Below the pieces are notes generated by a model. That model worked only from the letters and a program-made list of their open reading frames with translations. It did not search any database and was not told the DNA's origin. From Xylona heveae TC161 (Eukaryota; Ascomycota; Xylonomycetes; Xylonales; Xylonaceae): DNA of 64,000 nucleotides. The stretch is from NCBI RefSeq assembly GCF_001619985.1, contig NW_017264193.1, forward strand, positions 1,927,726 through 1,991,725. The letters are read 5' to 3'. This document shows positions 1 through 64,000 of this stretch, piece by piece (position 1 is the first letter of the stretch; each line of letters opens with the position of its first letter). The translations under genes were made by a program, and so were the position numbers.

Positions 1-28
1 AACGTTGGATTTGCTAATCTTTTTACAG

Positions 29-1699
29 CTACTGTACGATTTCGATTACGAGACGGACCGATTACCTCTCACTCAAGCTCTACTTCTCATGACCTACTGG
101 TATGAGACGCCGGATGACCAAAAGGACACTTGGCATTGGATGGGCTTGGCAATTTCCATGTCCCATACCCTTGGGTTGCACCGCAATCATACCCGATCAA
201 AATTGGACCCTAAAAAGAAAAGCCTCTACAAGAGAATATGGTGGTCCTGCTTTATGAGAGATCGTTTAGTTGCAATTGGTATGAGACGGCCTACGCGGAT
301 AAAGCACGATGATTACGATGTATCGATGCTCTCGCTCGACGATTTCAATTTTGCACCTCTCCCTACCTGGTTTTGCCAGGCCGCACCAGAGTGCTCTCTC
401 GCGGTGGATACGGAGAAGCAGCGACAGCTTGCCACAATGTGCATTGAAAAGGCAAAGCTGTGTCTCTGCATCAGTCATGTCCTTGGAACGCAATACTCTG
501 TATTGAATGGACACCAATCTGTACAATATGAATCTGGAACTTCCAGATCGACAATCATGCTATTCCCCAAGAAACTTGATCCGGAAACGCAGGAGGTTCG
601 CGTCTGTGACATGGAACTCAAGGGCTGGCAAAAGAATTTGCCCGAGGCTGCCAAGTACCGATCGCCAGCTGTGGATTACCTACCTCCTGGAGAACGCCCT
701 CTGGTACTGCATCGCGCGCTTCTACATATGATTTATTATACTACTGTAAGTGCGCTGCACCGGCCTCAAGTTCTCCCATCGGGACCCTCTGGGGCTCCGA
801 CACGACCGGAAGTTTCTCGGTTTCAAGACGATTCCCGGAGAAAGGTTCGAATGTCGGCAACGGAGATTACTCGAGTCGCTGGCGAACTTTATGCACTGGA
901 CCTTGTACGATACTTGCCCACCACTGGAGTTACAGTCCTGCTACCTGCGGTGATTATACATCTTCTTGATATCAAATCCTTGGACGAACCGACTCGGCGC
1001 GTAAGCTTGCAAGGCTTCTACCAGTGCATGCAGGTCCTGCGCCAACTTCGAGATAATTATGCAGCTGCGGAATTTTCTACAATGTTCCTTGAGGCCGCCG
1101 TTCGAAAGGCCGATATCCAGCTAGCGCCTGGATCAGGTAGTTCACAGAAGCTATCGCAACGTGCAAATTTGGGGAAGCTAGTCAAGGCTGGGAAAACGGC
1201 AATATCGGTTGCTTCCCAGGCGGCGAATCTTACTCTTACGCCGCCTCCAGAAGTATCTAATGGTGTTTCGGACCGCGTTGATCCTGAGTCTGTTTCAGCT
1301 TTTGCGTCGGATGCGGAACAGCATGCCACCCACGATAGTATGGCGGGAGAGGTTGAATTTGTTCTCTCGTCCACTCCTCCGTCATCCGAGCACTTGGACA
1401 ATGAGCGCCTGTCGGGTGAGAAGCCGACTTTTCAGCCTCGTTTTGATAACTGTTTAGCTGGTTCCGAGTTCACTCCCGCGCCACTCATGGCGAATACGGC
1501 CACGTTGTTCGATAATGAAGTGGATGGAGATTTTGAATCACTTCTTGACCTTGATCATGGAACTAATTCCTTGTTTCACGGCACCGATTCCTCTGCTATA
1601 CACGGCGAGAGCAGTGGATTTACATTTGACATGGATTGGATGAACGATATTCAACCAAATTCGACTGATGGTTTTGACGGCATTGTGCTTGCCGTTTAG
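29..1699 (+). CDS. Fungal-specific transcription factor (Zn2Cys6 family type), 3' exon only
   Basis: Partial gene; the 5' part, including any DNA-binding Zn2Cys6 cluster, lies outside the window. The window opens inside an intron: a GCTAATC branch-like site and a TTTTTACAG acceptor end at 28. The open frame from there runs to TAG at 1697-1699 (about 556 residues). The start resembles the fungal transcription factor middle homology region (Fungal_trans), with TYWYE, a GLHRN helix and the RIWWSCFMRDR signature that is typical of cutinase-factor-1-beta-like regulators. The last 200 residues are Ser/Thr/acidic and could be an activation region. It should act in the nucleus, but its target genes cannot be read from the sequence. 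No intron is needed within this exon. Confidence 0.85.
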   Translation, partial: LLYDFDYETDRLPLTQALLLMTYWYETPDDQKDTWHWMGLAISMSHTLGLHRNHTRSKLDPKKKSLYKRIWWSCFMRDRLVAIGMRRPTRIKHDDYDVSMLSLDDFNFAPLPTWFCQAAPECSLAVDTEKQRQLATMCIEKAKLCLCISHVLGTQYSVLNGHQSVQYESGTSRSTIMLFPKKLDPETQEVRVCDMELKGWQKNLPEAAKYRSPAVDYLPPGERPLVLHRALLHMIYYTTVSALHRPQVLPSGPSGAPTRPEVSRFQDDSRRKVRMSATEITRVAGELYALDLVRYLPTTGVTVLLPAVIIHLLDIKSLDEPTRRVSLQGFYQCMQVLRQLRDNYAAAEFSTMFLEAAVRKADIQLAPGSGSSQKLSQRANLGKLVKAGKTAISVASQAANLTLTPPPEVSNGVSDRVDPESVSAFASDAEQHATHDSMAGEVEFVLSSTPPSSEHLDNERLSGEKPTFQPRFDNCLAGSEFTPAPLMANTATLFDNEVDGDFESLLDLDHGTNSLFHGTDSSAIHGESSGFTFDMDWMNDIQPNSTDGFDGIVLAV

Positions 1700-3417
1700 C
1701 GTCGGCTGGCGTCGTGCGGTCTTATTGTCTCTTTGGTTTATTTAATTTTTTTTTTTTTTAACTTCGATCATTTCGGCTGCAATTCGATAGCTCGGCCCAG
1801 GGTGGGCATGTGATATTATACTCAAAGTATCTTGGGGGGCGGGTATTGGGGGCGTACACGCGACTGATTACTTGAACTGGCGTCTTTGGCGGCTTTGGGG
1901 TTGGCATTTTCGGGCATTATTGCACGTCATTTATTAGGATGGGGTCGTATACTGAGTACTTGCGCAGTGTCAGTTGTCTTGTCTCACATGGACAGGTGGG
2001 GTTCGTGCCCCCGATTGCTTGTGTGGCTGAATGGGCTTTGGTCTTTTTCACGCAGTAGATGCACAATGATACAGCTCAGCGTGGTAAAATAAAAGCGGAA
2101 TTCTTCAAGCAAATACTTCTTCCTCTTTGGTCCATTACTGATTTGTGTTTGAATATCATTTGTCGCTGTTTGAGACCCTTTATCTAGGAATGCTTGATAC
2201 GGCGACAGATGCGTGACAATAATGATTGCAAATGGGCCGAAGTGTTTTTGGAGTTGATTTTGGCGTGTCATGAAGCTGATAGCTGAGCCTCGTGATCGAA
2301 TCTCGAGCTTTGGTTGGTTGACGGAGGTAGCAAAGCAGACACACCCGAAGATCTCGCATATTCCCCAGTGCCGGCCAACCTTGTCCCCTTGGTCCACCAG
2401 CATGGGTTGTGCATAGAAATGTGCATAAACTAGGATTCACACGACCATAACTAGCCAAAGGGAGCTCAACTCGGCGCCCTTGAGGACCCTGCTGGTTGCG
2501 CCAAATTTGATCCTTTTTCTGCAACTTGTGGGCAAGTGATCTTTTAAACGTTTGATTAATTAATCTTCGGTCAAGGAAGAGCTCTTTATATACATCTTCC
2601 CTGGTGCATCCTTTTCTACTTGCTGAATGTCGACCACTTTGGAGTGAAGATTACCAGCTTCCCTTGTCTTTATACCAGAACTCCCTTGTGCTGGAACCCT
2701 TTGCGGAGTTGCCCTCGTGCCGTGCGACTTGGGGCAGAATTTTCTCGTATCGGGCTTACTGTAACTTAGCTTCGTTGCGTGCTATTAGTTACTGTTTGCA
2801 TCCGACGCCGGCCCGCGTGGGGAGCTAGAGGTCTCGCGACACCAAAATTCAGCGGCACGTACCAAAGTGACGTTTTGAGTCGATTCGAGCTGTCTCAAGA
2901 CCGAGAAGACCGAGCAGCTGCAGAGCCAACAACACTGGCAACGATCGACTACCCATAGACGCAAAGAGGGTCATTTGGAGCACTTGAAAACGCCGCACGT
3001 TTCGCTGCCAAGCCCGCACGGACAACGTTCCGACGCAGTCCACTCAATACGGGGCCACAAAAGGCTCTGTAATCGAGAAAAGGAGCGAAAGAGAGCGCGG
3101 ACGGAAGAACGCACGCGCTTGGACCTTCATCAACTTCTTATTTGCTGGCCAGTTTGTGCAAATACAGTTTGCGATAAACGCGGTAGGAAATTCATCTCTG
3201 CCGATCGCGATAATCGTTTACGGCCACGGAGGGTCCCCGAATCGTTCGAGCCTTTGGAAAATAGGCAAAGAAAATCGAGCGACCCGGGATAGGAAGATCA
3301 GCGGAGAAATCATTATGCTAGTGCTGAGACGGTAGAAGCGGAATTATCTGGCAGAATTTGGTTTTCTCATTTCATTTTCTCCGTCTCTTTTTTGAGCTGG
3401 ACGGCTCATCGGGCATT
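1700..3417. other. Intergenic region between transcription factor and PPN1
   Basis: About 1.7 kb without a supported gene. A T-run near 1747-1760 follows the transcription factor stop and fits a 3' UTR. The remainder should hold the PPN1 promoter and 5' UTR; short open frames here have no recognisable motif. No repeat or RNA gene was seen. Confidence 0.5.
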
Positions 3418-5813
3418 ATGAGATTGCAGCTATTGCTGGCGCTGGTCGCCGCGGTGGGAAGTGGTAGGACATGGGGTCTCCAGGTAAATGCGGCTCCAGC
3501 GGAGACCCAGAATGAATTACGAGGACATGAGCATGACGAAGGCACGTCAAACGCACAGCTGGATGTGGACCAAGAACTGGGGAGCCTTGCGCAGCAGCCG
3601 CTCTTGCGGCAGGACAGGAGACCTACTGTCCAAAGAAAGAAACCGTTGACGGGAAAGTTTTTGCATATTACAGGTACTGAACTTCTTCAAGAAATTTTGC
3701 CGAATACGCATGTTTACTGACTTTTCAAAGACTTCCACCCTGATCCGTTCTACAAGGTCCACTCGTCATCCGAAAAAGGCGATTCTTGTCACAAAAATGA
3801 TGGTCAAATTGGCTTCTATGGCGCCGAGAAAACCGATTGCGACTCGCCCATCTCGCTCGTGAACGCGACGTTCAACTGGATTTCGGAAAACATCAAAGAC
3901 GAGATTGACTTTATCGTCTGGACGGGCGACTCTGCGAGGCACGACAATGACGAAGATATACCACGAAACACGGCCCAGGTCGAGGGACAGAATCAATTTC
4001 TCGTGGACAAGTTCGTTGAAGTCTTTGGCAAGTCGAAAGACCCAAATGACCGCGACCCGCTCAATAATTTCATCGTTCCGATCATACCCACTTATGGTAA
4101 CAACGATATATTGCCACACAACATTATGACCGAAGGACCCAATCACTGGACCAAAGAATATTTAAAAATCTGGAGGAAATTCATTCCTGAGGAACAGCGC
4201 CATCAATTTGAAAAGGGCGGCTGGTTCTTTGTCGAGGCCATTCCCAACAAGCTTGCCGTTTTCAGCTTGAACACCCTGTGAGTTAATACTCCATCTTCAA
4301 CATTTTCATCTCCAGCTTACCTATGCTAATACCTACCAGCTACTTCTTCACATCCAACAGTGCCGTTGACGGATGTGCCAAAAAGTCCGAGCCAGGGTAT
4401 CAGCAGATGGAATGGCTCCGAATTCAATTGCAATTCCTCCGAATCCGCGGCATGAAAGCCATCTTGATCGGACACGTTCCTCCCGCGCGGACCGACAGCA
4501 AAACTAGCTGGGACGAATCATGCTGGCAAAAATACTCCCTCTGGCTACGACAATATCGAGACGTGGTGGTCGGTTCGATCTACGGCCATATGAACATTGA
4601 CCATTTCATTCTGCAAGACTTTGACGACATTGAGATTGGGCCCCACGGCACTACCGGTGGTGCCAAGTCAATCGACGCCCGAGTAGCTATGGATGACCAC
4701 CTCACCGTGCAGTCTTCCGCAGACTACTTGCTCGAGCTACGAGACGACTGGTCTGACCTGCCAAAGCCACCAGAAGTCACCGCACTCGAAGAGTACGGCG
4801 ACCCTGAGCTGTCCGTGGAGCAGATCCAGGCCCGTCTGAGAAGAAAGAAGAAGAGAAAGGGCCACAAGAGCAGGAAACAGAAATTCTTCGAAAAAGTCGG
4901 CGGCGAATTCGCCGAACGATACAGCTTGTCCCTTGTCTCTCCCAGCATCGTGCCGAATTACTTCCCCACCTTGAGAATAATCGAGTATAACGTTACTGGT
5001 CTCGAATCCTCTTCTTCTTCCATCTTTCCTTTGGAATCCGATATTTTCCCGACCCACCATCCTGCCGGCCTCGACGAGCTCGAAACCCAGCAACAAGAGC
5101 AACAAGAGTCCGACTCACTCTGGACATCCAAAAAGAAGAGAAAAGGCCGCAAAGGCAAAAAGGACAAACTCATCGTCCCTGATCCCCCCTCGAAATCCGC
5201 CCCGCCGGGTCCTGCTTATTCCCCACAGACGTTGTCTTGGCTGGGATATACCCAATACTTTGCCAATCTGACAGACATCAACAACGAGACCGACGCTCTT
5301 GACATCGCCCTTGATGATCATCAAGACGCAGATGATGGGCATGTCCAGAGTCAAAAGAAGGATAAAAAACAGAAACCCCACCCCAAGGAATTCAATTTCC
5401 AGGTCGAATATTCCACGTTCAATGACTCCATTTACAAACTCAAGGACATGACCGTCATGAGCTACCTCAAGCTTGCCCAGCGTATTGGGCAGTCAAGGCC
5501 CACTTCGGACGAGGATTCGTGGGACGCGCAAGAGCTTGAGCCTGATCACGCGGAGGATGAAAGCGATGATGAAAAGGAGGACGATGACCAGGACGAGGAG
5601 GAAGAGGCCAGTGCGAACAAGTCTCGCAAGAGAAAAGGCAAAGGCAAAGGCAAGTCCTCCAATGGGAAAAGTGACAAGCGGCTAGCCAGCAGGAGGAGGA
5701 GAAGAAAGGGACAAAAGATTGCAAATAAAGTCTGGTATACTTTTGTCCGGAGAGCATATGTCGATACCAAGGCCGAACAGGACCTGCATGACAACTTTGG
5801 AGAACCACTCTGA
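3418..5813 (+). CDS. PPN1: Endopolyphosphatase (vacuolar metallophosphatase)
   Basis: Three exons: 3418-3673, 3731-4277, 4340-5813, giving 758 aa (yeast Ppn1 is 674 aa). It cleaves long inorganic polyphosphate chains inside the vacuole. The N-terminus is a hydrophobic signal-anchor. The calcineurin-like metallophosphatase motifs are all present: DFH (D86, H88), GD (D152), GNND (N209-D211), GHVPP (H313) and GHMNIDH (H351). In the family the DxH block follows the first intron, as here. The C-terminal third is low complexity, alternating acidic stretches with at least five Lys/Arg clusters such as RRKKKRKGHKSRKQK, and ends with a conserved-looking WYTFVRRAYVDT tail. The start is the first ATG that gives a signal-anchor. 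The family assignment is firm; the role of the charged tail is unknown. Confidence 0.95.
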
Positions 5814-6102
5814 GCCACAATCTATATCCTCGTTGCTCATGTCTGTCCTCTATAGTGTTTATATTTCATCTTGCCACGTACATAATTATGAATCTATCCG
5901 TTTAATTCTTGCTTGGGTTGATATATGGGCATTCACATTGTTAATAATATTTCAAACTCACAACGCCAGGGTAGTCCAAAATACATACTGTGCTCTTCAA
6001 AATATTTTGCCATGAGCTTTCCATCCGCTGAGTTGTGTCAAACGCTGTCCAGGCGAAAAAGAAAATGATACTTCGTCCAATAGGAGCAGAACAAAAAAAT
6101 CC

Positions 6103-6110
6103 AAAAAAAA
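6103..6110 (-). terminator. Pol III T-run terminator for the intron-containing tRNA-Ser(AGA)
   Basis: Eight A on the plus strand, which is T8 on the transcribed strand, start seven bases past the 3' end of the tRNA gene. Confidence 0.75.
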
Positions 6111-6116
6111 TTCGCC

Positions 6117-6211
6117 GTCGCGAAGAGGATTCGAACCTCTGCGGCCGAAGCCATATGATCTCGTACTAAGCCGATTCTAGTCATACCCAATAACCACTCT
6201 GGCATCGCGAC
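6117..6211 (-). tRNA. tRNA-Ser(AGA) with 15-nt intron
   Basis: Class II tRNA gene of 95 nt, 80 nt after splicing. The 7-bp acceptor stem pairs GTCGCGA with TCGCGAC. The anticodon stem TATGA/TCATA encloses a loop with anticodon AGA (plus-strand 6176-6178). A GGC-TTCG-GCC long variable arm identifies a serine tRNA, and the B box GGTTCGAATCC is perfect. The intron is 6160-6174, placed directly 3' of base 37, as in all eukaryotic nuclear tRNA introns. Apart from the intron it is identical to the gene at 6298-6377. Confidence 0.95.
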
Positions 6212-6276
6212 GAAAAGAAACCCCTTTCGCTTAAGGCACACCTGGCGAGATATACCAGATGTGAAAAGCTCGGAGG

Positions 6277-6282
6277 AAAAAA
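6277..6282 (-). terminator. Pol III T-run terminator for the intronless tRNA-Ser(AGA)
   Basis: T6 on the transcribed strand, 15 nt downstream of the tRNA 3' end. Confidence 0.6.
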
Positions 6283-6297
6283 GGCGAATTAACAAAC

Positions 6298-6377
6298 GTC
6301 GCGAAGAGGATTCGAACCTCTGCGGCCGAAGCCATATGATTTCTAGTCATACCCAATAACCACTCTGGCATCGCGAC
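6298..6377 (-). tRNA. tRNA-Ser(AGA), intronless copy
   Basis: An 80-nt class II tRNA with the same mature sequence as the gene 86 bp away at 6117-6211. It lacks exactly the 15 intron bases: the anticodon loop CTAGAAA is uninterrupted. Acceptor stem, long variable arm and B box are intact, so it should be functional. The flanks of the two copies show no obvious similarity beyond the tRNA itself. Confidence 0.95.
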
Positions 6378-7437
6378 TTGATTTGTTGAACACGGACTGC
6401 TTATTATATTCTATGTACCAAGCCCTCACCCCCCTGCCCTTCAAATTATACCCTTGCCATTTGTTGGCATCTTGATGACTTGTCTGCGTGGTTGTGTTAC
6501 GGGCGAAGCATGGAGTATTGGGCTGTAGTTTTTTTCTTATACCATGAATGAATCTATCGTTTTCTTTTACTTGAAATGAAATGTTTTATTTGAGTAATGA
6601 GGCATTTGGATTTTGTGGTAAAATACTCAAAGTTGATTGGATTGTGTATGCGATGGAACTAGGTTTATTTGGTATTTAAATTGTGGATAAGAAAATTCCA
6701 AAAAAAAAAGGGAAAAAATAACAAGAAAAATATATGCTGGAGATATCAAATTAAGTAATCTCAAACCAGTATTTGTCCTTGTTCAGAGAGTTGACTGCCA
6801 GATTTGATTTAATGATTTTCAAGGTCGAATAGTGATCGACGAGGTCGAATAGTGCCAACAGTGCATGATGAAGCTCAATGTTACCCCGTTCCCGACGAAA
6901 GAAAGCGCTGGAAGCACGTAAGTGGATTACAAAACGAGCCCGCTGTTTAGTGAACTTAGTAGGGACGCGGGCCGAACTCCGGAAGGGCGCACGAGTCCCA
7001 ACGGGCGAGGGGTTGACAGTCAATAGAGATAACCTACCTTATGTCGGACGAGATTCGATCACAATGCGACGGGACCTTGCATTTTCCTAATACGACACAG
7101 ATCCTGAATGCTAATACTGCAGAGAGAAAAAAAAAGGTACTCTGTTAAAAATGCGTGCTTTCTGCGAAACTGAACTGCATATACCTTAAGTAGCCTGACT
7201 CGCCCGAGAATGTCAATCAAAGTGGGGTGGTGTTGTGTTGCCCCACTATCGATTATCAGTAACATGATATGATGGTACAACAGAACAGCATTAAGGGTCC
7301 GTTTACTCGGACATTTATAAGTAACTGGATGACTCGAAGCTATCCCGCGGCTAACCATTGCTGAGATATCCTTCACCACCGTCGTCTTTCTTTTGGAATA
7401 TCTTGTCAGAACCAGTTTGCTGTAATTGCTTTGCACT
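6378..7437. other. Intergenic region, no supported gene
   Basis: About 1 kb of AT-rich sequence with homopolymer runs (6696-6716). The phrase AGGTCGAATAGTG occurs twice close together near 6821-6855. Open frames here are short and without motifs. Confidence 0.4.
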
Positions 7438-8700
7438 ATGTCTGGATTCCCGACCCTTAAGCCCGCTTTCACCGTTACGGTACGAGTCCCCCTCGCTGTA
7501 CCCCGAGATTCCGCCTGGGCTTCTTGAGCCATTGGCGTGTTGTTTTGAGCCACAGCACACTGTGCGAAGTGGTAAAAGTTCTTATCAGAACACTGGTCGA
7601 ATGTCGATGTTAATTATTACTTTGAAAGTCATAGGTCGATATCGCGCCGCCAGAAGTCCTTGGTGAGTCTCATCATGTGTCTGAGACATTCATATGGCCC
7701 GTTAGGGACCTGAACTCGCGGAATCAACCAGCGGAATCCTCAAGCTCAATTGAAGAAAATCGATATTTCAAAGGATGATATTGACTAATGTGTGCGCAGC
7801 CAATGTCTCCAAGAGTGGTGCTCCGCTCAACGTCGTGGTATGTACCATGTCAACTCTCTAATTAAGCCCCTACTCGTCGCCGAAGATCTTCCCGCCCAGT
7901 TGTCATCGAAATGGATCATATTACGCCGCCTGTTCTTGCTGTGCCCTTTAATGAAGGCGTTGAAATTCGGTCGCTGACAATGGAATCTTGCCTTTGGGAT
8001 ATAGCCCATGACTGCCGGCACTGTCAAGAGTGAGCCTGGCTTCGAACTAGCCCTTGATGCTACCTTCAATGGAACCGGCCATGATTTCATTCGCCAGGAC
8101 CCCTCTGGCAAGCATCTTCGCCTGGACGTTCGGTCCACAGTCACGTAAGAACCCTTGCAAGAGCCCTGGAAGATAGCTGCCGACAGCTGTCCTTCGAATA
8201 TACCAGTGAGAAGCGCAAGAGACTGACAGATGTTCGTGCATAGAAACAAGGATGGCGCTGTAAGTGCCTGCTAGAGAGCTGAAAGTTCAAAACGTCAAGT
8301 CCTCTGGCTCACGGGGAACAGATTATCGCGCTCTACTACACTGGTGTGGTTGCCATAACACCCGGCGTTGCTGCTGCCCTTAGCGGTGCTCCAGATGCGA
8401 AGACTACAGACTATGGTGACTCTTGTGAGTTTGGTCAAATTCATGCCCTCAAATTACGGACATGCTGATTTATTCTTTCCCCACAGTCACACACTTCACA
8501 TTTGAGGTAATTATCCGCAGGGCTTACCCCCATCTAAGTAAGGCTATCTGAACCGCAGAGCTGACGTACTGCTGTAGACCGGTGCAGAGCACCTTAAGGC
8601 CCTCGAGACGAGTGTTTTCGTTGGTGCTGGTCATTTCATTGTCGAGCCCGGCAAGCCCCTGGTTGTCCAATACAAGGTCAGCCAGGTCATCAAGGGTTAA
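7438..8700 (+). CDS. DUF3237 family protein, eight-exon gene
   Basis: Exons 7438-7479, 7635-7662, 7800-7837, 8005-8144, 8244-8259, 8322-8424, 8487-8506 and 8578-8700 add to 510 nt (169 aa). Every junction has GT-AG ends and matching phase. The spliced product begins MSGFPTLKPAFTVTVDIAPP, continues VVPMTAGTVKSEPGFE and RQDPSGKHLRLDVRS, then YYTGVV, DSFTHFTFETGAE and SVFVGAGHFIVEPGKP. This is the layout I recall for fungal DUF3237 proteins, small beta-barrel-like proteins of unknown function. There is no signal peptide. It is intron-dense: seven introns, with exons of 16 and 20 nt. No single long open frame covers it, so it is easily missed. The family call is firm; the 5' exons rest on phase and pattern only. 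Confidence 0.82.
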
Positions 8701-8881
8701 ACGATAACTCCCATGATGTTGATGATTTACGCGTATCTTATACACTTAGAACATTGGGTACAAATCAATTTATACATAAATTTCCGCCTCCAGATCACCA
8801 TCCAATCACTATGCACAGCTCTCCATTCTATATAACAGAATTATATCTCTCCTAGCTACATGTATTCAATTCTATCAACGC

Positions 8882-11307
8882 TCAATGATTTTTCAATCCT
8901 TCCAGATACGAAACAAGCCTCTTCTTGATGATAACGCCTACCAGAACACCACTCCTTTCAGCAACCACGCAAAGGTGACGCAGACCAAGCTTACTAAACA
9001 TCTCCACTGCATATTCCATAGGAGCATTCTCGTTAATTGTGAGAGGCGTTTCATCCACAAACATTGACATGTCAAATTCCTCATCCTCAGCAATCCCGAG
9101 CAACCTTACCTTGCAATCAGCCGGGAAGATTTTACCGATGTCTTTCAGTCCAAATTCAAGCTCGCCCTCTGCAAGATATCCCTGAATCATTTTGTTCTGG
9201 ACCAGCACAAGTCCGGCATCCATCAAGCCTCGCCTCTGGAGTTGCGCAAGCTTTTCTTCTAATATTGCCCGAGGAACAAGCCCATCGAAGGGTACATCGA
9301 CTGTAATTTCTTCCATTGTCTGTTTTGGTGGGATGAGAACACCAACAAGAGCATCTTCTTTGCGAACCAGGGCCAGAGCATGCTCGGAATTGAGAAAAGG
9401 ATGACCGAGGACTGTCTGGGCTAAATCATAGACTCCCTCCTGCTCTAAAGCATCGGCCACCCATTTTGCGACCAGAATTGCGATCATGTGTGGCAAGACA
9501 TATTCGAGCTCACCGGTAAGCTATGGGCGAAATTAGTGGACCACTGAGATGTTGCTGATAGCCAAACGTTTTCACCTACCTCAAACATGATAACGCACAG
9601 CGAGATTGTCATTCTAGAGACACCAGCCAAGAATGCTGCTGCTCCGACCATGGCGAAAATGCCAGGGGAAATGGACGTTATCCACTGACCCATGAGGCGA
9701 CCAAAGAATGCACCGGCGTCCAGCGCGGGGATGATAATTCCCGAAGGAACTTTGCAGCCGAAAGTAACGATGGTGAGAACAAGTTTCACCAGAGTACCGT
9801 ATACCAACCACCCAATGTAGTCGCTGCGGCTACTCTTCGACTCCATCTGGCATACCCAAGACGTTCCAGGCTCGCTGCAATCAACCAGCAGCTGCTTCAG
9901 GATCAGGTCGCCAGTGTCCCTAGTCAATGGATTTGGATATTGCAACAAGGCAGTGATGAGGACGACTAAGGCGGTTTCAAATACAGGGTAGTTTCTGATG
10001 ATGGAAAGTTTCCGAAAAGATTTAGACCACATAAAATTCGCCTTGCAAAATATACCTCCGAACAGGCCTCCGGCGATGCCTAAGAGGATGAAGATGAGAT
10101 AGTGGATTGGATCATACGACGTTCCATAATTGGTCTCAAACAAGACAAGCTTTCCTGTTCCGGTGGGGTTCAGTGCTCTGAGAACGACAGCCGCAATCAT
10201 TGAACAGAGGAACGCGCGCCAGAGAACCTTTCGCGGGAAGTAGGTGCTGATTTCCTATCGACTCATGTGAACATGGATAGACGTCGAGCGACTCGGGTTA
10301 CGAACCTCATAGCTGAAGAGAACACCTCCAATAGGTGCTCCAAACGCAACGCTCAGTCCCGCCGAGCAGGCTGCGGAAAGCAATTCTCTCATCTGCCTCC
10401 CATTCTCACGGTACCTGGGGAACATTTGGCCTACAAGGTATCCAACGCATGTGGAGATATGCACGAATGGGCCTTCCTTTCCCAGACACATTCCTGTGGC
10501 AACAGCAAACACAGCACCAACAGCTTTGACGGCAAGCACTCTAAAATCCAAAAAGTGGGGAATGACGAACCCTGACAGGATTGTTTTGATCTCTGGAATA
10601 CCAGAGCCCGAGGCCATGTACATGATTTTCCCTTTTGCCCTTTGCGCATCAGTTGCCTTGGGACCGAAATGTTTGTCGCCTTGTCCTGGCGCAGTGGCGG
10701 GCAAAGAACGCTTTGTCAACAATACTGTCAAGCTCGAGCTGATGACTCCAAAAGCGAGAGCAAAGCCGACATAGATGCCAAAACTTCGCCACCAATCTGG
10801 AGTCCAGTCGTTCCATTTGTGACATGCCTCTTTTGTTCTAAAAACGTTTCCAGAGCAATAGCCCTCTTTCCAGTCACTGACTGTAGCCTCTGCGATATCG
10901 ACCAGGAAAGCGACACAAGCGGTCAACAGTCCGATGAGCGCAACGGCTACCCAGCCTTCACATGATGACCATGCGGCATAGAGTCGGGGACGGAGCCCTT
11001 TACGACAATGGATTAGTCGATAACGAAAGGAGTTCTTGACCTATTCTCAGCTTAATTAGATAGGCCCCAAAGCTCTGTTGAGTATATTCTGGTTACGGAC
11101 AAGATCATGCAGCCAGTCAATCGTAGTATAATCATTATAGGGAAGCCGTTCTCCCAGAGGTGTTGCAGAGAGAGCCTGCTCTTCTTTGCTCAAGTGCGAT
11201 GAAATGACTGAATCCTCCTCGGCTCGAACGTGGTTCAACCGTCGATCACGGACAATAGAAGGGATAAGACTTGTTCGCTCATTTGCCAGCTCGGGGTCTG
11301 AAGCCAT
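8882..11307 (-). CDS. GEF1: CLC chloride channel/exchanger, GEF1-like, with C-terminal CBS domains
   Basis: Exons (minus) 11307-11097, 10997-10306, 10254-9580 and 9520-8882, 738 aa (yeast Gef1 is 779 aa). A CLC voltage-gated chloride transporter, in fungi on Golgi/endosomal/vacuolar membranes, needed for luminal Cl- and for copper/iron supply. Selectivity-filter motifs are clear: GSGIPE, GKEGPFVH with the gating glutamate, and PSGIIIP in place of the common GLFIP. The gating glutamate suggests a Cl-/H+ exchanger. The last about 200 residues hold a CBS-pair region ending GVLVGVIIKKRLVSYLEG. The first intron is the weakest point. A GTAACC donor at 11096 keeps frame, while the frame extended past it hits TAA. 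It is divergent from EKI1, sharing about 1 kb. Confidence 0.93.
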
Positions 11308-12347
11308 GCTTTCTCTAGTCTGGATACATGTTCATGCGGCATAACCTTGAAAGAAAGACCAACGTTCTGCAATATAAGAAAAATAAGAGCACAAAGGTTC
11401 CTTGAAGCACACATCTCCTCGGGAATCAGCGACGTCAACATTTGCAGAGTACCGATAAGCTTCTGTCTCGACACCCTGCACACATGCATGGGTCATATGG
11501 ATGGCATAGATAAGGGTATTGATTCAAGTGGCTGAGGCTAAGGACGTGAACAGGTGACTGGAATGACCAAAGAGAAAGAGATTTATGAGTTTAGGCACAT
11601 ATAACATGGTTTATCCCACAGCATCTCGATACATATTATCAACACCATATCCGTGAAAATACGTAACAACGTGCGACATGGCTGGGACAAGCCCATCAGT
11701 TGAGAATATTTCTTGATGAGCTTTTGATAAGGAAAGAAATGCCCTAATCAGTCAGGGGGTTGCACCATTCCGGCAGACGCGCACGTGAGACGCATGTGGT
11801 TTTATCTTCTAGTCCTTCCCGATTGGGAAAGCCCAGACCAGAGCCGCTAAAGGCCCTGCGCGATCGGCCGAGGGGGGCAAACAATACCCTTGACCTGGCT
11901 AAGAGAGAAAACCATCTCGAAGGGGGGCACGAGATCGACTTCCATTCTCTCCATCATAGGGAGTTGTCTGTTCTCCCACCCCTCTCCAACATCGTTGTAA
12001 GGCGATCATTAGCATCTTATCACCGTCGGAGTGCCTTCCCAGCACGGGAAAAATCTTAGAAACTAATTCGCATTTCTTACCTGTAAGGTGTGTGGACCCT
12101 GATCGGTTGTGCGCTCGTGTTCCTGGCGCTAGTGACGTTTCCCATGGTCTCTTGTGTCAAGGGATGCATTTCGGGGGATGAGGGCCCAATGTGTTGCCTC
12201 TACAACAGCCAATCTGGCCTTTCTTGAGCATTGAGGATCCTCTTGAATCCTGAATGCCAATTAGCATTGGTATCGTCTAACAGCAGAGGGCTTACCGCTG
12301 TATTCTAATTGTAGGAAATACTCCCTCCGTGAGGGGCAGCGTACGAC
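11308..12347. other. Divergent promoter region between GEF1 and EKI1
   Basis: About 1 kb between two outward-reading start codons. No gene, RNA or repeat was recognised. It must carry both promoters. Confidence 0.5.
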
Positions 12348-13821
12348 ATGAGTGTGACACAATCGCCAGCGAATTCCCATGATTCGCTCCTTCATATACC
12401 CTTGACTTATAATATTGCGGACTCGCAAGCCTCGGCCTTGAGACTGGTGCTGGCCTTGTATCCGCAGTGGGAACACGAAGAAGGTCCGATCGAGTTCGTC
12501 CGATTCACCGATGGCATTACCAACACCGTAAGAAAATCCAACCGTCCTGCGCAGTGATATCAAAGCAGTCTATAAGCTAATTTGTGACGATTTCAATAGC
12601 TCCTCAAGGCAATCAAGAAGAGACCTGGTTCGAACCAGGAACAAATTGATGAGGAAGCTGTTCTCCTGAGAGCCTATGGCAAGGGAACGGACTTGCTGAT
12701 CGATCGCGAAAGTAAGTGTGGTGACCTCCGCCTCAAAATGCGTGGGGCTCCCAAGCCAGGACGCAAACTAATTGAATCATCTAGGAGAGACCGCCTCGCA
12801 CTCCCTTCTCGCTCGTCATGGACTCGCGCCCGCTTTACTCGCTCGGTTCCAAAATGGCCTGCTGTACAAGTTTATCCGTGGAAAACCTTGCTCATCTGAG
12901 GATCTCACAAGGCCCTCCGTGTGGCGCGGCGTAGCCCGACGACTTGCCCAATGGCATGCTGTTTTGCCCGTTGTCTCCGTCAATGACGTGGCGACAGTTG
13001 AAGCGACAGATGATGAGATGCCTTTACCGCTCCCCGGAACTCGGGCTCCGCGCGTTAATAAAGCCACGCTCAGTACGATACAAGGAATTGCGCCCGGAAA
13101 ACCTGTGCCCAATATCTGGACGGTCATGCAACAGTGGGTGCTGGCTCTACCGGCTGGGACAGAGGCCGAAAAGCAGCGACAAGCCACCTTGCAACGGGAG
13201 CTTGAGCGGATAGTCAAGGAACTCGCATATCTGCCTGGTCCAGGAAAGAATGGCGTACGTCTATCCCCGTCGTTTGATGTGATTCTTGTGTTAACAACCC
13301 CACAGCTTGTCTTTGGACATTGCGATCTTCTTTCTGGTAACGTCATCAGAGAACCTTGTGTCAATGGCACTCATTCAAACGCCGAGGCGGAGCCTGTTAG
13401 CTTTATCGATTACGAGTACGCAACACCGGCGCCCGCAGCTTTTGATATCGCCAACCATTTTGCCGAATGGGGTGGTTTCGACTGCGACTATAGTGTCCTG
13501 CCAACCAGCGCTCAACGACGAGGTTTCCTTAAAGAATATTTGGAAAGCTACCACGAACATTCTGGTACATCTGGTCCCACTGAAGCAGAAGTCGACCAGA
13601 TATTCCAAGACGTCGACTTGTTCCGCGGCATTCCAGGATTCTACTGGGGCGTCTGGGCTCTCATCCAGGCTACCATTTCCCAGATTGACTTTGACTACGC
13701 CAGCTATGCTGAGATCCGTCTCGCCGAATACTGGGCATGGAGGGAAGAAGCAGAAGGTACTCGGGCCAAGCAAGGCAAAGAGACGCCCCTGCGAGAGCGC
13801 CGCTGGGCTCAGGAAGCCTAG
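12348..13821 (+). CDS. EKI1: Ethanolamine kinase (choline/ethanolamine kinase family)
   Basis: Exons 12348-12527, 12600-12711, 12785-13254 and 13306-13821, 425 aa. It phosphorylates ethanolamine with ATP, the first step of the CDP-ethanolamine (Kennedy) branch of phosphatidylethanolamine synthesis, in the cytosol. Seen: FVRFTDGITNTLLKA near the N-terminus (ATP-binding hairpin), LYKFIRGKP, the Brenner-type catalytic loop GHCDLLSGN (H259, D261, N266) and the metal-binding SFIDYEYA. These residues are all in place, so it should be active. The third intron (51 nt) is a multiple of three without a stop, so an unspliced transcript would stay in frame just before the catalytic loop. Choline kinase is the alternative, but the fungal EKI1-style GHCDLLSGN loop favours ethanolamine. 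Confidence 0.93.
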
Positions 13822-15212
13822 ATCACACCCTAACCCACCATTTTGAATACGCTTCGTGGATTCTCCGGCCTTGAGCTTGGCTTCTCGTCACGGTGATTCG
13901 CGAGCATCGATTTCTTTTCTTATTACCCCCTCTTCTCCTCTAATATTAATAATTTTCTGGCGTCATTGGCTTGGGGACTAATCGGATGACAATGCGGCTA
14001 GCGGGCAAAAGCTTTCGAGGGCAACATGGTATGTCACCAGGTGGCGGGAGTTTCAACAACTATATCGCTCTCACATTTACTCTCACTCTCACTTTATACT
14101 CTTTTGGAAACAAAGGAGGCATTCATTCGTTACAAGAGTTGTTTAAGAGGCGATTTTCTTTTTGGTTAAGCGGAGCGAAAGTAGGACAAACGAATCATTA
14201 CGACGAAAAGGGCCAGCGGAGCATTGGACGGCGTTTTGTCTTCAACATGACGATACCCCCACGTCTTGTCTCTCTCTTACTCTCACTCTCTCTCACTCAC
14301 TCACACACTTACGCATTCACTCGTTGAGACACTGTCTAATTCTGTTTCGAACCACTTTTCTCACCCAATTCTCTTGGTCGGAGATTGGGTACTTGATGTT
14401 CCACCTCCGCGGCGACTTATCTCAGGTCTAACGGTTTTACGTCTTGTTCCCTTAGAGCAATTTGCATCGGTATACACTGAGGATAGAGATGGCATTGGAC
14501 AACGCCAACAAAAAAGAGGGAGGTCATTCTGTTGGTTTGTCTTTACAGAGGTGCGATCAAAACACAAGGAAGATGGGGATAATCACACGTGGAAAGACAG
14601 GAAGGGTAGAAAAAGATGGGCCGGATTGAAGATTGAAGAAAAGCTTTGTTTTCGATTCTCTTTTTTTTCTTTCTCTTTCCTTGTCGGTTTCTTCCTCTTC
14701 GTCTTCCTCTTTCTTTTGCTCCCTATTTTTGGTTTTCGGGAAATAGACAGCAGTTTAAATCAATATAAAGAGAGACAAGCAGTCATCACTGACATCACAT
14801 TTGTACTTCCATATCTTGCAAGTCACTGGATCAATTGCTCACGATGGCATACTTCTTAATAATTCCCTTTGGGATATGTATGATTCTTGATAATCCGTTT
14901 CCCGAATGGCGCCAGTTATTAAAAGTATCTGACCTAGGATACGCCACATTAAGAGATTCAAGCCTGACTCTCTGTGCTAAGCTAATGATATAAGGCGCGC
15001 TAAAAAGACCATGCAAAATAAAAAGCGGGAAAAGATGGTGAAAAATTAAATGAAAAAGGGGGACATTTGAAAGATTTTGATCGCTCTAAGATCTATACAT
15101 GGCCGAAATTTTTTAGAGACTAGCAAAGCGCCGAAATTTATGAGATATCTCGCAAAGATTATACCTGAGGTAAGATGGTTTATATCACCCACGGGCTAGG
15201 AAATCGTGGATC
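13822..15212. other. Intergenic region with CT/CA-rich simple repeats
   Basis: About 1.4 kb between the convergent EKI1 and the CCCH/ankyrin gene. Holds pyrimidine-rich low-complexity runs (TCTCACTCTCACT near 14075-14100 and again 14265-14310, T-rich 14657-14720). Frames opened by these repeats encode Leu/Ser/Thr-rich sequence and look accidental. Confidence 0.45.
14265..14312. repeat. CTCACT/CA simple repeat
   Basis: Imperfect run of TCTCACTC units followed by CACTCACTCACACAC. A similar run lies at about 14071-14095. Confidence 0.6.
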
Positions 15213-18200
15213 TCACCAGAGACTGTCGTCTTCGACGATAGCCTGGTAGCCCGTTGATCCATGAATGTCTTGGTAGCCAATCATGTCAGAATCGAAGCCA
15301 AAGGTCGACTCTTGTTGTTTTGGTTTTGGTTTTGATTTTGGTTCCCATTTTGGTTTGGGCTCCCATTTTGATTTGGGCTCCCATTTTGAGGCGCCGCTTT
15401 TATTTCCATTGGTCTTTGTTGTTGTGTTCTTTTCCGCAGGACCAGTGGGAGCGGCGCTATTGGAGTCACCGGCATTACCGGCAGAAGTTGAAGAAGCAGG
15501 AGGCTCGGCGAACCATTCGGCAGCAAAGGTGCTAGAAGGCGCAAGGGGAACACTGGCGATAGGATTGAAATCTTCTGCGTGGGGGACAGGGTCAAAGTCG
15601 TCTGCGGCGCCGTCGAGGCCGAAATATTTATCGTCTGGATTGAACCCGTCCGTGTCATCCAAGTTTTCGGCAAATTCGGCTTGTTCAGCCCGATTCTCAT
15701 TACCGCTATTGTTCCAGCTATTGCCGCCGTGAGGAGTCCATTCTTTTGCGCCGGCACTGAATTGGAAACTTGGTTTGAAATCTTGGACGTCGGGTCGCCA
15801 CTCTCGTGCAGCAGTAATATTGGCGGGCTCCACCTTGAGCTGACCGCTGGCTGTGTTATGGTTGGATTTGCTCGATTTGTTGGACTGGATTGAATTTGCT
15901 GATTTTGCCGATTTTTCTGATTTGGCTGATTTTCCAGACGTGGAGGACACCAAGGACTTGGCATCATCATCGTCGACGGCGCTGTTGAGATTGTTGTTCG
16001 TGCGACCAGTCTTGGAATTTTGAGATGCGGCGCGCATGCTCGCCGGCATACGCGGTGGATCGAATGTGGGCGGTGCCGCTGCAGGAGCAATTATAGTCGG
16101 GGGAAGGTAGGTACTGTACGCGGTGTCCTCCTGCTCCTTGATTTCGTCGTCTTGACTCTTGTTGTCGCTCTCAGAGGATTCTTTGGTGCCGTTGGCATGA
16201 CTGTAATTACTGTCTTTAGCTGAGCCATTGGCGCTGCTGCTCTCTGCAAATCGACTCTTCGAGAGACTAGGTTTGGGGGCACTGCGCCAGTCGGACTTTT
16301 CAAGGATTGTACGCCTCTTGGGACTTGATGGTTTCGCCCATTCAGGCTCCTCGGCTTGGTCAGATTCGTCAGCAACTTTTGGACCTCCGACAACCTCATT
16401 TCGATCAAGGGATTTCTGAAGACGCTTGCTGAAATCGTTGCTGAAGATACTCTCTGTGTACTCCGCAGCATCGTCATCATCATCTTCATCGATATCATCT
16501 GTGATTGCTGGTGGTGCAGAAGTGGCAAGTTTGGAAGGTGGGGCGGGACGCGAGACCTTTGCAGGCGGAAATCGGAAAGAAAAAGGTGCGGGGGCAGGAG
16601 CAGGAGCAGGAGCCGGTTCATCAGCAGGTTCATCAGCCAGATCATCAATTGGTTCATCAGCTGGTTCAGAAACGGGCGCTGGTGGGGATTTTAACGCTGG
16701 TACTGGGGCAGGTTCAGCAGCTCGCTCAAATTTTGCAGCTCTTTTAGCAGGGAGTATGGGTTCGGAAGGAAGAAAGGACGCTGCGAGCTGCGGTTGGATG
16801 TCCGCGCTGGATGCCCCTTTGACAACGACAATGTCCTCTCGCTTTTCCTGTGTTGGAGCTCGATGTTCAACCACGAAAACCGTCTTTGACCCTGCATTCG
16901 GCTTCCCTTCAATGACATCTTCACTTTCGTTAAGATACTGATCGATGAGAGGAGCTCTGATACTGTGGTCAATAGCTTGCTTTAATGCCCAAGCACCGAG
17001 GCTGAAATTATAATTTCGGCGTGCCAGAAGGGCGCATATGGCTCCGTCACCATTCGGGCCGGAGCCACCGTTTCCTGCCCTATCCCCTGAAATGTGGCCA
17101 CTTCCATTGCGGATTTGCAGATCAATATGGCCAATGAAGCGCCGTTTTGCAAAATCAATCGGCTGCGAAAGCTCGGAGACTAGGCTTAAGATGAGCTTGT
17201 GGGCAAGAACGGCCTGTTCCTCTTCAGAATAGGGGAAAAAGGGAGCAACGACGCTGATGCGCTCGGTAAGAGAGGCCTATGAATAATCTATTAGTATGTC
17301 TGAACTGATGTTACACTGACCGAGCCGCGCGACATACCCCAGAGTGAGACAGTGTTGCTTCTTTGATCGTATTAATTATCCTGGTAGTAGATCCAGCAGA
17401 AAGGCTTCCATCAAGGTTCGCATTCGCTTGATAAAATGCTTGGATGTCATGGTCGCATTTGTTACTCGAAAATATCCAGATGGCCCTGCCGCAGTCGACT
17501 GTTTTGCGTGAGTGTTGGGTATTTTTGTACTCCAGTTCTTCAATGAACGAGAGGAGACATTCTCGGACCTCAGCAGGCGTCCTGTCGAAATTTCGAATAA
17601 AGACGATGCTTGTCTTTCCATCATGTTTCACCAGATGGTCATTCAGGTTGGCGATAACCTCATTCTTATCATTTGAAGCTGTGATTCCTTGAATTTCTGC
17701 ATCTTGTTTCATATGAGCGCCATCCAAGACGAGAAGCTCAGCCGAGAGCTCATAAGAGATTTGCCTAGCCAACTCCATCTTGCCATGTCCCGAAGGTCCC
17801 GAGAACAACATCAGCAAGGGCTGATAACTCTCGCGACTGAAATGCGAAAGTATGCCCTTGTGAACCAGGTTGATGGCATGTTCTTGACCAACAATATAAT
17901 ATGGGACACTGAAGAGCCCGGAGAGCTCCAACGCACGAGCTACCTGAACTTGACGGGGAGGGATTGGGCCTCGTCTGGAAGCATTTCTTAGCAGGTATCG
18001 ATGAGAAAGATGTAATGAATCTGTCAGTCTTTTTCTTAAGAAGAGATTGCTGCACCAGCGGGTCTCTGGCGTAACCTCGAAATTGACATTGGATGGGTTG
18101 TTCAAAATATCCTTGTACATGGTACCTGGTATGACTTCTGGACTGGCACCAAGAGTCAATAACGTGGCCACAAGCCTACCAGAGTCCGGTCGATTCCGCA

Positions 18201-19060
18201 GGATTGTCCAACCGAGCAAGGGAATGTTTTCGCTGTCCTGACTTCTGATATTTGGATCTGCACCCTTCTCCACGAGTAACCTGACCAAGTGTTGGTTATT
18301 GACCTGCACCGCATAAAATATTGCCGCGCGGCCTTTGTACGGATTGTTGATGATATAGCGTATTTCATGCTCTGTACGCGAATTCAGATATGTACGAATG
18401 GTGGGGAGTGAAAGCGGCTGCAAGATGGCGCGGACCAAGTCAGCGACTTTGAATTCGTCGCGCTGTAGTAGCCAGGGCCCATCGATAATCTGATCCATGG
18501 AAGGCTTTTCAAGATCCAACAATGGAAAGTCCTCTGGAGAGGCATCGTGCGCTAAAACCGGAGCTGTGCCTGATGACGGTGGTGGAATCGAGCCCTGCGC
18601 TGGTGCAGCTTCGGATACTTCAGACCTTTCTTCCGCTTTATCATCGTTGTGACTCTCGTCCCTTCCTTCATTATCGTCTATTTTCCTAGTATTCGATGGA
18701 GAAGGATCCCTGGTAAAGGCGCCAAGCCTGCTTTTCTTGATATATCGTTTCGGCTTTGGTGCTTTTTCGGCGGTGATATCGGGATCCCAATAATCAGAAC
18801 CACCCTTCTTCAGGGACCGTTCGAATCGATCTTTTCCGCAGGATATCAGTATGTCAAAACGAAAACAAATTGTACCTCATTCTGAGAATTCATTGCATAC
18901 CTAAGTCCCTCCACGGGCCTGAATCCGGGCCACTTTCCTTGTCCTTGTTTGCATGGACAAACCGGCATTCAGCGGCCGAGAATTTGCAGTATCCTTTTGA
19001 AAAGTAAAGGCAAGGCTGATTCTTCTTCTTCGGGCCACGGTATTCTGATATTTGTGACAT
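15213..19060 (-). CDS. CCCH zinc finger / ankyrin / degenerate AAA+ fusion protein
   Basis: Exons (minus) 19060-18901, 18830-17338 and 17276-15213, 1238 aa. In order: one CCCH finger (C17, C25, C32, H36; spacing 7-6-3); a charged linker; about two ankyrin repeats (around residues 215-290, NNQHLVRLLVEKGADPN); then a ClpB/AAA_2-like module with VGQEHAINLV, a Walker A-like GPSGHGKM at 398-405 and a C-terminal lid. Residues from about 740 on are disordered: Ala-Pro and ADEP repeats, Ser/Lys runs and tandem WEPK units, ending in a short acidic tail. The Walker A Thr/Ser is Met. The Walker B site, normally hhhhDE, reads FIRNFDRT (about 464-471), so ATP hydrolysis looks lost. Fungal ankyrin-ClpB proteins are a known family of unknown role. 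CCCH suggests RNA binding (inference). Confidence 0.85.
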
Positions 19061-20008
19061 TTTTTCCTAGGTCGCTCACTCTCAGAAGACGTCGAGCACG
19101 ATTAGAACATTAATTAAGTAACTTGAAGCTTAGATTTCAGTTGGACGGCGATTTCATAATTAGGTCTATGATAGACTGCAAGAAGTTCGAATCAGTGGCT
19201 GAGCCAGGAAACGCGGAAAAAGGAGCGCGTCTTCTCAATAGAAACTGACTCCTGTAAGAATTGCAGGGAACTACGGCCTTCACCTGATTCAATTGTCCAA
19301 GTGTAGGAGATTAAACAAGATAGAGCAAGACGTAAGGTGGAGTTGAAAGTCTGTGTTTACCGAAGTGGTCGAAGCTTCAAGCTTGCTGTCCTTAGTGTTT
19401 CCAGGTTCATTCTCATTGGATGGGGGTTCTCTCGGTTAAAACTGATACCGCGGCTTATTCTTATCGATTAGACACAAGAACGCTCTGATAGTGGGCTGCT
19501 GCTTCTCCGTTTACGAGGGGGATTGTCACTTCCGACAAGCCCCCAAAAATAATACCATAGCTGATAGGTTAGGTATCATATAGCTAGAAATGGGCAAGGA
19601 ATCTCCATTAGCTCTAACGCAATACTATCTTTTCATTTAAGGTGGCGCTGCGAGTGAACGCCCCCGAAACCTACATGGACGTGAACGCGTGTGTGAGCAA
19701 ATAGAGGGGATCCACAGCGGGAGATGATCTGCTTGCTCAAGTCACCACCCTCAGCTGCCTCAGCTTTAGCCCCCAACCTCCTCACTCCCTCACGAAAAGG
19801 AAGAAGTCTAGATCAATATCTTTTGGGAGGCCTGCGAATTCAAAATCTTCTACATTCGTTATATCGCAGTGACCTCTGACAACTAAATTGATTTTGCTTA
19901 TTTTGTCTATCCCCCATCAAGTAACTTGTTGCCGCCGTTACGTGCGCTTCAGCTGCCTCTTCCTAAGCCGTTTGTGCACATTTGATCCTCTCTTTTAGGT
20001 TGACGATC
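19061..20008. other. Divergent intergenic region
   Basis: About 950 bp between outward-reading starts. A possible 5' UTR acceptor (CTCTTTTAG) ends at about 19998, just before the YBP1-like start codon. Nothing else was recognised. Confidence 0.4.
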
Positions 20009-22135
20009 ATGACTACCACCGCTCAACCTCCGGCTCCTCATACCCATGAGAATCCTCTCTTGGCTGCACTTCCTCCGGCGACCGATTATCTTACCTATAG
20101 CACTCTCATTGAATACAATCTAACGCCTGATCTCCTTCCCACTCTCCACGATGTTCTCCAGACCCCCGAACTGGCGGCCAATATTGGTTGGGATCTCATT
20201 CATATACTAGTTCCCATGCTTCCCGCTTCGGCTCAGTGTCTAGAGGACATAGCACGATTAGGAAACCCTCGTGAGGTCGTGCTAAAAGTCGCTGAATCAT
20301 TACGTCATATCGACTTTGCCCAAGATTCAGCAGATGTGCGCTCAGAGGCAGATCACACAGAAGACCAGGGGAGACAAACGTTACAGAAGGAAGCGCGGCC
20401 TAGCTCAGGAGGTGACGCTGCAGAGCTCTCCTTACCCGTTCTCCAATTCAACACCTTAGTCTCTCTCCTCTCTATCCTTCACCCAAGAATCAAGACGAAA
20501 TACCCTAGCCGCTTCCTCTCCACGACATTGCAAGCTCTGCTCGCCACCTACTCAGAAGCTCCAACAGCCGAGACTACCAATGCCCTCTTGCTATTCGTCA
20601 AGAGTATTGCCGGCGAGCGGCGACCCAGCCTACCTCCGAGACTCAGCAGCGGCTCCATCATCACGTTGTCTTCTCAATCTGCGGCGCCGGAATCGGGAGC
20701 CCAACCAGAACCTATCTCGAGAGAAGAGCATGCCCTGCAAAACAGATTACTTCAATCATTTGTCACTCACATTATGGAGGAATACATGATGTCAACGGCA
20801 TCAGACATGGACCACCCTGGTCTGGCTTGGGCTAGCCGATTCCAAGAAAAGGCTCGGCCTGAGAAGGTCGTGCCAAATCGGAAGACGTTTGGAGAACTAT
20901 TCTTGACTGCAGAGGAGCTGCGTGACCGAGAGACGACAGCCGGTCAGATCACAGTAAGCACACTTCAAACTCTTCAACAATTCGTATTTAATTGACTCGA
21001 AAACAGGCGCTGGCACGAGACCTTGGTCTTCATTCCTCTGATTTACTTGCTGCTGCGCAGCAAGCTGACACGAATGACCATCTTCACTTTGAACAAGAAG
21101 ATGAACCACCCTCTGCACCTGAAGAGATTCCTCTTTCCCGAGCCGGATCGCTCTTCCTCCTAACAGCTCGGAAGGCGTCAGCCTACATGTTTGGATCTAC
21201 GCCATTCCAAGCCGAGCAATTCTACATCTTCCCCGACCATGCAAAGCTTGTGGAGAGCTTTATTGGTACCGAGGCTTTTGGTGGAATGGGTGGTGCTGGC
21301 ACCGAGCCATTTCCGATCCTCGACGCCCTTTTAGCTTTGGGAGTTCTCGCTGTCAACGGGGGACATATCGGCCAGGCCGAGAGCGACGACGAATTCAACC
21401 AATATCTTCAGGTCAGTACAATCCTTTCAGTCATCGCCCGCCCTTTCTATCCATACTAATATTGAATAGACCATGTCTTTGATTTCTGCCAACACACCGG
21501 CATCAAGTTTGCGTTATCACGCTCATACCTTGACTGCCTTGGTGCTGCACTCACATCCGTCTGACATTATTCGCCTCTCTTACATTCGAGACACTCTCGA
21601 ACACTGTCCGCTAGAGAACCTCAAAGTGAGCGCGGTAGGGTGGCTCAAGACCGAGACACTTTCCGCATCCCAGCATACGCAGCCCGATGACGCATCCCAC
21701 ACCTCAGAACCGTCTGTCTTTTCAACACCTGTCGCACTGGATACGGCAGCGCCGTTCCTCTTCCCTGACTTGTCGGCTGATTACCCTGGTGCGTCCACGC
21801 TCCAGGGATCTCACCTTCTCGAGAAATGGACGACTTTCCGACTCGACTTACCTTTCTACCTCGCCTCCTTGAACTTTTATTATCTTTTATTGTCGGCAAC
21901 CCATTTGCATGCGGCGCTAGACATCTCCAACCTCCACTCTAACAACGATATTGGCGGGTCCTTCCTCGGCCCGCTACGAGAGGCCTCAAAGGTATTCCAA
22001 GCCTCCCTGAAAGACGGGCCCTTGGCGCAAGAAGAAGGCAAGGACAGCGCACAAGCTAGTATCCTCGAGCTCGAAATTCTAGACGAGACACTCCACCGCG
22101 TCACTCAAGCGGTGGCTAAGCTGAATGTCGAATAA
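20009..22135 (+). CDS. YAP1-binding/glomulin-type protein (Ybp1/Ybp2 family)
   Basis: Exons 20009-20953, 21007-21411 and 21470-22135, 671 aa. The N-terminus (ATDYLTYSTLIEYNLTPDLL and NIGWDLIHILVPMLP, then IARLGNPREVVLKVAESL) matches the Ybp1/Ybp2 (ALF4/glomulin-like) helical-repeat family. In yeast these bind Yap1 in the peroxide response, or the kinetochore. The remainder is helical-repeat-like with SLISANTPASSLRYHAHTLT and SYIRDTLEHCPLENLKVSAV segments. The protein should be soluble, with a scaffolding rather than enzymatic role. Start: the ATG at 20009 follows a short upstream in-frame stretch without ATG and an intron-like acceptor. Which yeast paralogue it matches cannot be told by eye. 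Confidence 0.85.
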
Positions 22136-23967
22136 ATTGCCCTTGTCCGCGTATAGGAGTACATTGGAGAAAGGGGGACCAGACGTCATGACTATAAGGT
22201 TTTGAGTTAATGACCATACTTACGAGGCCGCAGGCGGATTCCTCCTTTATATTGTATCGCTGAATCAAGAATGCTTTTTTATGTCCATTCAATCGTTGCT
22301 TTTAGAGATTATTACATGCCATATGTTCGGATAGTTTGCAAATTAAATAAATTGTCCGATCCGCATATCGCCCGTACTCGGTAAACGTTGGCAGTTCCTA
22401 CTTTTATTATTTATTGCCATTATGATATTATAAGTGTATTTATACTTGGTAGGCGGGTGTTTGATTAACCTGCATAATTCCGTAGTCCTAAGCCCGCCCC
22501 TATCTCTTCCTGCCAGATCGTCTCACCAAGGCGGCCTGTCCTTCACGTACCTCATTTAGGATCGACATTTACGCGCATACTCCCCTATCACTCCAGTAGA
22601 ATTCACACCATATAATTACCCAGGCCTCGAAAATATTATAGTTTCAATCCCTGTATTAACTATCCAAAGCCTAAAAAAGGAGCGAAAGCCTTAAGTGTAC
22701 CAAGTATGACACATACCAAGTACGCATTGGGCGAGAGGGGCCTTAATCTAACTAATACTAAGGATTGAAGACAAATGTGATAGAACGATAATGAGTATCG
22801 ATCTCTATATAAGCACCGCAAAATTTGAGAGGGAAAAAATAAATAAATAAATGGGAGGCAAGGGAGGGAAGACCAGCGAATACGAAAAAGAAATAAGAGA
22901 CCGATTGGATCCGGATTCCAAGTCGATTTCTGCATTGTCTTTCGAATTCGACGCTTCGACGCTTCGACACTCCGCCTTGTAAAGTTCCTTCAAGCTTGGG
23001 TTTCTTATCTGTTAGACACGGAGTTGGTGCTGCTGCATTCTTTCATTGAAGAAAAAAGACGAACTGTCCCTTGAGAAAAAAAGACGAGCAGTCCCTTGGC
23101 TTAGAGAAAATAGACGAGCTTCGATTCAAAGAAAAAGAAAAAGACAGGAGATCAACAACATGTCTGAACAGAAAGATAACAAAAGCGAAGGAACAGACAG
23201 GGAGAAAAGAACAAATTCTCCTGTCGAGAAAAGAATAAGATAGGTTTGAGAGGAGAAAATAAACAAAGTTGAAACTACCAATGCGTCATCCCGCGAGGAG
23301 ACTCAGCACAAGTGGTAAAAGGAACAACCAGAGTAACCACACCAAAAGATATAGCGATTGAGAAAAGAGGGTGGAAGAAAGAGAGATTAGAAAAAAAAAA
23401 AAACTTCAATTTCGAAACACCCGTTTCCCCGAAAAAGTGTCCACGTGCAGTCTGTGCCTGGAACGAATTTCCGCGTGATAAAGTAATGCCTGAAAACTTG
23501 ATAGACTGAATGAAATCCTTTCCTCTTCCCTAGGCTACGTATGTGCGTACTGTACGTCTTTCTTGTTCCGCTTAAACGCCGTATCAAGGATAGTAGAGAG
23601 CCAATAAATAGTCCGATATTTTTTTAGGGAAAGTATAAGACAATGCAGCTTCGAAAGTCCAGAAGAATCAAAGGCTTGATTAAGTGATGATGTGTTTGCC
23701 GTTGCCGGTAGTATGTCCCGATTAAGGCAGTCCATTATCACTGGCCGTCGAATGGTTAGAAGTCGAGCTGAAAATATGTCGATGATAAGAACACCTTTTT
23801 TCGGGTATGGAAAATATATTGGATAGAAACCCAATGGCGTTGAGCTGAGGAAGAAAAGCCGGACAGGAACGCAGATGCGAGACTGGAGGTAGAGAAGAAA
23901 CCATAACGACAGGACGAAAACGAGAAAACTGTGGCACAGCACTGCGGGACGACGTCGCTATACTACT
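22136..23967. other. Gene-poor stretch downstream of the YBP1-like gene
   Basis: About 1.8 kb with no supported gene. From about 22830 to 23420 it is purine-rich on the plus strand, with imperfect repeats of a phrase like AAAGACGAGCAGTCCCTTG (about 23047-23120). The right part may be the 3' UTR of the minus-strand CaaX peptide gene. Confidence 0.45.
23047..23120. repeat. Imperfect purine-rich tandem repeat
   Basis: Two and a half diverged units: AAAGACGAACTGTCCCTTG, AAAGACGAGCAGTCCCTTG and a shortened AATAGACGAGC. Too short and diverged to name. Confidence 0.45.
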
Positions 23968-24072
23968 TTACATAATGGTGCAGTAGAGGCCGGCCTGGGA
24001 GTTGTCCTTGGGAGCACCAACCTCCTCGGAGGTGGCCTGAGTCTTGATAATCTTGACGGGAGCGGGAGACAT
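23968..24072 (-). CDS. 34-aa CaaX-box peptide, candidate a-factor-like lipopeptide pheromone precursor
   Basis: A tiny gene of 34 codons (ATG at 24072-24070, TAA at 23968) ending SQAGLYCTIM, a C-terminal CaaX box (Cys31). CaaX peptides of 20-40 aa in Ascomycota are typically a-factor-type mating pheromones, farnesylated and carboxymethylated at this Cys; known ones end in GYCVVM-like tails. Codons are strikingly biased to the highly expressed set (GTC, AAG, ATC, ACC, GAG, AAC, CTC, TAC), unlike chance ORFs. A clean 5' UTR intron (24200-24110, GTGCGT to CTACAG) and a TATA box sit upstream, and the start context CCAAAAATGTC is good. Gene status is well supported; the pheromone role is inference from length, CaaX and strong-expression signs. 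Another prenylated micro-peptide is the alternative. Confidence 0.72.
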   Translation of the reverse strand: MSPAPVKIIKTQATSEEVGAPKDNSQAGLYCTIM

Positions 24073-24109
24073 TTTTGGAGATTTTGTTTTTTGGACTTGA
24101 AAAGTCGTG

Positions 24110-24200
24110 CTGTAGAGAGTATATGTTAGTCTAGAGTTCTTATAATAATATAGAGTGCAAGACAGGAGGGGAAGAAGTGAGTATAGCAAGTAAGACGCAC
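24110..24200 (-). other. 5' UTR intron of the CaaX peptide gene
   Basis: 91-nt intron on the minus strand: donor GTGCGT, branch-like GACTAAC, acceptor CTCTACAG, ending 37 nt before the start codon. Confidence 0.7.
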
Positions 24201-24284
24201 CGTTAAAGCGAGTGTGATAGAAATGAAAGTAAGAAAGTGTGTTGGATCTGAGGAGGAAAGGTAGACAGGAAGGGAGGAAGGCGG

Positions 24285-24292
24285 TTTATATC
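24285..24292 (-). promoter_or_regulatory. TATA box of the CaaX peptide gene
   Basis: GATATAAA on the minus strand followed by a long pyrimidine-rich stretch (CTTCCTCCCTTCCTG type), the usual core promoter layout of strongly expressed fungal genes. The transcription start is probably near 24240-24260. Confidence 0.55.
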
Positions 24293-24511
24293 TTCGTGGA
24301 AGACAGGATGAAAAGCATATAGCTAGATGATAATAGAAAAAGGAGGATAATAGTAATTGCAGAAACGGTCTAGACGTCCATGGATCAGACAGACTAAAGC
24401 CGGATAAAGGATTACAGGTAGGAGAAGAAAGAAAATAATTGCTTCCAAAGGGGACCTAAACGAGGACAATAAGGATTTGGAGAGAAGATAATAACAGAGA
24501 ATAATACTTAC

Positions 24512-24558
24512 GAGAGGTTGACGGCCCTCCAGCCGTCAACACTAGAGGTGTACCAGTT
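24512..24558 (-). other. Orphan exon-like segment containing a perfect 9-bp hairpin
   Basis: 47 nt on the minus strand, bounded by a good acceptor (GACTAACATACGGGCAG, ending at 24559) and a consensus donor (GTAAGT, 24511). Inside lies the inverted repeat GTTGACGGC-(6 nt)-GCCGTCAAC at 24517-24540. A second TATA-like GTATAAAGG sits upstream on the same strand near 24810. It could be an alternative 5' exon of the CaaX gene or part of a non-coding RNA. Confidence 0.35.
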
Positions 24559-24819
24559 CTGCCCGTATGTTAGTCTCAACTTGGAAAGCGCCCTATGGTG
24601 TTAGTATTGTTCCGCTTGATATTGTTGTTGAGTAGTGTCGAGAAAACTCTTTGAAGTAGCAGCTGTGGATAAGCTCAAACCGAGACTGATGGAAATAACA
24701 GCAATTTAGTGGTCAGATTTGGCTAATATGACTGTAAATGTATAATTTGGAGAAAGAAAGAAGAAAAAAAGGGGAAAGGAGATCGAGTCTCTTAAGCCAC
24801 GCCTTTATACTCCACACCC

Positions 24820-25611
24820 AGATGTGATGAAAGTGTGAATCTCGCAGAAAGTAGACTCATAAAATTTGTAAAGATCAATATACGTCTTTACAATTTGCTT
24901 CACAAATACTTTGCAGCATACGCGAAATACTCGAAAGTACGTTGAATACCTTCAATGACAGAATTTTCAGCCTTGGACACCATAATCATTCACTAAAGGA
25001 GTGAGTGCAAGAGTGAGTGCAACACACTCGACTGTATTGCTTTGGAAAGCTTGCAAATAGAAACACGATTCATGACAAGATAAAAGACAGACATAAACAA
25101 TATCAGGCTTGAGAAACAGACAAGGAAGATGACGGAGCTATGGGTTCGACCGGATTCGCAGAACAATCGTGATGGCGTGGCGTATGCCCTAAATATGGCA
25201 CACCTGTGCTCAAAGGCATGGCGAACACTTCAAATGCGAACTTGAAACGGCATTTGAAAAGAGATTTCAAAGAAGAGCTTTTGGGTCAAAACAAATTGAC
25301 CCGGCGTATCAGCGCCGTAGTGCGAGCTGGGAGGAACGAGCGACCAAAACAGCCCAGCGATGGGCCAACAGGCTCTTCCAGGCACGCCGAGGAGTAAATG
25401 GTGAGTAGCGGATTAATCAATATCCTGTCTCTTCAGGGGAACAATATCAAGCGATTTTTGATAAAATCATTGACGTTGGAAGAGAATGATTTCGCTCTCA
25501 AAGACGTCGTTAATATTGTTCCTGGTTTGAAAGGGTTCGGCGTAGGCGCTAGTCCATAACTGGCTCCCGGTAGTAAATAGGTAAAACCTCGGCTGGGGCT
25601 ACGCATGGCAT
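24820..25611. other. Stretch without a supported gene left of the transposase stump
   Basis: Sequence between the CaaX-gene upstream region and the transposase relic. No motif was recognised in its short open frames, although part of it may be decayed transposon DNA. Confidence 0.35.
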
Positions 25612-26025
25612 TATTCACCCCCGATGACGTATTTTCCGAAAATCATTCTTCTTGAGCTCTCGTTCAAGGGTCTTTTTCGAAATTTCCGCAGCGCAGTTTG
25701 TCTGCAGCTCCCGGAGCTTTATACAAGGATTTTTAGAAATTTCTCGGAGAATCTGTCTGGACGTGCGATCAGAAATCTTTTTAGGCCGTCCTGGGCGAGG
25801 AAGGGACGCGCAATTTTCGCGCTTTTTGTCTTTTGCAATCGTTGATTTGACGGTGCTAAATGATAGATTGAAAATTGTTGCAATTTCTTTATAGCTTTTG
25901 CCAGACTTTCTAGCACCGATTATCTCTGCCCGCTGAATCGGCGACAGCTCAGCGCCGCGTTTTCGTGGTTCAATGGATGGAGGCATTTTGTTGTTATTGT
26001 TGATGTTACGACGTGACTCTCGCAA
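25612..26025 (-). mobile_element. Truncated Tc1/mariner-type transposase (DNA-binding part only)
   Basis: An open frame on the minus strand encodes the tandem helix-turn-helix half of a Tc1/mariner (Tc3/impala-like) transposase: ELSPIQRAEIIGARKSGKSY, then IATIFNLSFSTVKSTI, the linker PRPGRPKKISDRTSRQILRE and a second HTH ending ISKKTLERELKKNDFRKIRHRG. A stop follows at once, and none of the DDE/DDD catalytic domain is present downstream. Terminal inverted repeats and TA target duplication were not recognised. It is a relic of a plain DNA transposon. A second possibility is a captured, repurposed HTH protein of about 124-136 aa, since the frame itself is undamaged. Confidence 0.75.
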
Positions 26026-26501
26026 AATTGACTCCTTATTTCTTCCCCCCTTTCCCCCCCGAAGCTAGCGAGCCCTCCAGCACCTACAGTGGCAAGATGC
26101 TCTGAGCTGGCTCTTATTCTAATGTATGCGGGTTGATTTCGACCTCCTCTCTTCTCAATGGCAAGCCGACATGCTGTGCGGAAAAGTACCTTGTCCAATA
26201 AATTTGTGCACATCTTGGCTGTCAATTGAAGTCTATGAAATCAGAAAAGACGTATAAGCCTCAAATTGCTTGCTTTAATTCAGCTAAATTACGTTTGATT
26301 ACGGAGCTTACTAGGAGAGGTTCCAGTTCATCTCCACACCCGTATCACTCGTAAATCAAGGAAATTCCTTCAGCAACGAAGCTTCCAAGCCAATAAATTG
26401 CAGAAATCCTAACGTTATGAATTAAGCTATGCATCGCTATGCTAATATCTGTTATGTTCCACAAAGGAAAATCCATGTCGTCATGATGCTAAGACTTATT
26501 T

Positions 26502-29500
26502 CTACGTATAGACAGCTTCGGTGAAGGCATTCAAGCTAATGCCTTCCTTGGCAATATCCTCCTTGATGAGGAACATCAAAGGCATCTCAACCAGTGTACC
26601 TCGAATCGTACTCAAAACCTTCTTGACTTCCTGGACGCCAACGTCGCCAGGTGGAAAGTCTTCGGCGACGACGTGTCCCCACTTGTATTGAGATGGTTTC
26701 AAGTCCTTCTCTTTTTCGGCGTCTTTGAAGAAGCGCTCGTAATACGCATCATAGTCTTTCCATGTCCTGACTCCATCATATGGAACTGGATGGAAGACGC
26801 GCGCAAAAGCATCTGTATTCTGTTTCGCCGTGCTGTTCCACAAATTGAGGAAGCGGTCCGAAAGTGGATCAACCACATCATGGTCTTCAGCGGAACCATA
26901 GTCGTAAGCATTTGGCACTCCTATCGGCTCAAAATTCTGGTCGGGACGCTCCATATCCTGTGGCGGAAGCAGTCCGAGGTGCTTTCGAAAGAGTTGCCGG
27001 CGAAGAGTTGCCGCAAATTTGGACGCTTTCCAGGGCTGCTCGTTCAGGTACGAGTCAAGTGGAGTTGGATCTTCGATTACAATGGCAATTTCGGAATCAT
27101 GATCACCTAGCTGGGATCGGTCATTTAGGTTGGCAGATCCGCAAATGACGATTCGATCATCGGCAATGAGTAGCTGAAGATCTTGTCAGTGAAGCTAGGA
27201 AAGGAGGAATAGGGCTTTCAGTACCTTGGTGTGGATGTAGAGCTCCTCGCTCACAAAAGCATCAATTTCCGACAATTCACCATCATCCCATGGGACACTT
27301 CGAATATCTTGCCCACCAAGCATATAACATTCGCTGACGGTATCCCAACGACCAGTATTGGCTTTTCTTTGACCATCCATCTGCTGCGCCGCCTCTTGAT
27401 ACCGTTGATACTGTTGATTTTGTCCGTAAATCTTCTCTTTGGCTGGACCCTCCTGACTATAATAATCGTCGAATTGCTTCCGAGCATCCTCATAGTCGAC
27501 GCCGCTTGCATTCTGTACGTCACGCATAAATGCACTGGAATTGATGCGGTCATAGTTTCGGAGATTATAGAAACGGATATATTTTGTAGGATCAAAACCT
27601 TCCTTGGCGATGAGCTCCATGATGCTGTGGCCGCCACGGTTGATGGAGTTGTACTGAAATTCCATAATAGCTCTTGTGCTGAGACTATCATCGTTTCGCA
27701 GGTCTCCGGCAAAGGCTGGAATCGCCGGCATTAGGACAATGACCTTGTACGTCTGGCCAGCTCGAGCTGCTCGAAGAATCCGCTCGACGATAGCAGCTCC
27801 AATTTTGTTTTTGACCGGTCGTTGAGCATCAGACGTAGCAGTAATGAAAAACTGGTTCTCAATATAGATGAAGTGTTGGCTGTTCTTAATCACCTCGATG
27901 TATGCATTGGCCACAGAGTGCTAGAAACACGTAAGCATGGGTAAATTAGACCAATGCGACGGATTTGAAGAGAGCATTCGAACCTCTGTCGGGACCCCGC
28001 CGCTCCATTTAGAGCAGCTCCGAACAATCTGACATGGGACGCCGCCAGAGAACGCAATGTTTTGTGAAGAGTCAGGCTCGACATTTCGAACGTGCTGAAC
28101 ACCCTCGTGGAGTCGATACTTGAGTCTAGTATTAGACATACGAGTTAGCCTCGATTCCGACGGTATAGAAAAGACATAAAATCAGGCACAGTATGAGTGG
28201 ACTTTTTGAAATATTGTAGGAAGGGTTTGTCCTTAAATGATTCGAGGTTTAGTTTCCTTTGAAAGTATTGATAGCGCACTTACTCATGGCCATAATGTGC
28301 AAATCCAGACGAGGCTTGATTTACGTCTGCCTGAGACGGCGGTTGTCCTACGATGCCGGACTGTGTCTCCGCAACACTCAAGCGCGAATAGCGTGAATCT
28401 TCCCTGACATTATACTTTTCGTTAAAGATGAAATTCCACCTGTCGACGAAATGGACTTTGAGATCTTCGACCACTGGGCCTCTCAGGGATATGGAGAGAT
28501 CCGACCATCCCATGCGAGAATTGGTCTTGCGGTCGAGCTTATTATTCTGCCAATTTGACACGTCTTGGAAATCCATGATTCTAGCATTGTTGAAGTCTTG
28601 CCCAGGAAACACGATCTGGCTTAGATCCTCGGGATGAGCATCGGCAACGGGATGCTGGTTCAAGTCCCATCGCCCAAAGCAGAGGTCGAGACCGCCCATG
28701 AAGGCAATCTCACCATCCACAAGCAGAAGCTTCTCATGATGTGCCCAATAAAGAATCACGTCCTCATTCATGCCATAAAGTGCCTTCAGTGCATCTTCTG
28801 GAAGTTTCGAAGCAGTTGCAGGATCCAGCGTCATCTTCTGTAAGGAAGATGTCAAAGAAGACTGAAAAGTTTGGGCATCGGGCAGATGGTCAGGGTGTCG
28901 GAAAACGCTAATGTTGGGGTGCAGCTCTTCGAGCGCATGCTTGGTGTGGCTCGACGAGACTGTTACGGGTGGAGTGATCAGCGGGTTCTGAGCTTCAACT
29001 TCTTCAAGTGAAGCAAAAGTAGCTGCAAGCCCCAGCCTGCTGAGGATTGACGTGATTGGATCGGTCGACGAGGGAAGAAGGGAATGGATATAGTCGGGCA
29101 GCGTAGGAGAGAGATACTTACGTGTTAATGCCTGCGTAACTTCTTTGTAGACGATAACGTTAATTTTAACACCCCGCTGAGCAGCTGCCTGGAGCATTCG
29201 GTCCAGTCTATACTGCTCGTTCTTCGCAGGCGGACGACGAAGATAGAGTTCTGGGGAGAGCCACCCTATAGGAGTTATTGTTTAAGCACAATTTCAGCGG
29301 TGTCATACGCCGAACTTACAATCGAGAATCCAGATTGACTGCGAAGCATTTTCCAAAGCCCTTGAAACTGCCCAGAAGTATCCACAGCCGTCGACAAACC
29401 ACTTCACGTCGTTGCCGTCACGTTGAGGCGCAAAGCTTCCGAACCGGTGCTGGCTGGGGTCATGAGCACCGTCGCTACACTGTCCGCTGGTGTGCGTATG

Positions 29501-29952
29501 ACTGTGGATGTCGCCCTCGCCAGAGAATTGCTCGACAATCTCATGCCCAATGCCATGGACGGCATTACTGATGGTGTCAAGTATTGAGGACATGTTGAAG
29601 GAAGATCTTTGCTCGGCAGAAGTAGAGGAAGGCTTCTCAAATGACGACGCCTGGGGTTGGTTGAAGAGATGAGGTTGGTATTGCTGAGTGACACTAGAAC
29701 TTTGGCCAGGCGGCTTGTGAAATAGAGAAATCGTCAGCTTGGGACTTGATCAAGTACAAAGCTGGGGGGGGTGGTTGTTGTTGTTTTGGTGTAACTTACT
29801 GCCTGGGATGAGCCTGAATGATGTTGTCGAGATTGGAAAAATCGATACGCGTCCCCTAGCAGGCCCCGCTCGCCTCCTTCTTGATTGGCGTGGAAATTAC
29901 CATCGTGAAATTCGCCGTACGCCAAAGGATCGTCGTGTCCTTGACCCGCCAT
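26502..29952 (-). CDS. pldA: Phospholipase D (two HKD motifs)
   Basis: Exons (minus) 29952-29800, 29713-29320, 29265-28284, 28125-27984, 27920-27225 and 27173-26502, 1012 aa. Hydrolyses phosphatidylcholine and related lipids to phosphatidic acid. Both catalytic HxKx4D motifs are intact: HHEKLLLVDGEIAFMGGLD in exon 3 and, across the last intron, HTK|LLIADDRIVICGSANLNDR. Family hallmarks WWLSPELYLRRPP, VHFVDRWNFIFNEKY and IYIENQFFI are present. There is no PX or PH domain, so it is the short fungal PLD type rather than Spo14-like. The N-terminal about 100 residues are Gln/His/Ser-rich and disordered. It is divergent from the cyanase gene. All exon phases agree. pldA is the name used in Aspergillus; orthology is likely but unverified. 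Confidence 0.93.
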
Positions 29953-30820
29953 ATTTCTAGCTTAAATTTGCGCAGCTCATGCCATTTTGCAGGATGCAGA
30001 ACAGGGTTGCGAAGCGTACATTTTTGCCCAGATTCTACATAGCTGGGCGACACTTTGCCAGTGACTACTGGGGTGGTATGCCTTTTTCAGCTGACGACGA
30101 GGAAGCGGGGTAATAAAGACGGAGCTGAGCCCTCCGCCTACCGCTACTGCTACCCTTTACCCGCGTCTCAGCGCTCAAGCGGTATGGTAATACAGTACTG
30201 TAGTAAAACTTGCTAAAAATGATTTGCAAGCAGCGAGAAGATGTTTCCGTACCAACATTCACGGAAACAGGGTCTGCTTTCTGCCCTACACACTGATAAT
30301 TACAAGCATACCGGCTATTAACTACCTAAGGTACTCCAGCGTAGAAAAACAGGGTTCGATTATTTCCATTTTGGGTTGAGATCCCCCTGACCTACACATG
30401 ACACTCCGGCAAACAAGCGAAGGAGGGACGGAAGAAAGTCACTATTACGGTGTTGGGTTAGGGAATCGCACAGCATTACGGAGGTATTCCAGTGCTATTG
30501 CATAACCATGGGATCAATAAGATTAGTGGGGTTTCCCCCCCCCCCCAAACCAAACCCCCTCCTCTTTCCCGCTTCTCCACTTCTCTAGTCACCCGTATTT
30601 GCCGACTTGGCTCTCTACCGAGAAGAGAGACCCCGCATGGATTCGCGAATCTTAAAATGACGTCCGTTCGACGCGTTTCAAGTGATTCATAGTATATTTT
30701 CTATTCTCTATCATTGCAAAATCATCGAACTTGATCTCAGCTGCTACATCTTTTTCGAAATCCTATATTTCAAATAATCAGACAACTGATTCATAGAACA
30801 AGCAGTAGCGCCGTGCCAAA
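29953..30820. other. Divergent promoter region between PLD and cyanase
   Basis: About 870 bp between outward-reading genes. It contains a 14-base C-run near 30533-30546 and pyrimidine-rich sequence before the cyanase start. No gene seen. Confidence 0.45.
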
Positions 30821-31431
30821 ATGTCGTTTTCCGGCGGAGTAGCAACCGTAGACGTAAGGGCCATTCTAGGAGCGAGCTTTATGTTCAGTGGCAATCTATA
30901 ATGCTGACATGGACAGACTCCCCTCCTGAGCCATCTGTCCCAGTCTTCAGTAACGCTGTTCCAAGCAAAAGCTCAGAAGCAGTTGACATTCGAGGCCATC
31001 GCCCAGAGGCTGGGACGATCAGAAGTAGCAGTGGCAGCTCTCTTCTACGGGCAAGCTCAAGCCTCAACGGAGGATATTAAAAAGCTTTCCTCGATACTTG
31101 GTATTGACGAGGCACAACTGGCTTGGCAACTGCAAGGATGTCCCGACCGAGGTAGATTGGTGGATATGCCGCCAAAGGAGCCGTTAATCTACCGGCTCTA
31201 TGAGATTGTCCAAAATTACGGATATGCCTACAAAGCCGTTTTAAATGAGAAATTTGGTGATGGAATCATGAGCGCCATTTCTTTTTCGACAAAGGTAGAA
31301 AAAGAGACGGACGACAAGGGCGATTGGGCCGTCATAACCATGAGGGGCAAGTGGTAAGTATAATTCCCGAGTTTGGTATTAAAGTGTGCGGCTTTATAAC
31401 TGTTTGCAGGCTTCCTTATTCCCGGTTCTGA
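30821..31431 (+). CDS. cyn1: Cyanase (cyanate hydratase)
   Basis: Exons 30821-30853, 30917-31353 and 31410-31431, 163 aa, the normal family length. Converts cyanate and bicarbonate to ammonia and CO2 as a decamer in the cytosol. The N-terminal helical domain ([20 protein letters not shown]) is followed by the catalytic domain with R104, E107 and S130 ([18 protein letters not shown]), exactly eight residues displaced from E. coli R96/E99/S122. The last exon is only 22 nt and supplies the conserved tail LPYSRF. If the last intron is kept, a stop follows at once after GKW. Confidence 0.96.
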
Positions 31432-31896
31432 GTGGCCCCCGAGCGCGATGTCTTTACGTACCTCATTTGCTTGACCTTGCATGAGAAAAGTTGATGTAAA
31501 TGAACCTCATTTGATATGAATTATATGATTTGAAGATGCGGGATTACTCTGAAAGGTTTGACGTGATGTTGCATACAAGCTATTTATGTAATTCTGCAAT
31601 TTATGGTATTTCAAAAGAGATCTTTGGAAACAAAAACAATGCGTTCAGCTATTTGCGAGCATTCAAGTGGCTAAGTGCCGCCTGGCTGTTCGAATTAGGT
31701 GCCAAGAGTCTGGTGTTTACATTCTAGTTCAGCTGACGGGCTCCATTTCACATCCAAATCAAGCCTACACGATCATTCGCGTTTTGTTTGCAAACTTTCT
31801 GCACATTAAACTCTTGTCCTTTTTCCATTCGTCCAGTTCAAATTTCTTTTGCAGAATCATCAAACACAGCCACAACCAAGGATTGGCCCCCTCACA

Positions 31897-32526
31897 ATGG
31901 GTCAGTCTCAGTCGAAGCGTCGCTCAGACGTTTCGATGCAGAATCTCAGGGCCAGTGCCTCTTCAGGCACGCCATTGAACTCTTCTACGCCCAATTCATC
32001 AGGTGACTTCGATTTGACGCCTGCCAGCTCTGCTCAACCCTATGGTGATTCGGCCACGCCTTCACGCGTCATTCCCCTCAACAGACTCAGCAGCTTAATT
32101 GATCCTCTTGAGATTGTTGGCCCTGTCAGAAGCCTGTCTGACGATGAGGATGAGGACGGCGTTGTTTGGGTATCTGACGACGCGTGGGAAGAAGAAACCA
32201 TGGTCTGCTCTCCTTCGGGTCAGCGACTCATGGCGCCGGAAGATTACTTTGCCAGCCCGGAACGTCCCCTCAGCTTGCGCGAAAGGCAGGAAAAGATTAA
32301 AAACAAGATGCTCGCCAAAGGCTCTTCCGCTAATCATCTGGATCCCGGCACAAGTTCTCAGTCTCCGGCTGGAGAGTTGGACCTGTCCGAGGCCCAGGCC
32401 GAGGAGCAGCTTCAGGATCAGAGCGACGACGAGGATGAACAAACCTCGGCCGTGGGAGCTCCAGCAGAGGCGAACAATAACAAGCTGCGCCTGTTCAGTT
32501 GCTGCTTTGGAAGTGCTATGGAGTAA
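31897..32526 (+). CDS. Putative N-myristoylated acidic protein of unknown function
   Basis: Intronless, 209 aa. Begins MGQSQSKRRS, a good N-myristoylation signal (Gly2, Ser6, basic residues following), and ends KLRLFSCCFGSAME with a Cys pair that could be palmitoylated. Between are Ser/Pro-rich and acidic segments (DDEDEDGVVW, SDDEDEQT), a conserved-looking GVVWVSDDAWEEETMVCSPS core and a short basic helix RERQEKIKNKML. I do not recognise the family. Membrane-anchored regulator is an inference from the ends only. The ATG is preceded by further in-frame codons, but only this start gives the myristoyl signal. Confidence 0.7.
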   Translation: MGQSQSKRRSDVSMQNLRASASSGTPLNSSTPNSSGDFDLTPASSAQPYGDSATPSRVIPLNRLSSLIDPLEIVGPVRSLSDDEDEDGVVWVSDDAWEEETMVCSPSGQRLMAPEDYFASPERPLSLRERQEKIKNKMLAKGSSANHLDPGTSSQSPAGELDLSEAQAEEQLQDQSDDEDEQTSAVGAPAEANNNKLRLFSCCFGSAME

Positions 32527-33340
32527 TTTCTAATTGTAACGACGCATCACAGGCCGTACGTCTATCTATTGAACTTCTTCAAGCCTCAGTGAAGCTGATC
32601 GAGACATAGGACACCTTAAAGACTATTTCTTCTAGCAACCAACATTTCCTTGAAAGCGGCTATCCAAAGTTACACTTGGACATATTGATCGAATTTCCTG
32701 TTACATAACCTCAATCTGCTTTGTCAAAGCCTTTCCCAACGTTTAAATAGGCCAAGATAGCGTGGATTTTACTGTTTTCGGAGCTCGTTTCTGGATTTCG
32801 GCGACTAAGATCGGCGAGATCAGACCAGGCAGTCAAAAGATATCGGCACATACTCAAGTAGAATATAGCAAAACAATTGAGAATTCTGCTGACTACTGGT
32901 TATTTGAACATTACTTCAATTATTAAGGTGATTGTATACATTCTTTAAGATTGGGCAGTGCCAGTTTTGTGATTGTCATTTCAGATGGGTGGGTAAAAGA
33001 AAGGAAATCTGGCACTCTACTTCAATAATCGCGACGTGATACTTTGGGCTCTAGAAACACCGAGCGCTTCACAAAGGCACGGGGCTCGAATACCCATCAT
33101 GCCAGTTCACCAGCTGAATGGGTCTGACGCTCCTGGAACTTCAAAGGTCATTGGCCGTAAACGTTTTCACCGCCGAGACCACTAGCTTGTTTACTCAAAA
33201 TTTGACTTTCAACTCATCACGCATCTCATCATCTACACTTATTTTTCGGCAGCTCGGGCGGGCGCTTTCCTTCAAACCTCAAATTGACCTCTACCGAGGA
33301 TTTGCTTCAATTCTAATTTACTTTGCCAAGCTGAGCAGCT
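32527..33340. other. Intergenic region
   Basis: About 800 bp holding the 3' flank of the preceding gene and the promoter of the C2H2 gene. No further feature recognised. Confidence 0.4.
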
Positions 33341-34711
33341 ATGGCTAACTTAAAGGCTGCAGGTGCAATTTGCTGCACCTACAAATTCTGCCCCGCCACT
33401 TTTGACACTGAAAAGCTTATGAAGCGTCACAAAGCTAGCGATCCAGAGCATGACTACTGCCGGATCTGCGACCTGGACTTTGACGATGAATTGAATTTTC
33501 TCAGGCACAAGATTGAGAGCTCTAACCATGTCTGCTGCCCAGTTTGCGGTGAGGACTTCAAGAGCGAGGGGGGAAAAGATCGTCATGTCAGACAGGTAAT
33601 ACAATGACTCTTGCCGTTTAATTCGGCCAGTCTCTGCAACAACTTTCACCTGAAGTAGAGATCATGCTAATTTCTGAGCCCAGACTCATGCCGCGGAACA
33701 AAACTTGGAGTGTGCAGGCTGCCGCAAGATCTTTCCTAGAGCTGGCGCCCTTATCGAACACATCGAGAAAAGACGTTGCAGCAGCATCAGTCTCGAGGAG
33801 TTCAAAGATCGACGCTTGCAGAAAGAGCTAGTCAGTGCCTATCTTGATGATGGCCCAACTTCCCAAAGATTTACTGAGCCACCCTCTACTAATGGTGGAG
33901 TGTCGATTGGGTCCGCCTCCTCTGATGCCGGTTTCCCATTGGGTCAAGGTTGCCTTTTGGATGGTGACAACATGCCCACTGGAGATCTAATGCCCCCGCT
34001 GATCAAATCTGACGGCGTCAAACTGGGCAAGGGTCCAGAGAGAACCAAAGAAGATGTCTGGCCAAAGTTGCAGCCTAGATCCTTTAACAGCCAATTGGAA
34101 GAAGATTTGTTGGGCGGAGTTGAGGACTTGAACGTCGGTGAAACTACTACTCCATGGGGTTCTGCCTCCTCTTCCCAGAAGCTCTTCCCCAATGCTCCTG
34201 GTACTCCGGCCACTGCTGAATACCTAAATGGTTTCGCCAAAGCCGGCGGACCTCGCCCTCCGGATGCTTTCCTGCGTCCAGACTGGCACCCGGATGCGCC
34301 AGGCTTTAAGTGCACCGACTTTTACGACAACCTCTCGGAGAAATACATGTGCCCTTACTACATGTGTGGGTAAGTAGATCTATTTCTTTAAACTATTCCA
34401 TCTCATTCTAATTCTAACAATGTTTGAAAAGGAAAAACTACCGCAAAGGGGTTGAACTCGAAGCTCATCTAAAGTCTGATAAGCACCTCAAAGCTTCATT
34501 AGAGTGCCCCGGTTGCTATAGGAAGTTTGTCACGCACACCGCGTTGGTCCAGCACTGCGAATCTGCGAGCACTCGCTGCAAGGTCAACCAGACTAACTCG
34601 TACGGAAAGTACATTGACAAGGTCAGCGCAGGTTATATTGAGGTTCGTGGCCAGCATGCCGATGGCACCGTCAAATACATGAAGCCTGAGAACATGGTGG
34701 CGCAGTGGTAA
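33341..34711 (+). CDS. C2H2 zinc finger protein
   Basis: Exons 33341-33595, 33684-34369 and 34432-34711, 406 aa. The N-terminal 115 residues hold about four C2H2-like fingers (CTYKFCPATFDTEKLMKRH, CRICDLDFDDELNFLRH, CPVCGEDFKSEGGKDRHVRQTH, CAGCRKIFPRAGALIEHI). After a disordered middle, a C-terminal block has two more (CPYYMCGKNYRKGVELEAHL.. and CPGCYRKFVTHTALVQHCE) and a GYIEVRGQHADGTVKYM segment. The fingers split by introns read through cleanly after splicing. Spacing is irregular compared with DNA-binding arrays, so RNA or protein binding is possible. Fungal proteins of this build are uncharacterised. Confidence 0.85.
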
Positions 34712-35214
34712 GGTGCGAGGAGTCCTGAGGCCGAGGATCGGTGACTTCGAAGAGTATCCTCTATCCCTGCGCTCAGCATAGGATGGCCTGAAAACCCAAT
34801 ATTTCCAAATGCGCTTTTCTACAATTTTCAATTATCTCTCTTAGTTAATGGCGGAGCAAACCCGGAAAAGTTATTATTTTCCTTTATCCAGCAAGCGCCA
34901 CAAGCATAGCGGCCGCATCATAGTGAGCAGTTGATTAATAAATTGATTTTTCTCATTTAAATACAATAGCTACCTGAATTATTTGCTGGTAATGGCACTT
35001 GTAACATTAAGAGTGAATAGTAAACCTATTGTTGCCCTATTGTAATCGTTGCTTGTGCGTCATGCCGAATTCACTTTCGGTTCTACTCGCTTCGGCGCGG
35101 GCAAATAATCGTCATCTGCAAAACAAAGCTTGCGGCGACTCGGAGCTCTCAGCAGCTTTGTTCTTTCATTGCTCTACTCTTTCCTGCCGAACAGACAGGA
35201 CCCTGCTGATAACA
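34712..35214. other. Intergenic region
   Basis: About 500 bp, AT-rich in its first half; no gene or repeat seen. Confidence 0.4.
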
Positions 35215-36416
35215 ATGAGGCCGATCAAGCGCGCGAGGACTGAAGATGGAGAGCACGAGCATGGGAGCTTCACGGGCAACGGCGCCTCTCATGGCTCTCC
35301 GAAGGTTATACCCTGGACAGATGTGAGCCAAAGCCAAAATTTCCTTTTTTTGTCTGCCACGAGATTTGCACAATGGAGCTGACGCGCATTTGCTTGCATT
35401 ATAGATTTTCAAGTCTCATTTATCCAACCTAGACGGGCATGTGCGCATGCTGGCGATGATGCAGCAAAGTTCTGCGCCAAACACTCAAAACTGGAATCTG
35501 ATAACACCAATGGTTGAGCGAGCAAAGCAAATGCTTATTGACGCGCAGAAAGTCGCAAGAGAGTTTGTATGTCAAATTCGAAACTCTCTCCCCCCAGCTT
35601 GCGCAATGTGCATATATGTACGTGAAGGCTAATACTCGGCCATCGCAGGATACTTCTGAAGCAAACAACACCGGTCCATCTAGACCGCCTTTCCACTCTG
35701 GCAGAGCTAGTGAAGCAACATCCGAGGCAGGAAGCTTCCACACAGCTTCTACGGATCTAAAGGAGACCAAGGTTCTACCAGAGCGAAGAAAGAGGTCACT
35801 AGATTCTGCTTCAGCTGCGCCTGGTACCACAGAGGAGAGATCGAATACGGGCAAGAGAAGAATGTTTCCCAAGGATCAACATGTCAATGGCAAGCAAGGC
35901 GGAGTAGGAGGGCCTAGCTCGATGGAAAACAAGGAGAACATTTCAGATGCGCATATGCATCCCGATACCACTTTCAATGACGGTGCAAACGACGCCAAAG
36001 AGGGACTGTTCGACAGTGGACCCCGCGATCCGCAAAACTACGCCAAGCCGCACCAGCCATTTGTAACTACAGAGGAAGAAGAGCAGAGCCGAGATATTCC
36101 AGCCCAGGATGCGCGTCCGGAGCCAAAGGTTGAATACGAGGATATCTCCCAATTGGTCGAAGCGCGATTGCAAGAAAAAGAGCGCAAACGGAGGAAGAAG
36201 GAAAAGAAGCGCAAGCGCGAATCAAATGACTCAATGATTGCGCCTGTGGCTGATTCGGTAAAACCTTTGCAGAAGAGAATCAAGCAGTCCGATGAGGCTG
36301 TTCGCGAACCCGAACCCAGTGGCGGGCTGAAGAGGAGAGGCTCAGACATGACGCTGGCTAGTAATGGCAATGGCGGAAGCGGCGGCGAACCCAGCAAAAG
36401 GCGGAGACGCAGATGA
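35215..36416 (+). CDS. Basic, nuclear-type hypothetical protein
   Basis: Exons 35215-35322, 35405-35566 and 35649-36416, 345 aa. Begins MRPIKRARTEDG. A conserved-looking helical N-terminus follows (IPWTDIFKSHLSNLDGHV, then VERAKQMLIDAQKVAREF), then a long disordered Ser/Asn/Glu region, a coiled segment EYEDISQLVEARLQEKERKR and dense Lys/Arg clusters ending SKRRRRR. Several bipartite nuclear localisation signals are evident. The family is not recognised. Both introns are phase 0 and have good signals. Confidence 0.75.
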
Positions 36417-36874
36417 GGTGTCACGACGGAAGCCTGTAGTTTGCCCGAGAAGGGACCTTATTTTGTTTCATGCATGTTTCCTTTGGCGTGATATTAATTA
36501 CAGGATATTATCTGACACTATGCCCGCGCAACTTATTTTTACAAAGAAAATAAATGACAGAATTCTGCACGTAATCGACAGCCTTGTCGTTTGCAGGTCA
36601 ACTGTCAGTATTGTATGATACAATAACAAAATGATATCGATACCCCGAAAGACAAAAAAAGAACTCCATCCAGTAAATGCCATCAAATAGAGCAGCGATT
36701 GTCAAATGTCCAATGTCCAAATGTCCCGCATGCAATGTTTGCCATGCTACCGATACCCTTTGACTTTTTCCCTTCTATTCCCCCCTTGTTTTTATTTTCA
36801 TCTTTCAGCCCATTCTTTTTGTTCTTCCCCCGCCATTCTTCCTCCCTCTTTTCACAAGTTCCCCTCACGTCCAC

Positions 36875-37543
36875 CTAGTCCTCCTCATCCTCGCTCTTCT
36901 TGCCCCAGTTCCAGACTTCCCAGATATGATCCATAATCAGACTTCCATACCCTCTCCCCTCCTCCAGCGCCTCCCTTTCCTCCTGCAACCTCTTCTCCTT
37001 CCATCCGTCTGTCTCCCCTCCCATCCACACCTTTTCCAGCACCCCCTGATTATTTGCCTCCTGCTGCTGTCCTTGCTGTTGTGACAGCTTCGTCCGCTCA
37101 TGTCCCGCCTGCAACTCCTCCTGCATCCGCAGCATCTTCTCCCGCTTCAGCTCCTCCTGCACCTGCCGCGCCCGCGCCGTCGGCAGCCCGCCCGTCGCAC
37201 CGCCCCCGATGCCCGTCTTCGCCGCGACGTGGCCCAGCAGGCCCATCCCCGAATACGACACGGTTAGATGATTCGCGCCAAACACGAAACCCCCCGTCAG
37301 CGCAAACGAGTAGAGGTCGAGTTTCCGCGGCGGCAGGGCCAGCGCGATCGGACACCCGATGACAAGGAACCAGGATGTGTTGTATTTCATGCGCTCCCAG
37401 TCTTGTACGGAGATGCCGTTTGAGCCGCGCGTAGATGGGTCTGCCATTGTCGTCGTTGTCGGTGTTGGGAGTGTTGTTGGAGGTGTAGAGGTTGAGGTAG
37501 TTGCTGTTGGTGTTGACATTGTTGGCGTTGCGTCGTCTTTCAT
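36875..37543 (-). CDS. Small membrane protein of the kind annotated as rhomboid-family-like in fungi
   Basis: Intronless, up to 222 aa. The N-terminus is Thr/Pro-rich, and a start at the internal MSTPT or MADPS is possible. Two hydrophobic segments (WFLVIGCPIALAL and LYSFALTGGFVFGANHL, joined by PPRKLD) are followed by a charged Gln-rich coiled region and a tail with WMGGETDGWKEKRLQEE and GYGSLIMDHIWEVWNWG. This PPRKLDLY plus IWEVWNWG layout matches fungal proteins labelled rhomboid family membrane protein, but no rhomboid Ser/His catalytic motif is present, so protease activity is not expected. Confidence 0.72.
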   Translation of the reverse strand: MKDDATPTMSTPTATTSTSTPPTTLPTPTTTTMADPSTRGSNGISVQDWERMKYNTSWFLVIGCPIALALPPRKLDLYSFALTGGFVFGANHLTVSYSGMGLLGHVAAKTGIGGGATGGLPTARARQVQEELKREKMLRMQEELQAGHERTKLSQQQGQQQEANNQGVLEKVWMGGETDGWKEKRLQEEREALEEGRGYGSLIMDHIWEVWNWGKKSEDEED

Positions 37544-38063
37544 TCTGCTTGGTCTTGGTCTTGGTCTGTATCTGGGTTGTCGACTTGATATACGCCGTCA
37601 AACCCCTTTTGTGTATGTATGTGTGTATGTTTGCGTGAGTGACGTCTCGGGGTGCGCAAGTTTGTTCAATCCGGTTTTGCGGCTTTGATTTTCGGTCCGA
37701 GATTATATCTGTCGCGATGGGCGCTGTGCGATGGGCGATTGCGCTGAATTGAAAATGCGGAAATATATATACTGCGACCCAATTGATATAGTCGCCCTAT
37801 CGTCAGTTCAGTACCAGCCTTTCTGTATCAACGTTCGCGTCAGGGCGTTGTCCCAATGACCAAGGTAGTTATGGGTACCTGTAAAGAGAAAATAAATCTA
37901 TGAGGTTTACATTCGAAGCGTCGGAAGTTTTGGCAATCGGTCCTCGGTCCTCGGTCCCAGGGGTCCGCTACAGACCCCGGCAGGCGTTGACTGGCGGGAG
38001 CAAATTCCAAGCTCGCTTAATGAAAGCTTAGTATATAGATTGAAAAGTTGGGAAGTAAAGCAA
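37544..38063. other. Intergenic region before tRNA-Ser(CGA)
   Basis: About 520 bp, with no recognised gene. Confidence 0.35.
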
Positions 38064-38178
38064 GTCGTGGTGTCCGAGTGGTTAAGGAGTGAGACTCGAA
38101 TTCCTTCGCTTTGCAAAGGGGCACATCAATTCGTTATCTTATGGCTTCGGCCGCGCAAGTTCGAATCTTGTCCACGAC
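38064..38178 (+). tRNA. tRNA-Ser(CGA) with 35-nt intron
   Basis: 115 nt, 80 nt mature. Acceptor stem GTCGTGG/CCACGAC; A box TGTCCGAGTGG; anticodon stem TGAGA/TCTTA with anticodon CGA at 38097-38099; intron 38101-38135 directly after A37; long variable arm GGC-TTCG-GCC; B-box-like AGTTCGAATCT. All class II serine tRNA features are present. Confidence 0.95.
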
Positions 38179-38184
38179 GCCATC

Positions 38185-38200
38185 TTTTTTTTTTTTTTTT
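38185..38200 (+). terminator. Pol III terminator of tRNA-Ser(CGA)
   Basis: A 16-base T run begins six bases past the tRNA end, a very strong RNA polymerase III stop. Confidence 0.9.
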
Positions 38201-39089
38201 CGATAAATTTTTTTTACCCATTGGAGACAAGCTTTTTTGGTTTAGAAGGTTTTGTAAATGAATCTAAAAAAAATTTTATTTTATTCTTTGCCCCCTCCCC
38301 CCAAAGGTGGACTGTTTTGTTGCGATGAATGCGACGACGAGGTATAAGGATTTAGGCAAACGGTCGGGATAGGATGTTGAGTAAGTTATCGAGCATGTCA
38401 GAGTTCAGAGTCTACGAAATGGTGGAGAATTAAAAAAAACGACTTGTTTCTCATTGTGATTAAATTATAGATTACCATTACGGATGATTATATATTATGC
38501 TCTTGGTCCGCGTTATGCGGTTGGTAAAAAATGTAACGGCGGCATATCGCCCTCTGCTTCCTCAAGGGTGTGAGAACCGGCAAATGTATTTTTGCAGGTA
38601 GGATGGGGCAGGTAAAGGAGAGATAGGTTATCCAAGCGATACTAGGTATCCTTCATTGTGATATTTATTGCGGCATCTCTGCTGCTAGGGGATGGTTGGA
38701 TGGTCGAGAAATGGCCTTTACATGGCTGTGTCCCGTCGGCCTTTCCCAGAGGAAAGACCCGGGCGAAAAGAGAGCATATCTTGCCTGGGTCCAACGCTGA
38801 ACGGCGCCGAGAGGTTATCTTCTGATGACTCTGTGATCCCGTCTGGGCTCGCGTGTATACCCTTCTTCTGCAGAGCGCTTCTCTTGCAGCCTCCAGGGCG
38901 TCTCAAAGCCGGATGCTGTCCCCAAGAAAGCGCCAGGGCGGTGAACTGGCCCACGATCCTCCTGGTTGGAAGGTAGAAGCTCTTGAAGCCATTGGCGCTG
39001 GTTCAAGACAGCTGGTCGAGAGGTGCAGGCAGTCAATTTATGATCTGGGACTGTTTGAAATGACATATTCAGCACCGTCACTTGTCCGC
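38201..39089. other. Region downstream of the SEC2-like gene
   Basis: About 890 bp. Frames on both strands are open at 38700-39090 because of base composition. Nothing links the minus-strand frame to the SEC2-like gene with confidence, though a diverged C-terminal exon cannot be excluded. Confidence 0.3.
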
Positions 39090-40113
39090 TCATGACCCTG
39101 CCAATAAGTTCCGGACCCTTTCAATGCGATTGACTGCGCCCTCCAGCAATTCCAGTCGTTTCCGCTTATCCTCATCTCGACGTTCGAGCACTGCCACTCG
39201 CTCCTCCAGTTTCGCACGGGCCTTTCGTTCCGTAGCAACCATTTCATTGGCCTGCTGAAAGAGCTGCGCTGACAGTTCCTCCAATTCGCCATTTGTATCC
39301 GCCAGCATCTTTTCTGCTTTTTGACGTAGTGCTTGCTCACGCGCCAAGGCGGCCTGTAGCTCGCTCGTGTCCGAGGCGGTGGTGGAATGTTTGCTGTTTT
39401 CCGAGGATGTGCTTCGGCCAGAGAAAAAGGACGGGAGACGGCTATGTTTTGCAGGCAACGGGTTGGTTTGGAGTAGTGGAAGAGACTTGGATGCTGATGA
39501 TGGAGTTGCGCCGTTGAGGGATGTAATGCTTGTGTTATCGGTGCCGCTTATGTCGCTGGCGGAAGCTGAAGAGGTTGATCCTGCTGCCGTCACTCCCGAC
39601 GTCGTCCCGTCGACAACGCGATGGGCTTTCAGTCGACGGAGTTCTTCTTCGTATTCGGTGAGCTTGTTCTCTGTTGTAGAGGTACCGGGTTAGCAGGCTG
39701 GTTGTTGCTAGGTGGCTTTGCCTTTCAGGTGTGGGATGAGGGGAGGGAAAGCGCTTGTACTTTGTTGCTGCGCAAAAGAAGTAGCTTCCAATAACGGGTC
39801 AAACGGTTTGGAGATGAAGAATGCCCAGAGTAACAATGCCAGTAAACAAAGAGCAGAGAACGGAAATCATACCTGCAAGAGCGGCTTTGGTGCTGAGAAA
39901 GCGGACCTGAGTCTCGAGGTCCTCAACCCTTTGCTGCTGAGCTGTGGTGATAGTGTCATCATTGCTTTGCTGATTGTCGTTGTTGTCTTCATTGCGATGA
40001 TGATGATTGGAAATGTGCGATATGGATGCTCCGCAGCTGGGGCAGATGAGCGAAGACTTGCCGAAACCTGGCAGTGGAGCTGCCGCCGCAGGGATTGCGG
40101 CTGTGACTGACAT
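39090..40113 (-). CDS. SEC2: Sec2-domain Rab guanine nucleotide exchange factor (short form)
   Basis: Exons (minus) 40113-39873 and 39670-39090, 273 aa; intron of 202 nt. The Sec2 coiled coil, which opens the Rab Sec4/Rab8 nucleotide site during polarised exocytosis, is seen as ELEELSAQLFQQANEMVATE followed by RKARAKLEERVAVLERR, the GEF core pattern. A first coiled segment RVEDLETQVRFLSTKAALAE and a CxxC pair (CPSC) with a His run lie N-terminal. Much shorter than yeast Sec2 (759 aa): the C-terminal phosphoinositide and exocyst-binding regions are missing, so it is either a minimal GEF typical of some filamentous fungi or lacks an unrecognised 3' exon. Confidence 0.85.
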
Positions 40114-40884
40114 GGGGATGATTGTATGCTGTAAAGTACAGCACAGTGCAGATCGCTGGGCTAGATCAAATTAAAGCAGATTGAGAATCACACTAGAAAT
40201 GATGAGTACAGCGTATCCAGACGGTGCACTTTTGTGTTCCTTTGTGTGTCTGAGGTAGTCATCAAGCACGATGGCAGAAAAAAAGATCAACGAAACGGTT
40301 CTAGCAGCAGCAAAACACCAAAGCACAAAGAACGGAGACCAGAAGAAAAAGGGACTACATAATACGAGATGAAATTTCTTCGCCTCTCATTTACGAGTCT
40401 CTCTGTTACCGAGCAAAACGACAGGCAAGGCTTGAGCAAGGGGGCTCAAAAGGGGGGCCAAGAAAAGCCCATGCAAGGGCGTTGTGCAAATGAAGAAATT
40501 CGTGGGGCCAGTTAAACTTATAGAAGGGGGATTTGTTGTTTTGGGGCTTAACTTGGCCCCTGATAATAGCGAGGTGTGACCCCTCTTGGACCCCCTTTTA
40601 AGCGCCACGACTCTATTTTTTAATAGTTCGCCAGCCTCGGCAGGGTCCGGTCCGGTCCAGTTAATTTAGCGAGCATCAAGTCCCTATAACCGCTGGCAAT
40701 TATACCGAATAATGGTTATCCTCCGAACTATAGCCAGTTTGATATCATTATACTTGCAAGAGTAAAACTGTAATAAATTAAGATGATGGAGATGGAATTA
40801 TTCTGATTGGAGGCTATTTAGATAATGATGTATTTACGAGACAATATGTATACCACATTGCATACAGCGAAGGAGATGATGCAG
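40114..40884. other. Intergenic region upstream of SEC2
   Basis: About 770 bp holding the SEC2-like promoter and the 3' flank of the next minus-strand gene. No other feature recognised. Confidence 0.4.
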
Positions 40885-41675
40885 TTACGCCTGGTCTTTT
40901 TGTGCGGGTTTGGTAGATTTCTGGGACGTTGGAACCCTTTGAGATGAAAGCTGTCTTATGGTTGCTGCTCCTATTATTGTTGCGCATCCAATGCTGCCCA
41001 TTGCAACCGCAACGGTTTGAGTTTTCGTATATCTCAGCCCGACAACAACGGCTACGGCTGTCAGGAATACCAGTGCAAAGATTTCCCATGACAAGTGAAG
41101 AGGATACAGTGGTCCATTTCTTCGGGCCGTGGGCAATGCTGCGGTTCCTTCTGCGGCAGTCGCAGTCTTTATCGCTGCAATTGGCACTGTCGATGGCCTA
41201 GGCACGGATGCTGGCTCTTTCTCTGGCGTCGCTGTTGTGGCTGTCGATGTCGAGCTCGCAGTCGTTGTCTTGCGGCCCGCAAGAATCACTACCATAAACA
41301 CACCGACACCACACGCCATAGCTGCTCCAAACAGATAAAACACACCGTGCCCAACACAGTCTACGCCGCATGTGACCCCACCGTTGTCCTCAAACTTCTG
41401 ACACTTGACCAGGAAGCGATTCCAGCTGTCTATGCCAGCTCCAAAAATGTAACTATGCGTGATCGAGGTCAGCGTCGGATGGAGATGCTTGGCATCTTGA
41501 AGAGTTAAAGAATTTGGAAAATGTCAAGGATACCAAAGCTGCAAAAAAGCATATGTAGGAATGCAATGGACCGGAATATGTGTTTTACATACTATGTAAG
41601 CCCTGCTGAGCCGGCAATCCATTTTACCCCTGACCCAGTGGCTGCCAGCGTGCACGGTGCCAATGGTTTCTTCAT
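40885..41675 (-). CDS. Hypothetical multi-pass membrane protein, 5' structure uncertain
   Basis: The firm part is the exon 41495-40885, coding for a protein with a Cys-rich lumenal-like stretch (KCQKFEDNGGVTCGVDCVG) and three hydrophobic segments (GVFYLFGAAMACGVGVFMVV, WEIFALVFLTAVAVVVGL, VAMGSIGCATIIGAA), ending in a basic tail. A start exon 41675-41593 (MKKPLAPCTLAATGSG) reaches it in frame only through a 5-nt micro-exon (41538-41534) and a 38-nt intron; total 232 aa. Alternatively the 41538-41495 stretch is coding (FGILDIFQIL) and a frameshift separates it from the rest. The family is not recognised. Confidence 0.45.
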
Positions 41676-42900
41676 TCTGTTATGCACCTCACACTTTTGT
41701 GGATTGGCACGGGAAACAGAGTGTTCATATGTGTTAAGGTAGATTGTCCGATGTGTATGTTTGCGAGCTAGGAGGAAAGAAAGGGATCCCGTTGCAGGTC
41801 TAAGCTAGTATCGAACACCCGTGTAACAAAATAGCCCTTTTGTGAGGTTCTACATCGAATCTGGTAAAAGACTCTTTGAAATTGCCAAGGAATGCGTTTC
41901 TTTCTTTCTTTCTGTCTTTTTCTTTTTAATTTTATTTGATCTTATTTTATTCTCTTTTTTTTTTTTTAAAAAAAAAACGGAAAAGAAAATTCCATCCAAT
42001 TGACAGTCGAAAACCCAGTGTGCTTACGCAAGTCGAATTTCTCTGATATTACTGCTCGCAGTCTCTTAAGAACCTAGGATTGGTTTGATCGCACTCAAAA
42101 GGATATCTTAGATTGCCCGTAAAAGGACAGATAGCCGTCTTCACGCTCTAACACCCATAGATTCAAAGGCTAGACGATATTTTAATTCATCAATCATGGA
42201 TTGGGTTATATCTTCTGGTACGTTTGGAGTGGAATACATTCATCATCTGAAGAAAAAAAGAAAAACGTCTCACACGTGAAAACATGGAACTAAGATCTTC
42301 AGTGAAGAGACAAGGAAATGTCGTGCGTTAAACTTTTGAAATAAAACAGAGGACCACCTTCTCTGATGCGAAGGTGGATATTAGAGGGGAAGAAAAGGGG
42401 TGACAAACCATCCGGGAGTTAGAAAAAATGGCAAAAGAAAAGTGAAATAGACAAGAGATCGCAGTGCATCGAGAAGCCTTGGAAATCGGAAAAGACCCCT
42501 ACTCTAGGACATGACACACATGCGTGTGCTGAACCACCCGAAAAAGACCGATTGAGCGTTGTATTTGGCCCGCCCCATCAGAGCAGTGGAGAACGCACAA
42601 GCCTGTTTCGGCAAGCAGAGCGGACAGATGAACAAGGCAGAATAGGAACTGAAGATGGTCTAAAAAAGAAGCCGACCATCCTGCGCCTGACAATGTCCGA
42701 ATTACCCTCAAAGCAAAAATCAAGGTCCCCGAGTGAACGCTGGAGATAAAGAGAAAATCGAGTGCGCCCCCATGTCGTACTAATTACTTGCCTCGGCTGG
42801 AAAGATCGAGTGGAGTCAAAGAAATAACGGCCATTATGGTAATTTCCTGCAGAAGATAGTCGGCCCCCCATGTACGTAACCCTCCCGATAAATTAATCGT
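41676..42900. other. Intergenic region with poly-T/poly-A junction
   Basis: About 1.2 kb. CTTT repeats and a T11-A10 junction lie near 41900-41980. No supported gene. Confidence 0.4.
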
Positions 42901-44775
42901 TTAAGAAGCAATGGCGCGTGCGCCCTGGTTGCCGCCGCGACGGTTGTTGCGGGCCTTGGATACGGTACTCCATCCATCTTCTTCGAGGCTCTCTGCGGTC
43001 GGCTCAGACGTCCGCCTCCAGGTACCCTCCTGCGGGGTCTCCTGGGGCTTGACGGCCTTGTCATCAACAATGGCACCATTCTGGGTCTCAGATCCCTCTT
43101 GGGCAGGGGCGTTTGCTTCCTCCTTAGACAAAGCCTTGAAAGTGTTTCCGGGTTGAGGTTTCTCAGCTTCGTCCTGGCCAGCGGCGGCGGCAGCGGCTTT
43201 CTCGGCCTTGGCCGCCTCCTTGGCTTGTCTCTTCTCTTCACGCGCCTTTTCATCTTGCTCCTTCTTTTGACGCTGAGCCTGCAATCTCTTCTCTTCAATT
43301 TCTCTCTCCTTGGCAAAGGTGTTAATGGGACGAGCGGCACCAAAAGGACTAGCCTTCGAGTCCGAAGAAGCGGTAGAGGGTGCCGCGGGTTCGGCTTCGG
43401 AAACTGTCCGCTTCTGAAGTTGAAGCTTCGGCCGGACAGCGGGAGCGACAGGCGAAGTAGGCGTGCTAGCCTCCTTACTGGCCTCCTTAGGAGGGGTGGG
43501 AGCGCTCACAGGAGCGTCAGGTCGCATTCTGGCGCGCCAGGCATTGTCCAGCTCTGGGGCGGTGGGTGCACGATCAGCAGCTCGTTCTTCATATTCCTTT
43601 CTCGGCGGCCGCGATCCCTCTTGGGAGCGGCCCTCACCCCAAGATGGGGACTCTCTGCGGTCTCGCGGCGCTTCCTTCGTTGGGGCAGTGGGCAACACGG
43701 GAGCTGGTGGGCCCTTGCGCTCCCAGTTTCCAAAGTCGCGAACCTTTCCATCTCCAGCCTCAAAAGGCCGACGACGATCTCCAGCCTCGAAACCACTGAA
43801 TCCTCCACGATCGGAACCACGTCGGGGAATTTCAGGAAGAGGGCCCTTGCGAGTCCAGTCGTTCAGCTCACGGGCATCAGGACGATCTTTGGCTGTAAAC
43901 AGGAGTATATTAGTCATCTTTTTCTGCGCGAAGGCGGCTGGTCAGAAATAATTCAAGGGTAGCTTACGAGGCTCGGCAACGCTAATTCTAATTGTTCGAC
44001 CCTGGAATTGAGTGTTGTTCAAGTCCAATGCTTTCTTGAGTCCATCCAGAGTACCAAATTCGACGTAGCCAAATCCTTTTGGACGTCTCTCAATTTTGTC
44101 CTCGACAATTCGAACGTTGGTGACGGCACAGTCCATGAAGAAATCGGTGATATCACCCTCGGTGGCGTCGAAGGAAAGATTGCCAATGTGGGCGGTAAAC
44201 GGGGGCTTATCAGGGAGAGGGAGCTGTTCTCGAGGAAGGAATCCTCCACGGTCTTCATGGAAACTTAGCTCTCAACATTGCAAGAGGCACGTGAGCCCAA
44301 CAGGCATATGAACTCACCACTGAAGCCGGCTCCGAAACCAGTAGAAGCGCCAAAACCACGTCGCTCAGATCCGTAACTGGGGGCAGGGGCTGGTGTTGTC
44401 AATGAGATGAAACGCTATGTACATAAATTACTCGTTGAGGTACAAACCAGCTGTCGCATTTGAAGATTAGCATTTGTGCTTGACAGTCGTCGGATCGCGT
44501 ATTACACATACCAGGAAGAGGCATATCCTCCATCTCGTCCGCCCAAGAGCCAAGAGCTAAGCAGAGTTAGCCATCATCTCCCCTCTGAAACATGTGCTTC
44601 CCCGAGCCATACACTCATCGTTCAAAAAGTCCCCGAGGGACATCTTCTGATTCTTCGACTTCGCAGGAGCTATAGAACAGAATGTTAGCATCACTCAACA
44701 GCATGCAACACCACCAGCGTTTATCCGAAGAGGAGAAGATCAGCCTCGTGTCCCGCACACTCATGACTTACCCAT
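42901..44775 (-). CDS. TIF3: Translation initiation factor eIF4B
   Basis: Exons (minus) 44775-44772, 44669-44613, 44556-44512, 44389-44314, 44263-43968 and 43892-42901, 489 aa. It stimulates eIF4A helicase and mRNA recruitment in the cytosol. A short N-terminus (SLGDFLNDESLGSWADEMED) precedes one RRM with RNP2 AHIGNLSF and RNP1 KGFGYVEF, then Arg/Gly/Asp-rich repeats (ELNDWTRKGPLPEIPRRGSD, FGNWERKGPP), a Lys/Glu/Ala helix and the conserved tail EEDGWSTVSKARNNRRGGNQ. The first coding exon is only ATGG. The exon 4/5 junction (donor at 44313) is the least certain. Divergent from the gene at 45243. Confidence 0.93.
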
Positions 44776-45242
44776 GATTGCGATTTTTCAGGTTAGCGCG
44801 CAGTACACGGAAAGCGCGCTCGCTATGTATGTAGATTTGAATAAAGTGTTCCGATAGATGGTCAAATGTTAGGCAGCCGACGATGTGTGGTGACGACTTG
44901 GTGTCTGGAGATCCGTCGTCTTCAAAAAAAGTAAGATGGTGAGAGGCTTCTTTTCGTGCACCGTTTAGCGAGGTGCGATTCCTAACTCGGAAATTTTTGT
45001 GGGAAGAATCGGGTATACGCCGGCATTAAGGGACAGGGGGGTACCCCGAATTGCATCACATTCTTGACGTGACTTCAAGAACCTCGTGTCTCAACAAGCC
45101 CCAACGATTTGAAATAATAATTTAGGTAGATCTTTGGCATTCAGCTGCACAAAAACATACAATTTTTTTTTAAATTCCAGATAGCACAAGGAGAATTCAA
45201 AATTATCTGTAGTTTTGGACCACGTGCACATTCTCCCAGAAG

Positions 45243-46163
45243 ATGGAGAGGTCGCATGGTGCTCAACCCGCACTCCAAGATGGAATCATCTTTCCAGCTT
45301 TACAATTTGGTACCTTGGCAGGTTGGTCAATCTCTTCAAAACATTTAATTCTGGTGCTGCTGCTGAGCGCATCAATTCTCATATGCATGTCTCGCTGCAT
45401 TTGAGTTTGCTTCTGCTTTTCGTCCTGTCTTTGCCTTTCCGCTTGCCTATACAATCCCTCACTGCCGTGCTACAGGGGCATCGATACCAAGGATCCCTCT
45501 TTGACCTTTCATCGTCCACTAATGATGATTTAGGTGTTGCTGGACTAGGAGTTGGCGGGATTGCTGGCTTAGTTCGCTCACAGACTCCCACGCTTTTTGC
45601 ATTCGCATCCAGCACGCAATGGTTTACTTTGGGGACTGCCTATTGGGGTGAGTCTCACATTGAGTTTTCCTGTCCCTCATGGGCCACTAATATCAACCCC
45701 TACAAAAGGTGTACGGGGAATTATATTACACATGCGTGGAGCCCAGTCTGTCAGTCCTCGGGAACGGATCTATGCGAGTGGAATTGCTGGCGGTCTCGCA
45801 GGGGCAGGAGTCGCTCTTATCACTAGTAGGTTGAGATTTACCGTTTTTCTTAGGACTCTTCTGAATCGTGAGCTCTTAGGGGGGCGATCTAACGTGATAC
45901 CTGGGGCCATTATGTGCTCTTTGCTGGGCTCAACGGGTCAGGGGCTTTATAATGTCATGGATGCACAGCATGCTCAAAGCTATGGTGAAAATGAAAGGCA
46001 CGCCAGCAGCCCCTTCTGGCAGCGACTCGCTCAGGCCAAGTGGAGCCCCGTCCGAGTTTTATCCGACAAGGAATACGAGAAAATGCTTAGAGAGCGGTTG
46101 CTCCGCGTTGAAGCAGAGATTGCTATAATTGACGAAGAAATCAAGAGGAACACTAAAGACTAA
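45243..46163 (+). CDS. Glycine-rich small membrane protein (Tim17-like pattern)
   Basis: Exons 45243-45321, 45534-45647, 45709-45825 and 45880-46163, 197 aa. Two Gly-zipper hydrophobic stretches (GVAGLGVGGIAGLVRSQTPT and YASGIAGGLAGAGVALITRG) and a third, SNVIPGAIMCSLLGSTGQGLYN, resemble the Tim17/22/23 family layout, which would suggest a mitochondrial membrane location; this is a pattern match only. The C-terminal 60 residues are soluble and helical (DKEYEKMLRERLLRVEAEIA). The last intron (54 nt) is a multiple of three without a stop; retention would add 18 residues inside the helix region. Confidence 0.7.
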
Positions 46164-47880
46164 CAGAAAATGAAAATCATCAATCAAAATCATGACTGAG
46201 TTAGGAATCTTAGACGACCACCAATTTATAACGGCTGCTTGACAGCTCTAACAGCTTGATTATTGCAAAGACCCCAAGAGCATTTTGCAATACAATTTAA
46301 CTACATGGTACCGGCAAGACTGCGGCTACCAAGTAAACGCCGCAAAAGGCGAAAGTGCTTACTCGCACCACCTTGAGACGCAGGCTGGCTCTACTCAAGG
46401 CGGAATAGAAGGCACATACATGGATTGGGAGAGTCAGCTTATTAAAGTGAAGAGTTGATGATGGGAGAAACATGATTGGATCCTTGGAAAGCGGGTGACC
46501 TTAATGAACCCTCCTTTCCCCACCGAAAGAAGTCGCATTTTGGACCATCCCTACTCCGTATATGGAAGCGAAGGGGATTGAATCACAGCAATGTGACGTA
46601 AGTTGCTGAATTATGAAAGAAACAGACTGCTCGCCATATAGCACAAAAAATATTTGAGTCGCGCCAACTTTGAATAAAACCAATATACGCCTGGAAGTGT
46701 ATAATCAGGCAATAGGAGAGTACTTGAGATTCAAGGCTAGTCGTGTATTGAGTGCGAACCGACAACAAAAGAGTAGGATTTTTGTATCAAGTACTCAGTA
46801 CGTACATTCCACGCTGCCTTGGATGAAGTCAAGCTCAAAGGGCGATTCCGCCAGCCTTGATTAGTCATCATCACAAGTAGCGTCAACAAAGTGAAGTATC
46901 GAAAAGGTGAAGGAGAAGATGATAGTTGGTGCGATAGTGGATGACAAGACTACCTTATTTAACATATGAATGTTTCCCCAATTTGAAGGGCACATGATTC
47001 CAAGCCTCGTTTCTCTTCCTTTTAATGTTAATAATAATGAAAGAAAATGATGATGAGCTTTAGTCAAAGTCGATGGGACTACTGTGCCGCTTTCTCCACG
47101 GCGCACGCGAGCTGTCGGTCATTGCGCGCCAATCACAATCCATGCCCTCTCAGCGTCATTCTTTTGGAGACCTTGCCGGGCCTCCGAAATTTCCGAAGGG
47201 ATGAGAGTTTCGATGGATGGTCGTGCGAGCGAGGCATTATTATTCCTTATTAGTTCCGGCCGGGAACCCTACGGCACGATCAAAAGATATACTTTATTGG
47301 CGGGAGAAGCTGTGAAAATAAGTAGATAAAGGTAGTAATAATCCAATACATTACCAGACATGAGCCCCCAGTGCTTATATTTTGACTGTATGCGGAGAAG
47401 AGGTGTCAGCTCTGATTAAAACACCCCACCTTCATTGATCGATAGACTTGATCTTTTCTTCCTCCACTCACTCCTTCTCTTGTCGCCTTTCCACTTTTCT
47501 TCATATTGTTATAGTATATTTATCCGGGGGGCGATCATATCTTGTGTGGTAATTTGTATGACCCCTGCCCCTGGGAAAGGTAGAAAAACATTCCTTCGCT
47601 TGCTCTCACTAAAATTATACTGGGCGATCATAGTGACGGAATAATACCCGTTTGGACCAGGCTCTGAAATTATACAGTATTCCACGTCAAATCTTTCCAC
47701 TATAGATGGTCAAGAGGCGGACGAAGTCGGGAAGTTGCTGCAACGGAACAATGGAATAATACGGAAAAAACAAACCGAAAAGGATCCTGCCGTGGGGTTT
47801 ATTTCCAGCCCTTGATCCCTAGAGTACATGCGTCGTGATCCTGCGCGTCGGTGCTGGTATCCGACCCTTCTCGAGGGATC
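46164..47880. other. Intergenic region upstream of FMP27
   Basis: About 1.7 kb with no supported gene; open frames are short and motif-free. It contains the FMP27 promoter at its right end. Confidence 0.4.
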
Positions 47881-50800
47881 ATGGCAGCGTTCAGCCCCAC
47901 CTTTGTGCTGGGCGTGTGCATTCTGCTCTATCTGGCATCCTTCGTCGTCTTTGCCATTGTACGAATCGTCACCGGTGTCTCCATTCAACGAATCGGTTAT
48001 TTCTCTCTGCGGCGAATAGCATACACTCCTAGAGATGGCGTTCAGATCGAGCTCCGTGGGCTCGGGCTCGTGCTGCATCGACCTACGTTTGCTCAACCAA
48101 CCTGGCTTAGTGTCGTGCTGGAAGAGCTGCAGGTGACGATTGATCTGACGGCTCTCGGCGGTCAATCAGACGGCGATGCCGTGCTCAAGCAAAATGCCGC
48201 TTTCGACAATGCCGATGGTCCCTCGTGTGCCATCGACCCCTCCGAAAGCCATGAAGCATCGCTCCGGTCGGCGCAGGCCGAGCTTCGTGTGAACCAGGTT
48301 TTGAAACGGCTGGGAGAGATTAAGGACAAGATCAAGCGATTACATCGAAAATTACACTTGCTGCGGATGGTGGACCTCGTTGCGACCAATTCGTCCTGCG
48401 CCATTGTCGACGTCGGATGCGTTGAGGTGGGAAATCTCACGGTTGCGGTTGAGACAAGGAGTAAAATGGTGGAAAGGAGTCGCCTTTTTCAGCATCAACG
48501 AGCGCCTTCCAAGGGACAGAAGCCTGCTGAATGGATGTTCTCTGTACGTCGTGTGCTCTTCACCCCGTACGGAAAAGAGTCCCTTGAAGTCCTTGATCAT
48601 TGCACCCTCAACATCTACGGCCTCCTTTACCAACACCTCGACGGACTGCGCGATGCCTGCATTGCTCTGAAACTCGGCCGAGTCCACATCCCATATGACG
48701 ACCTCGTAACATGCCGAAATCGTTACCGTCGCTGTCGCTATGCATATCGAAGATCGCATGGCCCGGAGGAAATGGAGGAGATCTCTTTGACGGATGTCAT
48801 GGAGGAGTGGAACATTCCTGGGAGCCGCGAGGAAAAGATTGTGCAGACAGTCTCCGAGTCAAAGGAATTTGCAAGCTCCATACTACGTGGCATCGAAGAG
48901 ATTCAATTTGCCGTCAGCTTCGTGGGAATGTCCAAGTCGATAAGGTCTCTACAGCCTTCCGGTTCACCGCTCCGATTGAATATGGCCATGAAAGAAGTAG
49001 GAATAGATCTTCACCGCTTAGACCAGGGCAGCCCGAGCCATCGCATGTATTTTGCTCCAGGCGATGTGGCGCACCAAGCCCTGGTGGCCGCCATTTCCAT
49101 CTCCATCGGCGTGGATGACGGCCAAGGGTTGCCCGAAAAGCTTGTCTATATTCCCATGGCCACGACGACTATCAAGACTACTCTCCCATCCAAGTCCGTG
49201 CAAGTCGAGAGGGAGAAGGATGTTGCAGAACGAAATCGAAACATTCTCTTCGCCAACCTAATTGTGACCTCTCCTTCAATCGATTTGGATCCGAAGCACG
49301 TCCCTCTAATCTACGCCCTCTGCCAGCCGCGGCCACAACCTGTTGGAGTGCCGCCGCCGCAGTCAAGGAACCATCACCTTATATCTCGCCTTCTCCCAAA
49401 AGCTAGTGTCAAGATTTCTGTGCACGAGCCCGTGGTACGGGTTTCACTTCCGCCGGCGGCCCGCGAGAAGAGGGGCGGCGATGACTTTGACCTGCTCATC
49501 TCCGCAATATCGTCGGTGTCCTTTGACCTCGAATCAATCCATTCCGCTGAAGGCGAGCTTCACTATTCCTTGGCGTCTACCCTTCGCATTGCATCACACC
49601 AATTCTATTATCAAACTGCTGCCGGTGAGAAATATGATGTGCTTTCGATGGACAGCATGGACTTCAAGATGCAATTGAGTGCTTCTCCGGAAATTTACGT
49701 CGTTGCATCTGGACATTTCCAAACACTTTCTGTTCACTTTGTCCGTCCCGAGATCACGGCTGGAGTTCGTCAAATTGTGCGACAGCTGCGGCGGGATGTC
49801 AGAACTGAAAAGATGAAAGCTCGCAAGACAAAGAGTCAACCCAACTTCCTTAGAAGGCTACCTCCATGGCTCCTTCACTTTAGCTTGCAAGGTTCGGATT
49901 TCGGGCTGGAAGTTGCTGGCGTTGACCAAGAGATATCCGAGAATGCTCGCGGCGTTGCTATTCAGCTGGAATCTTGGACCGCAGAGTATAAAGCACAAAA
50001 GGACAGCACGCCGAGCAAGAGATCTACCAGGCGACGAACATCAAGTCGATCTCTGCATCCTGACGAAGTTCTCGTGAAACCTGGCGCCTCCCCTCTCGAC
50101 CCGAAACGTCAGCGAGACCCGACTAATGGGAGAAGATTGGCTTTTCATGTACGCGGACTTGAAGGATTTGTTGTTGAATCAATTGAAGCCTGGGAACAGG
50201 ATGCATTTTTATCTATTCCTAGATTTGAAGTCGCCTTAACTGCGTCTGCTGATTCGATGGGGCCAGTATTTCACATCAATTCACATGCCAGGTTCATTTC
50301 CCTGCAGTATTCTCTCTATCGGCACTACGCTATCGGGGTTGCTGCTATGGTTCTTCGAAAAGTCTTTTTTCCAAAATCAAAGGATCGCGACGGGATGAGG
50401 CAATCCGAACAAACTCCATCGGATGATCATTTGAAACCTGCTCGCGAAGCCTCGACGGCTGAACTCGCTCCGGAATCTCCTCCCGAGTTTATTCTTGTGG
50501 ACATCAAAGCAGCATTTTTGCAGATCAAAGCTACCATGCCTGCAGATCCTCCAATGCTTCTTCAGATGTACCATCTTGAAATGGGCCGCCATCGCTGGAG
50601 CGATTCCTTCCTAAAAGCCCGCCTCATTCGGCTTTGTGCAGAAGCTCCCAAAGTCAAAGGCACGTGGGCACGGCTTTTCAGCCTGAAGAATTCTCGCATG
50701 GACCTCCGCGAGAACCGTGAAAAGCAAGGCTCAAAAACAACCAAGGAGAGATCAATCGATATGTCCATGGATGGCATCAGACTTGGCGTCCCTCACCAAC

Positions 50801-53800
50801 TTATCCTTCACAAAGTATTCGATAATTTTGTCAATGTCACCAAAGCAATTGAGCAGCTGCACCATCGCTTTAAGACAGAAACAAACGAATATATTCTTGA
50901 AAAGCATCCTCAGAAACCTCGAAGACTTCCAAAAATTTCCGTACGCTCCAAGCTCCTTTTATTTTTATTGGAAGACGGCGCCTTTGAATGGAAGCTTGGA
51001 AATATCTATCGAATGGGCTTGATTGAGCAAAAGCAAAGACAAGCTCGAGAAGAAGCCTTTAAAGCTAAAGTAAAGCATTTGCAAGACCGAGATCAACAAA
51101 GAAGTTCTTCTAGATTTCGACCTCGTGCGGAAAATCAACAGTCGGGAGAAAAGGATACAGCAAAGGATACAGAGGGTAGGAGCAGGGAACGGGGTCGAAG
51201 CGATCCTCGGTCCGCCTTCAGCAGCAAGAAGATGCGTTACAATCCAGAGGGAACATGCGGATTGAGTGATACATCCCGTGTCACGGTCAAGGAAGCATGG
51301 TATCGACTACAACAGCATAATTCGGCGAGCTGGAAGAAGCGCATTGACGGAGCCATGCAATTCCAGAACCGAGCAATGAGAGAAATACGTCAGACATTTT
51401 GGGGCTTAGATGAGGTGCCAAATGATGTAGAGGACACGGAAAGGATTTTGGCAATTCCCGACCGGCCTGGATTAATGGCCACCCTCGTTCATAACCTCCA
51501 CATTCTTATCGACAAACCATCATTCCCCCTGGAGGAGTATCCGGAATTTCTTCATAGGGTTGGGAAAGGGATGCCTCGCGACATGCAATATTCCCTTCTC
51601 CTGCCAATGAATGTCCAAATCAGCATGGGTGAGGTCCGTTCGACGCTCCGAGATTATCCGCTGCCGTTACTGCATGTTCCCGGATTACGATTAGACCAAT
51701 CGCCACGCCTCCCGAGCTTGTCATTGTCAACAGACTTTGTTATCGCTGAAGAATTTCGAGACGCAGAGTCAACGAGGCATGTCAGGGTAGAGATTGTGCC
51801 GCCAGAAAAAGTCAAACCTGCCTCAAACCGGAGAGGATTTGCCATCGATGTTCGGAGGACTGTATCACCGGTCAAGACGTACTCGGATGTCAACATCGAT
51901 ATTAACACCGCGTACGCGACGAAAATTACTTGGGGTACATCCTATCAACCGGCGATTCAGGACATGATGATGACGATCGAGGGATTCACCAAACCACAGA
52001 TTGATCCCTCTGACCGTGTTGGCTTTTGGGACAAGCTACGTCTTAACACGCACTCTCGCATCAAGGTCAACTGGAAAGGAGATGGAGATGTCCACTTAAT
52101 GCTAAAAGGTAGCTCTGCTTGGTCCTTGTTGCCTGTCAAAAAAGATTGTTGCATGCTGACAATGACTTGATAGGTTCTCGTGACCCTTATGTTGTCACGG
52201 GCCACGGTACTGGCTTTGTTATGTGCTGGCGAAATGACGTGAAATGGAACATTGCTCAGGATGAAGATCCAAGAAAATTCATGACTGTAGACAGTGGAGA
52301 ATACGTGCTTGCGATTCCCGACTTTAGTCACCATGCTCGCCAAGCTCTGGAGTACTCGGGTCATGATTCAGAGAGCGTGTCATCGGATAGCAGTCATAAG
52401 AATAGGGCCTTGTTTCGAAAGGTTATTATGAAGCTATCGGGCAACGTGCGGTGGCTCGCAGGTCTAGTTTTCGAGCAAAACCTCGAAAATGGCCAGCGTT
52501 CTTTCGAATTTAAACCTCATTATGATGTGATCCTCAAAAATCCAGAGTTTGCCAAGGCTCCAGAAGGACAGGTAGGCCATTTTGCTCTCGGAACATCTTC
52601 TTGCAAAACATCCGCTCACTGTATTCGATTAGGTTTATGACGCCATGAGAGGATTTCGAAGTCATCACTTGCACCTGTCTATTGCAGTTGTAGCGCCTCT
52701 CGATCGGGACTGGTCAGTGAACAATCTCAAACCGTCATCGAGTTATAATACTGTGCATCTCTCGCCTCGATTTTTCACGCATTTCTTCAACTGGTGGTCA
52801 TTGTTCTCAGGAGCCATGTCTTTGCCAATCCGGCAAGGCAAGCTTTGGCCTGGCATTGACAAATCAAGCAAGAAATTCGGCCGTCATTTGGCCACCATTA
52901 AATATAACTTACTTTTATCGCCCCTCTTCATCAGCCACATCTACAAGCACAAGGATGCGGAGGATTACAGCGAAGACGCCGTTGCGGCGACAGGGTTGAA
53001 GCTACGCTTGGACAGCTTTATGCTTGATTTGCATCAACGCCGAGAAGAATTTGCCCCCAAAGCAAAGGGACGCAAAAAGGGTCCCAAAACTAGTGGAATG
53101 AGAATCAACCAAGCCCAGCTGGATTTCATCGCAGCCGACTTTCGAGCAGTCTCTGCGAACATTACTGGTACTCGACAAGAGGACCTCAAGCATGCAACGG
53201 AGGAAACACTAGCCTCTTACCAGGAGCTGGTACCATCTGTTGACATGTCGCGCTTTCAAATTCCCGACAATGACTTCTCCTGGATCGATATGGATGATTT
53301 CGTTGAGCTAGACTGGATCTTACCAGCCGAAGCTAATCCCGAAACAAAGATTATGCCTCTTGCGTTCACACCGCGTTTTACATATTTCCGGCAAACAGAT
53401 CATTTGGGCTCTGGGTCTGAAGACACTACGAGATTCAGCCCCTTTGGCAATGAGCCAACCCATTACTGTGTCATGTCTAATGAAAATGATCCTCGCAGAG
53501 TTCAATGTGATTTGATCAAAGAGCGGCTCGAAAATATTGATCAGCAAATGGAAAGTAATCAAAGATCGATGGGAGAAATGGAGCTGAGGGTGATTAGAGA
53601 CGAGAAACGCAATGATGCGGATGCGCATCATGAACTTCGAACACTCCAAGAGCACGATCAGGAGCTTCGTTCAAGGAGGGAATTTCTAAAAGGGCTGCTA
53701 GGACGCCATCAACAGATTCTGAAGGCGAATACTGCTGTGAATGGAAATAGTACAACGGATGAGGCGGGATCCAATTCAGATGCCGACCCTACTAGTGGTT

Positions 53801-56800
53801 CGACTAATGACACGTCTGACGCCGCAGATGCAAATCTGGAACAGGAGCCCCTTTCTGAATACGCCAGCGACTTCAATAACAGGTTTTTGATCCACAATAT
53901 TCAGCTAAAGTGGAATAATCCTCTCCGCGATATCATCATGCGCTACATTCATCAAGTCAGCCAACGACGTGGCTTTGTCTATTACATGTCGCGGAAAGCT
54001 GTCAAATTCATCATCGACATTGTTGAAGAGCAGAATCGGGCCAAGGAGAACGGCGTGAAACCGTCAAACGCGTCGAATGTCTCGTCCAACCCTCAGTGTC
54101 CAAACTGCAATGTGGACGAAGAAGATGCGGCAAGCATTGAAGATCGCATCCAGCAGCTTCTGGACGATGCGAACAAATTTGTCGATGCCGATGATCCAGA
54201 ATCCCATGAAGCTGGCAGAAAGCCTAGCGCCGACGATGCAGATGAGATTTCGAAAGAGTTCACGTCTCAGAACAGTTACCATATCCGCCTTGTTGCTCCA
54301 CAAGTCCAGCTGCAAAGCGACAAGAATACAAATGCAGCGGTCCTGGTCACTGCAAAGAGCATGCAGCTCAAGGTAGTTCAAATTATGGACAAGGACCGTG
54401 TAACAGATAACATTAGCGGTCTGGTCCAGCGCCGTTTCAAGGCCGATGCTGAGGCAGTTCAATTTTTCGTTACTCTGCAGAAAGACTTTTCTACCTTGAA
54501 TCTTCACATGTATTCTGGTCGGCGGTATGGCACAACTCCTAGTTCCTTCTGGCCCCCGTGGGTACCACTGGAGGTTATGTTTGATTTCCGATCCAATCCA
54601 TATGGCTTTTCGCGTGTTGTACAAAAGACCTCTGCCAGTCTGAGGTACGAAAAATTTAACACTCTCCGATTGAAGTATAACGACGAGGTATCAAAGGGGC
54701 AGCTTGGCCGGGGCGATATGCCTGAGCAGCTTCAAAGTCGCCTAGACCATCTGTGGATTGAGTTTCCCCACATTAGGGCGATTTGTGACTCCTCACAATA
54801 TTATGCGATCTATATTATTGTCCTTGACCTTCTTCTGTACAGCGAACCGTTGGAGAAGGTGCGAAGCGAAAGGCTGGAGAAGATTATGCTTGCCTCCGAC
54901 TTCAGTGATTTACGAGGAGCGCCAGAGTTGATTATCTGTCTTCAAGAACGAATTCGCCGCCTCGAGGAGATCAAACTGCATTTCCAATTAAACGCTCGGT
55001 ATTTGGACCGACAAGGTTGGCAGGATCGAGTTGCACTTGAGCAAGACTTGACCAATTGCGAAGATGAACTATTCTTTATGATGAAAGCCATTACCACTTC
55101 TCAGCGCAGGACCGAAGGCTTCCAAGATAATGAGACAAATACATTGTTGAGGTGGAATCTTTCTGCGACTGAGATTGTCTGGCATCTGATGCGAGAGCAA
55201 AATGAGCCGTTGATGGAATTTCAACTCAAGAATGCTGCGTACGACCGCATGGATAATAGCGATGGGTCAAATTACAATTCAGTCGAAGTTGGTGAGATTC
55301 TAGGGCTTAATCTGCTCCCTGATGCCGTTTATCCAGAAATGATTGGTCCCTATTTTGACGAGAGCGCCAAAGCTTTCGCCGAGGGGCGAGAAGCAAAAAT
55401 GCTGCGGGTATACTGGTATATGCTAGAAGCAATTGCAGGCATTCCAGTTATGGATCAGTTCGAAGTCAACCTTTTCCCGATGAAAATCCAGCTTGAGCGT
55501 GAAGTTGGCAAGCGGCTTTTTGAGTACATTTTCCCGGGCGTCGGCTCAAATGCCTTTGATAATGGCAATTTCTCCCCTTTTATGGTCAAGCACATGCAGC
55601 CTGTCACGGAGGAGAAGGAAGACTTTCAGCGGCATGCCTCGGGCGACAGTATAGAACCATCAACTAGCGGCGTTAATGGACAGGACAACCACGATGGGGA
55701 TTCTTCGGACCAAAAGACCGATTCAAGCTCACTGGCGGTGCGACTCAAGCCTACACTAACGTTACCGGACCGGCGACCTCGGTCGTCGCACAAGCAGACT
55801 GGTCCAGCAGGAGGAGCACATCATTTCCGACTGTTCCAGCATCAAGATAAGTCCCAGTCGGGAACCCGGCTGCCAATCCCGCGATCGATCAACAAGCAGA
55901 GCTCGACAGATAGCCTTCGCAAAGCATTTAAAAAGCCAGAACGATCCATGACGAATAATTCGACACACAATGCGAATGGTAGCGCCGAACGTCCAAAGCG
56001 CTTCCCACTGCAGCGGAACCACAGCAACGAAAAGCAAGCTCGAGAAAAACGCCGAGCATCTGATGATCTCAGTCAGATGATGGCACGTGCGTCCAACTAT
56101 ATGACGTTGGCATACGTCAAAATTCCGAGTGTTGTTCTTTGTTTAAGTTACAAGGGCCGCGGCGAACGCAACATTGAGGACGTTCACGATTTTGTGTTCC
56201 GACTGCCCACGATAGAGTACCGCAACAAAACGTGGTCTAATCTTGATCTGGCGCTTCATCTGAAGAAGGATGTTATTCGGGCTTTAATCTCTCATACGGG
56301 AGCCATCATTGGCAATAAGTTGTCTCATCATCGGCCGAACAAGGTTCAGCAGAATCGTCTTCGGGAGCTTGTCAGTTCGTCCGTTATGCTTCCTTTGCCC
56401 GACCATGGCCAAGGGGGCAGCGATTCGAGTAGCATGCGTGAGGGCGACGATCGAGATCTGTCGCCCAACCCTTCTGGGTCTCGACCGGCTCTTATGAATC
56501 GGTCGGAATCGTTTGCGTCAACGACATCGGCTGGAGGACGCAGCAGTGTTTTCGCCTCAGAGCCGCCATCGGCGCCGGGGTCTATCATGGAAGATGACGA
56601 GCATGAGGTGAGTGTTTCCCGACCAAGATTTTGCAATCGGAAATTTTATTGATGATTTTTTTTTAGCAGCCTGATCATCATCATCATCATAAGTCTCCTT
56701 CCTTTTCAACTCCACTTGGTCGCCACATAACCACTCTCAGCCAGTTGGCTCGTCAGAGAGGTTTGCCCCCGGAAGAGTCTGAAGAAAGGTAAGACAAAGT

Positions 56801-56907
56801 GTCATGGCCTCGTTTTAGATGTTTATTTGTCTGACAGACTTTGAAGCAGTTTTCGCCGCAAAGGAAAATTGCTTCTAGGCAAGAAGCTCCTCGGAAATTC
56901 CGAGTAA
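47881..56907 (+). CDS. FMP27: Bridge-like lipid transfer protein Fmp27 (BLTP2/Hobbit/SABRE family)
   Basis: Exons 47881-52108, 52174-52571, 52633-56607, 56667-56788 and 56847-56907, 2927 aa (yeast Fmp27 2628). These very long proteins form a hydrophobic groove of repeating beta-groove modules that carries lipid between the ER and the plasma membrane. The N-terminus has the single ER anchor (VLGVCILLYLASFVVFAIVR). Family landmarks include ITWGTSYQPAIQDMMMTIEG, HSRIKVNWKGDGDVHLMLKGS, GYVLAIPDF-like GEYVLAIPDFS and, in exon 3, YVKIPSVVLCLSYKGRGERN followed by FVFRLPTIEYRNKTWSNLDL near the end. A five-His run opens exon 4. The ATG at 47881 was chosen because it places the TM segment at residues 8-30. 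Confidence 0.95.
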
Positions 56908-58612
56908 TATGCATCAAGGATTCTGACTCCTCTGTCAACCTAATGTACATTCACTCATGGCCAAACCTTGGCGTCTTTTTCGGTCCTCTTGACACTGTTA
57001 TTTGATTTCATATAATAACGATTCCCCAGCAAGCTCTTTCTTTTAATTGAGGGGTTGGCGTTGTATATTTTCATTCTACCGCGGGCGAGCCGACTTTAAT
57101 CGAGTCGCAAAGTTTATTTCTGCTTTCCGTCTTTATCATGGTACGTTCACGTTCAACGATCCCAGCTTTTTGGGACTGTCATCTCTTGTCCGGAGAGCGG
57201 CGACAGTTCCTGGATATGGGTATTATTTGTGCACCAGGCGTATGATATACAGGGCCTTTATACTTGTCGCTTTACGGAGGTATACCTTGGTATGTTTTTT
57301 TTTTTTTTTAATTGTCGTGTTTTCCCTCATAAACAAAGAGGAGGATTTTCAGATTAGTGTATTTGTATGTGCTGTACAGGACTGGTATATAATGTATTGC
57401 TACACACTGTATATATAAAAGATATGTACCTTATTAAGAGATACAGTCTCTGGTATTGACAAGCTAAATATGTGTCCATCTCTTTCTGCAGTTTATTGTC
57501 TGTTGTAATGCTTTTGAAATTGTCTATGGACTTTGGTGCTAGATGAATCCCACCATGGCTTTCTTTGGACTTTGACGTACTCCCGAATCAATGGTGAAGG
57601 GTTCGCTGTAAACAGTATGCCAAAACGGAAAGGCAACTCCACGTGATCCCTTGGTAAGCCAGTCATTAGACAGCTAATCTATCTGAGTAGGAGATGACCG
57701 ATACGTCATACCTGATTGCTACGGAGCAACCCACCTGAAAACATAAGGTAAGGTAGTTAACTATAGCCAGAGTACATACGGTCCCGCTAACCCCGAACCA
57801 GCCAAACGACAGGACTACCAATGCTTTTCCCCGCTTCCCCACACACTTAACTACGCTTAGTCATTAGTCTTATTGGGGTTCAATGTGGGGAAGACCGAGG
57901 ATCCCGAGGACGTTGAAAGGCTGACAGTCCCGTAAGCCTCCATCCCCCCGCGCCTCTAAACGCCCCTCTCGTCATTGTACTTACCGTGTATCATGTATAA
58001 GAAACCTTAGGTAGGGAGGTAGGAGGTAGGTTGTCCAACGGCTGAACTTGTACGAAGTATTGTCTGCTGTAATAATCCCGTGCAGAGACTTGGAGAATCT
58101 CACCCCGTTGTCTGGTTTGTCTGATTTGTCTGATTTGTCTGGTTTGTCGACTCCCGCAACTACCTACCGAATCCTCCAAAGAGGCCTCTGCTACTCCGTA
58201 TAGTAAGGTAACTTTAGCCCTAGCTTACTGCACCTAAACCCCGTAATCTACCCCGGAGAGCGCTCCTCCGACCCCAAACTCCCCTCCTTCGTCTCTGTCA
58301 CCTTCAACCCGTCGTCAGCCCTCGGCTTCCTCTTCTTCTTCTGCTTCATCATCGTCGTCGTCGCAGACTCGCATCGCATCCCAACGCACTTTTTATATTT
58401 GCGTTGCTCGCTCTGCTCGGGGGCTTTGGTTATAAGAGACACCAGCCAGAAAGATCAGCGAGGAATAGACGTCAAGTCAAACTTGCCCTCCAGTTCGATT
58501 CGTCGAGCATTAAGACAGACGCACGGAAAATACGAAAGAGGCTCACGGACGAGTGACCGCCAACGGTTAAACAAAAAACCAAAAAAGCAAAAAGAAAAAA
58601 GGAAATATCAAA
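56908..58612. other. Intergenic region between FMP27 and a small membrane protein gene
   Basis: About 1.7 kb: the FMP27 3' flank (T-run 57297-57310) and the promoter/5' UTR of the next gene. A short TTTGTCTGR tandem repeat lies at 58108-58150. No other gene seen. Confidence 0.45.
58108..58150. repeat. 9-bp tandem repeat TTTGTCTGR
   Basis: Four to five nearly identical 9-base units, ending TTTGTCGAC. Confidence 0.75.
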
Positions 58613-58945
58613 ATGTCTACAGGAGGAGGATACGTTCCCCCGCCCTCAGTGGGCCATGAAATTGGCGTCATGTTTGGCTTTCTCGGTGCGTTTTTTTCCT
58701 TCCTCTTCTCTTCCCCTCCTTTATTTTCTTCACCATCTTTTAAGGTCTACATACTTCAACACGTATAATACGATGATTACTGACTTTTTGAAGGAGCCAT
58801 GGCTCTATCCATGGGCCTGTACGCAGTGGTATGGAACATGGGCCAGAAACGCAGTGCCGCCAAGGAGCTCGAGCGCCGCAAGTTACTCACCGAAAAGGGC
58901 ATCGGTACGCACTTGGACGCGCCGCAGATGTCGACATCGGCGTAG
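58613..58945 (+). CDS. 74-aa single-pass membrane protein
   Basis: Exons 58613-58685 and 58794-58945; 74 aa. Begins MSTGGGYVPPPSVGHEIG, then one TM helix across the splice junction (VMFGFLGAMALSMGLYAVVW), then a charged tail NMGQKRSAAKELERRKLLTE and a polar end. Good ATG context (ATATCAAAATGTC), and codons look like those of an expressed gene. Tiny N-out/C-in type membrane proteins of this build are often mitochondrial or ER complex subunits; the family was not recognised. Absent as one open frame because of the intron. Confidence 0.8.
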
Positions 58946-59648
58946 TCGGACAATGGTCGTAATATGGGTCGATATAGCCAAGCCATACGTCAAGCGAGTT
59001 ACGGGGTGATAGCAAGTCTAGGCTTGGAGCTCCCGAGATAGTATGCTTCGAATGTGTTGACTGTCATGTCGATTTGTCCTTTGCGTATGTTTATCAATGT
59101 TCTTTGTATGTGGAGTTATTCCCTTTCTCTCTCTATGTGGGTTTTTGTTAGTAGTTTCGGGTTTGCTTGTCATGTTTCATTTGAGATTCCAGGTTTGGTG
59201 TACCGCTTGACGAATGAAATACGCATGCGATGTACTGCGGATTCTATGGGTACTAGGTCTGGGTTATCTAAGTAAATTGAATTGTTACGGTTTTATTTCT
59301 CCTCATTGTAGATGGAAACGTTGTGATTTATGAATCATGTCAATGTCTTTATTAATATGATCCAATGCAGTTCAAGTATCTCGTGGTATAACTGTACATG
59401 AGGCTCGCCGCTTGAATGAATACGATGTTCGATAGATGCAATGTGTAGGGTATCTCCTCCTCCTTTCTTCACATGAGAACGAGACCACAAAAACAGTTAT
59501 CTTGGGGGAAAGTGACCATATGTGGTCATGATATGAAGGAGGATATATATAGCGGGAGCGGGGGATGATGAAAATGAAAAGAAAAGAATAAATAAAATGA
59601 AAATGCAAATACTAAAAAATGAAGATAACAGAAATAATAATAGAGGGA
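58946..59648. other. Convergent intergenic region
   Basis: About 700 bp between the 3' ends of the small membrane protein gene and the fluoride exporter gene. AT-rich at 59560-59640; no gene seen. Confidence 0.45.
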
Positions 59649-61994
59649 CTATCTAGCTCCGGTAGAACAGACAGGCGAACTCCACCCGACCGTCCAGCGG
59701 ACACTGCCCATGATGAGGACCAAGAGCGCAAGAGACACGCCGACGCTGACGAGGCCGTAGACATACGCGTGTCGTCTTCTCAAGCCATTGAGTTCCATGA
59801 CCCAAGTGCTCACGGTGGTCAAGCAGCCGCAAAAGCCGTCCATGATGCCCTGGAGGACCTGACAGCCCGTGACGCCGCCGCCGACAATGCCCAGGGATGC
59901 TGCCGTACTACCACCGCCGCCAGCAGGAAGACGGACGTGCTGCAAGTCATACGCCATGCCGAGCACAGCAGTGCCAAAGACGTTGACGGTAAACGTGCCG
60001 AGGGGAAAAGAGGCGACGAGGCCGTTGAGCAGCAAACTCAGGTAGAAACGGAGCAGGCAGCCGAGCGGGGCGAAGACGATGGCGAAGACGGCCTCGCCGC
60101 GCCAGTGGTCTTTTGAAGAAGAAGAGCGGTCAGGAGGCCAGATGGCGAGAAAGACGGCGCCGAGCCAGGACGTCCACGCGACAAAGACCATGACGCGGTC
60201 AAAGACTTTGCGCATAAAGAGGAACGGGAGCGTAGGGAGGACGGGCTCGAGCAAGAGGGCGAGGTGTGCGCCGATTTTGAGCGCGGACATGCAGAGACAG
60301 AGCGTCAGGATGAGGACGGCCAGGACGGCCATGAAGCTGTATCCGCCGTTGCGGGGGACAGTGGATGACGAAGATACAGCCACGGGAGAGGGGTGCGAGA
60401 CGGGCGTGGGCAGGTTGTTGGAGAGCGCGAGAAAAGTGTCGCGCATAAAGGACGAAAAGGTGGTAAAGGAACCGCAGAAGCCCGTGGCGAGGCCGATGAA
60501 GAGCGGCAGTGTCTTTTTCACTTTGACGTGGGCGGCGAGCAGAGCGGCGCGGTCGGCGGGCGGGGGCGGGGGTGGTTGTTCTTGTTGTCCTGCTTGTTTT
60601 TCGGTGTCGTCAATGGTAGATGAGGATGCGCCGTTGCTCTCTCCATTGGGAGGGGATTCGTTGGGAGGTGTAGAAGTGGTGGTCGTGGTCGTCGTGTCTC
60701 CCTCTGCGTCCGCCTCGGCCTCGGCCTCGGCCTCTGCTTCTGCGACTTTGACCGATTTGCCCCATTCTTCGCGGAACAGTTTGCGGTCTTCACTGAGGAA
60801 ACCCATAAACAGGCTGCCTGCGAAATTGGCCCAGAGTTCGCCCATGGCGACAGGTGCGCCGGGGTACATGGTGAGCCATTGCAGGCCGAGCCGGGCGAGG
60901 GTGCCGAAGATGGAGAAGAAGATGAGGTAGGAGACTGTGTAGAGTTGGGTTGCGTTGGTAGAAGAGAGGGCGTATTTGCGATACCATGGCCGCTCTTGCT
61001 GGGCCAGGGCTTCGAGGCGTTCCTTTTCCGCCTTTCTCGCGGCGTCCTGGGCCGCAACATGCGCCTGGGCAGCTTGCAATTCACCGGCAAGCGACGCGCC
61101 GCGACTGCGCCGCCGCTCGAGTTCTTCTCGTCGGTGCTCCTTTTCCCACGCGCGCGACTCCTCCAGCGACCGATGCCGGTAGTATGCCGCCTCGTGGGGA
61201 TTCTGGAGCGGAGACGGGCCCGCGAGTCCGTCGAGATTGGCAAAGTTGTCGGGGAGATCAAACTCGATGTGCTCATCTCCTCCTCCTGCTTCCGGGCTCT
61301 CTGAACCAAACACTGACGACCGCCGCCGTCGGATTGCTGAAGACTCTCTGGGGGCGCCACCACCGGTGGCAGTAGCACGTCTGTTTGGCGGTGGAGTTTG
61401 AATGGTTGCTCGTCTTCGGATAGTAGTGCGTGGTTGGGTGTCTTCATAGGGCTCATCAATAGGAGGCGGGCCCAGCTCGTCGAGATTTGCATATCTGTCG
61501 GGCATTTCCAGGCTCTGTTGTCGTTCTGCGTACGAGGGATGCCGGCGAAGATGGCCCAGCTCGCCGACCATGATGCTATTTGCACGAGATCGGCGACGCC
61601 CGCGGCTCCGGCTTTCCCGTCGTCGTCCTTGAGGCGGTGTAGACGACCGCTGGCGCCGCCCCTGTCGGAAATCCTCGAGCGTCGTATGCAAGGAGAAGCG
61701 CCGCTCATCGGGGTTCTGCACGGGATCAGGCCCGACTTCTCCCAGATTGGCAGCATATGGGATTGATGATGATGTTGATGCATGGTCTGCTGCTGCTGTT
61801 CCACCATGATGCAAGCTGTGTGACCGTCGTCGACGAGAAGATATCGAAGGCAGCCGGGGTGAGCTGCGAGGACTAGGCTCTTCCGGATCCGCCGCTGTCG
61901 GGACAGGTCCTGCATATTCGTCCCCTGAAGTATCCAGTGGCGCAGGAGCAGCCAGCTCGTCCAAATTCGCGGTTTCGCGTCGTTGCAACGACAT
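59649..61994 (-). CDS. FEX1: Fluoride exporter, two fused CrcB/FEX domains, with long repeat-bearing N-terminus
   Basis: Intronless, 781 aa, about twice yeast Fex1 (375 aa). Exports fluoride across the plasma membrane. Domain 1 (about 345-565): FGTLARLGLQWL, NFAGSLFMGFL and GFCGSFTTFSSFMRD. Domain 2 (about 585-770): APLGCLLRFYLSLL, LGTFTVNVFGTAVLGM and GFCGCLTTVSTWVMEL. These are the R, N and TTFS/TTVST signatures of both inverted halves. Between them lies a Gly/Glu/Pro-rich cytosolic loop. The first about 340 residues are disordered, Arg/Ser-rich, and hold four copies of an ANLDELGPxPIxxP motif starting at residues 9, 82, 169 and 252. GC-rich bias opens long shadow frames on both strands here. 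Divergent from the UPRTase gene. Confidence 0.94.
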   Translation of the reverse strand: MSLQRRETANLDELAAPAPLDTSGDEYAGPVPTAADPEEPSPRSSPRLPSISSRRRRSHSLHHGGTAAADHASTSSSIPYAANLGEVGPDPVQNPDERRFSLHTTLEDFRQGRRQRSSTPPQGRRRESRSRGRRRSRANSIMVGELGHLRRHPSYAERQQSLEMPDRYANLDELGPPPIDEPYEDTQPRTTIRRRATIQTPPPNRRATATGGGAPRESSAIRRRRSSVFGSESPEAGGGDEHIEFDLPDNFANLDGLAGPSPLQNPHEAAYYRHRSLEESRAWEKEHRREELERRRSRGASLAGELQAAQAHVAAQDAARKAEKERLEALAQQERPWYRKYALSSTNATQLYTVSYLIFFSIFGTLARLGLQWLTMYPGAPVAMGELWANFAGSLFMGFLSEDRKLFREEWGKSVKVAEAEAEAEAEADAEGDTTTTTTTSTPPNESPPNGESNGASSSTIDDTEKQAGQQEQPPPPPPADRAALLAAHVKVKKTLPLFIGLATGFCGSFTTFSSFMRDTFLALSNNLPTPVSHPSPVAVSSSSTVPRNGGYSFMAVLAVLILTLCLCMSALKIGAHLALLLEPVLPTLPFLFMRKVFDRVMVFVAWTSWLGAVFLAIWPPDRSSSSKDHWRGEAVFAIVFAPLGCLLRFYLSLLLNGLVASFPLGTFTVNVFGTAVLGMAYDLQHVRLPAGGGGSTAASLGIVGGGVTGCQVLQGIMDGFCGCLTTVSTWVMELNGLRRRHAYVYGLVSVGVSLALLVLIMGSVRWTVGWSSPVCSTGAR

Positions 61995-62770
61995 TGCGTT
62001 TTCTTTCTATTTTTTTATTATTCTTATACTTCAAAGCCGTTATAATATCGTGGAAAAGAGAGCGTAAGGAGCTCTATTCCGTCTCGCACCGACAAACGTG
62101 CCCCCCTCCCTTCCGAGCGCGGGACGGAGCGCTGTCTCTTTCTCTTCCCCTTTTCCAGGTTGTTAAGCGCCAGGTCCCAGGGACAGGACGGTAGATATCA
62201 TCGGACAGGCCGCAGAAATAATTTTTCTCTCCGTCTGTTTTGTTGAACAAAAACCAAGAGGGAAGCTTTGCTGTTGGTTTTGAGAAATTATATTCAATTC
62301 ACGTGATCATAATTTATATCCTGCCGGTCCGTGATAGCCGCCCTAGCCGGATAAGGACAAGTCTACTCTGATTCGTCCAAAGGGTTTCCGCCTCGTCCTT
62401 TTTACGTTCCACGCGAAGGCGCAAGGCAGCGTACCGGTACTTCTTGGCTCTCGTCTGTTTCCGTGCCAAGCAAGGTGTCTGTACCTTATCTCTTCTTATC
62501 AGCCTATCGGAGCTGACTCCCCTCCCCCGCTCCGCCTGGAGCGAGTTGCGGCAATATGTCATGTCAACAAACGACTACACCTCATTTCCTAGAGCTGACT
62601 GCACTCTTTAATTCTTTCTGAATGCTACTTTCTCTTCTCTGAATCTACTCGTTTCATCCTCTCCTAATAAATATACAAGTAACATCTCGAGTTATACTCA
62701 AATACTCCACTCAACTTACACAACAACAACAACAACAACAACAACAACAGCATCCCCGGTGTCCACTGCG
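61995..62770. other. Divergent promoter region, fluoride exporter and UPRTase
   Basis: About 780 bp between outward-reading starts; it ends in a (CAA)n-rich 5' UTR of the UPRTase gene. Confidence 0.45.
62720..62749. repeat. (ACA)10 microsatellite in the UPRTase 5' UTR
   Basis: Uninterrupted ACA trinucleotide run about 21 bases upstream of the ATG, a common unstructured leader in well-translated fungal mRNAs. Confidence 0.85.
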
Positions 62771-63525
62771 ATGACAAGCCTCCCGTCCAACGTCCGCGTC
62801 TCGACGCATCCATGCCTCAAAGCAAAGATTTCGCAATTGCGCTCATCTTCGTCTCATGCGCGCGTTGTCAATGCGCTCGTGCATGAGATTTCCACAATAC
62901 TAGCCTGCGAGGCGCTGGCCAGCGGACTGACTACGAAACCTGGAGACACCGTATGTCTATCTTTGCTTGTTGTGCACTAGCTCTATTCTGTTCCTGTTTG
63001 CTCCAGAATATCAGCTCCACTCTATTCTCTTTCCCTCCCTCCCTCTACGCTTCCGTCAAGCATACATTCGAAACCCTTATAGGTCCTCTGTATCTAACAC
63101 GTATCCCGGGGACAGGACACCACTCCACTAGGATACACCTACACAACCGACGGGATCAGCCCGACACACATTTCGCTCGTGCCTATTCTGCGCTCCGGTC
63201 TGTCCATGGTAGAAGGTAATTCGTCCCATTCCTAGTCTTTCTTTGTGGAAGTCCTTTGGCATCCCAGGCCTTCCTCTCCTCTCTCCCCTCTCTCCTCTTT
63301 CCTCTCTCCTCCCCCCGCCTCGCCCTTCTCTCCTTTCTATGCCCTGCAACATCCACAACATACCCACTATACTTCAACATGCACAAAGAACACCTCAACT
63401 ATTCGGCCTTTCCCTTCTTCCCCTCCCCCCCCCCCCCCCCCCCCCGTGGCCCAATCCATCTACCCAAAAAAAATTAAATAAAAATAAAACTGCCCCCTTT
63501 CCTCCCCTCAACCCCACCCACACAC

Positions 63526-63564
<39 letters not shown>

Positions 63565-64000
63565 GTCAGCGAGACACATCCACCCGCCCACCCAAAAACC
63601 TAACCCCAACGTAAACCACTAACCCCCATCCTGCAGCATTCCAAACCCTCCTCCCGCACTCCGTACCCGTGCACCACCTCGGGCTCTTCCGCGAACCCAG
63701 CACGCTGCAACCAGTCGAATACTACAACAACCTGCCGTACCACCGGCCATCAAGCACGGGCGCCGAGACGAGCGCCGCGTCGGACCTCGCGATCCTGCTG
63801 GACCCGGTGATTGCGACGGGCGGGACGGCGTCGGCGGCGATCCAGACGCTGCGGGAGTGGGGCGTGAAGAAGGTGATACTGGTGAGCGTGGTTGCGAGCG
63901 CGGCGGGGGTGGCGCATGCGGCGGAGGAGTGGACGGACGGGGTGCAGGTGCTTGTGGGCAGCGTGGATGGGGAGTGCGATGAGCAGGGGATGATTAAGCC
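62771..64000 (+). CDS. Uracil phosphoribosyltransferase, bacterial (Upp) type, 3' end beyond the window
   Basis: Exons 62771-62950, 63116-63215 and 63637 onwards; about 214 residues are visible and the window ends within the gene. Makes UMP from uracil and PRPP (pyrimidine salvage). Seen: VSTHPCLKAKISQLR near the N-terminus, SLVPILRSGLSMVE, VHHLGLFREPSTLQPVEYYN and the PRPP loop LLDPVIATGGTA followed by VKKVILVSVVASAAGVAHA. This series matches bacterial Upp (HPLVKHKLGLMR, VPILRAGLGMM, DPMLATGG) better than yeast FUR1, whose N-terminal part differs. The second intron is 421 nt, long for this region, and is filled with simple sequence. Confidence 0.88.
63216..63636 (+). other. Long UPRTase intron with poly-C and (GA)n tracts
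   Basis: 421-nt GT-AG intron containing pyrimidine-rich sequence, about 20 C at 63426-63445 and a (GA)15 run at 63530-63559. Its ends fit in phase (GAA G|CA TTC). Confidence 0.8.

Follow-up and report, generated by a model that had tools for sequence, protein, structure and literature searches.

A candidate a-factor-type pheromone precursor gene in the rubber-tree endophyte Xylona heveae

According to PMC10569646, published in 2023, the Sordariomycetes had been the only filamentous ascomycetes with a known a-factor, and this source adds one putative family from the Leotiomycetes, whose role in mating its authors doubt. The Leotiomycete candidates, which come from no fewer than 111 species, are 45-64 aa long and end mostly in CTVM, and also in CVVM, CIVM, CTIL, CSIM or CSVM; 87 of them carry a GY motif. 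GYC is presented there as usual in both Leotiomycetes and Sordariomycetes, a Ser/Thr-rich N-terminus is likewise a usual trait, and genes of this size are said to be seldom annotated. The same account gives no mating-type-limited expression of the Leotiomycete peptide in the three species checked, with strong expression in Botrytis, none detectable in Monilinia fructicola and an RPKM of 19.58 in MAT1-1 Amorphotheca. The a-factor C-terminal region is described in PMC3068285 as XYCY/IVM, together with a farnesylation rule for Met, while CTLM and CVIA boxes are reported to be fully farnesylated on a yeast reporter (PMC5014548). CT.M boxes also occur in proteins other than pheromones, as in the yeast G-gamma subunit Ste18, which ends in CTLM (PMC5014548). 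Pheromone genes may rank among the most transcribed ones (PMC3125171). Repeated a-factors and criteria for finding them have been described (PMC10182648, PMC13037118), including a hydrophobic N-terminus for the Ceratocystidaceae (PMC13037118). Xylona heveae, a rubber-tree endophyte, belongs to the class Xylonomycetes, on which background is available (PMC7563122, PMC7882544), and its reproductive mode is treated as still to be studied in PMC6339444. Among the open-licence papers listed, judged by title and start of the abstract, we found no a-factor for Xylonomycetes, Eurotiomycetes, Dothideomycetes or Lecanoromycetes, and the string YCTIM combined with "pheromone" retrieved, by title, animal papers only.

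The first-pass annotation of a 64-kb stretch of the X. heveae TC161 genome (the whole stretch analysed, hereafter the window) had singled out a 34-codon frame ending in YCTIM. This frame is indeed present on the minus strand, at 24072..23968, and terminates in GLYCTIM-TAA. The features of the locus are the following:

24072..23968, minus strand: 34-codon coding sequence, MSPAPVKIIKTQATSEEVGAPKDNSQAGLYCTIM followed by TAA, delimited by the open frame, the codon adaptation index (CAI) and a codon bias confined to ATG..TAA
23968..23982, minus strand: CTIM farnesylation (CaaX) box (TGC ACC ATT ATG) and TAA stop, read from the sequence; the genome contains 118 Cx[I/V]M-stop sites, this one included
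23980..24000, minus strand: SQAGLYC codons, possible mature peptide SQAGLYC-farnesyl-OMe by analogy with the yeast a-factor cut
24290..24285, minus strand: TATAAA box, 213-218 nt upstream of the ATG
24073..24284, minus strand: predicted leader without ATG, 66% pyrimidine with the TATA box counted in
24200..24110, minus strand: 91-nt 5' UTR intron predicted by pattern, with donor GTGCGT, branch CTAAC and acceptor CTACAG
24517..24540: perfect 9-bp inverted repeat GTTGACGGC/GCCGTCAAC, its arms 6 nt apart, located some 0.45 kb upstream of the ATG

With its 34 aa, the product falls within the size of precursors below 100 aa, and it carries a single C-terminal CaaX box with a Tyr preceding the Cys. 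This Cys31 is its only one, and the three CpaX copies expected of an h-type precursor are absent. Near the C-terminus the peptide reads AGLYCTIM, that is GLYC and not GYC, and its first 26 residues contain five Ser/Thr, so that the Ser/Thr-rich N-terminus, a usual but not defining trait, is lacking. The mean Kyte-Doolittle value is 0.51 for residues 1-10 and -1.27 for residues 11-24, and inspection by eye revealed no long hydrophobic stretch. No second genomic copy of the peptide and no Pfam or NCBIfam domain within it were detected at E<=10; a PDB match at E=1 was treated as chance. In the window, this is the sole CxxM-ending ATG frame of 15-100 aa, and a wider CaaX pattern gives three frames including it, the other two having a CAI of 0.17.

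Codon choice was assessed with CAI weights derived from the X. heveae exons of EF1a (369 codons) and EF2 (487 codons), both located by a PF00009 search and identified from their translations. The peptide frame has a CAI of 0.885, next to 0.852 for EF1a and 0.762 for EF2, two values that are flattered, as these genes form the training set, and 0.18-0.20 for four ordinary frames of the window. Of all 678 ATG frames between 15 and 100 aa long in the window, it scores highest, with 0.571 for the runner-up, a rank that bears out the codon usage of the highly expressed type noticed at first reading. Indeed, it lies 9.6 SD above the mean of the 364 frames of 25-60 aa, itself included, and none of 100,000 synonymous versions randomised according to ordinary usage reached 0.885. 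Measured in 12-codon steps, the index is 0.06 directly before the ATG (0.06-0.30 over the upstream region), 0.84-0.93 within the frame (0.87 for the first 12 codons) and 0.12-0.35 past the stop. Since the bias is confined to the frame, rising at the ATG and falling off at the stop, codon choice indicates that this is almost certainly a real, strongly translated gene, with a correctly placed start and stop.

The surroundings of the frame fit this picture. The TATA box, the pyrimidine-rich region and the 5' UTR intron with its splice signals, all proposed by the first-pass annotation, were recovered at the positions listed above, the intron as a prediction from sequence. A transcript start near 24260 is likewise predicted. 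Its strict pattern occurs only twice in 64 kb (24200..24110 and 44771..44670), and a laxer pattern 39 times. The ATG of the peptide is the first one past the TATA box and lies in an A-rich start context, the closest upstream ATG being 246 nt away. The TATAAA box, the ATG-free leader and the GT..CTAAC..AG intron are thus consistent with a promoter and a 5' UTR. TGAAAC and ACAAAG motifs are absent from the 1.48 kb scanned upstream of the TATA box, which contains one GTTTCA at 25248. The inverted repeat at 24517-24540 could be a promoter or control element, or mark the end of an upstream exon; it adjoins a GTAAGT that resembles a splice donor, at 24511 on the minus strand. Among the loci examined, its half-site was found elsewhere only in the STE3 coding region, from which no meaning was drawn. 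A second inverted repeat, with 12-nt arms that are 92% complementary and a 10-nt gap, lies at 24863-24896. As for the gene-poor stretch said to enclose the locus, the gap at 22136-26501 (4.37 kb) is real, but it holds a transposase fragment and other short frames. The neighbouring genes are a Ybp2-like gene to one side and a phospholipase D gene to the other. The transposase fragment, at 25615-25986 (minus strand), is an N-terminal piece of a Tc1/mariner-like transposase matching HTH_28, HTH_Tnp_Tc3_2 and HTH_SB, some of them below their cut-offs. Farther away in the window, Rfam, though not ARAGORN as run, detected a tRNA-Ser(AGA) at 6297-6377 and a second tRNA match at 6116-6211, both on the minus strand.

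Small genes with a comparable C-terminus were sought throughout the genome, the scan covering unspliced Cx[I/V]M ends. Cys-x-[I/V]-Met-stop occurs at 79 + 39 = 118 sites including the peptide, and the reversed controls gave 57 + 25 = 82. Among the other 117 sites, there are 72 at which the first ATG is that of the motif itself, and 12 give frames shorter than 15 aa; 16 correspond to frames of 15-80 aa with an upstream stop and a CAI of 0.107-0.336, and 17 are open across all 80 codons fetched, with a CAI of 0.118-0.441. Internal starts within these 17 open stretches give at most 0.547 (23 codons, at L111). The stretches comprise L111, L165, L172 and 14 loci among L070-L186, and some of them are probably the ends of larger CaaX proteins, Ras-, Rho- or G-gamma-like. 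Tyr-Cys-x-[ILVF]-Met followed by TRR was found at six genomic sites (14 in the reversed control), four of which end in a stop, and among these four only the peptide gene has an ATG frame of at least 15 aa. One further candidate, SPSSSNSNGYCLFM-stop at C9:164433, was set aside because its frame, followed from the preceding stop up to the motif, lacks an ATG; a spliced gene was sought there by eye. Hence, the unspliced ends scanned in the genome include no other small Cx[I/V]M gene with a codon bias that could compete, and the peptide gene is the best a-factor candidate so far in X. heveae.

The genome was also searched for the remaining components of pheromone signalling. An STE3 receptor gene is present on contig C14; with its two exons joined, 78% of the query matches an X. 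heveae TC161 protein at 100%, and the species thus possesses the cognate receptor of an a-factor. Genes for the STE2 receptor and for ICMT were found as well. Two further loci deserve to be located:

G000:C10:1038500-1057500 (L014/L015): MAT1-2 idiomorph with SLA2, MAT1-2-1, APN2 and APC5, from domain searches
G000:C3:2267000-2270500 (L069), minus strand: 183-aa alpha-factor precursor carrying four tandem CHLPGQGC repeats, CAI 0.388

At the first one, an HMG-box gene (PF00505, L008) is flanked on one side by an ANTH / I_LWEQ gene and on the other by an Exo_endo_phos gene, which is followed by an ANAPC5 gene; from domains, HMG sequence and gene order, we take these to be MAT1-2-1, SLA2, APN2 and APC5. 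A 128-codon frame is also found in this region (L014:6768-7154, minus strand). The MATalpha box had no match in the genome in one profile search, whose control also matched nowhere; the STE3, STE2 and HMG searches of the same genome all gave matches. The sequenced strain TC161 is MAT1-2. In heterothallic Sordariomycetes, MAT1-2 is described as the type preferentially expressing the a-factor (PMC10569646), so TC161 would by that rule be of the a-factor-expressing type. The alpha-factor pattern gave 158 sites against 39 in the reversed control, and the four tandem sites of the precursor on C3 are among the matches listed. This precursor carries RFCHLPGQGCSK, the same motif as the one reported for X. 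heveae in PMC6339444. Its CAI is about twice that of ordinary genes and far below that of the peptide gene. MAT (C10) and STE3 (C14) are located on other contigs than the latter.

Protein relatives of the peptide were sought twice. A 41-aa query, composed of the 34 aa and seven translated leader residues, shared three words with no candidate, and an alignment of this 41-aa row with 41 seven-residue motif variants yielded three candidates, none at E<=10. The collection searched does include fungal proteins, as 75 STE3-family members were retrieved at E<=0.001.

Collectively, these data indicate that the gene probably encodes the precursor of a farnesylated a-factor-type pheromone of X. heveae, sensed by STE3; that the peptide is prenylated we regard as highly probable. 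The first-pass annotation had proposed such a precursor, and its parts fare differently. The existence of a highly expressed CaaX peptide gene is strongly supported by codon choice. The a-factor reading gains support from MAT1-2, STE3, STE2, ICMT, the alpha-factor gene and the absence of a rival small codon-biased gene among the unspliced Cx[I/V]M ends scanned, but the two protein searches gave no relative. In favour of a pheromone stand a single-copy, extremely codon-biased frame with a farnesylation box in a MAT1-2 strain, its small size with one C-terminal CaaX and a Tyr before the Cys, the likeness of its box to the farnesylated CTLM and to the Leotiomycete ends, and the occurrence of both receptors, the alpha-factor gene and ICMT in the same genome. 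Against it stand the GLYC instead of GYC, the few Ser/Thr, the lack of a protein relative, the lack of TGAAAC/ACAAAG, the CT.M end of a non-pheromone protein such as Ste18, and the location of MAT and STE3 on other contigs.

In yeast, the a-factor cut falls after KKDN. By analogy, the N-terminal part of the X. heveae peptide could be trimmed, perhaps after KDN, to give SQAGLYC-farnesyl-OMe. Cys31 would be farnesylated, TIM removed and the Cys carboxymethylated, and the peptide would be exported without a signal peptide and perceived by MAT1-1 cells via STE3.

Other explanations have to be weighed against this one. With 678 ATG frames between 15 and 100 aa long in the window, short frames are plentiful, and a chance open frame without product could be imagined; however, the distance of its CAI from the mean of the 364 frames and the failure of all 100,000 synonymous versions to reach it make this extremely improbable. 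The frame could also represent the terminal exon of a longer, Ras-like or G-gamma CaaX protein, as some of the 17 stretches open over at least 80 codons probably belong to real proteins of this kind. This seems highly improbable, since the bias begins at the ATG, no Pfam domain is matched, and the ATG is the first one after the TATA box, in an A-rich context.

The main rival is a constitutive prenylated micropeptide for which mating would be a secondary role or no role at all, for instance a vegetative signal or a membrane-anchored regulator. The codon bias of the gene matches or exceeds that of EF1a and is much stronger than in the alpha-factor gene. This would point to constitutive expression, in most cells over evolutionary time, and not to expression limited to mating. 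Such a bias would seem to exceed what is required of a gene that serves a single mating type during mating, and it is the strongest point against a pheromone. The Leotiomycete peptide, for which no mating-type-limited expression was seen in three species and whose mating role its authors doubt (PMC10569646), points in the same direction. On the other hand, the genome contains a pheromone set for which the scan of unspliced Cx[I/V]M ends brought up no other a-factor, and a-factor genes known elsewhere can likewise rank with the most transcribed ones (PMC3125171); overall, this alternative appears possible but rather unlikely. A still more tentative idea, which we consider doubtful, is that the X. 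heveae peptide and the Leotiomycete CTVM peptide form one ancient leotiomyceta family of farnesylated micropeptides, expressed at housekeeping level in both mating types. If so, the a-factor lineage outside the Sordariomycetes would have a vegetative signalling job besides, or instead of, mating.

The preferred reading, an a-factor-type precursor, would provide a candidate in a third class, beyond the Sordariomycetes and the putative Leotiomycete family of PMC10569646. Being single-copy, it supplies a concrete testable peptide, receptor and mating type. Furthermore, it suggests a homology-free search for small CxxM-ending frames in which codon bias sets in at the ATG and ceases with the stop codon.

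The X. heveae peptide resembles S. cerevisiae Mfa1/Mfa2 in length, in its charged N-terminal part, in its CaaX box and in the KDN preceding the mature part. Yeast a-factor ends in CVIA (PMC5014548), whereas the X. heveae peptide ends in CTIM. The Hypocreales h-type (PMC3068285) and the repeated a-factors of Huntiella (PMC10182648) are likewise small, with a polar residue after the Cys (CpaX), but are described with several motif repeats, in contrast to the one Cys found here. The one-CaaX precursors of Sordariomycetes, such as Neurospora mfa-1, Podospora MFP, Cryphonectria mf2-1 and Magnaporthe MF1-1, are also small, with one C-terminal CaaX and a Tyr before the Cys (PMC3068285); compared by description, X. 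heveae differs in its GLYCTIM end and belongs to another class. The a-factor genes of Podospora and Neurospora are reported to be strongly expressed (PMC3125171), as the codon bias suggests for X. heveae, though Podospora MFM and MFP are given there as intron-less and a 5' UTR intron is predicted here. Finally, by description, the Leotiomycete family of Botrytis BCIN_13g03330 differs in length, with 45-64 aa versus 34 aa, and in the GY of 87 members (PMC10569646). It is expressed in Botrytis, is unannotated in most genomes according to that source, and has the CT[V/I]M box in common with the X. heveae peptide.
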